42,958 nucleotides of DNA, from the NCBI GenBank assembly GCA_007096045.1, contig SFAU01000122.1, forward strand, positions 1 to 42,958, read 5' to 3'. The notes under the pieces are model-generated. The model ran no database searches. It had not been told where the DNA came from and saw nothing but the letters and a program-made list of their open reading frames with translations. This DNA is from Microcystis novacekii Mn_MB_F_20050700_S1. GTDB lineage: Bacteria > Cyanobacteriota > Cyanobacteriia > Cyanobacteriales > Microcystaceae. This document shows, piece by piece, positions 1-42,958 of this stretch (within the stretch, counting starts at the first letter, position 1; each line of letters begins with the position of its first letter). A program made the translations under genes and the position numbers.

Positions 1-368
1 TGAGCCTAGGGTGAGAACCACAACGCTTGACAGGGGAATAGAGGTGAACTAGAGGGGGTATTTTGTTCGGTGCTAGACTGATATTTGAGTAAGCCAGACA
101 GGAGCCACAAAAAGATATTGATCAGAAGAGTCATGATCAAGCTAGAGGTTTAAAGACTGAGCGGGTTCCAATTATTTTTATTAATAAATATTTGACACAA
201 TTCATACCAGGTAAGCAAGAGGCCTACGGCACTACTACCGAATCATTACCCCGATTCCGACCCAAAATGCCTTGATACTAGAGGAGTCGGGTCGGGGTAG
301 AGAACTGGGAAGCAGAGATTGATGATAGAGTTGCTCATTTGTATAGGTTTTAGGGGAGAATAATTAGC
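1..368. other. No gene recognised; decayed intergenic DNA
   Basis: No open frame of convincing length or family resemblance is seen here. The only structure noticed is a pair of complementary arms, TACCCCGA at 247-254 and TCGGGGTA at 292-299, which could form a stem with a 37-nt loop. The stretch lies upstream of a broken gene and an insertion-sequence remnant, so it is probably decayed accessory DNA. Confidence 0.4.
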
Positions 369-452
369 ATGAGTTCACTCGATTTGAAAATGATCGATCA
401 ATTAGCGAAAGAAACTTCCAAACAATTACAGTATTTAGGAGACAAAAAATGA
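369..452 (+). CDS. 27-residue ORF, possible tail or leader of a decayed gene pair
   Basis: This short frame starts MSSLDLKMIDQLAKETSKQL and ends in a TGA that overlaps the next ATG (ATGA at 449-452), the arrangement typical of translationally coupled genes. It is not recognised and is too short to assign a function. It may be the remaining 3' part of a longer gene or a genuine small partner of the following frame. The overlap with the next ORF is the only support that it was once translated. Confidence 0.3.
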   Translation: MSSLDLKMIDQLAKETSKQLQYLGDKK

Positions 453-778
453 ATGAACGTTATTATGAAATTTATGACCAACTTTACCGAAATTATTCTT
501 TTACATCTGCGGCAAGAAGCCCTTTAAGACCTGTTATAACTCAAATTATAGACGAACAAATTGAATTTCTTAATTTGGTATCAAGAATACGTCCTGATGC
601 AAAACTTTTTTAATTAGTTAATTTTACTGATGTAATTCTATCCCCATTAATAGTTACTGGTGTTGAAGATCAACATATTTTATTAGAAAATACTGCCGAA
701 GATATAAAAGCTATTTTAGTAGCTGCTTCGCAGGTTTCAAGTTTAAGAGGTAGAAATAATGAGATTACAATAGAACCA
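449..778 (+). pseudogene. Decayed small protein gene with an in-frame TAA
   Basis: A frame starting MNERYYEIYDQLYRNYSFTS runs 54 codons to a TAA at 611-613. The same frame then continues with protein-like sequence (VILSPLIVTGVEDQHILLEN and beyond) until it runs into the transposase remnant near 780. One reading is a single gene of roughly 110 codons broken by a nonsense mutation and truncated at its 3' end by the insertion sequence. I do not recognise the family. The coupled ATGA start links it to the 27-residue frame upstream. Alternatively the 54-residue part is a complete small gene and the rest is chance. Confidence 0.4.
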
Positions 779-779
779 A

Positions 780-1285
780 TTGTTGAAAATCATAGAATCT
801 CAAGATTGGCAAGCGCAAGTAGAAAACTTTAAAGATACTTATGGTTGTTATCCCGAATCCTTTCATGTCGATAAAATTTATCGAACCAGAGAAAACTTGG
901 CATGGTGTAAGAAAAGAGCAATAAGATTAAGTGGACTTAAGTTAGGAAGACCACCGAAGAATCGAAGCACTGAACTAAAAAAACAAGCTGAAGAGGACGA
1001 GAGTTTTCGCGGCGGCAATAGAAGGGAAATTCGGACAAGCTAAGAGAAGATTTGGTTTAAATCTGTGCATGACAAAACCACCTGATATCATTTTTCAAAA
1101 GTGATGACAGACTTAGTTGATTATTCCAAAGCGCAATTCCGCTCTCGGACAGGAATTGCGCTTTTAGATGTTAGTCACGACTATTGAAAATTGGTATGAA
1201 ACTTCAGAAACGTCCATTGCTATTACCTTTTTGGTTGTCAATCTTTCCCGACTGCTTCGGCAGTTTTTTGGGCTTTTTTTGTCTT
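780..1285 (+). pseudogene. IS5-family transposase remnant, frameshifted and interrupted
   Basis: The first part encodes a C-terminal transposase segment (DWQAQVENFKDTYGCYPESF, then HVDKIYRTREN, LGRPPKN, KKQAEEDESF), which resembles the catalytic-domain end of cyanobacterial IS5-type transposases. After codon ~80 the homologous reading shifts frame (AAIEGKFGQAKRRFGLNLC at about 1009-1070). It is then interrupted by ~110 bp containing a strong hairpin (1128-1164), and resumes as ETSETSIAITFLVVNLSRLL at about 1200-1260. There is no N-terminal half, so this is an inactive relic. The family call is from remembered sequence patterns; the decay is visible directly. Confidence 0.7.
1128..1164 (+). 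terminator. 13-bp perfect hairpin inside the IS5 remnant
   Basis: AAAGCGCAATTCC at 1128-1140 pairs perfectly with GGAATTGCGCTTT at 1152-1164 across an 11-nt loop. It sits within the ~110 bp that interrupts the transposase reading frame. The 3' flank (TAGATG) has no U-run, so it may be a miniature palindromic insertion rather than a terminator. Confidence 0.4.
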
Positions 1286-1593
1286 TCTTGATTTTTTGGC
1301 GAACAAATGAACTAATGTGTCGCCAACGCTTTAATAAAAATTATGTTAAAAGTTATTTTACTCAAGTAAAACTTATCACTTGGACGACAAATTATTGGCA
1401 CTCAATAGCATAATTCTTTGAGCGACTTTTTCAGCAAACCCTATTTAGCCATTAGCCCTGAATCGGCGATCGCTGATAACTGATCACTGATTACTGATCA
1501 CTGATACTGAACACCCCGTCAAAAAAAATATTTGCCAAAAAGCCAGCGTAAGGGTATTTTAAGAATAATTTTATATGTTTACTTTGCGATTAC
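1286..1593. other. Intergenic region with ACTGATC-type short repeats upstream of the sugar genes
   Basis: No gene is seen. At 1473-1510 the motif CTGATAA/CTGATCA/CTGATTA/CTGATCA/CTGATAC repeats with a 7-nt period, a short-tandem-repeat pattern often seen in cyanobacterial spacers. A HIP1 octamer (GCGATCGC) overlaps its left edge at about 1466-1473. The last ~80 bp should contain the promoter of the decarboxylase gene, but no confident -10/-35 pair was picked. Confidence 0.45.
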
Positions 1594-2520
1594 ATGAGAA
1601 TCCTAGTTACGGGTGGTGCAGGTTTTATCGGTTCCCATCTAATCGATCGCTTGATGGAACAGGGTCATGAAGTGATCTGTGTGGATAACTTCTACACTGG
1701 TGCGCGCAGAAATATCGTTAAATGGCTAGGAAATCCTTATTTTGAGCTAATTCGTCACGATATCACCGAGCCGATCCGTTTAGAAGTCGATCAGATCTAT
1801 CACCTGGCCTGTCCTGCTTCCCCAATCCACTATCAATATAACCCCGTCAAAACGATTAAAACCAATGTTTTAGGGACAATGTATATGCTGGGGTTAGCTA
1901 AACGGGTAAAAGCGCGATTTTTGCTCGCTTCTACCTCAGAAGTCTATGGCGATCCTGATGTGCATCCGCAAACGGAAGAATATCGAGGCAATGTCAACTG
2001 CATCGGACCGCGTTCCTGTTATGACGAGGGTAAACGGGTGGCGGAAACCTTGGCTTTTGAGTATTATCGGGAGCATAAGGTCGATATCCGGGTGGCCCGG
2101 ATTTTCAACACCTACGGCCCGCGAATGCTGGAAAACGATGGTCGAGTGGTGAGTAATTTCGTCGTGCAAGCTTTGCGCGGTGAACCCCTGACGGTTTATG
2201 GTCAAGGTTCCCAAACCCGCAGTTTCTGCTATGTTTCTGACCTGGTGGAAGGGTTAATGCGTTTGATGAATGGGGATTTTATCGGGCCGGTTAATCTCGG
2301 CAATCCCGATGAATACACAATTCTGGAATTAGCACAAGTGATCCAAGGCATGATTAATCCCGAGGCCGAATTGGTCTATAAACCACTGCCGGAAGATGAT
2401 CCCAAACAACGACAACCGGATATCACTCGTGCTAAAACTTATCTGGATTGGAGTCCAACTATTCCTCTAAGTCAGGGTTTAAAAATGACGATCGAGGATT
2501 TCCGTTCTCGTCTCAGCTAA
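1594..2520 (+). CDS. UDP-glucuronate decarboxylase (UDP-xylose synthase), extended SDR family
   Basis: Predicted cytosolic NAD-dependent enzyme converting UDP-glucuronate to UDP-xylose. It has the dinucleotide-binding GGAGFIG at residues 7-13, the STSEVYGD segment at 113-120 carrying the catalytic Ser/Thr, and the YxxxK catalytic pair in YDEGK at 143-147. [11 protein letters not shown] follows at about 168-178. The length, 308 residues, is normal for bacterial UXS. The next gene on the same strand (50 bp away) is UDP-glucose dehydrogenase, which makes this enzyme's substrate, so the two form a coherent pathway pair and probably an operon supplying capsule or LPS sugars. The related dTDP-glucose dehydratases are less likely because of the partner gene and the YDEGKR motif. 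Confidence 0.88.
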
Positions 2521-2569
2521 TCCCTAATCAATAAATTTAACTTAATTGTCACTCACTGGAGTAATTATC

Positions 2570-3955
2570 ATGCGTGTTTGTGTTATCGGAACCGGTTATG
2601 TGGGTTTAGTCACTGGGGTTTGTCTAGCACATATCGGCCATCATGTCATCTGTATTGACAACAATGAAGAAAAAGTCAAATTGATGAAATCGGGACAATC
2701 CCCCATCTATGAACCGGGGTTATCGGAATTAATGCAGTCTTCGGCAGCCTCCGGCAATCTGGAATTTTCCACGGACCTAGAAGCGGGAGTTAAACACGGT
2801 GAAATCCTCTTTATCGCTGTTGGTACACCCGCACTACCAACCGGGGAAAGTGACACCCGTTATGTGGAAGCGGTGGCCCGGGGTATTGGGGCCCATCTCA
2901 ACGGTGGTTATAAAGTAATCGTCAATAAATCTACCGTTCCCATCGGTTCCGGGGATTGGGTACGAATGATCGTCCTCGATGGAGTGGCCGAAAGACAAAA
3001 AAATCTCGTGGCCGCTGGTGGCGGTATTAGTACAATAGAACGTATCGAAGCGGAATTCGATGTGGTCAGCAATCCCGAATTTTTACGGGAAGGTTCGGCG
3101 GTTTATGATACTTTTAACCCTGATCGCATTGTTTTAGGCAGTAATAACCCGAAAGCCATTGAAATGATGAAGGAATTGTACGCGCCTTTGGTTGAACGCC
3201 AATTCGCTGACGATCCCTCCTTGCCTCCCGTTCCCGTAGTGGTTACGGATCTCAGTTCAGCGGAAATGATTAAATACGCCGCTAATGCCTTCCTAGCCAC
3301 CAAAATTAGCTTTATTAACGAAGTAGCTAATATCTGCGATCGCGTGGGAGCCGATGTCACCCAAGTGGCTAAAGGTATCGGTTTAGATTCCCGTATCGGC
3401 AGCAAATTCCTCTCGGCCGGAATCGGTTGGGGGGGTTCCTGTTTCCCCAAAGATGTGTCAGCTTTGGTACATACCGCAGAAGACTACGGTTACGAAACGG
3501 AATTACTTAACGCCGCTATCAATGTTAACAAACGTCAACGGACAATTGCGATCGAAAAACTGCAACAGGAATTAAAAATCCTCAAGGGTAAAACCGTCGG
3601 TTTGTTGGGATTAACTTTTAAACCCGATACCGATGATATGCGCGATGCTCCAGCTTTAACCATGATCGAACAGTTAAATCGTTTAGGTGCTAAGGTAAAA
3701 GCATACGATCCGATCGTTTCCCAAAGTGGTTTAAGTCACGGTCTAAGCGGTGTGATTATCGAATCGGATCCAGAAAGATTGGCCGATGGTTGTGACGCTT
3801 TGGTGGTGGTGACGGAATGGCAAGAATTCCTCCGTCTCGACTACGGCAAAATGGCTAAAACCATGCGCGAACCCGTGTTAATTGATGGGCGCAATTTCCT
3901 CGATCCTGCGGTGGTGACAGCAGCTGGTTTCCGTTACCTCGGTATTGGACGTTAA
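2570..3955 (+). CDS. UDP-glucose 6-dehydrogenase
   Basis: Oxidises UDP-glucose twice with NAD to UDP-glucuronate in the cytosol. I chose the start at 2570 (MRVCVIGTGYVGL) rather than the frame opening 24 bp upstream, because the Rossmann strand begins right there and GGAG lies about 9 bp in front. GTGYVG at residues 7-12 binds NAD. The central dimerisation helix and GWGGSCFPKD carry the catalytic cysteine near residue 291. The C-terminal UDP-binding domain includes GLTFKPDTDDMRDAPA. The length of about 461 residues fits the family. The product feeds the decarboxylase encoded immediately upstream, consistent with co-transcription. Confidence 0.92.
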   Translation: MRVCVIGTGYVGLVTGVCLAHIGHHVICIDNNEEKVKLMKSGQSPIYEPGLSELMQSSAASGNLEFSTDLEAGVKHGEILFIAVGTPALPTGESDTRYVEAVARGIGAHLNGGYKVIVNKSTVPIGSGDWVRMIVLDGVAERQKNLVAAGGGISTIERIEAEFDVVSNPEFLREGSAVYDTFNPDRIVLGSNNPKAIEMMKELYAPLVERQFADDPSLPPVPVVVTDLSSAEMIKYAANAFLATKISFINEVANICDRVGADVTQVAKGIGLDSRIGSKFLSAGIGWGGSCFPKDVSALVHTAEDYGYETELLNAAINVNKRQRTIAIEKLQQELKILKGKTVGLLGLTFKPDTDDMRDAPALTMIEQLNRLGAKVKAYDPIVSQSGLSHGLSGVIIESDPERLADGCDALVVVTEWQEFLRLDYGKMAKTMREPVLIDGRNFLDPAVVTAAGFRYLGIGR

Positions 3956-4045
3956 TCCCAGTAATCCGCCTTTTAGTGTTTAATGAACGAATAGCGCCGA
4001 TAGTTGGGTTTAAGTGGAGAAAAAGAGTCGCTCGATTTAGCAGTG

Positions 4046-4096
4046 GAATTAGCCCTACAATAGGCGTAGGGCTAATTCATGAATTAGCCCTACAAT
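4046..4096. repeat. Palindromic intergenic repeat, copy 1
   Basis: The core GTAGGGCTAATTC/ATGAATTAGCCCTAC is a near-perfect palindrome centred on TTCATGAA, preceded by an inverted GAATTAGCCCTACAATAGGC. The same unit recurs at 4232-4279, with one base changed in the centre (TTCGTGAA), and a related palindrome (GTAGGGTTGATTCATGAATC...) is present at about 40984-41011. It is a dispersed cyanobacterial palindromic repeat able to form cruciform or RNA hairpins. Confidence 0.75.
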
Positions 4097-4232
4097 CAGA
4101 AGTGTTGAATCCTGCAATAAAACTTTACAATGTTTGGGTTTCACCCAGGTAAAATCCCTTGTTTATTGAGAATAGAGTCATTAACTGCTCAAATTTGCTA
4201 TCATCAATGCCAATGAACATTCAACACTTCTG
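4097..4232. mobile_element. MITE-like element, 136 bp with 14-bp perfect terminal inverted repeats
   Basis: CAGAAGTGTTGAAT at 4097-4110 is matched exactly by its reverse complement ATTCAACACTTCTG at 4219-4232. The ~108 bp between has no ORF. The left flank ends CCCTACAAT and the right flank begins CCCTACTACAAT, so the element appears to have landed inside the palindromic repeat and may have duplicated part of it. It carries no transposase and would depend on one elsewhere. The mobile nature is inferred from the terminal repeats and the split host repeat. Confidence 0.55.
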
Positions 4233-4279
4233 CCCTACTACAATAGGCGTAGGGCTAATTCGTGAATTAGCCCTACAAT
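4232..4279. repeat. Palindromic intergenic repeat, copy 2
   Basis: Second copy of the GTAGGGCTAATTC/GTGAATTAGCCCTAC palindrome, immediately right of the MITE-like element. It shares the CTACAATAGGCGTAGGGC lead-in with copy 1. The arms are identical and only the centre differs, suggesting recent duplication or maintained pairing. Confidence 0.7.
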
Positions 4280-4424
4280 ATCTGATCTGACAACGCCAAA
4301 CTTCCTAGCTGACCATGGGGTTATTGGCTATAGTTAAATGATATGAACAGGAGCCACTAGAATCCGGGGGCGATGGGTAGAATTAAATTGAGAAACTAGA
4401 AATCAGTTTTAGCAATACATACCT

Positions 4425-5108
4425 ATGGTTAGCTCTGTTCAATACCGCTACACTAACGAACAAGTTAGGGACTGGTTACGGGGATTACTGACAATTGCTT
4501 GGTGTGATGGGGATTATAGCACCAGCGAACAGGAATCGATCGCCCGTTTCGCTCACGAATTAGAATTAGATGACGACCACGTTCTCTATCAATCGATTAG
4601 TCCCGAAGAATTGGCTGAAAGTTTCGGTCATGACCCCAAAATATCAGAAAACTTCCTCCGCACGGCGGTCATGGTAGCGATCGCCGATGGCATTTATTCC
4701 CCCACAGAAGCGCAATTACTGCATAGTTATCGGGATGCTTTCGGGTTAGAAATCGAGGCCTTGTCAGCTTTAGAACATACTATCTGTGAAATTCCCGAAA
4801 TTACCACGGAAGCGCAGAAATCCGAGTTTATCAGCGCCGAACACCCCCACCCGGATCTGCTTCATCCCCTCAAAGATTGGTTGGATGGGGTAGAAATGCA
4901 CGATCCGCGTCTGGCCCGGTTTATCTGCAAAATGGTGCCGCCTCAATGTCCTTTTGAACGCGATATCGTGCTTTTTGGTCATAAATTAGTGCATATTCCG
5001 CCCCTGTGCAAGTTAAATCCTCTCTACGAGCAATTAGTCGGTTTACGCTTCCGCGCCTTATCATACTTGGCTGATGATTGTCAAGAGGATATTTCCGAGT
5101 ATATTTAG
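4425..5108 (+). CDS. TerB-like N-terminal domain fused to a Mo-nitrogenase C-terminal-type domain
   Basis: The first ~120 residues resemble the helical TerB (tellurite-resistance-like) fold, with two repeats of the WCDGDYSTSEQE / IADGIYSPTEAQ kind that supply acidic metal-binding residues. The last ~80 residues (HPLKDWLDGVEMHDPRLARF, CKMVPPQCPFERD, IPPLCKLNPLYEQL) match the cyanobacterial family named 'Mo-dependent nitrogenase C-terminal'. That family is common in cyanobacteria that do not fix nitrogen, so no nitrogenase role should be inferred. No signal peptide or membrane segment is seen; it is probably cytosolic. The gene stands alone between the repeat island and the SulP transporter. 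Biochemical function is unknown. Confidence 0.75.
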   Translation: MVSSVQYRYTNEQVRDWLRGLLTIAWCDGDYSTSEQESIARFAHELELDDDHVLYQSISPEELAESFGHDPKISENFLRTAVMVAIADGIYSPTEAQLLHSYRDAFGLEIEALSALEHTICEIPEITTEAQKSEFISAEHPHPDLLHPLKDWLDGVEMHDPRLARFICKMVPPQCPFERDIVLFGHKLVHIPPLCKLNPLYEQLVGLRFRALSYLADDCQEDISEYI

Positions 5109-5237
5109 CCAATTTAACCAAAATTGCGACTAAAATGGGATAAATATCCTGCTGACAGAAAATCTCTCAGCCTCAAGGCTTTTCCTAGCCAATTCTTCCG
5201 TTAAAATTAGGTTTACGTCGCCGTTGACAGAGAAAAT

Positions 5238-6926
5238 ATGAGTAAAAACTCCCGACGAGTCGATTTTCCTGATTTACCTGGGCCAAAAAACCTGCGCTCC
5301 TATCAATGGCAGTGGTTGAGCAGAGATATCCTCGCCGGTGTCACCGTGGCGGCCTACGCTATTCCCCAGTGTATGGCCTACGGCGACCTGGCTGGGGTCG
5401 AGCCGGTGGTGGGATTGTGGACTCTCGTGCCGGCTGCCCTAGTTTATGCCCTTTTCGGCTCCTCATCGCAACTGTCCCTCGGACCAGAATCGACCACGGC
5501 AGTGATGACGGCGGCAGCGATCGCACCTCTGGCAAGCCTTCAAGGGGAAAATTACGGCAGTTTAGCGGCTTTTTTAGCCCTAATGGTCGGTTTAATCTGT
5601 TTTATCGCTTATATCGCCCGCTTGGGATTTCTAGCTAATTTACTCTCCAAACCGATCCTAATCGGTTATATGGCGGGAGTGGCGGTGATCATGATTGCGG
5701 GACAACTGGGTAAAATTAGTGGTTTGTCAATCCGTGAAAATACGGTTTTTAAAGAAATTTTAGCTTTTTTCTGGGGAATAAACCAATGGCACTGGCCAAC
5801 CCTTAGCCTCGCTCTATTGCTGCTACTATTTCTATTTGTCATCCAAAAATATTTTCCCAAAGCACCGGGTCCCTTGCTGGCGGTTTTACTGGGAACCCTC
5901 GCCGTCGCCACCCTCCATCTTGATCGAGAAGGGGTGGCAGTAGTGGGGAAAATTAACAATACTTTGCCCAATTTTGGCTTACCAACCCTAGATTTTTCCC
6001 AATTACTACCCCTAGTAACCGCGGCCGTCGGCATTGCCCTGGTGGGCTATTCCGATAACGTCTTGACCGCTAGAGCCTTCGCCGAGCGCCATAACCAAGA
6101 AATCGATGCCAATCAAGAATTTTTAGCCCTGGGACTGGGGAATCTGGCGGCGGGTTTTTGTCAGGGATTTCCCATCAGCAGCAGCGCCAGTCGCACCGCA
6201 GTGGGCGATTCGGTGGGCAGTAAAAGTCAGCTTTACTCCCTAGTGCTGGCAGTGGTGGTGGTGGCGGTCATTTTCTCCCTCGGTCCCCTACTGGCACTCT
6301 TTCCCAAGGCCGCCTTGGGTGCGCTGGTGATTTATGCGGCCTGTAAACTGGTGGATATTGCCGGCGCTAAACGACTAAAAAGCTTTCGCAATAGTGAGTT
6401 TAATCTCGCTGTCCTGACCATGGTGGGGGTGCTAACCACGGGGATTTTAAGCGGGGTTGCCATCGCCATCGGTCTCTCGGTTATCGATTTATTGGCCCGC
6501 ATTACCCGGCCTGATGATGCGGTCTTGGGTACAGTCCCGGGGGTGATGGGTTTACACGCGCTCCAGGATTGGCCGGAAGCGCAAACAATACCGGGGTTAG
6601 TTATCTATCGTTACGATGCCCCCTTATTTTTTGCTAATGCGGCCGACTTTAAACGTCGCGCCCTCAGTGCCATTGCCCGGGAGACAAAACCGGTAGAATG
6701 GTTTGTCTTGAATACGGAGGCACTTGGGGAATTGGATAGTACAGCCGTGGAGGTTCTCGAGGAATTAGCATCGGAATTATCAATACAGGGTATAGTTTTC
6801 GCCCTAGCTAGGGTTAAACACGATCTGTACTTACAATTGCAACGTTCTCGCTTGTTAGATAAGATTGGTCAGGAGAGAATTTACTATACTTTGCCAGCGG
6901 CGATCGAAGCTTTTAAAAATCGTTAA
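5238..6926 (+). CDS. SulP-family anion transporter with C-terminal STAS domain
   Basis: Inner-membrane transporter of the SLC26/SulP family, probably sulfate or another inorganic anion. The first ~420 residues contain some 12 hydrophobic segments. The signature AYAIPQCMAYGDLAGVEPVV is near residue 38, and the family region LGPESTTAVMTAAAIAPLA follows. The last ~120 residues form a soluble STAS domain with a LDSTAVEVLEELASEL segment. The length of 562 is normal. Cyanobacterial SulP proteins include the bicarbonate transporter BicA, but this N-terminal signature differs from the BicA sequence I remember, so I do not assign bicarbonate. It converges with the restriction gene only 30 bp away. Confidence 0.85.
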   Translation: MSKNSRRVDFPDLPGPKNLRSYQWQWLSRDILAGVTVAAYAIPQCMAYGDLAGVEPVVGLWTLVPAALVYALFGSSSQLSLGPESTTAVMTAAAIAPLASLQGENYGSLAAFLALMVGLICFIAYIARLGFLANLLSKPILIGYMAGVAVIMIAGQLGKISGLSIRENTVFKEILAFFWGINQWHWPTLSLALLLLLFLFVIQKYFPKAPGPLLAVLLGTLAVATLHLDREGVAVVGKINNTLPNFGLPTLDFSQLLPLVTAAVGIALVGYSDNVLTARAFAERHNQEIDANQEFLALGLGNLAAGFCQGFPISSSASRTAVGDSVGSKSQLYSLVLAVVVVAVIFSLGPLLALFPKAALGALVIYAACKLVDIAGAKRLKSFRNSEFNLAVLTMVGVLTTGILSGVAIAIGLSVIDLLARITRPDDAVLGTVPGVMGLHALQDWPEAQTIPGLVIYRYDAPLFFANAADFKRRALSAIARETKPVEWFVLNTEALGELDSTAVEVLEELASELSIQGIVFALARVKHDLYLQLQRSRLLDKIGQERIYYTLPAAIEAFKNR

Positions 6927-6956
6927 CTGACAGCCGACTGAATATTTTTTGAAATT

Positions 6957-9608
6957 TTATTCCTCTCCGGAGACTTCCCATAACTCTGCCAGTGAATTAT
7001 CTTCAATTTCTATCTCGTCAATTGTATCATCAGTTAAGCCCAACTCTTTCTTGGCGAACACGCGCCTTGCACGACGATCAAGAATTTTAATAATATTGGT
7101 TCTATCTTGTTTAATTGCATCAATGTCTTCTTTTTGTATCAACACCATATAGTATCTCGATACTTCCATCATTCGATAAGCATACTGAAAAGCGTCTCTA
7201 GTAAATTCACCAGTAGTCACAATCATAACTACGTCAGACCCCGTTACGAAGGTCATACCAACTTCTTTGGCTAATACTTCTACATCTACTCGCTTTGTAT
7301 TTTTACACTGAATTTGCCAACGATGATAAACAAAGCGGTCTGATGCTGCCAGAACATCTACTTCACCCTGTCCAGTTTCATAGTCTCTTTTCCGCCATTT
7401 TGTGAATCTAAGACTGGTTAGACGAATCATCCAAATCGCCAGCAGTTCAAGAGCTTTACCCTTAATATGTTTATCGGGATTATCTAGGTCATTAACAACA
7501 TCTTCAAAACTTCGATTTAGCTCCGTTTGGGAGATTTCTGTAATATCGGATATAGATTGTAATAATCTAGATAACAGTTCTAGCTGTGATTTCTCGGTCA
7601 GCTTAACAAGATTAGGTTTCGCTCCTCGTCCACCAGTGGTTTTCTCAGTTGCAATTAAGCCGACTTTTACTAAAGGTTGAATAATATCCTGAACAAAAGA
7701 TTTCGAGGGGAATCGTATTTTATAAACACTGGTGGCGTATCTGGTAATTTTATTCCACTTGGTTAGCTCAGTAATCGCCATCTGAAGCATAGCCAGTAAA
7801 AAATATTTTTGTTCTGAACTAAGAGTATAAAGCTCGTCAATATAGTCTCGATCAAGTTCTAATAGATCATAGACTCGATCCCAGTTAATCTCGTAACTTT
7901 TCTCTAGGACTTTAGCTTCTTGTAACCATTGTCTCATGGTACTAACATAAGTACAATTGGTCGAGAGTGAATACCCCATTTCTTGAAGTTCGTAAGCGAT
8001 GATTTCTAGCTGGGGTTTATCTCCCCTGCTATTAATCGCTTCTATCGCTTTTATTAGGGACATTCCAGTTAGGTTAACAAGAATATGGCGAGCAAAAATT
8101 GTGAAAACTGTCTCACTATCTTGTTGATTGTCTAATATTTCATTAGCGATATCCGTGAGTCGATACTGCCAATCATCACCATCAATTGATTCCACCAACT
8201 TATAAGCACGAAGGGAAAGAAATGTATTCATGGCAAGTTTGCCACGATTCTCTCCTTTCTGGAGAGCATTTTGGCTGGAATAGCCGGCATAATAACGTTT
8301 AGCAATCTCATCCTGAAGCACCCGACGATCGGGAAGACAATCAGAACAAAGTTGTACTAATTCAGATACTTGAAATTGCTTAGGAGAAAACTGGTCGCCG
8401 TAGGTAAATCTGATGATTTTTTTGTCTGTCATACTATCATCGCTTGCAGGAAACAAATCTAACTGAACAAAAGGTTTTTGAGTATCCATTGTTAAGCTTT
8501 TGTCAGAACAATCCTTCGCCAGTTCTAAGGCTCGTGCTTTCAGAGTTTTTCTATCCTTTATAGGAGCTACGACCAAAGGAGCATCTTGTTCAAATCGAAA
8601 CTGCGACGCTATCATATAATCTTCATTTAATTCAAACGCTAACCAACGACGCTCAAGGGTTTCAGCTACTCGTCCTGTCATGTTTGAACCAGCAAAAGGA
8701 TCGAGAACTAAATCACCAGGCTCAGTACAGAGACTAATAACAAATTCGGGTAAAGCTTGCGGAAATCTAGCAGGATGGGGTTTCACCCCTTCTTCCTTAC
8801 ATCTTCTTTGATAGTAATCATTAGATGCCGTGTTAGAAGCAGATATAACATTTACTGGCTGCCCTAAATCATTCTCTAAAATCCAGTTGAACTCTCCCAG
8901 GACTGGACTACCTATAGACGCGCCTCTTTCCTGAATAGAATCAGTAATAATATTTGGGGGAATAGCTCCTCCTCGGTCATTCTGAAATTTAGTAGAAATA
9001 TCATGTCCTGACGGACGCAGTTTTGCCTCATAGCCATTTTTAATCAGGTTTTTCATTGCCTCGCTATAAGGCCGTAAAACTCTCTTGTTATTTGCTTTCG
9101 GGTGCGGCTCCTTCGATAACCACCAAACGGTATTGACAGCATCCTTGACTCGTTCCCTCCTGACTGTCACCCATTCTGCGGGGGTAGGAAGTTTGGCTGG
9201 ATTATACCAAAAAAGTTCTTGGGCGAGAAAAAAACCTAGTCCACCTGCTAATCTCGGTTTACAAAGTTCTATAACTAACTCGAAATGATACAGAGAACGC
9301 ACGGGAAAACCTTTAAGCCAACTACCACCAATATCTATAACTAGGGAGCCTTTGGGCTTGAGAATACGATAAAATTCACCAGCAAATATCTTAAACCATT
9401 CAACGTAATCATCAGCGTCCACATTGCCATATTCTTTTTTTCTTACTAAGGCAAAGGGTGGGGAAGTACAAATCAAATCGACACTCTCATCTGGCAACTC
9501 CCCCATCAGTGTCAGGCTATTACCCAAATAAGCGGAACCAAGCCGAGTCTTATAATAGGGATTTCGGCTGATTTTGATTAAACCATCGTACTCAGTAACA
9601 ATTGGCAC
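6957..9608 (-). CDS. Fused DNA methyltransferase-endonuclease (restriction-modification protein)
   Basis: An 883-residue multidomain protein. The N-terminal ~350 residues are a DNA methyltransferase of the beta arrangement. The catalytic TSPPF motif near residue 49 comes before the SAM-binding DPFAGSNMTG near 304; TSPPFAL is typical of N4-cytosine enzymes such as PvuII-type. The middle ~350 residues are helical with winged-helix-like stretches and may read the target. The C-terminal ~170 residues look like an Mrr-type PD-(D/E)xK nuclease, with GEVDVLAA and WQIQCKN supplying D and QxK. A single polypeptide could thus modify and cut. It starts 31 bp behind cphA on the same strand with lower GC, so it is probably an acquired module that may use cphA transcription. 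Confidence 0.82.
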   Translation of the reverse strand: MPIVTEYDGLIKISRNPYYKTRLGSAYLGNSLTLMGELPDESVDLICTSPPFALVRKKEYGNVDADDYVEWFKIFAGEFYRILKPKGSLVIDIGGSWLKGFPVRSLYHFELVIELCKPRLAGGLGFFLAQELFWYNPAKLPTPAEWVTVRRERVKDAVNTVWWLSKEPHPKANNKRVLRPYSEAMKNLIKNGYEAKLRPSGHDISTKFQNDRGGAIPPNIITDSIQERGASIGSPVLGEFNWILENDLGQPVNVISASNTASNDYYQRRCKEEGVKPHPARFPQALPEFVISLCTEPGDLVLDPFAGSNMTGRVAETLERRWLAFELNEDYMIASQFRFEQDAPLVVAPIKDRKTLKARALELAKDCSDKSLTMDTQKPFVQLDLFPASDDSMTDKKIIRFTYGDQFSPKQFQVSELVQLCSDCLPDRRVLQDEIAKRYYAGYSSQNALQKGENRGKLAMNTFLSLRAYKLVESIDGDDWQYRLTDIANEILDNQQDSETVFTIFARHILVNLTGMSLIKAIEAINSRGDKPQLEIIAYELQEMGYSLSTNCTYVSTMRQWLQEAKVLEKSYEINWDRVYDLLELDRDYIDELYTLSSEQKYFLLAMLQMAITELTKWNKITRYATSVYKIRFPSKSFVQDIIQPLVKVGLIATEKTTGGRGAKPNLVKLTEKSQLELLSRLLQSISDITEISQTELNRSFEDVVNDLDNPDKHIKGKALELLAIWMIRLTSLRFTKWRKRDYETGQGEVDVLAASDRFVYHRWQIQCKNTKRVDVEVLAKEVGMTFVTGSDVVMIVTTGEFTRDAFQYAYRMMEVSRYYMVLIQKEDIDAIKQDRTNIIKILDRRARRVFAKKELGLTDDTIDEIEIEDNSLAELWEVSGEE

Positions 9609-9639
9609 TACTTTATTTTCTAGCTATTTTTCCCAACTG

Positions 9640-12273
9640 CTAACCCTGATTATCGGTTAGGGGTCGATGTTTCTCGATCAAATCGATCGCCTGGGTGACA
9701 CTTTCCGGGAAAATTACCACTAAACCACCCTCAGAAACCGTACTTAAAGCCTTCTCTAAAGCTTCCGTTTCATCGAGAATAACTTCCGGCCGCATACTGG
9801 CATTTTCTTGGCTAATTCCCCGGAGAATTAAATCGGCCACTTCCCCCCGGCGACGACCGCGAGTATCGTTATCTTCCTTAACAATAATTCGATCGAACAT
9901 TTGGGCCGATAATTTCCCTAATAAAATTAAATCATCATCACGTCGATCGCCCGGCCCCCCAACCACGCCGACTTTTTCCCCGGACCAATTGCCGACAAAA
10001 CCGCCGACGGCTTCGTATCCGGCGGGATTATGGGCATAATCGATTAAAGCGTGATGGTGTCCCAAGTCAAACAGGTTCATCCGTCCGGGGGTCTGGGCCA
10101 CGGACGGTTTAAAAGTCCGCACCCCCTGGCGAATTAACTCGATATCGATACCCTGCACAAAAGTGGCTAAACAGGCGGCCAGGGCGTTAGCAATCATAAA
10201 AGGAGCCATTCCCTGCATAGTCACGGGAATATTGACCGCTTCCTCGATTCTCAGCGTCCATTCTCCCTCTAGAATCGACAGATAGCCATTCTCATAAATG
10301 GCGGCCATGCCACCGCGACGGATATGGTCGTGAATAATCGGGTTATCGGGACTCATGGAAAAATAAGCCACTCTTCCCTTGACTTTTTCGGCCATACTAA
10401 CGGTCAAGGGGTCATCGGCATTTAAAACCGCGTAACCCTCGGCGCTAACCACCTCGGCCACAACGCTTTTTACTTTCGCCATTTGTTCGATGGTGTCGAT
10501 ATCGCCGATACCCAAATGGTCGGCGGCCACATTTAACACCACCCCCACATCGCACTGATTAAAGGCTAAACCCGATCGCAGGATACCACCTCGGGCTGTT
10601 TCTAACACAGCAATCTCCACTGTGGGATCCTTCAAAATCATACTGGCGCTGTAGGGACCGGTGTTATCGCCCTTTTCTACCAGATAATCATCGATATATA
10701 CGCCGTCCGTCGTGGTAAATCCGACTACTTTCCCTGTTTGCCGGCAAATATGAGAAATTAAGCGGCTAGTGGTGGTTTTGCCGTTAGTTCCCGTAATGGC
10801 CAGAATTGGCACGCGACTGGGAGTCCCGGGGGGGAATAACATATCGATAACTGGAGCGGCGATATTGCGGGGTAAACCGCGACTGGGGGCGACGTGCATC
10901 CGAAAACCGGGAGCGGCGTTGACTTCTACGATTACCCCGTCCACTTCTTTCAGGGGTTTGCGGATATCATCTGTCACCACATCGATCCCGGCAATGTCCA
11001 AACCGATTAATTTTGCCACTCTTTGGGCGATCCAGACGTTTTCGGGGTGAATTTCGTCGGTACGATCCACAGCGATGCCGCCGGTGCTTAAATTAGCCGT
11101 GGCCCGCAGATAGGCGATCTCTCCGTGGGCTAAAATGCTGGTTAATTCATAGCCCTGTTTTCCTAGCACATTAAGGGCGGTTTTGTCAATAGTTATTTTA
11201 GTTAAAACGTTGGCATGACCGTCACCCCGGTTGGGATCTTGATTAGTAATTTCGATTAATTCTTCTATAGTTGAGCGTCCATCACCGACGACGTGAGCGG
11301 GAATCCGTTCGGCCACGGCGGCGACTTTGCCGTTTATGACTAAAATTCGGTGATCACTGCCTCTATAGTACCTTTCCACGATCACGCTGCGGGTTTTCGA
11401 GGCGGCACTGGCTAGATCATAGGCTTCCTCTGCTTCCTGTTGATTTTTAACATCGATGCTGATGCCCCGGCCGTGGTTGCCATCGAGGGGTTTAATCACG
11501 ATGGGAAACCCTCCCACTTCCTCGATTGCCGCTGACAACTCATCCAAGTATTGAATCACCGTACCCCGGGGGACGGGAATCCCACCATCCTTGAGGATAG
11601 TTTTCGTGCCTTCCTTGTCACAGGCCAACTCAACGGCTAAAATCCCCGAAAAACTGCTTAAAGTGGCTTGAATGCACTTTTGGTGAACGCCATAGCCCAA
11701 TTGCACCATGGCACGAGCGCTCAGGAGTAACCAAGGGATATTTCTAGCTTGTGCTTCTTTGACGATGGTTTCGGTACTCGGACCGAGGGCGGCATTTGCG
11801 CATAAATCGCGTAAATCGGCTAAATCCTGGGCCAATTCTTGCTTAGGATAGGTTCCCGTATCCACAAGCGATTGACACAAACGCACGGCAGCCCGACCCG
11901 CATAACGTCCCGCTTGCTCGTCAACGTACTCAAACACCACGTTATAGACTCCGGGGGTGGAGGTGGCTCTAGTGCGACCAAACCCGACGGGAGTTCCTGC
12001 CAGTTCCTGCAATTCTAGGGCGATATGTTCGATAATATGGCCCATATAAGTACCAGTGCGGACTCGTTCAAAGAAACCGCCACGATAACCGGGGGAGCAG
12101 TAATGTTCGACTAAACTGGGGAGAACGTCGATTAATCCCTCGTAAAAGCCCTGGATTTCATTCGATGGCTTCTCTGCGAGATCTTCGAGATCCAGACGCA
12201 TAACAATGAGCTTGTCGCGACGAATACTCCAGTAGTTGGGACCGCGCAGGGTTTGGGTTCTGAGAATTTTCAT
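9640..12273 (-). CDS. cphA: Cyanophycin synthetase
   Basis: Makes the storage polymer cyanophycin (poly-aspartate with arginine side chains) from Asp, Arg and ATP in the cytosol. I chose the start at 12273 (MKILRTQTLRGPNYWS), the conserved N-terminus, rather than the in-frame ATG 33 bp upstream; this gives 877 residues, the usual size. After the N-terminal domain comes an ATP-grasp domain (GGFPIVIKPLDGNHGRG near 260, VIVEVNAAPGFRMH near 450). A Mur-ligase-like domain follows, with the P-loop ITGTNGKTTTSR near 495 and DYAHNPAG further on. It lies behind cphB on the same strand (107 bp gap), the standard cphBA order. Confidence 0.96.
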   Translation of the reverse strand: MKILRTQTLRGPNYWSIRRDKLIVMRLDLEDLAEKPSNEIQGFYEGLIDVLPSLVEHYCSPGYRGGFFERVRTGTYMGHIIEHIALELQELAGTPVGFGRTRATSTPGVYNVVFEYVDEQAGRYAGRAAVRLCQSLVDTGTYPKQELAQDLADLRDLCANAALGPSTETIVKEAQARNIPWLLLSARAMVQLGYGVHQKCIQATLSSFSGILAVELACDKEGTKTILKDGGIPVPRGTVIQYLDELSAAIEEVGGFPIVIKPLDGNHGRGISIDVKNQQEAEEAYDLASAASKTRSVIVERYYRGSDHRILVINGKVAAVAERIPAHVVGDGRSTIEELIEITNQDPNRGDGHANVLTKITIDKTALNVLGKQGYELTSILAHGEIAYLRATANLSTGGIAVDRTDEIHPENVWIAQRVAKLIGLDIAGIDVVTDDIRKPLKEVDGVIVEVNAAPGFRMHVAPSRGLPRNIAAPVIDMLFPPGTPSRVPILAITGTNGKTTTSRLISHICRQTGKVVGFTTTDGVYIDDYLVEKGDNTGPYSASMILKDPTVEIAVLETARGGILRSGLAFNQCDVGVVLNVAADHLGIGDIDTIEQMAKVKSVVAEVVSAEGYAVLNADDPLTVSMAEKVKGRVAYFSMSPDNPIIHDHIRRGGMAAIYENGYLSILEGEWTLRIEEAVNIPVTMQGMAPFMIANALAACLATFVQGIDIELIRQGVRTFKPSVAQTPGRMNLFDLGHHHALIDYAHNPAGYEAVGGFVGNWSGEKVGVVGGPGDRRDDDLILLGKLSAQMFDRIIVKEDNDTRGRRRGEVADLILRGISQENASMRPEVILDETEALEKALSTVSEGGLVVIFPESVTQAIDLIEKHRPLTDNQG

Positions 12274-12380
12274 GATGTAGCTGGTGTTCGCTGTTGAGAA
12301 GCACAAAGAAGCCGTTCTTTATTGTCTGGTTTTCCGAGATCGGTAAACTGTTCATCGTGAACAGTTTTTCAGGAGTTTTT

Positions 12381-13235
12381 TTACCCCAATTTAGGGATCA
12401 CTTGCTGTTTTTTGAGATGATAGCCATCACCGTAGGCAAGAATATGTACCCGCAGATTATGCAGACTCAGGGGTTCGTTTGCGGTGACGTGATGGTGGTT
12501 GGTGTGGGACATTTCCCTAGCATCAATTACCGTCACTGTACCGCAGCCGATTACTGTCATCGTGCCATCCCGTTCAAACATAGCGCAGGTATCCTCATCG
12601 ATGCCAATTCCTAAACGTTCGGGATAACCAGAGATAGCGCTCATTAACCGGGCCATGCGGTTGCGATTGTGGAAGTGTTGATCGACAATGACTTCAGGAA
12701 TGAGACCTAATCCCATGGCCATATCCACTAGAGCGCGATTGGGTGCTTCCCCGCTGCTGCCCCCAGCAATCATGTGATGACCCATAACGGCGGCCCCGGC
12801 GCTAGTTCCAGCCAAGGTCAGTTCTCCCTGTTGCACTCTTTGTCTGATCCTTTCCATCAGGGGGGTATCGGAGAGCAAACCGCATAAACGCAGCTGGTCG
12901 CCTCCGGTCATAAATACACCTGTACACTCTTCGATGTAGGCCTGGAATTGGGGGTCTTCTCCCTGTACGCGATCACGAATATCGATAACTTTGACGTATT
13001 TTGCCCCCATTTCCTCGAAAATCTTCTGATAGCGATCGCCGATTAAAACCGGTTCTCTGGAAGCGGAGGGAACAATAGCGATCACTGCTTCGCTACCCCC
13101 AGCGCGATTCCAAAAGGTATGCAGTATCTCTTTACCGTGGACTTTGTCCTCGGCACCTCCAATGACTAAAATCGCCGTTTTGAGAGATACGGGGGTAGGA
13201 TTTTGGTGATGTTGGGTTTCTAGCTCGATGATCAT
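12381..13235 (-). CDS. cphB: Cyanophycinase
   Basis: Serine peptidase that cuts cyanophycin to beta-Asp-Arg dipeptides in the cytosol. AILVIGGAEDKVHG opens the fold, FMTGGDQLRL and the nucleophile elbow AGTSAGAAVMGHHM follow, and VVDQHFHNRNRMARL and GIGIDEDTCAMFE close it; all are characteristic of the family. I prefer the start at 13235 (MIIELETQHHQ, 284 residues) because known cyanophycinases begin about 10-15 residues before the VIGGAED strand. The frame is open to 13364, and a longer start cannot be excluded. It lies directly upstream of cphA, so synthesis and breakdown enzymes are probably co-transcribed. Confidence 0.94.
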   Translation of the reverse strand: MIIELETQHHQNPTPVSLKTAILVIGGAEDKVHGKEILHTFWNRAGGSEAVIAIVPSASREPVLIGDRYQKIFEEMGAKYVKVIDIRDRVQGEDPQFQAYIEECTGVFMTGGDQLRLCGLLSDTPLMERIRQRVQQGELTLAGTSAGAAVMGHHMIAGGSSGEAPNRALVDMAMGLGLIPEVIVDQHFHNRNRMARLMSAISGYPERLGIGIDEDTCAMFERDGTMTVIGCGTVTVIDAREMSHTNHHHVTANEPLSLHNLRVHILAYGDGYHLKKQQVIPKLG

Positions 13236-13429
13236 GTCACTGAACGAATAGACATTTTTAGGGATGGAAGGTTTTTCGGGAAGATGGACAGGTATCTTGA
13301 TCTTATTTTCCCTGAACGGTTGACGGAAAAAAATGCGGTTTAGGAAGATTTTTCGGGACATCAAGCAATAGTAGAGGCGATTTTGGCAATTTTCTTCGAT
13401 CCACTGGCAATGACGGACTGTTAGTTAAC

Positions 13430-13595
13430 TTTAAGTCTAGGCTAGACTTCGATCACTCAAGCTAGAGCCAGAAAAACCCCTAGACAGTACAGCATAGTCT
13501 ATCATGTTATCGAGATAGACTAGCGCAAAATTAGCAAGATTTTAACCGCTCGAGCCGTGACAAAATGATAGATTAAAGACTATCCCAGTCTAGGC
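13430..13595. promoter_or_regulatory. Cluster of AGTCTA/TAGACT inverted motifs between cphB and trmD
   Basis: The divergent spacer contains several related inverted motifs: AGTCTAGGCTAGACT (about 13433-13447), the perfect 9-bp stem TAGTCTATC/GATAGACTA at 13495-13522, GATAG...CTATC at about 13568-13588, and another AGTCTAGG just before trmD. Clustering of the same half-site in a divergent promoter region suggests operator sites or a transcribed hairpin. No known regulator motif (for example the NtcA site GTA-N8-TAC) was recognised. Confidence 0.35.
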
Positions 13596-13608
13596 CTTAA
13601 TTTTCCCC

Positions 13609-14304
13609 GTGCAGTTTGACATTATCACTCTCTTTCCCGATTTTTTTACTTCACCGCTGCAGTCGGGGTTGTTGGCAAAAGCTCTCGAACGCGACATCGC
13701 TAGGGTAAATTTGGTCAATCTTCGGGATTTTGCCCACGATAAACACCGTCGTGTCGATGATGAACCCTACGGTGGTGGTGTGGGAATGTTATTAAAACCA
13801 GAGCCAATTTTTGAGGCGATCGAGTCTTTAGCAATTTTACCACCCCGGGAGATCGTGCTGATGACTCCCCAGGGGGAACCTCTCAATCAAGCTTTACTGA
13901 AAACTTGGGCCAGTAGTTATCAGCAGTTAATTCTCATCTGTGGGCATTATGAAGGGGTAGATGAGCGGGTTTGTGAGCATTTGGTGACTAGAGAGGTATC
14001 TTTAGGCGATTTTGTCCTAACTTGTGGAGAAATCCCTGCTTTAGCGATTATTAACGGGGTGACGCGGTTGTTACCTGGGACGGTAGGTAAGGCAGAATCG
14101 TTGAAATTGGAGAGTTTTGAGGCGGGTTTATTGGATTATCCCCAGTATACCCGGCCTCCGGTGTTTCGCGGTTGGCAAGTGCCGCCGGTTTTGCGATCGG
14201 GGAATCATCAAGATATCGCCGATTGGCGCTATCAACAACAACTCGATCGTACTAAGGAACGCCGTCCAGATCTCTGGCAAAAATGGCTAGAGGAACCTGA
14301 TTAA
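13609..14304 (+). CDS. trmD: tRNA (guanine37-N1)-methyltransferase
   Basis: SPOUT-class enzyme that methylates G37 next to the anticodon of tRNAs and prevents frameshifting. The protein opens MQFDIITLFPDFF, the family N-terminus, here from a GTG codon at 13609. RRVDDEPYGGGVGMLLKPEP near residue 50 and the SAM-binding knot (LICGHYEGVDERV, then SLGDFVLTCGE and INGVTRLLPG) are intact. The DYPQYTRP element that contacts tRNA is present. The length of 231 residues is normal. It reads away from cphB and appears to be monocistronic. Confidence 0.95.
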   Translation: MQFDIITLFPDFFTSPLQSGLLAKALERDIARVNLVNLRDFAHDKHRRVDDEPYGGGVGMLLKPEPIFEAIESLAILPPREIVLMTPQGEPLNQALLKTWASSYQQLILICGHYEGVDERVCEHLVTREVSLGDFVLTCGEIPALAIINGVTRLLPGTVGKAESLKLESFEAGLLDYPQYTRPPVFRGWQVPPVLRSGNHQDIADWRYQQQLDRTKERRPDLWQKWLEEPD

Positions 14305-14334
14305 TCCCCAAAAATGCTCGCGTGGGAGGTACCA

Positions 14335-14366
14335 GAGAGGGGAGAAGGGAGAAGGGAGAAGGGAGT
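14335..14366. repeat. GAGAAGG heptameric tandem repeat
   Basis: Just after trmD the sequence GGGGAGAAGGGAGAAGGGAG repeats a 7-nt unit about four times. Short heptamer repeats of this sort are frequent in cyanobacterial spacers; another lies at 41010-41112. No function is suggested. Confidence 0.6.
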
Positions 14367-14480
14367 GGGTACTTAAAAATCAAAATCACTGGCAAAGGAA
14401 GCGCAGATCGTATAGAAAACAGATTTATATTCTGTAAAATGGGAAGTATGAGTGAGTTTTTCTTCTAATATTAATAATAA

Positions 14481-16718
14481 CTAAAAAACCCAGACGGGAA
14501 CTCGTTTATAAGCGGGAGTCCCACAGCGAGGGTCGATTTTAGCCTTGAATAAAACATTGGCTTCGGGATAAAACATAAAGCCAACACCCTCGCGAATCGA
14601 ACCGAAAATAATTTCAATATGCTCTAATTTGCCGGCATCTCCTTGGACGGTGACTCGTTGATGTTCCCGAAAGCCCGCTTTTTTGGCATCTTCGGCGTTT
14701 ATTAATAAGCAATGACGGTGAGGCATTCCCCGATATTTATCGCCCACTTGATAAACGACGGTATTATGTTGTCCATAACTGCGTCCCGTTCCGAGAATCA
14801 GGGCAATTCCGGGGGCATTTTCCGGTTGGTCGAAATCTTGCTTTTGCGGTGCTTTTAAAGCGGGTAAAGGGGTGACAGACATTTGCGCTTTTCCGGTTGA
14901 GGTCGGAAAATGGGGTTCGGTAAAAATCCGTCCGCTAATGGTAAATTCTGTTTGGGTTTGATCTAATTGCCCGATCTTTTGATAACCCGGAATCGTTTTG
15001 GCGATTAACTGACGAATATAGGCGGTATCGTGTAATCTCGACCAATCAATCGGGTCAGTACCTAAAACCTTGACGGCAATATTTGTTAATAGTTCTACTT
15101 CCGAGATCACATCGACATCAGAACCTTGTAGATGACTGCTTCCCCGCTCGTTAAAACGGACGAAATTATTGCCCGATTCAGTTGTTGTCGGGTGAGGATT
15201 TTCAAAACGAGCGAAGACGGGTAAAATTACCGTATTTTGTCGGGCTAATCCCTGAAAATGTCCTAAATTTGGCTTAGTAGCCACATAAAAAATCGTATCA
15301 ATTTGAGCTAAGGCTTTTTTGGCTTGAGTTAAATCTGGATTTGCGCCATAAAGATTACCTCCCAAACAGAAAAGGGTATTGATTTTTCCCCGTTCGGCAG
15401 CTTCAATTAATGCCCTGGTATCATAACCGCCGGTTATATTTAATGGCTTTCCTAAAAGTTGAGCAAGTGCTTCGGCGATTTCCTGACGTAATCTCACCGT
15501 AACGCCCATAGAACCGAAGCCCTGTACATTAGAATGACCTCTGATTGGCATGGTTCCGGCTCCGATTTTGCCAGCATTTCCCGTCACTAAAGCGGTATTG
15601 GCAATACTGATAATATTATCTACTCCGTTTTCCTGTTGTGTAACCCCCATCGCCCAAGCGAAAACCACACGCTCTAAATTGCCGAAAAGGGCGGCGGTTG
15701 CTTCAATTTCTTCTCGGGACAAACCGCAGGTTTTAGTAATGGTTTCCCAGGGTGTTTGTCGGGCATAATCTATAACAGATTGCCAATTTTCTGTATGGGA
15801 TTCGAGATAATCCCACCGCAATAAATTTTGTTCAATTAAAGATTTTTGTAATCCGACGAATAGGGCAGTATCGCTACCCGGTATCGGCTGTAGGTAGAGA
15901 GTCGAAATATCGGAACCGCCCCGCAATAAAGATTTAATCGGAAAAGCGGGCGAGGAGAATTTGACCAATCCGACTTCAATTTGCGGGTTAATAATAATAA
16001 TTTTACCGCCGCGATTGCGAATTTGAATTAATTCATTCATCAGGCGAGGATGATTAGCCGGGGCGTTAGAACCGATTAACACCACACAATCGGCTTGTTT
16101 TAAACTTTCCAGACTGACCATCGAAGTTCCGGAGCCGAAAACCTGTTTTAAGCCTACGGTCGAGGCAGCATGACAGAGATCGGAACAATCGGCTAAATTA
16201 TTACTTCCTAATGCCCGGAAAAACAATTGTAAGAGATAGGCGGCTTCATTAGAAGAACGTCCCGAACTATAGGAGGCCAGAGTCTCGGACGGTTGGCGAA
16301 AAGCTTGTTCGGCTAATCGATAAACTTCTTCCCAACTAATACGTTGATAGTGACTTTCTCCGGCTTTTAAGAGGACGGGATAACTGAAACGACCCAAGCG
16401 ATCGCATTCTAGGGAGGTTAAGGACTGTAATTGAGCGAGATGATAGGTCTGAAAAAAATCGGTTTTAATACCTGGCATTAATTCGGAAGTAACTGCCTCG
16501 ACACTTTTGAGACAACGTTGCAGACTTTCCCCCGCTTCGTTGACAAAACCGCCCTTTTGTCCTCCCGTTCCCCAAGCGCAAGCTAAACAGGCACTTTTAT
16601 GATTTAAGGTTTGCCAGAGTTTAACCCCTTGAGGAGAGAGGGTTTTTTCTGCCCAATATTGCAATATAGGAAAACCCCCGCCCGCCTCAATTTTGTTGGA
16701 TGTTTCTCGTTCGTTCAT
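14481..16718 (-). CDS. Molybdopterin oxidoreductase, YdeP/FdhF-like alpha subunit
   Basis: A member of the formate-dehydrogenase-like/YdeP group of bis-MGD molybdoenzymes. Start chosen at 16718 (MNERETSNKIEAGG), with GGGAGA about 7 bp upstream, in preference to the frame 75 bp further out; this gives 745 residues. CLACAWGTGGQKGGF near residue 45 with a later Cys can form the Fe-S binding site of this subgroup. ADCVVLIGSNAPANHPRL and the GNAGKIGAGTMPIRGHSNVQ segment bind the cofactor. The C-terminal molydop-binding domain starts at LILGTGRSYGQHN. No Tat signal is seen, so it is probably cytosolic. There is no electron-transfer partner gene nearby, so substrate and acceptor are unknown; a stress role as for YdeP is only a possibility. 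Confidence 0.85.
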   Translation of the reverse strand: MNERETSNKIEAGGGFPILQYWAEKTLSPQGVKLWQTLNHKSACLACAWGTGGQKGGFVNEAGESLQRCLKSVEAVTSELMPGIKTDFFQTYHLAQLQSLTSLECDRLGRFSYPVLLKAGESHYQRISWEEVYRLAEQAFRQPSETLASYSSGRSSNEAAYLLQLFFRALGSNNLADCSDLCHAASTVGLKQVFGSGTSMVSLESLKQADCVVLIGSNAPANHPRLMNELIQIRNRGGKIIIINPQIEVGLVKFSSPAFPIKSLLRGGSDISTLYLQPIPGSDTALFVGLQKSLIEQNLLRWDYLESHTENWQSVIDYARQTPWETITKTCGLSREEIEATAALFGNLERVVFAWAMGVTQQENGVDNIISIANTALVTGNAGKIGAGTMPIRGHSNVQGFGSMGVTVRLRQEIAEALAQLLGKPLNITGGYDTRALIEAAERGKINTLFCLGGNLYGANPDLTQAKKALAQIDTIFYVATKPNLGHFQGLARQNTVILPVFARFENPHPTTTESGNNFVRFNERGSSHLQGSDVDVISEVELLTNIAVKVLGTDPIDWSRLHDTAYIRQLIAKTIPGYQKIGQLDQTQTEFTISGRIFTEPHFPTSTGKAQMSVTPLPALKAPQKQDFDQPENAPGIALILGTGRSYGQHNTVVYQVGDKYRGMPHRHCLLINAEDAKKAGFREHQRVTVQGDAGKLEHIEIIFGSIREGVGFMFYPEANVLFKAKIDPRCGTPAYKRVPVWVF

Positions 16719-16901
16719 CGTTTTTTCTCCCGATTTTTTCTCAAATCCCTCCGATAGGGAAAGTGTACCCAGTACAGTTGAGTTTATCACCATTTTTCAA
16801 AAAGTGCATTAGCAACGGATAAACGAGCGGGTAAGCTACGGTTAGTTGTTGACAATATCTCCTGATTGTGATTTCATCAGACTAGGGAGAGGTCTATTAA
16901 A

Positions 16902-17151
16902 ATGGTAATTCCGATGAATGAAAATGAAGACTTTCAACATTTAAAAGAGATTATCGCCGATCTGCGAGCAAAACAAAAATTGATTTATGTCCATATTGCA
17001 AAAGTGTTAAGAATTATGTGCGATTGCCCCACCTCTTAACTAAGTTGTTAGAACAAGTTTCTTTATTCTATGTTAAGATGTGGGCGGTTCATTTTTGGGT
17101 CTGATTTGTTGTTGTATTGATCGGACAGTACCTGATGAGCCTTTCTTGGTC
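16902..17151 (+). pseudogene. Small frameshifted gene with a CPYC motif
   Basis: A frame from ATG 16902 encodes MVIPMNENEDFQHLKEIIAD, then ends at 17037-17039. From about 16982 a second frame reads IDLCPYCKSVKNYVRLPHLL and ends with KMWAVHFWV and a stop near 17151. Joined by a one-base shift near 16980 they would give a single ~80-residue protein, with a zinc-ribbon-like CPYC following a helical start. I do not recognise it. It may be a genuine small gene with a recent frameshift or a decayed remnant; the two frames could also be unrelated. Confidence 0.3.
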
Positions 17152-17194
17152 AACTCTTGAGGTTGATGCGTTTCATTTTTGAATTGGCGAACCG

Positions 17195-18238
17195 ATGAAA
17201 TATTTATTAACAAAATCACTAATCACCACGGCGGGAATTACCTTCCTCACTCTCCTTTCTCCTTTCAAGACCCTAGGGGCAACCTTCGATAGTTTTCAGG
17301 TATTCGGCGATAGCCTATCGGATCCGGGAAATTTATATAAACTAACGGGCAATCTTTACCCGCCTAGTCCCCCCTATGCGAACGGGCGCTTTTCTGACGG
17401 TCTGCTCTGGATTGAGTATTTACAGCAGGATTTCGGACTGCCGAATAGCGCGGTGCTGAATCTTGCCTACGGCGGAGCCACCAGCGGTCACCAGAACGTG
17501 GCCGAACTCTTGTTCGGGGGGGATTTTCCCGGATTACTCGACGAGATCGACGCGTTCGCCGCGAACCCGTTCCTAGCAACTTTCGACGCTCGCGATCTCT
17601 TCGTCGTCTGGGCCGGGGCTAACGACTATCTTTTCGGTTTCAGTACCGACCCCGATGCCGTAGTCGGTAACATTATCGCCGCGGTTCAAACCCTGATCTC
17701 CCCCGCGGTCGGGGCGAAAACGGTGATCGTTCCGAATCTACCGGATCTCGGGAAATTACCTAGTCAGGCGGGAATACCGGGGATGACGAATCTAGCCCTA
17801 GAGCATAATCAGAAATTAGCCACGGCGCTTCAAGCCCTCCAAAACGCTCCCTCGACTGCGGCCACTCTGATCCCGCTAGATATCTACTCTCTCTTCGAGA
17901 ACGCCTACAACGATCCGTCTCGCTACGGTTTAACCAACGTCACGGACGCTTGTTTGAATACCAATCCCTTCCATATCTGCGCGAATCCCTCCGAGTATCT
18001 TTTCTGGGACGGTTTCCATCCCACGACCGTAACCCATCAAGCGATCGCTGGTCTCGCCTCGACAACCCTCGCCAGCGTTCCCGAACCGGACGCGACAGGC
18101 GCGATCGTTATCGTCGCTTTTGTCGGTTTAGGCGTTAAAGTGGCGCAGGTAACGATGAAAAGAAAACCTAACCGGGCCAGCGATCCCGCTTTCCGGGTAA
18201 AAGCTGTTGAAGGAAGGAGTAAATCTTTACTTGGGTAG
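17195..18238 (+). CDS. Exported SGNH/GDSL esterase with a PEP-CTERM-like tail
   Basis: Predicted secreted lipase/esterase. A signal peptide occupies residues 1-30. Block I FGDSLSDPGN has the catalytic Ser40, GGATSG carries the block II Gly, WAGANDYLFG is block III with the oxyanion Asn, and FWDGFHPTTVTHQ holds the catalytic Asp and His. Near residue 298 VPEPDATGAIVIVAFVGLGV has the VPEP motif and hydrophobic stretch of a PEP-CTERM sorting signal. It is followed by a basic KRKPNR and an unusually long tail of ~25 residues, where normal PEP-CTERM proteins end within a few residues. The tail may be a late frameshift extension. The coding sequence is GC-richer than its surroundings. Confidence 0.82.
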   Translation: MKYLLTKSLITTAGITFLTLLSPFKTLGATFDSFQVFGDSLSDPGNLYKLTGNLYPPSPPYANGRFSDGLLWIEYLQQDFGLPNSAVLNLAYGGATSGHQNVAELLFGGDFPGLLDEIDAFAANPFLATFDARDLFVVWAGANDYLFGFSTDPDAVVGNIIAAVQTLISPAVGAKTVIVPNLPDLGKLPSQAGIPGMTNLALEHNQKLATALQALQNAPSTAATLIPLDIYSLFENAYNDPSRYGLTNVTDACLNTNPFHICANPSEYLFWDGFHPTTVTHQAIAGLASTTLASVPEPDATGAIVIVAFVGLGVKVAQVTMKRKPNRASDPAFRVKAVEGRSKSLLG

Positions 18239-18572
18239 ATAGAAAAATCGTTATACCTTTTAAACAGGATTTTAGTGGCTCATCTGAGTTCAGTATGCTA
18301 AAGATCGAAGACAAATTTATCAAACAGTTTTCACACAACCATTTTGGCTCTCGATAACCTTCCTGTTTAATTTTAGGCTCTGTAATCTTGGGCAAGAAAG
18401 GGATTGAGTTTTTATAAATTTATAGATAACATACTAAACTAGGATGAGCCTCCCTCGGTTGCCCCAAGCTTGATGGTAATCGGGTTTAATTTCTAAAGCT
18501 TGGTACTAGGATGCGAGCGCTTCTGCCAATCTGCCTAAATTCCTTAAAGCAACCCCTCGGTTGCTCCAAGCT
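18239..18572. repeat. Intergenic spacer with a 19-bp direct repeat
   Basis: No gene is seen between the esterase and the IS701 remnant. CCCTCGGTTGCCCCAAGCT at 18452-18470 is repeated as CCCTCGGTTGCTCCAAGCT at 18554-18572, 18 of 19 positions identical, and the second copy abuts the transposase remnant. It may be the trace of an element end or of an earlier insertion. Confidence 0.45.
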
Positions 18573-19676
18573 ATGATGACTACTGCGAAAACTATAGAGA
18601 CTTATTTCCAGAAGTTAGAACATTTGAAGATTTTAAGTATATACATCTGGGAATAATTTCAGATATAAAAAGGAAAACTTTACCAGGGATAGCGAAGGTA
18701 GTAGGGTGAGAAGATGCCGAGGGATTAGATCACTTTTTAACCGAGGCACCTTGATCAGTACAAGAATTGAGAAATAGAAGATTAAAATCAATTATGAATT
18801 TGGTAAATGGGGAAGAAATAATGATCATGATCGACGAAACAGGGGATAAAAAGAAAGGAAAAACCACAGATTATGTGAAGAGAAAATATATTGGTAATCT
18901 GGGAAAGATTGAAAATGTAATTGTAGCAGTAACGGCTTATGGATTATTTAGAGGAATGACCTTTCCTCTAATAGCTGAAGTTTATAAACCAAGGGAGAGA
19001 TTAAAAGAAGGCGACAATGACAAAAGTAAGCCACAAAAGGAGTAGAAATCATCAAAAAACTGAGAGATATAGGATTTAAAATTAAGCTAGTGCTAGCGGA
19101 CATTGAATATGGAGAAAGCGAGGAAAATTTTGTTAGTATCTTAAACAAAGAAAAGCTGAACTTTGTGCTTGCGATTCGGAGCAATCACGGAGTTTGGCTG
19201 CATCGTGGCAAAGAGTAAGATATAATAAATGGCGAGAATTTGAGAGTGTATTCTCCACAGGAAAGACAGAAAAAAGGGATATAAGGGAGATTATTTTTGG
19301 CAAAAAAAGAGAAATAAGGTATGGGCAAGTTACCGATGACAAAGAAACCTTACCAGATAACTCAACATGGTACATTATGACAAAAGTACCAGGGATAAAG
19401 TATCAAGAGGTAGGGAACTTATATGGGCTAAGAAACTGGGTAGAGTACGGGTTAAAGCAGAGTAAAAATGAATTAGGTTGGGCAGACTTTCGAGTAACTG
19501 ACTATAGCCGAATTGAAAGGTGGTGGGAAGTGGTTATGAGTGCTTACTTAATGGTAAGCCTACAGTCAGAACAACTAAGTGAATCGAAAGAAGCTAATTT
19601 AGATTTGGCTAACCCAGCTAAGGAAAAAATTAAAAAACATACTTGGCGGAATCAAGGTAGTGGAAAAATATCTTAA
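18573..19676 (+). pseudogene. IS701-family transposase pseudogene
   Basis: Read in the correct frames, the region encodes most of an IS701/IS4-like DDE transposase. It includes FPEVRTFEDFKYIHLGIISD near the start, the catalytic IDETGDKKKGKTTDYVKRKY block at about 18820-18880, LVLADIEYGESEENF, and GLRNWVEYGLKQSKNELGWA at about 19426-19485. Two in-frame TGA codons (18707-18709 and 18752-18754) and at least two frameshifts (near 19035 and 19190) break it, so it cannot make an active enzyme. The DNA is AT-rich relative to the core genes. The family call is from recognition of the DETGD block. Confidence 0.82.
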
Positions 19677-20222
19677 ATAATCGTAGATTATTGATTCAAT
19701 TCTTAGGTTATTTCAATCTCTTAAAACCTTGATTAGTCGTTGTTTTTAGTTCTCAAAAATTCGCTTGTTGTGTCGGCTATTTTCCCTGCTTAATAAATTA
19801 ATAAATTCTCTTTTAGAGAAGGTTTTTCCCCACAATTACTATTTCTCTTCTGCCGAGAGTCCCTCCAAGAGCGCTATCGCTCTTGGAGGGACTCTGGCAA
19901 AAGTCTTACAGTCTCTAAACTCTAGCTCTCTTATGGGGTAAGCCTTCAAGCTATCGCTAACTAACAGAAACCCGAAATTTGAGTTTTTATTGGAAAAAAA
20001 GTTAGCGATCACTTGTCAACCAAGGGTTTCAGAATCTAGATTCGGTCAGGGATTTCCGAAAGTCCCTGAAGAGCGATAGATGGCAGAAAGAAGACGAGCC
20101 CCTGAACCCACGCCAAAGATTTACACCTCATCTCGACGTACTCCAGATAACTCAGTATGTCAAGTGTTAGATATTCCTTTAGAATGTAAAATGTAAAGAC
20201 TGTAGATACATAAGGTTAATTC
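19677..20222. other. Spacer between IS701 relic and lysS; large hairpin but no gene
   Basis: No coding sequence is recognised in these ~545 bp. Besides the strong hairpin listed separately, GTCCCTGAAGAGCGATAG at about 20053-20070 echoes its CCAAGAGCG arm, hinting at a degraded second copy. The last 60 bp, which are AT-rich, should carry the promoter of the synthetase gene. Confidence 0.45.
19856..19895. repeat. Perfect 18-bp palindromic hairpin
   Basis: AGAGTCCCTCCAAGAGCG at 19856-19873 pairs without mismatch with CGCTCTTGGAGGGACTCT at 19878-19895 across the 4-nt loop CTAT. An outer GCC/GGC extends it with one bulge. There is no T-run on either side, so a simple intrinsic terminator is not obvious. 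It may be a dispersed palindrome or an end of the neighbouring element. Confidence 0.7.
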
Positions 20223-21827
20223 ATGTTTTGGGCTGACAAAATTGCTGCGGATGCACAAAAAAAACAAGTCGTCAACGATTCAAAGACCCCGTCTGGAAGA
20301 GTTCATGTTGGATCGTTGAGAGGGGTTGTGATCCATGATGTGATTGATCGAGCCTTAAAACATGGTGGTAAATCATCGAAATTCCTCTATGGTGTTGATG
20401 ATTATGATGCACTTGATACTGTTCCGCATTATCTCGATCGAGAGAAGTTTGCACCTTACTTAGGGTTTCCCCTTTGCAATGTCCCTTCACCGGACAATAG
20501 TGCCAGCGATTATGCAAAGTACTTTATGGGGGAGTTTCTAGAGGTTTTCGAGCATTTGGGGGTTAGACCAGAGGTTTACTATTTGCGTGATCTATACCGC
20601 TCAGGTCGCTTGAATTCCTACATTGATACCTTCCTCAAAAACGCTCATTTGGTCAGAGAAGCCTATCTAGAGGTAAGCAAAGCCCGTCGCCCAGATAACT
20701 GGTATCCCTTTCAGATCGCTTGTGAAAATTGCGGCAAGATTGCAACAACGGTTGTGTCAGATTATAACGGGTCAGAAGTTTTCTATACTTGCAAACCTGA
20801 TGCAACAGATTGGGTTCAAGGTTGTGGTCATTCAGGCTGGGTTTCGCCTTTTGATGGCAATGGTAAATTACCTTGGAAAGTTGAGTGGGTGGCAAAGTGG
20901 GATCTATTGGGAATCACCATTGAGCTTGCGGGTAAAGATCACTCCCAGAAAGGAGGATCTAGAGATGTTGCCAATGCAATTTGTCGAAAAGTGCTACGAA
21001 AACAGCCACCTTTCCATTCACCCTACGAATTCATTTTAGTCAATGGCACGAAGATGAGTTCATCAAAGGGGGTTGGTTCAAGCGCCAAAGAAATCGCTGA
21101 GTTGCTTCCTCCTGAGCTACTTCGATTTTTAATGCTACGAACTCAGCCTAAGACAGTTATTAACTTTGCGCCCAATTATGAAACGACAACCAGGCTATTT
21201 AGAGACTACGATTCTCTAGCTGATAAGTATCAAGCTTTATCAGCAGATGCCCAGCAAGAATCTGCTTTGCCTGAAGAGTTAATGCCATTGTTTTACTCTC
21301 AACTTGATGGAGTAATTAAGCCTTACCATCCTTTTGATCTCAGCACGCTGATTTCTTTACTGCAAGTGCCTCACCTCGATATTCGTCAAGAGATTGAAAG
21401 ACGTAGTACTCAGCCTCTAAGCGAATATGATTGGCAAATTGTCAATCAAAGGATTTCAGTTGCTCAAAAATGGTTGGCGGACTATGCTGACGAAGAAGAG
21501 AAATTGGTTCTTTATCTTGACAGGGTTCCTGAGAAAGTTAGGGACTTGACTCAGGAGCAGGTTGCTTATCTCAGACGGCTAACTCATAGCTTGACAGATG
21601 TTAAGGTTTGGGAAGCTGACGAATTGCAAACAACCTTATTTGCAACAGCAAAAGAGTTAGAAATGCAGCAACCCCTTGCATTTAAAGCTGTTTACTTATC
21701 ATTCTTAGGTAAAGAGCGTGGGCCAAAAGCTGGAGCTTTGCTGTCATATTTAGAGCGTGATTTTGTGATTGATAGAATAAAAAATGTAGTAGGTTTTCTT
21801 GAAAAAATGCCAGAGATTTCGAGGTAA
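20223..21827 (+). CDS. lysS: Class I lysyl-tRNA synthetase
   Basis: Charges tRNA-Lys with lysine in the cytosol, but by the class I (archaeal-type) enzyme rather than the usual bacterial class II. The HIGH-type motif is GRVHVGSLRG at residues 25-34 and the KMSKS motif is KMSSSKG at 277-283. Between them a Cys-rich insert (CENCGK ... TC ... GCGHSG) fits the zinc-binding part of this family. The length of 534 residues is typical. Nearly all cyanobacteria rely on a class II LysRS, so this is probably a transferred extra copy. It is bordered by an IS701 relic upstream and a broken gene and duplicated fragments downstream. A specialised role alongside the next gene is possible. Confidence 0.93.
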   Translation: MFWADKIAADAQKKQVVNDSKTPSGRVHVGSLRGVVIHDVIDRALKHGGKSSKFLYGVDDYDALDTVPHYLDREKFAPYLGFPLCNVPSPDNSASDYAKYFMGEFLEVFEHLGVRPEVYYLRDLYRSGRLNSYIDTFLKNAHLVREAYLEVSKARRPDNWYPFQIACENCGKIATTVVSDYNGSEVFYTCKPDATDWVQGCGHSGWVSPFDGNGKLPWKVEWVAKWDLLGITIELAGKDHSQKGGSRDVANAICRKVLRKQPPFHSPYEFILVNGTKMSSSKGVGSSAKEIAELLPPELLRFLMLRTQPKTVINFAPNYETTTRLFRDYDSLADKYQALSADAQQESALPEELMPLFYSQLDGVIKPYHPFDLSTLISLLQVPHLDIRQEIERRSTQPLSEYDWQIVNQRISVAQKWLADYADEEEKLVLYLDRVPEKVRDLTQEQVAYLRRLTHSLTDVKVWEADELQTTLFATAKELEMQQPLAFKAVYLSFLGKERGPKAGALLSYLERDFVIDRIKNVVGFLEKMPEISR

Positions 21828-21833
21828 TTATTG

Positions 21834-22108
21834 ATGTTTAACAGCTTTAGAGAGTACTTACACCAGTTTGCATTATCAGTTGATATTGTAGATCGAGATA
21901 TTCTTGCAAATATTCGTGAAATCCTCTGGCAATACTTACACAAATCTCTTAGTTTACAGTTTGCGGAGGAATTACATCCCACACAAGTGAACAACAAACC
22001 AGGACAGATCAAATAGGCTATCTCAACGAATTACAGATATATGATGGATGCTATCAATGAGACTTAACGCACTTCGTCATCATGAGGCACTTAAACAGAC
22101 TCAATTGA
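21834..22108 (+). pseudogene. Truncated or frameshifted gene behind the class I LysRS
   Basis: It starts 7 bp after the lysS stop with MFNSFREYLHQFALSVDIVD and continues with a helical, regular stretch (ILANIREILWQYLHKSLSLQ) to a stop at 22014-22016, 60 residues. Around 21980-22060 a second frame reads QTRTDQIGYLNELQIYDGCY before stopping, so the original gene has probably suffered a frameshift and lost its 3' part. The very short gap indicates co-transcription with lysS. I cannot name the family; the helical N-terminus is visible, nothing catalytic is. The right border given is approximate. Confidence 0.4.
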
Positions 22109-22145
22109 CCAGGAACATTAGACCTACACCCCCAAGCTACGAGTT

Positions 22146-22160
22146 CCCCGTTAATCGGGG
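22146..22160. repeat. Small CCCCG/CGGGG hairpin
   Basis: CCCCGTTAATCGGGG forms a 5-bp stem with the 5-nt loop TTAAT. Hairpins of this size with short AT loops mark IS200/IS605 element ends, and the stretch lies just left of duplicated DNA, so it may be a leftover end. No more can be said. Confidence 0.3.
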
Positions 22161-22236
22161 ATGGCTTAGGATAGTCTAGATGGTGGTTGGTCAAAGTATT
22201 ATGGAAATAGCCATCTGATTGTTAACGGTGATTATA

Positions 22237-22412
22237 ATCCTAGAGAAGATTCTTTTTTCCCTATCACTGCATAGAAGGGATCAGCGAACATAATTCCCAA
22301 CATTTGTAGGAAACTGGGGGTAGTAGCAGGACGAACGATCGCCTGTACTTCCCTAAATCCCGCCACCGATTTAAAATAGGATTTCACTAACGCTACCCGG
22401 CCTAAATCGCTA
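22237..22412 (-). pseudogene. Duplicated 3' fragment of the downstream methyltransferase gene
   Basis: These 176 bp repeat 24930-25104 with about six substitutions and one extra T in a T-run. They correspond to the last ~57 codons and stop of the SAM-methyltransferase gene that ends at 24933, on the same strand. The extra base shifts the frame near the end, and nothing of the first three quarters of the gene is present, so it is a non-functional fragment. The two copies are in direct orientation and flank the PEP-CTERM and TnpB genes. Confidence 0.9.
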
Positions 22413-22606
22413 GTCTAGAAAGCTTTGTCCTGCGAGAACGGACGAGGAATGTAAAGATTTATTAAATTGTAGCGTAGAATACAGATTGGGGGGGTAATTG
22501 TGTATTATATGGCACAGTTCGCCTTTGGTTTTCGGTGGCGCTATCCCTAAGTTAACCGACAAAAGCCACGGTGGTCTCGTCCAGTCACCCATTTTGAATT
22601 TGCTCA

Positions 22607-23251
22607 ATGATGAATAAAAACCGATTATTTCCTACCCTAGCTTTAGCTGGCGCCACTTCTCTGGCTGCTATGCTAACTCCTGTCGCAGCCATGGCTGTCA
22701 CCTTTAATGTTAACCGCAGTTGGAGTGAGGGAACTAATAACGCTTCTTTAGTGGGAACCGTAGATGTGCCAGTAGGTAGCTATACTATCCAGAATGGTAG
22801 TCCCAATCCTTTTACGAACGTTAACCTTACCCTGACAATTAATGGTAATGCTGTTACTTTAAATGCTGTGAATCTTACTGAGACATCAGCACCAGCGCAA
22901 TTTCTGGTCAATGCCACATCTTCTGTGTTAACATTCAATCCAGATGTTTCGGGATGCTCCTTTGGCGCTATTTGCCAGTCTCAGTTAGAGTTTATAGACT
23001 CGTCCCAGGGTCTGTCTGGTCCATTTTATCGTATTCAGTCAGTGTTTTCCTTAGGGTTTTCTCAGAATGAAGAATATGGAGTTATCCGATCCCCATTCAC
23101 AGGTGTTACCAGTTCAATAAATTTACCCGTAACTTTTGGGACAGCACAACAACAACCACCAACTTCAGTTCCTGAACCTACTACTACCGTGGGTTTGCTG
23201 GGTTTAGGTTTGTTGGGTGTTGGTTCGGCACTCAAGAGAATGGGTAAATAA
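22607..23251 (+). CDS. PEP-CTERM exported protein
   Basis: Secreted or surface protein of unknown role. A Sec signal peptide covers residues 1-31 (LFPTLALAGATSLAAMLTP ... AMA|VTF). The middle ~150 residues are rich in Asn, Thr, Val and Gly and predicted beta-stranded. The C-terminus has the full sorting signal: SVPEPTTTVGLLGLGLLGVG, then SALKRMGK with the basic end. Such signals are processed by exosortase in strains that make extracellular polysaccharide. The ATG at 22607 is followed by a second at 22610; either could be used. It sits alone between the duplicated methyltransferase fragment and TnpB. Confidence 0.8.
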   Translation: MMNKNRLFPTLALAGATSLAAMLTPVAAMAVTFNVNRSWSEGTNNASLVGTVDVPVGSYTIQNGSPNPFTNVNLTLTINGNAVTLNAVNLTETSAPAQFLVNATSSVLTFNPDVSGCSFGAICQSQLEFIDSSQGLSGPFYRIQSVFSLGFSQNEEYGVIRSPFTGVTSSINLPVTFGTAQQQPPTSVPEPTTTVGLLGLGLLGVGSALKRMGK

Positions 23252-23281
23252 CAAAAATAGGCGTTCAATCTAGTCCAGTGG

Positions 23282-23301
23282 GGTGCGTTTCTTAACGCAC
23301 C
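23282..23301 (+). terminator. 8-bp perfect hairpin downstream of the PEP-CTERM gene
   Basis: GGTGCGTT at 23282-23289 pairs with AACGCACC at 23294-23301 over a TCTT loop. It lies 31 bp past the PEP-CTERM stop and 27 bp from the TnpB stop on the opposite strand, so it could end either transcript or be the right-end hairpin of the TnpB element. No U-run follows on the plus strand. GGTGCGTT/AACGCACC hairpins are common dispersed cyanobacterial repeats. Confidence 0.45.
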
Positions 23302-23327
23302 GCTCAACTAAACTTACTCAAACTTAC

Positions 23328-24563
23328 TTAAAAGCCTGAAAGCTTAGTCATTCGTAGTGGGTCAAGCACTACAGGATTAAACGGCAAACCCTTTATTCCC
23401 TGGTCAATGACATCAGGAATTACTTTTCTAATGATGTTAAATGACCCATTGACATCGGCATTTAACAACTGATTTGTTCCCATTTTATACAGTCCCCTAG
23501 CTAACCTTTTTCCCTTAAATAATGGTTTTTCTTCACCATATTTAGGTAACTCATCCCTATCTAAAGCACTGGATTGTGAGGTATAGGATTCTTCAGTTAT
23601 TATGACTTTTATTCCTTTTAATTGAGCTTTGTAGGTTAACATTTCTATTAATCTATAATGGGGAATATTAACAAATTGTTGATTATTCCTTTTTCCTAGA
23701 TTAAGACATTGTTTTATCCGCTCATTATGCCCAATTATTAATGTCCCTATTTGATGAAGAATACACCAATCTATTACTCTTTTACTGGCTGTGTGTAGAT
23801 AATTTTCTACTCGACAGTTTCGTTTATGGGTTAGGAATATCAATCTCTTAGATGAGGGTTGATTATTTCTGGTTTTCAGTTGAGATTGTAAGTGGGAACG
23901 TTGTTTGTTGTAGAAGGTGTTAATTGCTTTTAATGGTCTGCCATTTACCAAAAGAGGTGCTACACCTGTTTGATTTGTAGTTACAGCCATTAAGTTATTA
24001 ACTCCTAAATCTACCCCGGCTATCTCTTGTTTATCTGTGGTTTCCGACCGTCTTTCATAGACTATTTCAATGACATAACAGCTACTTTTGGGGACAATTC
24101 TCACCTCAATTATTTCTCTTCGGGAAGTGGTAATTTTTAAGTCGCTCATAGACAAGTGACAAATTCCTTCTTTTAGAGGTTTTTTATAAATTGATTCCTG
24201 AGAATATATCAGCAGGTTTCTTCCTTTGATTTTCTCCTTATACTTAATAATTTTGGGTTTTCCTAAAAATTTTTCAGGGTGTTTTTTCCAAGCTCTAAAA
24301 GCGGCAAAGTAACTAATCCAAGCCTGATCTAATCTTCTGATTATCTGCTTGCTCACTTTCGTGGGTAAAGCTAAATAATCTGAGGTTTTAGATACCAGAT
24401 GATAGAGTTGATTAAAACTCAGTTTTTGGGAGTTTTCAAAGAAATATTGGCGATAATGGTAGTTAGCTAGATTGAACAAATTTTTTGACAAAAAGGCATA
24501 ATGGTCGATTTCTGACCAGAAGGGATGGTTTTGACTGATAATATGACGTTCAACTAGCTTCAT
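23328..24563 (-). CDS. tnpB: TnpB-like RuvC nuclease (IS200/IS605 accessory protein) without zinc ribbon
   Basis: RNA-guided nuclease family of IS200/IS605 elements. I prefer the start at 24563 (MKLVERHIISQNHPFW, 411 residues), as related proteins begin here; the frame is open to 24626. The RuvC acidic residues are all visible: Asp in IAGVDLGVNNLMAV, Glu in VIITEESYTSQSSALDRD, Asp in LLNADVNGSFNII. Where most TnpBs have CxxC...CxxC between the last two, this one has SYTSQSSALDRDELP and KRLARGLYKMG with no cysteine pairs. That is a known subgroup as far as I recall, but it changes the target-nucleic-acid-binding part. No tnpA accompanies it. Confidence 0.85.
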   Translation of the reverse strand: MKLVERHIISQNHPFWSEIDHYAFLSKNLFNLANYHYRQYFFENSQKLSFNQLYHLVSKTSDYLALPTKVSKQIIRRLDQAWISYFAAFRAWKKHPEKFLGKPKIIKYKEKIKGRNLLIYSQESIYKKPLKEGICHLSMSDLKITTSRREIIEVRIVPKSSCYVIEIVYERRSETTDKQEIAGVDLGVNNLMAVTTNQTGVAPLLVNGRPLKAINTFYNKQRSHLQSQLKTRNNQPSSKRLIFLTHKRNCRVENYLHTASKRVIDWCILHQIGTLIIGHNERIKQCLNLGKRNNQQFVNIPHYRLIEMLTYKAQLKGIKVIITEESYTSQSSALDRDELPKYGEEKPLFKGKRLARGLYKMGTNQLLNADVNGSFNIIRKVIPDVIDQGIKGLPFNPVVLDPLRMTKLSGF

Positions 24564-24614
24564 ATCTTGATTATACCTGATAACGTTCTTAAAATCTATC
24601 TGTGGCCAAAGTTC

Positions 24615-24734
24615 AGCAATTCTCATTTTAAGGTTTCATGACATTAAAACCCTTGCACCTAGAGGGGTTAAAATTCTTTAACGAATCTCTAGATCGCTGA
24701 AACAACGCAAAATCGTTTCAAAATGAGAATTGCT
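24615..24734. repeat. 15-bp inverted repeat upstream of tnpB
   Basis: AGCAATTCTCATTTT at 24615-24629 is exactly inverted as AAAATGAGAATTGCT at 24720-24734. Between them a second stem, GGTTAAA/TTTAAC with TAGAG/CTCTA outside (about 24661-24692), can form. This probably is the left-end region of the TnpB element and may form its transposase recognition structure. The element's exact end cannot be placed from sequence alone. Confidence 0.5.
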
Positions 24735-24929
24735 ACAGAAATGAGTAACTTTAAAAAGCTTTAGGTAGGTTTTTGGTTTCTGTGGTTAACCCTTTCTGTG
24801 GCCTTGCATCTCTAGGGGATGATTGGAGATTTTATCATAGTTTGAAAAATTTCTGCCCAAACCCCCCGATGTCGGGGGGCAGGGGGGTTCGGGGCATTAA
24901 CTATCTCTGCTATACTTTTACTAACTATC
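24735..24929. other. Spacer between tnpB element and methyltransferase, with a GC hairpin
   Basis: No gene is supported; the frame at 24773-24985 runs across the 3' end of the methyltransferase gene and has no protein character. CCCCCGATGTCGGGGG at about 24863-24878 is a 7-bp GC stem with a 2-nt loop, followed by another G-rich block. It is probably a terminator-like or dispersed palindrome downstream of the methyltransferase. Confidence 0.45.
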
Positions 24930-24932
24930 ATC

Positions 24933-25589
24933 CTAGAGAGGATTCTTTTTCCCTATCACTGCATAGAAGGGATCGGCGACCATAATTCCTAACATTTGCA
25001 GGAAACTGGGGGTAGTAGCAGGACGAACGATCGCCTGTACTTCCCTAAATCCCGCCACCGATTTAAAATAGGACTTCACTAACGCTACCCGGCCTAAATC
25101 GCTATTATCGCGCCAAGCAGCGATCGCTTTTTGATAAAACATACGATTGGAAAAACTAACCACCACCAGACCATTAGGCCTTAAAATGCGATACAGTTCC
25201 GCAAAAATCGCCTCTGGATACTGCAAATACTGCACCGACACCGTGATTAACACCGCGTCAAAAGAACTATCCCCTAGGGGCAATTTTGGCTGTGCATTGA
25301 GGTCTTGGATAAAATAACTATCTAAGCGAGGATTTTTGGCTAACTCCTCCCCATTCATCCCGTGACCTTCGATATGCTCAAATTCCATCTCCTCCGGTAA
25401 ATGGGACACCCAGCTGCTCATCAGGTCTAAAATGCGCGTATTCGGCGATAATATCTCTCGGTAGAGAGCGGTTAATCGATCGATAAAACCCTGATCCACG
25501 TGGGTGACAAAGCGGGGAAAAGCATAAAAATCGCTGTCTTTGGTCGGATCGAGTTTAGTTCTTTCTTCGGGTCGGAGCATTTTTGTCAA
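24933..25589 (-). CDS. Class I SAM-dependent methyltransferase
   Basis: Small cytosolic methyltransferase of unknown substrate, 218 residues. The Rossmann-type SAM fold is indicated by TRILDLMSSWVSHLP (motif I variant) near residue 50. SSFDAVLITVSVQYLQYPEA (motif IV) near 107 and ELYRILRPNGLVVVSFSNRM (post-motif strand) near 130 follow; the latter is typical of the UbiE/Methyltransf_11 group. Motif I lacks the usual GxGxG, having DLMSSWVSH, which is characteristic of one cyanobacterial/plant subfamily. ATG at 25580 is an alternative start. A non-coding IS605-ended element begins only about 20-30 bp upstream, so its native promoter has been displaced. The 3' end exists in a second copy at 22237-22412. 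Confidence 0.78.
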   Translation of the reverse strand: MTKMLRPEERTKLDPTKDSDFYAFPRFVTHVDQGFIDRLTALYREILSPNTRILDLMSSWVSHLPEEMEFEHIEGHGMNGEELAKNPRLDSYFIQDLNAQPKLPLGDSSFDAVLITVSVQYLQYPEAIFAELYRILRPNGLVVVSFSNRMFYQKAIAAWRDNSDLGRVALVKSYFKSVAGFREVQAIVRPATTPSFLQMLGIMVADPFYAVIGKKNPL

Positions 25590-25611
25590 GTTAATTTTAC
25601 CAAAATTTTGG

Positions 25612-26029
25612 GTTAAAGCCCCGTCCTTTTAGGACGGCTTGATGTTAAAATGAAATTGGTTTGAATCCCCTGAGTGGGCGGTAGTGAATGGCTCGATTGA
25701 GTTGAACCCTTGAACTCGAAAGTCTGCATAAGAGACAAAAAGGGAGGGTAGCGAAAACCTCGTCAAACATAGCGCAGTAGCCGATAAACAACGGTGAATG
25801 AAAAACCAGTAAAAGTCTTTGTCGTCAGACAGATAGGGTAGGGCATACCCAAATCTTGGTGGAAAGACCAAAACGCTTGGAGAGTGAACCATAAAAAGGA
25901 TAACTAGATAGCAAGTGATATTCTAGTAGGTTCGGTTCAGACATAATCGTGTAAGACCTAAGTAAGGGAAACCAGAAAGGGCTGTGATTAGCTCAAGAAT
26001 CCTCACGCCTTTAGGCCCAGGAGTGTCAA
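25612..26029 (+). ncRNA. Non-autonomous IS200/IS605-ended element with structured HEARO/omega-like RNA
   Basis: About 415 bp with no credible ORF but many short helices. The left end has CCGTCCT-TTT-AGGACGG (25621-25637). The right end, AAGAATCCTCACGCCTTTAG followed by GCCCAGGAGTGTCAA (to 26029), is a form I know from IS200/IS605 right ends and TnpB/IscB guide-RNA scaffolds. Internal stems include GAGTT/AACTC, GGGTA-GGGCA-TACCC, TTGGT/ACCAA, CTAGA/TCTAG and GTCT/AGAC. The length and the CCTGAGTGGGCGGTAGTGAA start suggest a HEARO-type (IscB omega) RNA without its protein gene, but this identity is from memory and unchecked. Orientation is set by the right-end motif. It separates the methyltransferase start from the ycf operon end. 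Confidence 0.55.
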
Positions 26030-26054
26030 TATTCTTAACATACCCCACAGACAG

Positions 26055-26083
26055 AAAAAAGGGTTAACCGAACTGGTCAACCC
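26055..26083 (-). terminator. Intrinsic terminator of the ycf46-ycf35 operon
   Basis: Read on the minus strand, GGGTTGACC and GGTTAACCC form a 9-position stem with one mismatch and a 5-nt loop, followed directly by six T residues (plus-strand A-run at 26055-26060). It lies 27 bp beyond the ycf35 stop, as expected for factor-independent termination. Confidence 0.8.
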
Positions 26084-26109
26084 CTAGGCTTGGGAACGCG
26101 CTGTAAATC

Positions 26110-26463
26110 TTAGCTTTGAACGACTAGCTTAACGTTAGCGTTTTGCAGACCGCGCTGTTTCACTTCGGATAGGGTTTTGTTAACAGCGTATTTTTGGTTG
26201 ATCGAGTTGATCAATTCGGTTTGATTGTGTTTTTTGGCTACACCCCAAAGGTCAGCGATTAAATCGAAACTGCCGTCGGTATTGCGGGACCAACCGAGAT
26301 CATATTCGCCATCGAGAACAGCAACGATGTCAGAGCGAACCCGTTGACCGTTGTAACCACGAACGTCGGCTTCGGTTTTCACGCTAATGCCGAGGTCGCG
26401 GAGAGAAGCTTTCAGGATTTCGGCATCGGTGATTTTGGTCCGGAGAGTGCTGAAATGAGACAT
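26110..26463 (-). CDS. ycf35: Ycf35 (DUF1257) protein
   Basis: A conserved cyanobacterial and red-algal plastid protein of unknown function, 117 residues, the usual size. It starts MSHFSTLRTKITDAEILKAS, and the pattern VRGYNGQRVRSDIVAVLDGE ... YDLGWSRNTDGSFDLIADLW is diagnostic. No signal peptide or membrane segment is present. GAGGAAATT lies about 8 bp before the ATG. It follows ycf46 on the same strand with a 135-bp gap containing small hairpins, and is followed by a clear terminator. The pairing with ycf46 suggests a shared role, in photosynthetic or membrane maintenance by plastid context, which is inference. Confidence 0.92.
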   Translation of the reverse strand: MSHFSTLRTKITDAEILKASLRDLGISVKTEADVRGYNGQRVRSDIVAVLDGEYDLGWSRNTDGSFDLIADLWGVAKKHNQTELINSINQKYAVNKTLSEVKQRGLQNANVKLVVQS

Positions 26464-26598
26464 TGGAATTTCCTCTTTGTAGATTAAGAATTAACAACAA
26501 CAGATTGAGAGTTAAAGAGTGCCGCCAAGCGGCTTTTCGAGGCATTGCTAGTCCCTGAGAACTAGCCTTTCATCCCGTTGGGAGCGGGCGAAAGTCTG
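26464..26598 (-). other. ycf46-ycf35 intergenic segment with small stems
   Basis: Three small inverted repeats are visible: GCCGC-CAA-GCGGC (about 26520-26533), CTAGT...ACTAG (about 26548-26565) and CCCG...CGGG (about 26574-26589). They may stabilise or process the operon mRNA between the two genes. None is followed by a T-run on the minus strand, so a true terminator is not supported. Confidence 0.4.
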
Positions 26599-28110
26599 TT
26601 AGAACTCCAATCGCTGGTACTCAGCGACGGAGGCCGAAGCAGGTCGGGCGCGTTGTCTGGCCCAATCACGCAGGGCAGTTACCTGTTCGGTCATGGTGCG
26701 AGATAGGGGCAGCGTCGCCTTAATCGCCGCAATAATGTCCAATTGCGTGAATTCGCGATCTTGGGCGAAGGCCTCATACATAGCGGCAATCAGCGCCTGT
26801 TCTATTTCCGCACCGGAAAACCCATCGGATACCTTGGCTAACTGCTCCAAATCGAAGCGAGAAATGTCGGAGCGTCGTTTAGTCAGGTGAATATTAAAGA
26901 TATCTTGTCTTTCTTCGGAATTGGGCAAATCGACAAAGAAGATTTCATCGAAGCGCCCCTTGCGGAGAAATTCCCCCGGTAGCCGTTCAATCCGGTTAGC
27001 TGTGGCCATGACGAAGACGGGCGAGGTTTTTTCCTGCATCCAAGTCAGGAAGGAGCCGAAGATGCGGCTAGAGGTTCCCCCATCGGAATCGGCGGATCCT
27101 GTACCACCGGCAAAAGCTTTATCTAATTCATCGATGAACAGAATGGCCGGAGAGATTGATTCGGCAGTTTTTAAGGCATTACGCAGGTTGGCCTCGGACC
27201 GTCCCACCATGGAACCATCGTAAACCCGTCCCATATCTAAGCGCAGGAGCGGTAAACCCCAGAGGCGCGAGGTGGTTTTAGCGATTAAGGACTTACCACA
27301 GCCGGGTACTCCTAAAATTAGCATTCCTTTCGGTTGGGGCAGTCCGTAACCTCTGGCTCTTTCTGTAAAAGCGTTTGAGCGCTGTTTTAACCATTTTTTT
27401 AGTTCTTCCAGACCGCCGACAGCATTGATGGTCTCGTCCTCTTCAATGTATTCTAAGATTCCGTTGCGGCGAATCAGTTGTTTTTTCTCAGAAAGGACGA
27501 TTTCTACCTCGTCTTCCGTCAATTTGTTGGCTTTTACATAGGCCTTGCGGTACACCTTTTCGGCTTCATCTTTGGTTAAGCCTAAGGCCGCTTTCAGGAG
27601 TTTTTCCCGGATCTCTGTGGTGGTACGACGATTTTTATTTTTGGCTAGGTGTTGCGAGAGAACCGTATCTAACTCTCCCATGTCCGGCAGGGGAAAATCT
27701 AGAACTACCACGTCTTTCTCTAGTTCTATGGGGACTTCTTGCAGGGGAGACATTAAGATAATGATTTTTTCGGTTCCTTTAAAGCTGGCGATCGCATCTC
27801 TTAACCAGCGAGTCACCGGAGCAGAAGTGATGAACGGATGCAGGTCTTTAAAGATGTAGATGCCCGCTTCCCGTTGACGCACTACCCATTCGATCGCCGC
27901 TTCTGGCGACACGGTATTATGTTGACTGGTTTGGCGCGGTTGACCCAGTTCGATCATGCCGTGGGTGACAGTCCAGACAAACACCCGTCGATGTTGTGTA
28001 TTTAGTTGGGCTATTTTGCTGATGGCTTCTTCTGCCCTTTCCTCCTCGGAGGTGACGAGGTAAATCAGGGGGTACTGAGCCTTGACGAGAATTTCTAGCT
28101 CTTCTTTCAT
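26599..28110 (-). CDS. ycf46: Ycf46-like AAA+ ATPase
   Basis: Conserved cyanobacterial/plastid AAA+ protein of 503 residues. The N-terminal ~220 residues are the Ycf46-specific part (LVKAQYPLIYLVTSEEERAE). The AAA module follows: Walker A GVPGCGKSLIAKT near 269-281, Walker B ILFIDELDKAF near 324, sensor 1 VMATANRIERLP, the Arg finger region EFLRKGRFDE, and sensor 2 GFSGAEIEQALIA. In Synechocystis the homologue has been linked to CO2 uptake regulation; that is literature memory, not shown here. It is the middle gene of an apparent operon with an RHH protein upstream and ycf35 downstream. Confidence 0.9.
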   Translation of the reverse strand: MKEELEILVKAQYPLIYLVTSEEERAEEAISKIAQLNTQHRRVFVWTVTHGMIELGQPRQTSQHNTVSPEAAIEWVVRQREAGIYIFKDLHPFITSAPVTRWLRDAIASFKGTEKIIILMSPLQEVPIELEKDVVVLDFPLPDMGELDTVLSQHLAKNKNRRTTTEIREKLLKAALGLTKDEAEKVYRKAYVKANKLTEDEVEIVLSEKKQLIRRNGILEYIEEDETINAVGGLEELKKWLKQRSNAFTERARGYGLPQPKGMLILGVPGCGKSLIAKTTSRLWGLPLLRLDMGRVYDGSMVGRSEANLRNALKTAESISPAILFIDELDKAFAGGTGSADSDGGTSSRIFGSFLTWMQEKTSPVFVMATANRIERLPGEFLRKGRFDEIFFVDLPNSEERQDIFNIHLTKRRSDISRFDLEQLAKVSDGFSGAEIEQALIAAMYEAFAQDREFTQLDIIAAIKATLPLSRTMTEQVTALRDWARQRARPASASVAEYQRLEF

Positions 28111-28189
28111 AACATCGACCCTATTTGTGGTAACGGTTTAGACCTTGGGCGGCTGATGGCTGTAGATGCCTTGTTCGGCTACTGCGAGT

Positions 28190-28540
28190 TTAGCAGGGAA
28201 CTAAGGCTGCTTCTCCCTCTGCGGTTCCTTGAGCGCCAACGGGTTCGGGAACTTCGATCGGGAAATCGTCGCCCACTATTGCGGGCTGGCGTTTGATCGA
28301 CCTTAGCCGATCTTCTTTCATCACTAACGCGGCATCACACTCGGGACAGACATGAACCTGATAGGTTTTGCCATAGGCGGTGGCTTCGATTTCCTCTACC
28401 TTTTCGGGGTATTTCAGGTAAAAAGCGATCGCTTTCTCCACCAGCCCTGACATCGATTCTTCATCGATCGCAGCTTTTATCTTTAGTTGACGATGGACTC
28501 CAGGGGGAAGGTACAGTGTGACTTTTTGCTTGTCTTGCAT
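28190..28540 (-). CDS. Ribbon-helix-helix-like small protein with C-terminal Cys pair
   Basis: I chose the start at 28540 (MQDKQKVTLYLPPGVHRQLK), which puts the beta-strand of a ribbon-helix-helix fold at residues 4-12, followed by helices (KIKAAIDEESMSGLVEKAIA). The frame is open 45 bp further upstream. After the RHH part, YQVHVCPECDAALVMKEDRL carries a single CxxC that might bind metal as a dimer. The remainder is Pro/Glu/Ala-rich. The length is about 116 residues. RHH proteins usually bind DNA as dimers, so it may regulate its own operon, with ycf46 starting 80 bp downstream. A partner role to ycf46 is inferred from position only. Confidence 0.65.
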   Translation of the reverse strand: MQDKQKVTLYLPPGVHRQLKIKAAIDEESMSGLVEKAIAFYLKYPEKVEEIEATAYGKTYQVHVCPECDAALVMKEDRLRSIKRQPAIVGDDFPIEVPEPVGAQGTAEGEAALVPC

Positions 28541-28629
28541 ATCACTAAATTGGTTTACCCGGGTATGTGTCTCTACTATAACCACTGTCTTTCTCTCCTG
28601 TCAAGATGGTAAGCTGTTATAACGGCATA

Positions 28630-28652
28630 ATTGTAATATTTCTTTACAATTG
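28630..28652. promoter_or_regulatory. AATTGTAA/TTACAATT inverted repeat upstream of the RHH gene
   Basis: An 8-bp perfect inverted repeat with a ~6-bp spacer lies about 90 bp upstream of the RHH-protein start, in the promoter region of the RHH-ycf46-ycf35 operon. Its size fits a dimeric regulator's operator. It could be a binding site for the RHH protein itself, but that is speculation. Confidence 0.35.
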
Positions 28653-28720
28653 TTGGGGAAGTGGGGTGATGGGGAAGTGGGGTGTAGGGAGATGGGAGAA
28701 TAAATAAAAATTGTCTCCTG
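28653..28720. repeat. GGGGAAGTGGGGTG imperfect repeats
   Basis: TGGGGAAGTGGGGTGATGGGGAAGTGGGGTGTAG contains a 16-nt unit twice, followed by related GGGAGATGGGAG. It is a G-rich simple repeat of the kind scattered in cyanobacterial spacers, located between the ABC ATPase stop and the RHH promoter. Confidence 0.5.
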
Positions 28721-28740
28721 TCTCCTGAATTCAGCCAACC

Positions 28741-29496
28741 CTAATTGCTATTGATGCGACTTAAAAAAGCTTGTAGGCGCTCGCTGTGGGGATGATTAAA
28801 AAAGGTGTCGGGATCACCAGCTTCTTCGATGACACCTTGATTAAAGAACAAAACCTTGTTAGAGACTTCCTTAGCGAACTGCATTTCGTGGGTGACGACT
28901 ACCATAGTCATACCCTCATCGGCCAATTGACGCATAACGTTTAACACTTCCCCGACTAATTCCGGATCCAGGGCCGAAGTGGGTTCATCAAATAAAATCA
29001 CCTCTGGTTTCATGCAGAGACTGCGAGCGATCGCAACCCGTTGTTTTTGGCCTCCCGATAATTGGTCGGGATAAACATCGGCTTTTTGAGATAATCCCAC
29101 CTTTCCCAGATAATGAATTGCCGTATCCTTAGCCTCATTTTCCGAGTGGTGTAACACTTGCTTGGGGGCCAACATCAAGTTTTGTAAAACGGTGAGATGG
29201 GGAAAAAGATTAAAGTGTTGAAACACCATACTTACCCGGCTGCGTAACTTGCGGAGAACTGATTGATTTAACTTCGGGGAAGAGATGTCAATTCCCATCA
29301 CCTCCAAGCGGCCACCGTTAATTGTTTCCAAACGATTGAGACAGCGTAAAAAGGTACTTTTGCCGCAGCCAGAGGGACCGATTACCGATACCACGTCCCC
29401 TTGATAAAGAGTACCTGTAACTCCTTTAAGTACCTCTAAAGAGCCGTAACTTTTGCGTAAACCTTCACTAACAATCACAGGGGTGGTAGTGGTCAT
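28741..29496 (-). CDS. bgtA: Polar amino-acid ABC transporter ATPase, BgtA/GlnQ-like
   Basis: ATP-hydrolysing subunit on the cytosolic face of an amino-acid importer. Walker A is GPSGCGKST near residue 38-46, the Q-loop is [16 protein letters not shown], the signature is [15 protein letters not shown], Walker B is [13 protein letters not shown], and the switch His is in [11 protein letters not shown]. The length of 251 residues is standard for the GlnQ/HisP group. It is divergent from the fused binding-protein/permease gene at 29695, and together they would form the complete uptake system. In Synechocystis the equivalent BgtA/BgtB pair imports basic amino acids and glutamine; the gene symbol rests on that comparison. 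Confidence 0.85.
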
Positions 29497-29694
29497 GATG
29501 TCCTCTCGTAAAAAATTTTACATTCTGTATAAAGGTATCGAGATTAGTTTCTGCTAGATTGTATCCTTGACGACATTTTATCAAGAGGAATAATCATAAT
29601 ACTCAAATAGTCTCTCTACATCTGTCTTAGGTGAGGAGTAGGACGAAATCCTTAACTTAATTGAGTAAAAAAATCAAGGAGAAACAATTAAAAA

Positions 29695-31206
29695 ATGATT
29701 AAATTTTGGCGAGGGCGGGCGGTGCAGAGAGTCATCTTTGCCTTGTTAGGATTAGTCTTGGTGCTGGGATTAACTGTTATTCCTGCTTTTTCTCAGACCC
29801 CTCCTAATCCTTTTCGAGTCGCTACAGAAGCAACTTTTCCGCCCTTTGAATTTGAACAAGGGGGACAATTAACTGGATTTGATATCGATTTAATGCGAGC
29901 GATTGGTAAAGAAGCTAATCTCAATATTGACTTGAGAAATTTACCCTTTGATGGCATTATTCCGGCTCTACAAGCAAGAACAGTGGAAGCCGCTATTAGT
30001 GGCATGACCATCACCCCCGAACGCGCCCAAGCGATATCTTTTTCTCGACCTTATTTTAAAGCTGGTTTAGCGATCGCTGTTCGGGAAGATAATAAGACGA
30101 TTAAAAATTTTGAAGACTTAAAAGGCAAAAAAATTGCCGTCCAAATTGGCACAACGGGAGCCTTAGAAGCGACAAAAATACCGGGAGCAGTGGTTAGTCA
30201 ATTTGACTCGGCGGCCTTAGCTTTGCAGGAATTAATTAATGGTCGAGTTGAGGCGGTAGTTAACGATAAACCCGTGACTTTGTATGCCATTAAAGAAGCG
30301 GGTTTACGGGGAGTAAAGGTGGTCGGAGAATTATTAACGGAGGAATTCTACGGCATTGCTTTACCCAAAAATTCCCCCTATCTCCAGTTAATTAATGATG
30401 CTCTCGGTCGAGTCATAGAAAGTGGTCAGTACGATGTTATTTTTCGGCAATGGTTTGGAGAAAAACCGCCGGTCTTACCTTTAGTTGCCCCAGCTGTAAA
30501 GAATTTACAGAAATCGAGTTTTAATTGGGGGAGAATTTTCTATAACCTGATTGTTAAAGGGGTTCCCTGGACAATTCTGTTAACGGTTCTGTCTTTTCTT
30601 TTCGGGTTAATCGGTGGAACTTTAGTGGCCATTGCGCTGATTTCTCCCTACAAATGGTTAAAAATAATTTGCCGCATCTATGTGGATTTCTTTCGGGGAA
30701 CACCGATGCTGGTGCAATTATTCTTGATCTATTTTGGTTTGCCCGGGTTGTTCCGAGAAATTGGCTTAAATATTGACTTAGATCGTTTACCGGCGGCCTT
30801 ATTTGCCCTAAGTTTAAATGTGGCGGCCTATTTAGCTGAAATTATGCGCGGCGGTATTCAATCGATCGATAATGGTCAATGGGAAGCTTGTTCTAGTTTA
30901 GGAATGTCCCCGGTGCAAACCATGCACGAGGTAATTTTTCCCCAAGCTTTTCGCCGGATGTTGCCACCCTTGGGGAATGAATTTATCACCCTAATTAAAG
31001 ATACCAGTTTAGCGGCAGTAATCGGTTTTGAAGAATTATTCCGCCAAGGTCAATTAATGGTAGCCACTACCTATAAAGCTTTCGAGATTTATATCGCTGT
31101 TGCTTTAGTTTATTTGGTTTTAACTACCCTTTCCTCTGTGGTATTTAAGCGCTTAGAGATTTCTATGGATCCCCTACATAAATCTAAACAGGAACAGAAA
31201 GCCTAA
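29695..31206 (+). CDS. bgtB: Fused substrate-binding protein and permease of amino-acid ABC transporter, BgtB-like
   Basis: A single 503-residue chain does the work of two proteins. A signal/anchor sequence covers residues 1-34. A periplasmic SBP_bac_3 domain follows from about 38 to 262, with FRVATEATFPPFEFEQGGQL at its start and GFDIDLMRAIGKEANL. The permease spans about 285-495, with transmembrane segments and the EAA loop EACSSLGMSPVQTMHEVIFP ... NEFITLIKDTSLAAVIG. The fusion is the known BgtB architecture of cyanobacteria. AAGGAG lies ~12 bp before the ATG. The ATPase is encoded divergently upstream, so both are probably driven from the 29497-29694 spacer. Substrate (Gln, Arg, Lys, His) is inferred. 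Confidence 0.87.
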   Translation: MIKFWRGRAVQRVIFALLGLVLVLGLTVIPAFSQTPPNPFRVATEATFPPFEFEQGGQLTGFDIDLMRAIGKEANLNIDLRNLPFDGIIPALQARTVEAAISGMTITPERAQAISFSRPYFKAGLAIAVREDNKTIKNFEDLKGKKIAVQIGTTGALEATKIPGAVVSQFDSAALALQELINGRVEAVVNDKPVTLYAIKEAGLRGVKVVGELLTEEFYGIALPKNSPYLQLINDALGRVIESGQYDVIFRQWFGEKPPVLPLVAPAVKNLQKSSFNWGRIFYNLIVKGVPWTILLTVLSFLFGLIGGTLVAIALISPYKWLKIICRIYVDFFRGTPMLVQLFLIYFGLPGLFREIGLNIDLDRLPAALFALSLNVAAYLAEIMRGGIQSIDNGQWEACSSLGMSPVQTMHEVIFPQAFRRMLPPLGNEFITLIKDTSLAAVIGFEELFRQGQLMVATTYKAFEIYIAVALVYLVLTTLSSVVFKRLEISMDPLHKSKQEQKA

Positions 31207-31518
31207 GATAGCGATCGAGATGAAAAGTTTTCGGGGATGAATTAGCTTTGATACCCGATTTTTTTGACGATGATCGATATTTCAAGCATTAAACTATAGC
31301 AAATCGAGCAAAGGACAGTTAGGGTAGAAAGAAAGAAGTTTTATAGTTGCACACGGGGTTAGAGATAGCGGGGTAATTTACCAGAATGTCTGGAGAAACC
31401 GTCACACATCCCCCAGAAACTGTCTTAAAGGAGATCTAAAGACAGCACTTTTGTCAGCGCACAAGTCCTAGTTTTGATCAAATACTGGCAACCAACTCTT
31501 GAAAAGCTAAAAATATGC
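31207..31518. other. Spacer with no supported gene
   Basis: Between the transporter gene and the convergent SGRxNPxW pair no coding sequence of note is seen. A 17-codon frame at 31386 (MSGETVTHPPETVLKEI) is too short to support. No strong hairpin with a U-run was found. Confidence 0.4.
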
Positions 31519-31992
31519 CTAGAAATCACCACCGAACTCTTGAGGGAGCGAGCGCAGTATATCTGGCCCCAAAGTTGTCTTACCAGTTTGTACTAACCAA
31601 CGTTCCAAGTTACGATTCGCATCGATAAACTTTTGGGATGAGTCTCCCTTGTATCCGACCACTAATCCATCCGAACAAACGATCCACTCGAATCCAGCGA
31701 TCGCACCTTGGGGATTACTGAGGATCACCCCTCGATAACCCAAATTGCCACTAGGTTCACCAGCGTTGGTAGGGGACAAACGCTGCAGTCGCTGGAGTAG
31801 TTCCTGACTATCGCGCTCGTTAAGAGTCCAATGGGGATTGGGACGACCACTAAATATATCGAGTTCTACTTGCACAATGGCCTCCACTGTCTGAGTGTAA
31901 ACTATTAGGCCGAGCAGGCAAAAGAGGGGTACGGCGATCGCTACAATTGCTGCCACCTTTCCCCTCCTTCCCTCGGGTTCTACCTTAGCCAT
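31519..31992 (-). CDS. Membrane-anchored SGRxNPxW-domain protein
   Basis: 157 residues. The N-terminus has basic residues then one hydrophobic helix at about 13-36 (AAIVAIAVPLFCLLGLIVYT), so it is anchored with the rest probably periplasmic. From residue 40, VELDIFSGRPNPHWTLNERD ... NLGYRGVILSNPQ is homologous by eye to the first ~110 residues of the neighbouring upstream gene product (ADVYSGRANPEW ... GLGLRGFLVEP). I have seen this domain in uncharacterised bacterial proteins but know no function. It follows the larger gene by 23 bp on the same strand, so the pair is likely one operon and a functional couple. Confidence 0.65.
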   Translation of the reverse strand: MAKVEPEGRRGKVAAIVAIAVPLFCLLGLIVYTQTVEAIVQVELDIFSGRPNPHWTLNERDSQELLQRLQRLSPTNAGEPSGNLGYRGVILSNPQGAIAGFEWIVCSDGLVVGYKGDSSQKFIDANRNLERWLVQTGKTTLGPDILRSLPQEFGGDF

Positions 31993-32015
31993 CTAACTGA
32001 CCTGAGTTGAAACGT

Positions 32016-32939
32016 TTAACGAATTTTTTGGCTCTTACAAGTATAGAAATAGCCGCAAAATTGCGTATAAATTCCGCGATTACAGGTTTCGGGATTTGTA
32101 ATCACCCGGTTACTATTATCAACATTTCTGACCGGCGTGGAACCAGGTTTATGACTCCAGAAACCCTCTTTATTCAGTCGATACCAGTGGAAATCTCGTC
32201 CTGGAGCTATAACTAGGGCGACCAGATAGCGAGGGGCTTCGGAGGCGGGGAAACAATTATAACGTACGTGTAAGCCATCACACAGGGAAGCTCGGGTCAC
32301 TTCCGCACAGGTGAGCGAGCGGTAGATATTACCACAACCGCGCCCGGGTTGGGCAAAGGTATCGGTGCGTTTGTTACTGGCGTAATTGTAGCAGTTATTG
32401 TTCCGCAGGATAGTTGCGTTGTTGTTCCAGAAACTGGGATTATAAGCTCCCAATTCGTATTGGCAGGCGGCCTTGGGGGTTTCGAGGGGCATTTCGACAG
32501 CTTCGGGGGATAATTCTAATCCTTCCGTATCGAGGAGTGTCAAGCGCTCACCTACATATAATTGTTCCTGCAAAAACCCCTGTAGATCTGCATCTAAAGA
32601 TAGAGCTTCTTCTTCAGGGGTCATTCTGGTGGTTATTTCAGCACTATTCATTAAACCGAGCAGTCTTTCGGCAATAGCATTAGCTTTAGAACTGATAGCA
32701 TACTGTCCAGCCGCTAGATAAATACTCTCAGACAGATTGTAATTGCGGCCTAACTCATCGTTGAGGGGTTCTACTAAAAATCCCCGTAATCCTAGACCAG
32801 CGTTGGCTGGTGCCGATTTAGCGATGACACTAGCATTATTAGCAATTTCCCGCAGGATAGTGCGAATTTCCTGTTCATCGCTGATAATCCACTCCGGATT
32901 CGCTCGTCCAGAATATACATCCGCAGTAATTTTTAACAT
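32016..32939 (-). CDS. SGRxNPxW domain fused to a Cys/His putative peptidase-like domain
   Basis: Start chosen at 32939 (MLKITADVYSGRANPEW, 307 residues), preceded by AAAGGGA; the open frame extends 60 bp further. Residues 1-110 form the SGRxNPxW domain shared with the next gene. After a linker, residues ~160-300 hold NNNCYNYASNKRTDTFAQPG, a run of cysteines, YLVALVIAPGRDFHWYRLNK, GFWSHKPGSTPVRNVDNSNR and FCGYFYTC. A Cys in an NCYNYA turn followed by a His on a strand (DFHWYR) and a later Asp/Asn is the order seen in papain/NlpC-like enzymes, so a peptidase, amidase or acyltransferase is possible. That is inference. No signal peptide is seen. It is likely co-transcribed with the anchored paralogue. 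Confidence 0.6.
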   Translation of the reverse strand: MLKITADVYSGRANPEWIISDEQEIRTILREIANNASVIAKSAPANAGLGLRGFLVEPLNDELGRNYNLSESIYLAAGQYAISSKANAIAERLLGLMNSAEITTRMTPEEEALSLDADLQGFLQEQLYVGERLTLLDTEGLELSPEAVEMPLETPKAACQYELGAYNPSFWNNNATILRNNNCYNYASNKRTDTFAQPGRGCGNIYRSLTCAEVTRASLCDGLHVRYNCFPASEAPRYLVALVIAPGRDFHWYRLNKEGFWSHKPGSTPVRNVDNSNRVITNPETCNRGIYTQFCGYFYTCKSQKIR

Positions 32940-33176
32940 CTTTTTTCCCTTTCTTTGAAGTAAACAACCTTGTCTTAGGTGTTCAGTGACTTGTCCCACG
33001 AGTGTCAGATTTATACACTCGCCAAAGTGACTTGCTCCCAGATGATCCCACCATACATTTAAGAAAATACGGGAGCATCTCTCTTAGGTCATAAGTAGAA
33101 ATACTTAAGGAGTAATACCATTTTTAAAAAAGGATGTTACACTCGGTGACGGGACAATGTATGCAGTAAAAAGGCA
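32940..33176. other. Promoter-side spacer of the SGRxNPxW pair
   Basis: No gene is seen. The right part (from ~33100) leads into the IS630 relic and is AT-rich. The promoter of the pair should lie in 32945-33100 but no confident boxes were picked. Confidence 0.35.
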
Positions 33177-33315
33177 ATGAGTGGACTCCCCAATCTTAAT
33201 ATTGCTGAGTCAGTAGAAGACTTAAAATCCTTACTAAAGCAACAAGTAATCTCTTTAAATTGCTAAAGTACAATCCTTATATATACTAAAAATTCGGCTC
33301 TTCTAGGTTCTGTGT
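33177..33315 (+). pseudogene. IS630-family N-terminal transposase remnant
   Basis: ATG 33177 opens MSGLPNLNIAESVEDLKSLL, then a stop; one frame over, AKVQSLYILKIRLF continues before another stop. The sequence resembles the start of cyanobacterial IS630-type proteins (leader followed by a helix-turn-helix). Only this N-terminal scrap remains, and an ISL3 relic follows at once. Confidence 0.5.
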
Positions 33316-33327
33316 GAGGATGGTATA

Positions 33328-33790
33328 ATGGTAATACAGAACAGGAGGTGGGTTATGTGGATAAATTTTGAGCAAATCCTCGATTTACCAAATGTAACAG
33401 TGGTAAATTATCAAACAAAGGAATTATTTCCCAAAGCTACAATTGTCTATGACCGTTTTCATGTAATGGATATTATCAATGGGGAGCTTAATGAATTAAG
33501 AAAGTTAATCATGAAAAAGGATTACCCCGCTTGGGAATAGCCTAGTAAATGAAAGAAGAAATTAGACAAATTCATCAAGGTTGTAAGACGTTCAGAGGTG
33601 CTGAGAGAAAATTGTAAAAATGGATAAGAATAGGCGGAATATTAGCTCAAAGTAGTGCCAAGATGCTTCAAAAGCATTTGGGGGGTATCTGTAATTACTT
33701 TGAAAATCAGACAACCAATGGATTAACTGAGGGAATGAATACCAAAATAAAGCTTATTAAAAGAGTAACAAAAAGTAACACACGAGAACC
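33328..33790 (+). pseudogene. ISL3-family transposase remnant
   Basis: The frame at 33328-33540 has FPKATIVYDRFHVMDIINGE LN, the DRFHV block found around the second catalytic Asp of ISL3 transposases. It then stops; in other frames GILAQSSAKMLQKHLGGICN and NYFENQTTNGLTEGMNTKIK give the C-terminal part to about 33770. Several stops and shifts, plus loss of the first half, make it inactive. It ends against the C-terminal fragment of the gene split by IS607. Confidence 0.7.
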
Positions 33791-33813
33791 AGAAGAGCCT
33801 AGGTGAAAGTCAA

Positions 33814-33990
33814 TCAGTCGGTCGAACCCGCATTTCTAGAGGCAGAAACCAGCCAAAAAGCCCCTAAACCGGAGGTAAGAACCACGACAATAATTAACCC
33901 GACCACTAACCAACTATTTTTAGGAAATGGCTGTTTTGAAGCAGTAACGGTGATAGGAGGGGTTAAATACAGAAGCCAAAAACCTAACTA
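33814..33990 (-). pseudogene. C-terminal fragment of a membrane-anchored protein, cut off by IS607
   Basis: On the minus strand a frame from about 33990 reads GFWLLYLTPPITVTASKQPF, PKN, then SWLVVGLIIVVVLTSGLGAF (a clear transmembrane helix), WLVSASRNAGSTD and stop (33814-33816). It has no start codon of its own and opens at the IS607 left edge. Its orientation and position match the truncated coiled-coil gene on the far side of IS607, so I read them as two halves of one gene. The plus-strand frame on the same DNA is its shadow. Confidence 0.55.
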
Positions 33991-34032
33991 ATATTATCCA
34001 AAATTACTCATGACTTGTGCTATAATTGTTTT

Positions 34033-34635
34033 GTGAGTAAGTTAGCCATATCGGAAGCCGCTAAATTGAAAGGTGTAAGCGTATCGACGTTAAGGCGTTG
34101 GGAGTCTGAAGGTAAACTAATTCCAGAACGGACTGCTAATGGGCATCGTCGTTATACAATTTCTCAGTTGCTTGGTTTAAAAGAGAATCTCTCTTATACT
34201 GTTGGCTATTGCCGTGTTTCTAGTCATGACCAAAAGAAGGATTTAGAACGTCAAAAAGAAGTTGTCGAACTGTTTTGCGCTCAAAACGGTTGGCAAGTTG
34301 AAATTATAGACGACCTAGGTTCAGGACTTAACTACAACAAAAAAGGATTAAAGCGATTAATTCGGTTGATTGTTGATAGTAAAGTAGAGAGATTAGTCTT
34401 AACTCATAAGGATAGATTACTTAGATTTGGTAGGGAATTAATATTTAGTCTGTGTGAGCAATTCGGGACTGAAGTTGTCATTATTAATCGAACTGAAGAC
34501 AGTACATTTGAGGAGGATTTAGCAGAAGATGTCTTAGAGATTATTACGGTATTTTCCGCTAGATTGTCTGGCTCTAGAAGTCATAAAAATAGAAAAATCG
34601 TAGAGGAGTTAAGAGACGTTGCTACTAGGATTTAA
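34033..34635 (+). CDS. tnpA: IS607-type serine recombinase (transposase A)
   Basis: Catalyses excision and integration of the element. The start is GTG at 34033 (reading as MSKLAISEAAKLKGVSVSTL); the upstream ATG at 34015 adds six unlikely residues. An N-terminal MerR-like helix-turn-helix (VSVSTLRRWESEGKLIPERT) is followed by the resolvase catalytic domain TVGYCRVSSHDQKKDLERQK, with the nucleophilic Ser in RVSS. VLTHKDRLLRFGRELI carries the conserved Arg residues. The HTH-before-catalytic order and ~200 residues are diagnostic of IS607. It overlaps tnpB by 17 bp, suggesting coupled translation. Confidence 0.93.
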   Translation: MSKLAISEAAKLKGVSVSTLRRWESEGKLIPERTANGHRRYTISQLLGLKENLSYTVGYCRVSSHDQKKDLERQKEVVELFCAQNGWQVEIIDDLGSGLNYNKKGLKRLIRLIVDSKVERLVLTHKDRLLRFGRELIFSLCEQFGTEVVIINRTEDSTFEEDLAEDVLEIITVFSARLSGSRSHKNRKIVEELRDVATRI

Positions 34636-35791
34636 GACTGAGTTAAAACTAAATAATCAACAACGCTCATTATTAGCCCAACACGCAGGAACCGCACGTC
34701 ATGCTTGGAATTGGGGTTTGGCTTTAACCAAGCAAATTTTAGACCATAGTCAAGCTAACCCTGATGAAAAAATCAAGTTTCCTACGGCTATCGACCTTCA
34801 TAAATGGTTGGTAGCATTGGTAAAATCAGAGCATGATTGGTATTATCAAGTGTCTAAATGCGCCCCCCAATGGGCGTTAAGAGCTTTATCCGATGCTTGG
34901 AAAAGATGCTTCAAGAAGATAGCCAAACCACCAAATTTCAAGAAAAAAGGTAAACAGGATAGTTTCACTTTAGATGGGAGCATTAAAGTGGCCCATCAAA
35001 AGATAAAAGTTCCTGTGATTGGTTGGTTAAAAACCTACGAGCGGCTACCCTATGGATACCAGCCAAAATCTGTCACTATTAGTAAAAAAGCTAATAGGTG
35101 GTTTATTGGTTTTAAGATTGAAGCTGAACAGCAAACAACCAATAAAACTTATGATGTAGTTGGTTGTGATCTGGGAATTAAATCTTTAGCTACTTTATCG
35201 ACAGGTGAGACGTTTGAAGGCTCTAAAAGTTATCGTAAATACGAAAAACAATTAGCCAGACTTCAATACTTGAACCGACATAAAGTAAAAGGCTCAAATA
35301 ATTGGAACAAAGCCCAACGGCCAATAGCTAAACTTCATTTTAGAATAGCCAATATCCGTAAAGATACGTTACATAAACTCACCACTTATTTAGCCAAGAA
35401 CCACGGCAAGATAGTAATTGAGGATTTAAATGTGTCTGGGATGATGGCTAATCACAAATTAGCTAAAGCCGTTCAGGATATGGGTTTTTACGAGTTCCGA
35501 AGACAACTTGATTATAAAACTCAGTTGTATGGTTCGGAATTAATCATAGCCGATAGGTGGTTTCCTAGTAGTAAAACCTGTTTTAATTGTGGGTACAAAA
35601 AAGAGTCTCTATCTTTAACTGAAAGAGTTTTTGAGTGTGAACAATGCCATGTAGTTTGCGGTCGAGACTTGAACGCTAGTCTAAATCTAGCTTCTTTGGC
35701 GGTGAGTTCCACCGTGTCAGCTTGGGTCGTAGATAGTGCCGACACTACTACAATGAAGCAGGAAGTTAACGTCAAATTTGCTCATGAGTAG
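34619..35791 (+). CDS. tnpB: TnpB RNA-guided nuclease of IS607 element
   Basis: 390 residues starting at TTG 34619 (MLLGFKTELKLNNQQRSLLA), inside the end of tnpA. The RuvC triad is visible as VGCDLGIKSLATL (Asp), IVIEDLNVSGMMAN (Glu) and CGRDLNASLNLAS (Asp). The zinc ribbon CFNCG ... FECEQCH is complete, unlike the other TnpB of this window. Such proteins cut DNA guided by an RNA transcribed from the element's 3' end and help retain the element. The 3' end of the gene (about 35700-35800) is therefore expected to overlap that guide RNA. Confidence 0.93.
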   Translation: MLLGFKTELKLNNQQRSLLAQHAGTARHAWNWGLALTKQILDHSQANPDEKIKFPTAIDLHKWLVALVKSEHDWYYQVSKCAPQWALRALSDAWKRCFKKIAKPPNFKKKGKQDSFTLDGSIKVAHQKIKVPVIGWLKTYERLPYGYQPKSVTISKKANRWFIGFKIEAEQQTTNKTYDVVGCDLGIKSLATLSTGETFEGSKSYRKYEKQLARLQYLNRHKVKGSNNWNKAQRPIAKLHFRIANIRKDTLHKLTTYLAKNHGKIVIEDLNVSGMMANHKLAKAVQDMGFYEFRRQLDYKTQLYGSELIIADRWFPSSKTCFNCGYKKESLSLTERVFECEQCHVVCGRDLNASLNLASLAVSSTVSAWVVDSADTTTMKQEVNVKFAHE

Positions 35792-35794
35792 ATT

Positions 35795-36152
35795 TGAGTA
35801 GGTTTAATAGAACGGTGACTGAGACTTCTTCCTTAACCCGCAGCGAAGGGGAGGGGGGTCTAACCAGACGGGGACGAACCGGAATCACGAAGGAGGGTTT
35901 CTCGACGGGATTCCTCTCGAAACTCTCTACCACTTTTTCTAATCTTCTTCCCTGAGCAACTACTGTCTCGATTTCCTGACGTAATTGCCGATTACTCTTG
36001 ACAAGTTGCTGGTTTTGTGCTTCCAGAGACTCCACCCGTGCCTGAGTGGCCTGCAATTCTTGGACTAATTCTCGATAGACGGAGAGGGGAACCGAGGGGC
36101 GACCAGTGCAACTCTGGGGTACTTGGGGGGAAATGCGCGGCGTAGTGGTCAT
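35795..36152 (-). pseudogene. N-terminal fragment of a coiled-coil protein truncated by IS607
   Basis: Starts MTTTPRISPQVPQSCTGRPS right after thiD on the same strand. Residues ~25-75 (YRELVQELQATQARVESLEA ... QLVKSNRQLRQEIETVVAQG) form a heptad-rich coiled coil, followed by a Pro/Arg/Val-rich linker. The frame then runs into the IS607 end and stops at 35772. The missing end is probably the transmembrane fragment at 33814-33990, giving an original protein of ~180 residues: coiled coil, linker, one membrane helix. Function is unknown. It begins 7 bp after the thiD stop, so it was the tail of a thiD-containing transcript. Confidence 0.65.
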
Positions 36153-36159
36153 GAATTGA

Positions 36160-36960
36160 CTAATTTAGGGCTTTTAAAGAGTAAAAATGACCCACTGGAC
36201 CGGTTCCGCGACCAATAGCGAGGGAATGCTCAAGGGCGTTAGTAACGTAATCCTTGGCCTTTTTCACCGCTATTTTCAGGTCATCACCCAAAGCAAGGTT
36301 AGCAGCGATCGCCGCTGACAGGGTACAACCAGTCCCGTGAGTATTATTGGTTTCGACGCTTCTGGTCTTAAAAGTTTCCCATTCTTCCCCATCAAAGCAG
36401 ATATCAACCCCACGCAGCCGCCCTTTCATACCGCCACCTTTCACTAATACCGGTGTGGCCGACTTCTGGAAAATAATTGCGGCGGCCGCTTTCATCGCCT
36501 CAAAATCATTGATCTCAATGCCACTTAAAAGCTGTGCTTCGTAACGATTAGGGGTAATAATCGAAGCCAGAGGAATTAAACTATCAAAAAGACTATCTAC
36601 AGCCCGATCATCAATTAATTTGGCTCCCACCCGCGAAACCATAACCGGATCCACCACTAAACTGGTTAAACGCCAGCGCTCGATCGCCTCGGCCACTGCT
36701 TCGATAATCTCGCTGCTGAACAGCATTCCCGTCTTGACCGCTGACACACCGATATCCCTGACCACGGCATCGATTTGGGCCGTTACCATTTCTGGACTTA
36801 AGGACTCGACGCGCTCGACCCCCAGGGTATTTTGGGCGGTAACGCAGGTAAGGGCGCTGGTGCCGTGAACTCGATGGAAGGCGAAGGTTTTCAAATCAGC
36901 TTGAATTCCCGCGCCGCCACCACTATCGGAACCGGCGATGGTGAGGGCAATGGCAGTCAT
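36160..36960 (-). CDS. thiD: Hydroxymethylpyrimidine/phosphomethylpyrimidine kinase
   Basis: Phosphorylates HMP and HMP-P for thiamine biosynthesis in the cytosol. ALTIAGSDSGGGAGIQADLK at the start is the family signature, and TALTCVTAQNT and VVDPVMVSRVGAKLI follow. The anion-hole/catalytic segment is THGTGCTLSAAIAANLALGD near residue 205. The length of 266 residues is normal. It lies 6 bp behind ftsZ on the same strand, so transcription is probably shared with cell division genes. This is a genomic arrangement rather than a functional link. Confidence 0.94.
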   Translation of the reverse strand: MTAIALTIAGSDSGGGAGIQADLKTFAFHRVHGTSALTCVTAQNTLGVERVESLSPEMVTAQIDAVVRDIGVSAVKTGMLFSSEIIEAVAEAIERWRLTSLVVDPVMVSRVGAKLIDDRAVDSLFDSLIPLASIITPNRYEAQLLSGIEINDFEAMKAAAAIIFQKSATPVLVKGGGMKGRLRGVDICFDGEEWETFKTRSVETNNTHGTGCTLSAAIAANLALGDDLKIAVKKAKDYVTNALEHSLAIGRGTGPVGHFYSLKALN

Positions 36961-36966
36961 AGGAGG

Positions 36967-38214
36967 TTAGCGATCAAAAGGACGACGACGTTGCAAGAAT
37001 TCGGGGATATCTAACCCCGCCGGTTTTGGTGGTTCGGGAGTGGGTGCTGGACTGGGTGCGGGGGTATTGATCACCACCTTGCTACCGGTGGGACGAGAGG
37101 GGGAATCGCCGGAAAAACCGGTGGCAATGACGGTAATTCTGACTTCTCCCTGCATTTTCTCGTCAATTACTGCCCCAAAGATGATATTAGCGTTGGGATC
37201 CACCACTTCATAGATAATTTCGGCGGCGGCATTGACTTCGTGTAGGGTTAGATCTTGACCGCCGGTGATGTTAAAGACCACACCTTTCGCCCCTTCGATC
37301 GAGGATTCCAGTAACGGTGAGGATATAGCCGCGATCGCGCCTTCCTTAGCCCGAGATTTTCCCGAACCGATGCCGATGCCCATTAGGGCCGAACCCGCAT
37401 CGGCCATCACTGCCCGCACATCGGCGAAATCCACATTTACCAGACCGGGGATAGTGATAATATCCGAGATACCCTGTACCCCTTGCCGCAGCACATCATC
37501 AGCGACCCGAAAAGCCTCCTGTAGGGGAGTGTCGGCGGGTATTACCTGTAATAACTGGTTATTGGGGATAATAATCAGGGTATCGACCCGACTTTGTAAA
37601 CCGCCCACCCCCTCATCGGCCTGATTAGTGCGACGACGACCCTCGAAGGTAAAGGGACGAGTCACAACTCCCACGGTCAAACAGCCGATTTCTTTGGCAA
37701 TTTCGGCCACAATTGGAGCGGCCCCCGTTCCCGTGCCGCCGCCCATGCCGGCGGTAATAAAGACTAGATCGGTTCCTTCCAATGCTTGGGCGATTTCATC
37801 CCGAGATTCTTCCGCCGCTTTCTGTCCGATCGCCGGATTGCCCCCCGCCCCTAGGCCACGGGTTAATTTTGTCCCGATTTGTAACCTCTGGGGGGCGGAG
37901 GAGTGGGCCAGGGCTTGGGCGTCGGTGTTAATTGCCCAAAATTCGATTCCAGTCACGCCACTGGCGATCATGCGGTTAACGGCGTTACAGCCCCCACCGC
38001 CGACCCCGATCACCTTGATCTTGGCGACATTACTTGGCACGATGCGATTACTACGACTTTCTTCTCGGGGTGTCATCTGTGATTCATGGGGGCGAGTAAA
38101 TAATACTCCAGCATTATTCTGAGAGTAATGATTATCTTCGCTCATAGCTGAACTGGCATAATCGTTACTGTTCAGATTGGGATAGGTGGGAACGATTTCA
38201 TTAATCGATGTCAT
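36967..38214 (-). CDS. ftsZ: Cell division GTPase FtsZ
   Basis: Tubulin-like GTPase that polymerises into the Z-ring at mid-cell. It has an N-terminal extension of ~60 polar residues typical of cyanobacteria. [17 protein letters not shown] near residue 67 follows, then the GTP-binding tubulin signature [18 protein letters not shown] near 158-175 and the T7 loop [11 protein letters not shown] with the catalytic acid near 260. A Pro-rich linker and the conserved C-terminal peptide [14 protein letters not shown], which binds partner proteins, end the chain. The length is 415. It follows ftsQ on the same strand (192 bp gap) and leads into thiD. Confidence 0.97.
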
Positions 38215-38406
38215 TGGAATTGGAACACTCTTAGTACAAGCTTCTGTTATTGGTTTGATGAATCAGAGATGCAATGTTAACACTATCACTAATATTATGT
38301 CGGTTCCAGTATCTACATTATCAGTTTCTGGTTCAGAAAATCATAATTTGGGGTTTTTGGCAATACATAAAGGGAATAATTGCGGTTATTTGCTGATCAA
38401 TTCCAG

Positions 38407-39228
38407 TTAATCCCTACCTGTTGCCTTTACTTTGGCAACGATAGGGGCTGGCTGCGGTTTTAATTGTACAGTGGGAGCATCAGGATTGCTCAGGTCAATG
38501 TAGAGAATTCGCTCTAGAGGTATCTTGGATGACAATGGCCGCGATTGTACGAGAGCGGTTAATTTTTCGGGCAATCTATCTTTATAAAAACCTAAATAGA
38601 CCTGTCCCAGTTCAGTTTTTAGTACAAGATTACTAGGGTTGCGCCAATCGATGGCGGTAACTTTAATCGATAAGTTATCAACTAAGGGATAAATTTTTTG
38701 CCACTGTTGTTGATATTGTCGGTCGTAACCAAGCACTTCTAGGCTAGGTAATTGGGTTTTGGGCAGAGTTCGACCATAATAGTTTTGAGGAATTATCGTT
38801 CCCGAGGCATCTAAAAAACCTTGCTGTTGATGGGAACGCCAACGGGCCACAGGTTTTCTTTCTTGAATAGAAACAATCACTTGCGGGGGTAATAATTGCC
38901 GCTCGATCTTAACGTCGGCAATAGCGGGAATAGCCGCTAATTTTTCTCGCAATTGATGGGTAGGTAATTCCCAGAGAGACAGAGGATAGCTTAATTTTAG
39001 CCAAGCACGAATCGACTCGGGCGACATTAATTCCGTGCCGGCGATTTCCACCTGTCCGGCCTTGGTAATTGTCCAATAGGGCGAAGTCATCCCCCAAGCT
39101 AATCCCGTCGCTAAACCACTAACCACCAGAAACCGACCGAGGGCTTGCCATACCTTTGATCGCCTTTGGTGGCGCAGGTTTTGTCGTTTTTGTTCCAGGG
39201 AGAGGGAAGAAAGGATTTGATCACTCAT
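38407..39228 (-). CDS. ftsQ: Cell division protein FtsQ/DivIB-like
   Basis: Bitopic inner-membrane protein of the divisome, 273 residues. A basic cytosolic N-terminus, one transmembrane helix at about 30-50 (ALGRFLVVSGLATGLAWGMT), and a POTRA domain with VEIAGTELMSPESIRAWLKL near residue 60 are seen. The beta domain includes KPVARWRSHQQQGFLDASG, a typical FtsQ segment, and VTAIDWRNPSNLVLKTELGQ. It is upstream of ftsZ on the same strand, the usual order in cyanobacteria. It is divergent from the protease gene, with a 245-bp shared promoter region between. Confidence 0.9.
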   Translation of the reverse strand: MSDQILSSLSLEQKRQNLRHQRRSKVWQALGRFLVVSGLATGLAWGMTSPYWTITKAGQVEIAGTELMSPESIRAWLKLSYPLSLWELPTHQLREKLAAIPAIADVKIERQLLPPQVIVSIQERKPVARWRSHQQQGFLDASGTIIPQNYYGRTLPKTQLPSLEVLGYDRQYQQQWQKIYPLVDNLSIKVTAIDWRNPSNLVLKTELGQVYLGFYKDRLPEKLTALVQSRPLSSKIPLERILYIDLSNPDAPTVQLKPQPAPIVAKVKATGRD

Positions 39229-39473
39229 AGGGAAAATCCGGGACAGTTTTGCTGTTATCTTAGGTCGCGAGGTGGGCTGCTGGCAACTCGATCGCCACTC
39301 AAGTAATCAGTTTGACAAAGAAAGAGATAATCAATGTTATAACAGTATTAGTCTCCAGGCGTTCTTTTGTCTGTCTCCGGGGAACCTAAACGCTCCTTTT
39401 TGCCAAGATATTTCGACGGTCAGCCAGAAAGAGCGTTCCAGCAAGAACAGCCTAATTTATCCGAAAATTACCT

Positions 39474-40766
39474 ATGGTTATCAACAAACGCGGACTTGTT
39501 CTCGGTGCTACAGCAGTGGTCCTGTCTACCGTCGCCGTCACGGGGGCGGGATTCCGTCTCTCCCAAAGTCAAGCTTTTTTTCAGGAAAGTCCCAAGGAAA
39601 CCGTTGATGAGGTTTGGCAGATCATCAACCGCACTTATTTAGATGGTACTTTTAATCAATCGGACTGGAACGCCATCCGCAATCAGTATTTAAATCGTTC
39701 CTACAAAAATCAAGAGGAAGCATACACCGCTATCCGCGAGATGTTGAAAACTCTCAATGATCCCTATACCCGTTTTATGGATCCCAAAGAGTTTAACAAT
39801 ATGAAGATCGATACATCGGGAGAATTGACTGGGGTAGGAATTCAACTGACCAAAGATGAGAAAACTAAGCAGTTAGTCGTGGTTTCACCCATTGAAGATA
39901 CTCCCGCTTCTAAAGCTGGTGTGCTGCCTAAAGATGTGATTATCGCTATCGATGGTAAATCTACCGAAGGCATGGAACTCGATCAAGCGGTGAGCATGAT
40001 CCGCGGCAAAGTGGGGACAAGCGTTAAGATCACCATTCAACGGGGTGAGGAGAAGAAAGAATTGACTCTTACCCGGGCCAAAATTGAAATTCACCCGGTA
40101 CGCGCTCACACGGAAAACACCCCGATCGGTAAAGTCGGTTATATCCGTCTTAATCAATTTAGCGCCCAAGCTAGTGGCGATATGAGTCAAGCGATTCGCG
40201 AATTGGAAGCTGAAGGGGTGAAGGGTTATATTCTCGATCTGCGTTCCAACCCCGGCGGTTTACTCTACGCCAGCATCGAAATCGCTCGGATGTGGATACC
40301 TGATGGTTTAATTGTCTCTACGGTCGATCGCAAAGGGGTGACGGAACGTCAACGGGCTAATAATCAAGCTTTGACTAATAAACCCTTGGTTGTCCTCGTC
40401 GATGGGGGTTCCGCTAGTGCTAGTGAAATTCTCTCGGGGGCTTTACAGGATCATGATCGGGCGGTTATTGTCGGTACGAAAACCTTTGGTAAGGGATTAG
40501 TGCAATCGGTACGCAGTCTCAGTGACGGTTCGGGATTAGCGGTGACAATTGCCAAGTATCTCACCCCCAACGGACGCGACATCAATAAAGATGGTATTCA
40601 TCCGGATGTGGAGTCGGAACTGAGCGAGGAAGAGCGCAAAAATCTTCAACAGGAACGGGAGCGGGTGGGAACCTTCCAGGATCCTCAATTCAAGAAGGGT
40701 TTTGAAATCTTGGAAAAAGAAATCACTGAAGGCAAGAAAACGCCCACCAATACCGCTAAACAATAG
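39474..40766 (+). CDS. ctp: Carboxyl-terminal processing protease (S41 family)
   Basis: Exported serine protease that trims C-termini in the lumen or periplasm; one cyanobacterial paralogue matures photosystem II D1. A signal peptide/anchor covers residues 1-33. A PDZ domain follows at about 105-185 (TGVGIQLTKDEKTKQLVVVS, PASKAGVLPKDVI). The catalytic core has GYILDLRSNPGGLLYASIEI, the nucleophile Ser in DGGSASASEILSGALQD and the general-base Lys in KTFGKGLVQSVRSLS. The length of 430 residues is normal. Which of CtpA, CtpB or CtpC it is cannot be told by eye. It is divergently arranged with ftsQ. Confidence 0.92.
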   Translation: MVINKRGLVLGATAVVLSTVAVTGAGFRLSQSQAFFQESPKETVDEVWQIINRTYLDGTFNQSDWNAIRNQYLNRSYKNQEEAYTAIREMLKTLNDPYTRFMDPKEFNNMKIDTSGELTGVGIQLTKDEKTKQLVVVSPIEDTPASKAGVLPKDVIIAIDGKSTEGMELDQAVSMIRGKVGTSVKITIQRGEEKKELTLTRAKIEIHPVRAHTENTPIGKVGYIRLNQFSAQASGDMSQAIRELEAEGVKGYILDLRSNPGGLLYASIEIARMWIPDGLIVSTVDRKGVTERQRANNQALTNKPLVVLVDGGSASASEILSGALQDHDRAVIVGTKTFGKGLVQSVRSLSDGSGLAVTIAKYLTPNGRDINKDGIHPDVESELSEEERKNLQQERERVGTFQDPQFKKGFEILEKEITEGKKTPTNTAKQ

Positions 40767-40941
40767 GTTGACATTTGCCCGCTCGAATTAAACCCACCCG
40801 ACGGGCGATCGCTTCTCCCCGCTCGGCAAAAGGACCCCAGTATTGACCATTAACTGGGGTTTTTCCGTTTTCTAGGGCTATAATCTGACAAATTCCCGTA
40901 TTTTCCTGGACAATGTACCAGTTTTGTGCGCTATTATCCAT
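40756..40941 (-). CDS. Small conserved cyanobacterial protein of unknown function
   Basis: 61 residues, MDNSAQNWYIVQENTGICQI ... WGPFAERGEAIARRVGLIRA, a compact mixed strand/helix pattern with conserved-looking Trp, Gly and Arg. I recall similar small proteins across cyanobacteria, sometimes mis-named as transposase-related; no function is known to me. Its stop overlaps the 3' end of the protease gene by 11 bp in convergent orientation. GGAGAAAAATCT precedes the ATG, a good ribosome-binding site. Confidence 0.65.
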   Translation of the reverse strand: MDNSAQNWYIVQENTGICQIIALENGKTPVNGQYWGPFAERGEAIARRVGLIRAGKCQPIV

Positions 40942-40983
40942 AGATTTTTCTCCTTATACCTCAAAACCTAGGGTTGATTCATA

Positions 40984-41011
40984 GTAGGGTTGATTCATGA
41001 ATCAACCCTAC
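40984..41011. repeat. Palindromic repeat GTAGGGTTGATTC/ATGAATC...
   Basis: A perfect palindrome of two 14-base arms centred on TTCATGAA, preceded by a partial extra copy GGGTTGATTCATA. It has the same design as the GTAGGGCTAATTC palindromes at 4046-4279, with compensating changes in both arms (CTAATT to TTGATT). It is joined directly to the heptamer array. Confidence 0.7.
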
Positions 41012-41112
41012 CCCAAACCCCAAACCCCAAACCCCACACCCCACACCCTACACCCTACACCCCACACCCCACACCCCACACCCCACACCCCACACCCTAC
41101 ACCCCACACCCT
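41008..41112. repeat. CCCCACA heptameric tandem array
   Basis: About 14 units of a 7-nt repeat: first CCCCAAA three to four times, then CCCCACA with occasional CCCTACA variants. Such short tandemly repeated heptamers are a hallmark of cyanobacterial spacers and are length-variable between strains. The frames on both strands across it are low-complexity artefacts. Confidence 0.9.
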
Positions 41113-41168
41113 GCCCCCACGAAAAACTTTTTGCCGCAAACCCGAAGTAAAAAATTTTGATCAACTTC

Positions 41169-41199
41169 TTGACAAAACCAGGGAGATAAATGCTAATAT
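41169..41199 (+). promoter_or_regulatory. Putative sigma70-type promoter of tRNA-Gln
   Basis: TTGACA at 41169-41174 is a consensus -35 box and TAATAT at 41194-41199 a good -10 box, separated by 19 bp (slightly long; an overlapping TGCTAA would give 16). The -10 ends 17 bp before the mature tRNA 5' end, which fits a short leader. Confidence 0.6.
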
Positions 41200-41216
41200 T
41201 AAAAAGGTCTGTCCAA

Positions 41217-41289
41217 TGGGGATTAGCCAAGCGGTAAGGCAGCGGGTTTTGGTCCCGCCATTTCCTAGGTTCGAATCCTAGATCCCCAG
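41217..41289 (+). tRNA. trnQ: tRNA-Gln (anticodon UUG)
   Basis: A 73-nt cloverleaf. The acceptor stem is TGGGGAT/ATCCCCA with discriminator G. The D arm is AGCCAAGCGGTAAGGC, the anticodon stem CGGG/CCCG frames loop TTTTGGT with anticodon TTG, and the T arm is CTAGG-TTCGAAT-CCTAG. All stems pair. CCA is not encoded. The U-starting acceptor end is typical of glutamine tRNAs. It is preceded by a recognisable promoter. Confidence 0.97.
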
Positions 41290-41290
41290 T

Positions 41291-42340
41291 TTAAGATTTT
41301 TTATCCCTAATCGGCCAATGATTGAGAATATCCTCGATCAAAACTTCCTTGAGCCAAATACGACCGATAAGCGCCAGGGGAACCGCCAGAAATAACCCTA
41401 AAAAGCCAAAAACCGAGGCAAAAAACAACTGGGCCAACAGGGTAAAAGCGGGTAAGAGCTTGAGCGACCGCACTGTTAAAATGGGCAACGGTGGATGATG
41501 GTCGAAATATTGAATTAACAGATAAATACTGCTGTAGAGTAGTAAAACCGCCCAGGGTTGCCAGGGAGCTTCCAGAAGGGCGATAGAAAAGGGTAAAATC
41601 GTGCTTAGAACCGGCCCGAGGTTGGGGATAAAGGTGAGAAATCCTGCCAGGATAGATTGGGAAAAAGCGAGGGGAATGCCAATCAGGGATAGACCCAAGC
41701 AACTGCCCAAGGTCATAATCAACATATGACAGAAAATCCCTTTCAGCCAAGCTTTTAAATCTTGATCGCACTGTTCTAGGATTGATCGTACTCTAGGACG
41801 GTAGAAAGCGGGAAATAAACGCAGAAAACAACGGCGGTAAGCGGCAGGATCGGCGAGAATCATCAAGCTCAGGGCAATAATTAGCAGTAAGCTGAGGATA
41901 ATGCCGAAAGTACCGTAAAAAATGCTCAAACCCCGGCCAGCAATTTGGTTAATTAGGGGTTGTAATTGAGCCAGCAGCGTTTTAAAGTCTGGGAAGACAG
42001 TGGCCAGACTAGGATCGAGATAATCCTCAAGACTATGGACTTGTCCCCAGAGTCTTTCTATAGCTTGGGGAAGTAAACTAAATAATTGGCGAAATTGTTG
42101 GACTAAAGCGGGTATAATCCCCACAAAAATACCGATAATACCAATAAAGAAGCCAAAAAGAGTGATAATTAGGGCTTGGGAACGCTTGAGGTGATGACGC
42201 TGCCACCAAGTCACAGCCAAATTTAAAATCTGAGCCAGAAGAATCGCCATCAATGATAATAAGAGAATCTGTCGAATCTGCCAGAGAATCAGCAGACAAA
42301 AGACTAACAGGACTAAACCGAGGCTGCTGCCAAAAGTCAT
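41291..42340 (-). CDS. AI-2E family (UPF0118/PerM-like) membrane protein
   Basis: Integral inner-membrane protein of 349 residues with about seven hydrophobic helices: two at the N-terminus, a soluble stretch at about 75-150, then a cluster. Family marks are the LSLMILADPAAYRRCFLRLF loop and the GIPLAFSQSILAGFLTFIPN ... LGPVLSTILPF segment with the conserved IPNLGP. The FLAVPLALIGRIWLKE tail is also typical. Members have been proposed as exporters or ion antiporters, so the substrate here is unknown. It converges with tRNA-Gln, its stop falling 2 bp past the tRNA end. Confidence 0.85.
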   Translation of the reverse strand: MTFGSSLGLVLLVFCLLILWQIRQILLLSLMAILLAQILNLAVTWWQRHHLKRSQALIITLFGFFIGIIGIFVGIIPALVQQFRQLFSLLPQAIERLWGQVHSLEDYLDPSLATVFPDFKTLLAQLQPLINQIAGRGLSIFYGTFGIILSLLLIIALSLMILADPAAYRRCFLRLFPAFYRPRVRSILEQCDQDLKAWLKGIFCHMLIMTLGSCLGLSLIGIPLAFSQSILAGFLTFIPNLGPVLSTILPFSIALLEAPWQPWAVLLLYSSIYLLIQYFDHHPPLPILTVRSLKLLPAFTLLAQLFFASVFGFLGLFLAVPLALIGRIWLKEVLIEDILNHWPIRDKKS

Positions 42341-42361
42341 GATCAGTAAGGAGAAAAATTC

Positions 42362-42562
42362 CTAATCAGTTATTGTCCGTCTCCAGAGGGCAAAAACCGT
42401 GAGCAGAAAAGGGGTAAAAACCAGAATTAAAGTGTTAAGAGGACTGGGAGCGATCGATAATAAAGGGGCAAGATATTTAATTCCCAGGGAAATTAAAGCC
42501 GATATCAAGATTATTTTTATAATAAAGCCGCTCATAGATCGGTGTTTAGGTGACACAAGCAC
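42362..42562 (-). CDS. Small two-helix membrane protein
   Basis: 66 residues with two hydrophobic segments (GFIIKIILISALISLGIKYL near 12-31 and LNTLILVFTPFLLTVFALW near 42-61) and a basic C-terminus. It resembles small conserved cyanobacterial membrane proteins of unknown function. Start codon alternatives exist: ATG at residue 9 (MSGFIIK) would also be sensible. It lies 21 bp upstream of the AI-2E gene on the same strand, so the two are probably co-transcribed and could act together. Confidence 0.65.
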   Translation of the reverse strand: MLVSPKHRSMSGFIIKIILISALISLGIKYLAPLLSIAPSPLNTLILVFTPFLLTVFALWRRTITD

Positions 42563-42876
42563 TATCTTATCGCTGAAGAGGGTAAAAATCGGTCAAAATG
42601 TGGCAATCATCCCCCATCGGTCTTATTAATACTATAACTAACTCCCTACTGGCTGCTCCCCACTTTCAGTAGATGGAAAAGTTTTTGTCCAATAGCGATC
42701 GCTAAATGATAGGGGCTAAAAAATTAGGGATTTTTTTAGTATTTATGTACGCAGGCAACGACTAATGATAAGTAAAAGTTATCTATATCTAGATTGACTA
42801 ATCAAAGAAAAAATCGCTCAAAAAAACATAAAAATGTTAGAATAAACTCAATAAACTTCAGCAATAAATTTGAAAA
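42563..42876. other. AT-rich spacer, no gene seen
   Basis: No frame of note. A HIP1 core (GCGATCGC) occurs near 42694. The rest is AT-rich, presumably containing promoters for the small membrane protein to the left and for the partial gene at the right edge. Confidence 0.4.
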
Positions 42877-42958
42877 TTGATTAACGAAAACCGCCAAATA
42901 CTACTAACAGAATCAGAAACATTACCAACAACAATTGATTGTTTAATTCAACATATTC
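42877..42958 (+). CDS. Possible partial CDS at the right edge
   Basis: From a TTG at 42877 the frame reads LINENRQILLTESETLPTTI then DCLIQHI to the window end with no stop; a stop (TGA 42871-42873) lies just upstream, so this would be the gene's N-terminus. It looks protein-like but is too short to name. Confidence 0.3.
   Translation, partial: MINENRQILLTESETLPTTIDCLIQHI

Follow-up and report, generated by a model that had tools for sequence, protein, structure and literature searches.

A non-autonomous IS200/IS605-family element in Microcystis that probably carries a stand-alone TnpB-type omegaRNA

A 429-bp segment of Microcystis novacekii DNA, located in the window analysed here (the whole stretch of 42,958 nucleotides), is probably a non-autonomous IS200/IS605-family transposon, a satellite in which a stand-alone TnpB-type omegaRNA (reRNA) replaces tnpB and would serve as a guide in trans. 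Comparison with copies, empty sites and tnpB elements shows an insertion targeted to TTAC, ends shared with tnpB elements, an RNA structure in the interior and a series of ordered omegaRNA landmarks that ends at the element boundary. As a satellite of IS605/TnpB transposons, the element would have a guide RNA where its hosts have a 1.2-kb nuclease gene.

Insertion site and shared ends

Alignment with full-length copies and with empty sites delimits the element to positions 25601-26029 (429 bp, + strand). The left boundary, placed at 25612 in an earlier reading made from the letters alone (the sequence-only reading), moves by 11 bp, to 25601. The element sits between a minus-strand methyltransferase gene and the next gene, and its start is 21 bp from the methyltransferase ATG (25580); the listed TTG start of the same gene is at 25589. 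The insertion site and the ends comprise the following features:

25597..25600, + strand: TTAC target 4-mer, a putative TAM (seven of seven empty sites; full-length copies)
25601..26029, + strand: whole non-autonomous IS605-type element, 429 bp (homology limits, unrelated flanks, no duplication)
25616..25640, + strand: left-end imperfect palindrome AAGCCCCGTCCTTTTAGGACGGCTT, with CCGTCC/GGACGG within it (identity to the L211 left end)
25995..26029, + strand: right end or stem 4, AAGAATCC-hairpin-GGAGTGTCAA, with a UUUA loop at 26010-26013, i.e. -20 to -17 (the ISDra2 position)

Both terminal structures of the sequence-only reading, the left hairpin with its CCGTCC/GGACGG palindrome and the AAGAATCC-hairpin-GGAGTGTCAA right end, are present. 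The letters of the right-end hairpin differ between copies; its pairing was judged by eye and is uncounted. The element is without a believable ORF, as had been claimed: the single ORF of at least 50 aa that overlaps it is antisense and 87 aa long.

Homology among copies begins after TTAC and stops at TCAA, the right terminus of the element, and the flanks are unrelated (L024, L025 and L051 from the same genus, L026 and L052 from another genus). The search for empty sites covered eight same-genus genomes besides the element's own; one (G001) gave no match, leaving seven loci. All seven are clean and run from TTAC straight into the right flank with no duplication, and the full-length copies (the G004, G005 and G013 set) likewise have TTAC immediately 5'. 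Read-through of this kind without duplication, in seven of seven empty sites, is the signature of IS200/IS605 insertion. These data show a precise, TTAC-targeted insertion without target duplication. Its subterminal palindromes and its duplication-free position directly 3' of a short, constant target are the hallmarks of a non-autonomous IS200/IS605 transposon.

Full-length copies are found in G004 (two), G005 (one) and G013 (two), and many genomes contain partial matches. A 521-bp query gave 22 matches in the element's own genome, ten of which (L003-L012) match the left end at 97.6%. The left end, at 25603-25640, agrees at 38 of 38 bp with the left end of L211, a tnpB-only element in a closed related genome (G004) that consists of TTAC, left end, a gene for a 403-aa TnpB and right end. 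Two further blocks of L211 are collinear with the element, a core block (77.6% over 58, E 3e-5) and a right-end block (75% over 36, weak at E 0.2). L039, from another family, is arranged as L211 is; its right end matches that of the element at 91% over 35 (E 5e-9) and its protein matches OrfB_IS605 and Cas12f1-like_TNB. A Y1 TnpA adjoins a related left end in L017, in the element's own genome. These alignments show that the ends are common to the element and to elements encoding TnpA or TnpB.

The element's own genome has 31 OrfB_IS605 matches (30 above cut-off), consistent with the earlier suggestion of a nuclease encoded elsewhere, and 12 Y1_Tnp matches (11 above cut-off). It also contains ten right ends of one sequence located at contig ends. 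Upstream they continue into the same bases as the L200/L211 tnpB tails, and together with the ten left ends they look as a multicopy tnpB family should after collapse in assembly. Within the element itself, tblastn with four TnpBs found no tnpB remnant (nothing below E 0.2). The TTAC insertion, the shared ends and the lack of tnpB inside together bear out the proposal of a stand-alone IS200/IS605-ended element, as do the empty sites that had been named as its check. The element had no match in phage records, and the sole match in plasmid records was the 38-bp left end. Two further tnpB genes lie in the window, at 23328-24626 and 35120-35449 (the second range being that of a Pfam match); neither ORF is followed within 230 nt by a right end of the GGAGTGTCAA type. 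On the far side of the first of these genes, positions 22248-22412 copy the 3' part of the methyltransferase gene, being 96% identical to about 24941-25104.

RNA structure and omegaRNA landmarks

Folded as a single sequence, the element does not stand out from its shuffles (z -0.72; equalled by 21 of 100), and the case for RNA structure therefore rests on covariation. Alignment A2 comprises 18 of 26 candidate rows; the eight others (L033, L034, L036, L046, L050, L062, L069 and L070) are truncated or have a different centre. It ends before the right-end hairpins, which an earlier alignment (A1) misaligned. Over 36 pairs in eight helices, 98.6% of cells are paired and 13 pairs show two-sided change, a count that none of 500 shuffles reaches and of which slid versions give at most four; further pair types are no more numerous than in shuffles (220 of 500 reach their count). 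A helix suggested by RNAalifold (columns 58-64/134-140) was left out: some copies, judged by eye, break its pairing.

A covariance model built from A2 was used to assemble alignment A4, with 22 distinct rows from Crocosphaera, Roseofilum, Microseira, Coleofasciculus, Symploca, Xenococcaceae and others. In A4, which leans towards the model to which it was fitted, 96.9% of cells are paired and 21 of 36 pairs show two-sided change (reached by none of 500 shuffles; the maximum on sliding is 10). One row is shared with A2 (L217 is the same place as training row L053), and four are without an intact 5' half (L232, L237, L241 and L243). The helices counted in these alignments include the following:

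25818..25833, + strand: hairpin H1, just 5' of stem 1 (two-sided change in 1/6 pairs in A2, 4/6 in A4)
25856..25871, + strand: hairpin H3 (3/5 pairs in A2, 5/5 in A4)
25885..25973, + strand: expanded stem-3 domain (two-sided changes in A2)
25885-25890/25934-25939, + strand: stem-3 domain helix (3/6 pairs, A2)
25898-25901/25930-25933, + strand: stem-3 domain helix (2/4 pairs, A2)
25904-25908/25922-25926, + strand: stem-3 domain helix (0/5 pairs, never varies, A2)
25966-25967/25972-25973, + strand: stem-3 domain helix (2/2 pairs, A2)
25957..25981, + strand: expanded-domain helix 25957-25959/25979-25981 (1/3 pairs, C-G to G-C in 9 of 18 A2 rows)

The compensatory changes that the sequence-only reading had proposed looking for in other copies are therefore present, and at the level of aligned copies they show that the element interior is a real RNA whose structure is kept.

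Upstream of this region, a promoter-like sequence and a conserved domain follow the left-end hairpin:

25643..25651, + strand: extended -10 promoter-like sequence TGTTAAAAT (recurrence after the left-end hairpin)
25657..25817, + strand: conserved 5' RNA domain of about 160 nt, putative start (conserved between genera; covarying hairpin)
25744..25761, + strand: 5'-domain hairpin GAGG..CCTC, AAGAG..CTCTT in the other form (one-sided changes alone in the counted register)
25781..25794, + strand: 5'-domain hairpin CCG..CGG, in others GUC..GAC or CCA..UGG (two-sided change in 4/4 pairs)

Among 32 distinct left-end contexts, many of them close relatives, TGNTANNNT occurs within the first 25 nt past the left-end hairpin in 23, compared to a mean of 2.3 and a maximum of 7 in shuffles and 12 of 32 in the following 25 nt. 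We read TGNTANNNT as a promoter-like sequence of the extended -10 type, a reading for which many of the supporting rows are close relatives; a generic sigma-70 scan did not have 25643-25651 among its listed matches. The 5' domain occurs in two forms, both conserved between genera and absent from the tnpB-encoded omegaRNA, and the forms seem to have been exchanged between subfamilies. Form I is also present in a more distant stand-alone element (L049:1490-1900), where it is joined to a different 3' half, a combination which suggests that the domains of the element are modular.

Structure in the 5' domain was counted in alignment A3, which contains 15 of 23 rows. Left out were L028, L053 and L054, which have an insert, L060, which is not homologous there, L032, and the near copies L024, L031 and L057; for L052 and L088 the stretch to be aligned was chosen manually. 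The initial structure proved to be out of register, with 38% of cells paired compared to 92.5% at a slide of +2, and was recounted with corrected columns and a helix 1 of three pairs. In the recount, cells paired, cells changed and score beat the shuffles (0 of 500), and the numbers of two-sided pairs (four) and further pair types (seven) were no better than shuffles (310 and 365 of 500). The innermost pair of the hairpin at 25781-25794 is unpaired in 3 of 12 distinct rows. In L028, L053 and L054, all from G027, the insert adds about 37-47 nt to the 5' domain and has a hairpin-like sequence of its own.

The ISDra2 omegaRNA is described as having a stem 1, a stem 2 at the base of the right-end hairpin, a stem 3, a UUUA tetraloop at -20 to -17 and a pseudoknot that joins -5 to -3 to the bases between both strands of stem 1 (PMC10097598). 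In addition to the right end, the window contains the following counterparts:

25836..25850, + strand: omegaRNA stem 1, GGGTA(GGGCA)TACCC (hairpin recurs in right-end contexts)
25876..25882, + strand: probable stem 2, 5' strand CUUGGAG (complement of 25992-25997)
25992..25997, + strand: probable stem 2, 3' strand CUCAAG (complement of 25876-25882)
26030..26045, + strand: putative 16-nt guide TATTCTTAACATACCC from the right flank (analogy with TnpB omegaRNA; empty sites)

We scanned for stem 1 with one mismatch allowed, keeping the last candidate. A 5-bp hairpin of this type, with the loop GGRCA (GGTCA in one case), lies upstream in 84 of 104 distinct right-end contexts and in 7 of 124 control windows, among which duplicates were kept; chance matches inside the class-A centre, e.g. 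GGATA/TAATC, account for a few of the 84 calls. Stem sequences vary widely (GGGTA/TACCC, CGGTA/TACCG, CCGTG/CACGG, CCCAG/CTGGG, CGATC/GATCG and more), and in A4 four of five pairs show two-sided change. Such diversity round one loop is a strong sign of an RNA hairpin conserved in both tnpB-encoded and stand-alone right ends. Its loop bases GGC (or GAC) can pair with GUC at 26025-26027 (-5 to -3), a possible pseudoknot of which both sides hardly vary in the contexts examined, the 3' end having been fixed by the search pattern.

A stem 2 can form as well: in the window, CUUG and AG pair with CUCAAG round one bulged G. An exact 5-nt complement was found in 54 of 98 contexts (maximum of 10 with shuffling and of 50, close to the observed value, with permuted partners), and a 4-nt complement in 81 of 98. 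UUUA at 26010-26013 falls exactly at the tetraloop position given for ISDra2. The same landmark order was seen in the last coding bases and right end of tnpB genes, in the element's own genome and in others.

The TnpB-like part of the element measures about 194-212 nt, and the remainder is the separate 5' domain. As no tnpB overlaps it (there is no ORF, and no tblastn match below E 0.2), the RNA is better described as a variant of the TnpB omegaRNA than as a standard member, which would overlap the tnpB 3' end. Its scaffold ends at the transposon right end, with the boundary set at 26029 by the empty sites and the core directly upstream. This agrees with the suggestion in the sequence-only reading of a candidate guide just after 26029, and by analogy the 3' flank is a putative guide. 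In the empty sites, TTAC followed by TATTCTTAACATACCC matches at 16 of 16 positions in four of seven loci, with mismatches in three.

Stand-alone relatives and alternative explanations

Stand-alone relatives occur in several cyanobacterial families; their centres are not alike from one family to the next, which means that there are several stand-alone classes. The A2 covariance model matches at least 42 of 386 cyanobacterial genomes, the scoring being limited to seven candidates in each. Inspection of 27 model-match loci identified 18 with a recognised right end, none of which has an ORF of more than 150 aa reaching that end; the other nine, without a recognised right end, were left unjudged. 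We also hand-picked 40 right ends from other genomes: 17 have tnpB in cis, 11 are without both tnpB and stem 1, ten have a stem-1-like hairpin and no tnpB (seven judged convincing) and two are on contigs that are too short. The element's own genome has 24 right ends. Four are stand-alone with stem 1 (the element, L191, L177 and, with one mismatch, L179), four are on intact tnpB and four have neither; eleven belong to or resemble the multicopy family (the ten at contig ends, plus L194), and L184 is like the L196 tnpB tail without a long ORF. In a stand-alone element of another class (L098:1674-1770), the end, at 1679, falls right where a TPP riboswitch begins, and its putative guide would thus be taken from the riboswitch.

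It is unlikely that the element is a passive MITE, derived by deletion from a tnpB transposon, in which the ends alone matter to TnpA and the interior is a functionless omegaRNA relic. Such an origin would fit the ends common to tnpB elements, the frequency of right ends without tnpB and stem 1 (the 11 of 40 above) and the possible existence of copies without the core, since in L067 and the IMG/VR viral contig L243 an N-free gap removes omegaRNA stem 1, possibly by real deletion or through draft misassembly. A relic would not be expected to have helices preserved by compensatory changes in copies from several genera, nor a conserved 5' domain and an expanded stem 3 that are not tnpB-derived, and distinct stand-alone classes recur in other families. 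Short forms in G003 were also considered as deletion derivatives. Three of the four examined (L065, L066 and L068) contain N runs, which are assembly gaps, and so they no longer support a MITE relic; G003 seems to hold several more copies of the class, interrupted by N runs. L067 (G003) and L051 (G004) occupy one chromosomal site, apparently as a short and a full-length copy.

The RNA could instead be selected for a role other than that of a guide, as a TnpB decoy or inhibitor or as a regulator of tnpA or tnpB. The large expanded domain and the 5' domain, unneeded in known omegaRNA, would suit such a role. We consider it quite unlikely, because the scaffold reaches precisely as far as the end of the transposon and retains the guide-proximal GTCAA, and because the target motif adjoins the left end, as a guide RNA needs.

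The sequence-only reading had proposed an IscB/TnpB-type guide RNA without its protein; its TnpB half is supported by the landmarks and the covariation, and its IscB/HEARO half is not supported. Stand-alone IscB omegaRNAs are known, stand-alone HEARO RNAs have been reported in cyanobacteria, and the HEARO or IscB omegaRNA (RF02033), which has its guide 5', is of similar total length. The argument from length no longer holds with a TnpB-like part of about 194-212 nt and a separate 5' domain. The proposed Rfam check went against the sequence-only reading and gave no model for the element, with chance matches alone in or near it at the gathering cut-off and at E up to 10; HEARO matched neither the element, even at that E, nor 18 related loci. 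The landmarks are of the TnpB type, and a guide in the 5' flank would escape transcription from the promoter-like sequence, which is internal. A search for the IscB family in the element's own genome gave no RRXRR match and was uninformative, control genomes being equally silent. On these grounds, a stand-alone HEARO RNA with a 5' guide is highly improbable. We give equally little credence to a self-splicing intron of the IStron kind that would have an omegaRNA as its 3' part: structured RNA does fill the IS605 element from end to end, and there is no Rfam group I or group II intron match.

Some observations run counter to a TnpB guide. Three of seven empty sites mismatch the putative guide, L067 and L243 appear to be without the core, and 11 of 40 right ends are without tnpB and stem 1. 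The expanded domain might hinder TnpB binding, and the structure could owe its conservation to something other than the loading of TnpB.

Proposed mode of action and comparison with known systems

We propose that a TnpA supplied by another element would recognise the end palindromes and move the element. From the putative internal extended -10 promoter past the left-end hairpin, a transcript of about 370 nt or more would run through the scaffold and on into the flanking DNA at the right. A full element that has the same ends and a matching omegaRNA core would provide the TnpB, which would bind the 3' scaffold, perhaps trim the 5' part of the RNA, and take its guide from about 16 nt of the right flank. 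The complex would then cut empty sites, at TTAC plus TATTCTTAACATACCC, and spare the occupied site, because the insertion separates TTAC from the guide sequence. Cutting would restore a copy after TnpA-driven excision, or copy the element into empty alleles.

On a broader scale, we can imagine a cyanobacterial guild of guide-RNA-only transposons in which tnpB has given way to an omegaRNA that is under selection, has extra domains, is transcribed independently and acts in trans, and which live on the TnpA and TnpB of other elements, an idea for and against which we see about equal weight. If it is true, the splitting of nuclease and guide into separate loci would resemble the transition between TnpB and Cas12. 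Ordinarily a TnpB guide RNA is linked to a tnpB gene and hence constrained by coding; an omegaRNA family freed from coding, with covarying extra domains and copies that are dispersed, would display how a stand-alone omegaRNA evolves. The service of one TnpB to many guides in trans and the exploitation of homing nucleases by satellites would become testable, and natural single-guide scaffolds for TnpB would be on offer. We found no description of stand-alone TnpB omegaRNA elements in the open-access literature, which is weak evidence of novelty because most subscription papers lie outside it.

With HEARO or IscB omegaRNA, the element shares the nature of a stand-alone guide-RNA-like element in cyanobacteria; it differs in giving no model match, in having other landmarks and in that a HEARO guide would be 5'. 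The tnpB-only IS605 elements L211 (same genus) and L039 (another family) have the same left end, right-end type, TTAC and order of omegaRNA core, and, unlike the element, a tnpB gene. Non-autonomous PATEs and IS605-derived MITEs have subterminal palindromes and are presumably moved in trans, features that the element shares; unlike them, it carries a covarying guide-RNA scaffold. An ISL3-type MITE has been described in Microcystis (PMC11448079).

The closest likeness is to the ISDra2 omegaRNA (PMC10097598): a stem 1 with a loop pairable to -5 to -3, a probable stem 2 before the right-end hairpin, UUUA at -20 to -17, a guide position past the right end and a target motif beside the left end. 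The target is TTAC in the element and TTGAT in ISDra2. Unlike the ISDra2 RNA, that of the element does not lie over a tnpB 3' end and has an extra conserved 5' domain of about 160 nt. Its stem 1 starts at -194, compared to -116 in ISDra2, because the stem-3 region is expanded into a multi-helix domain.
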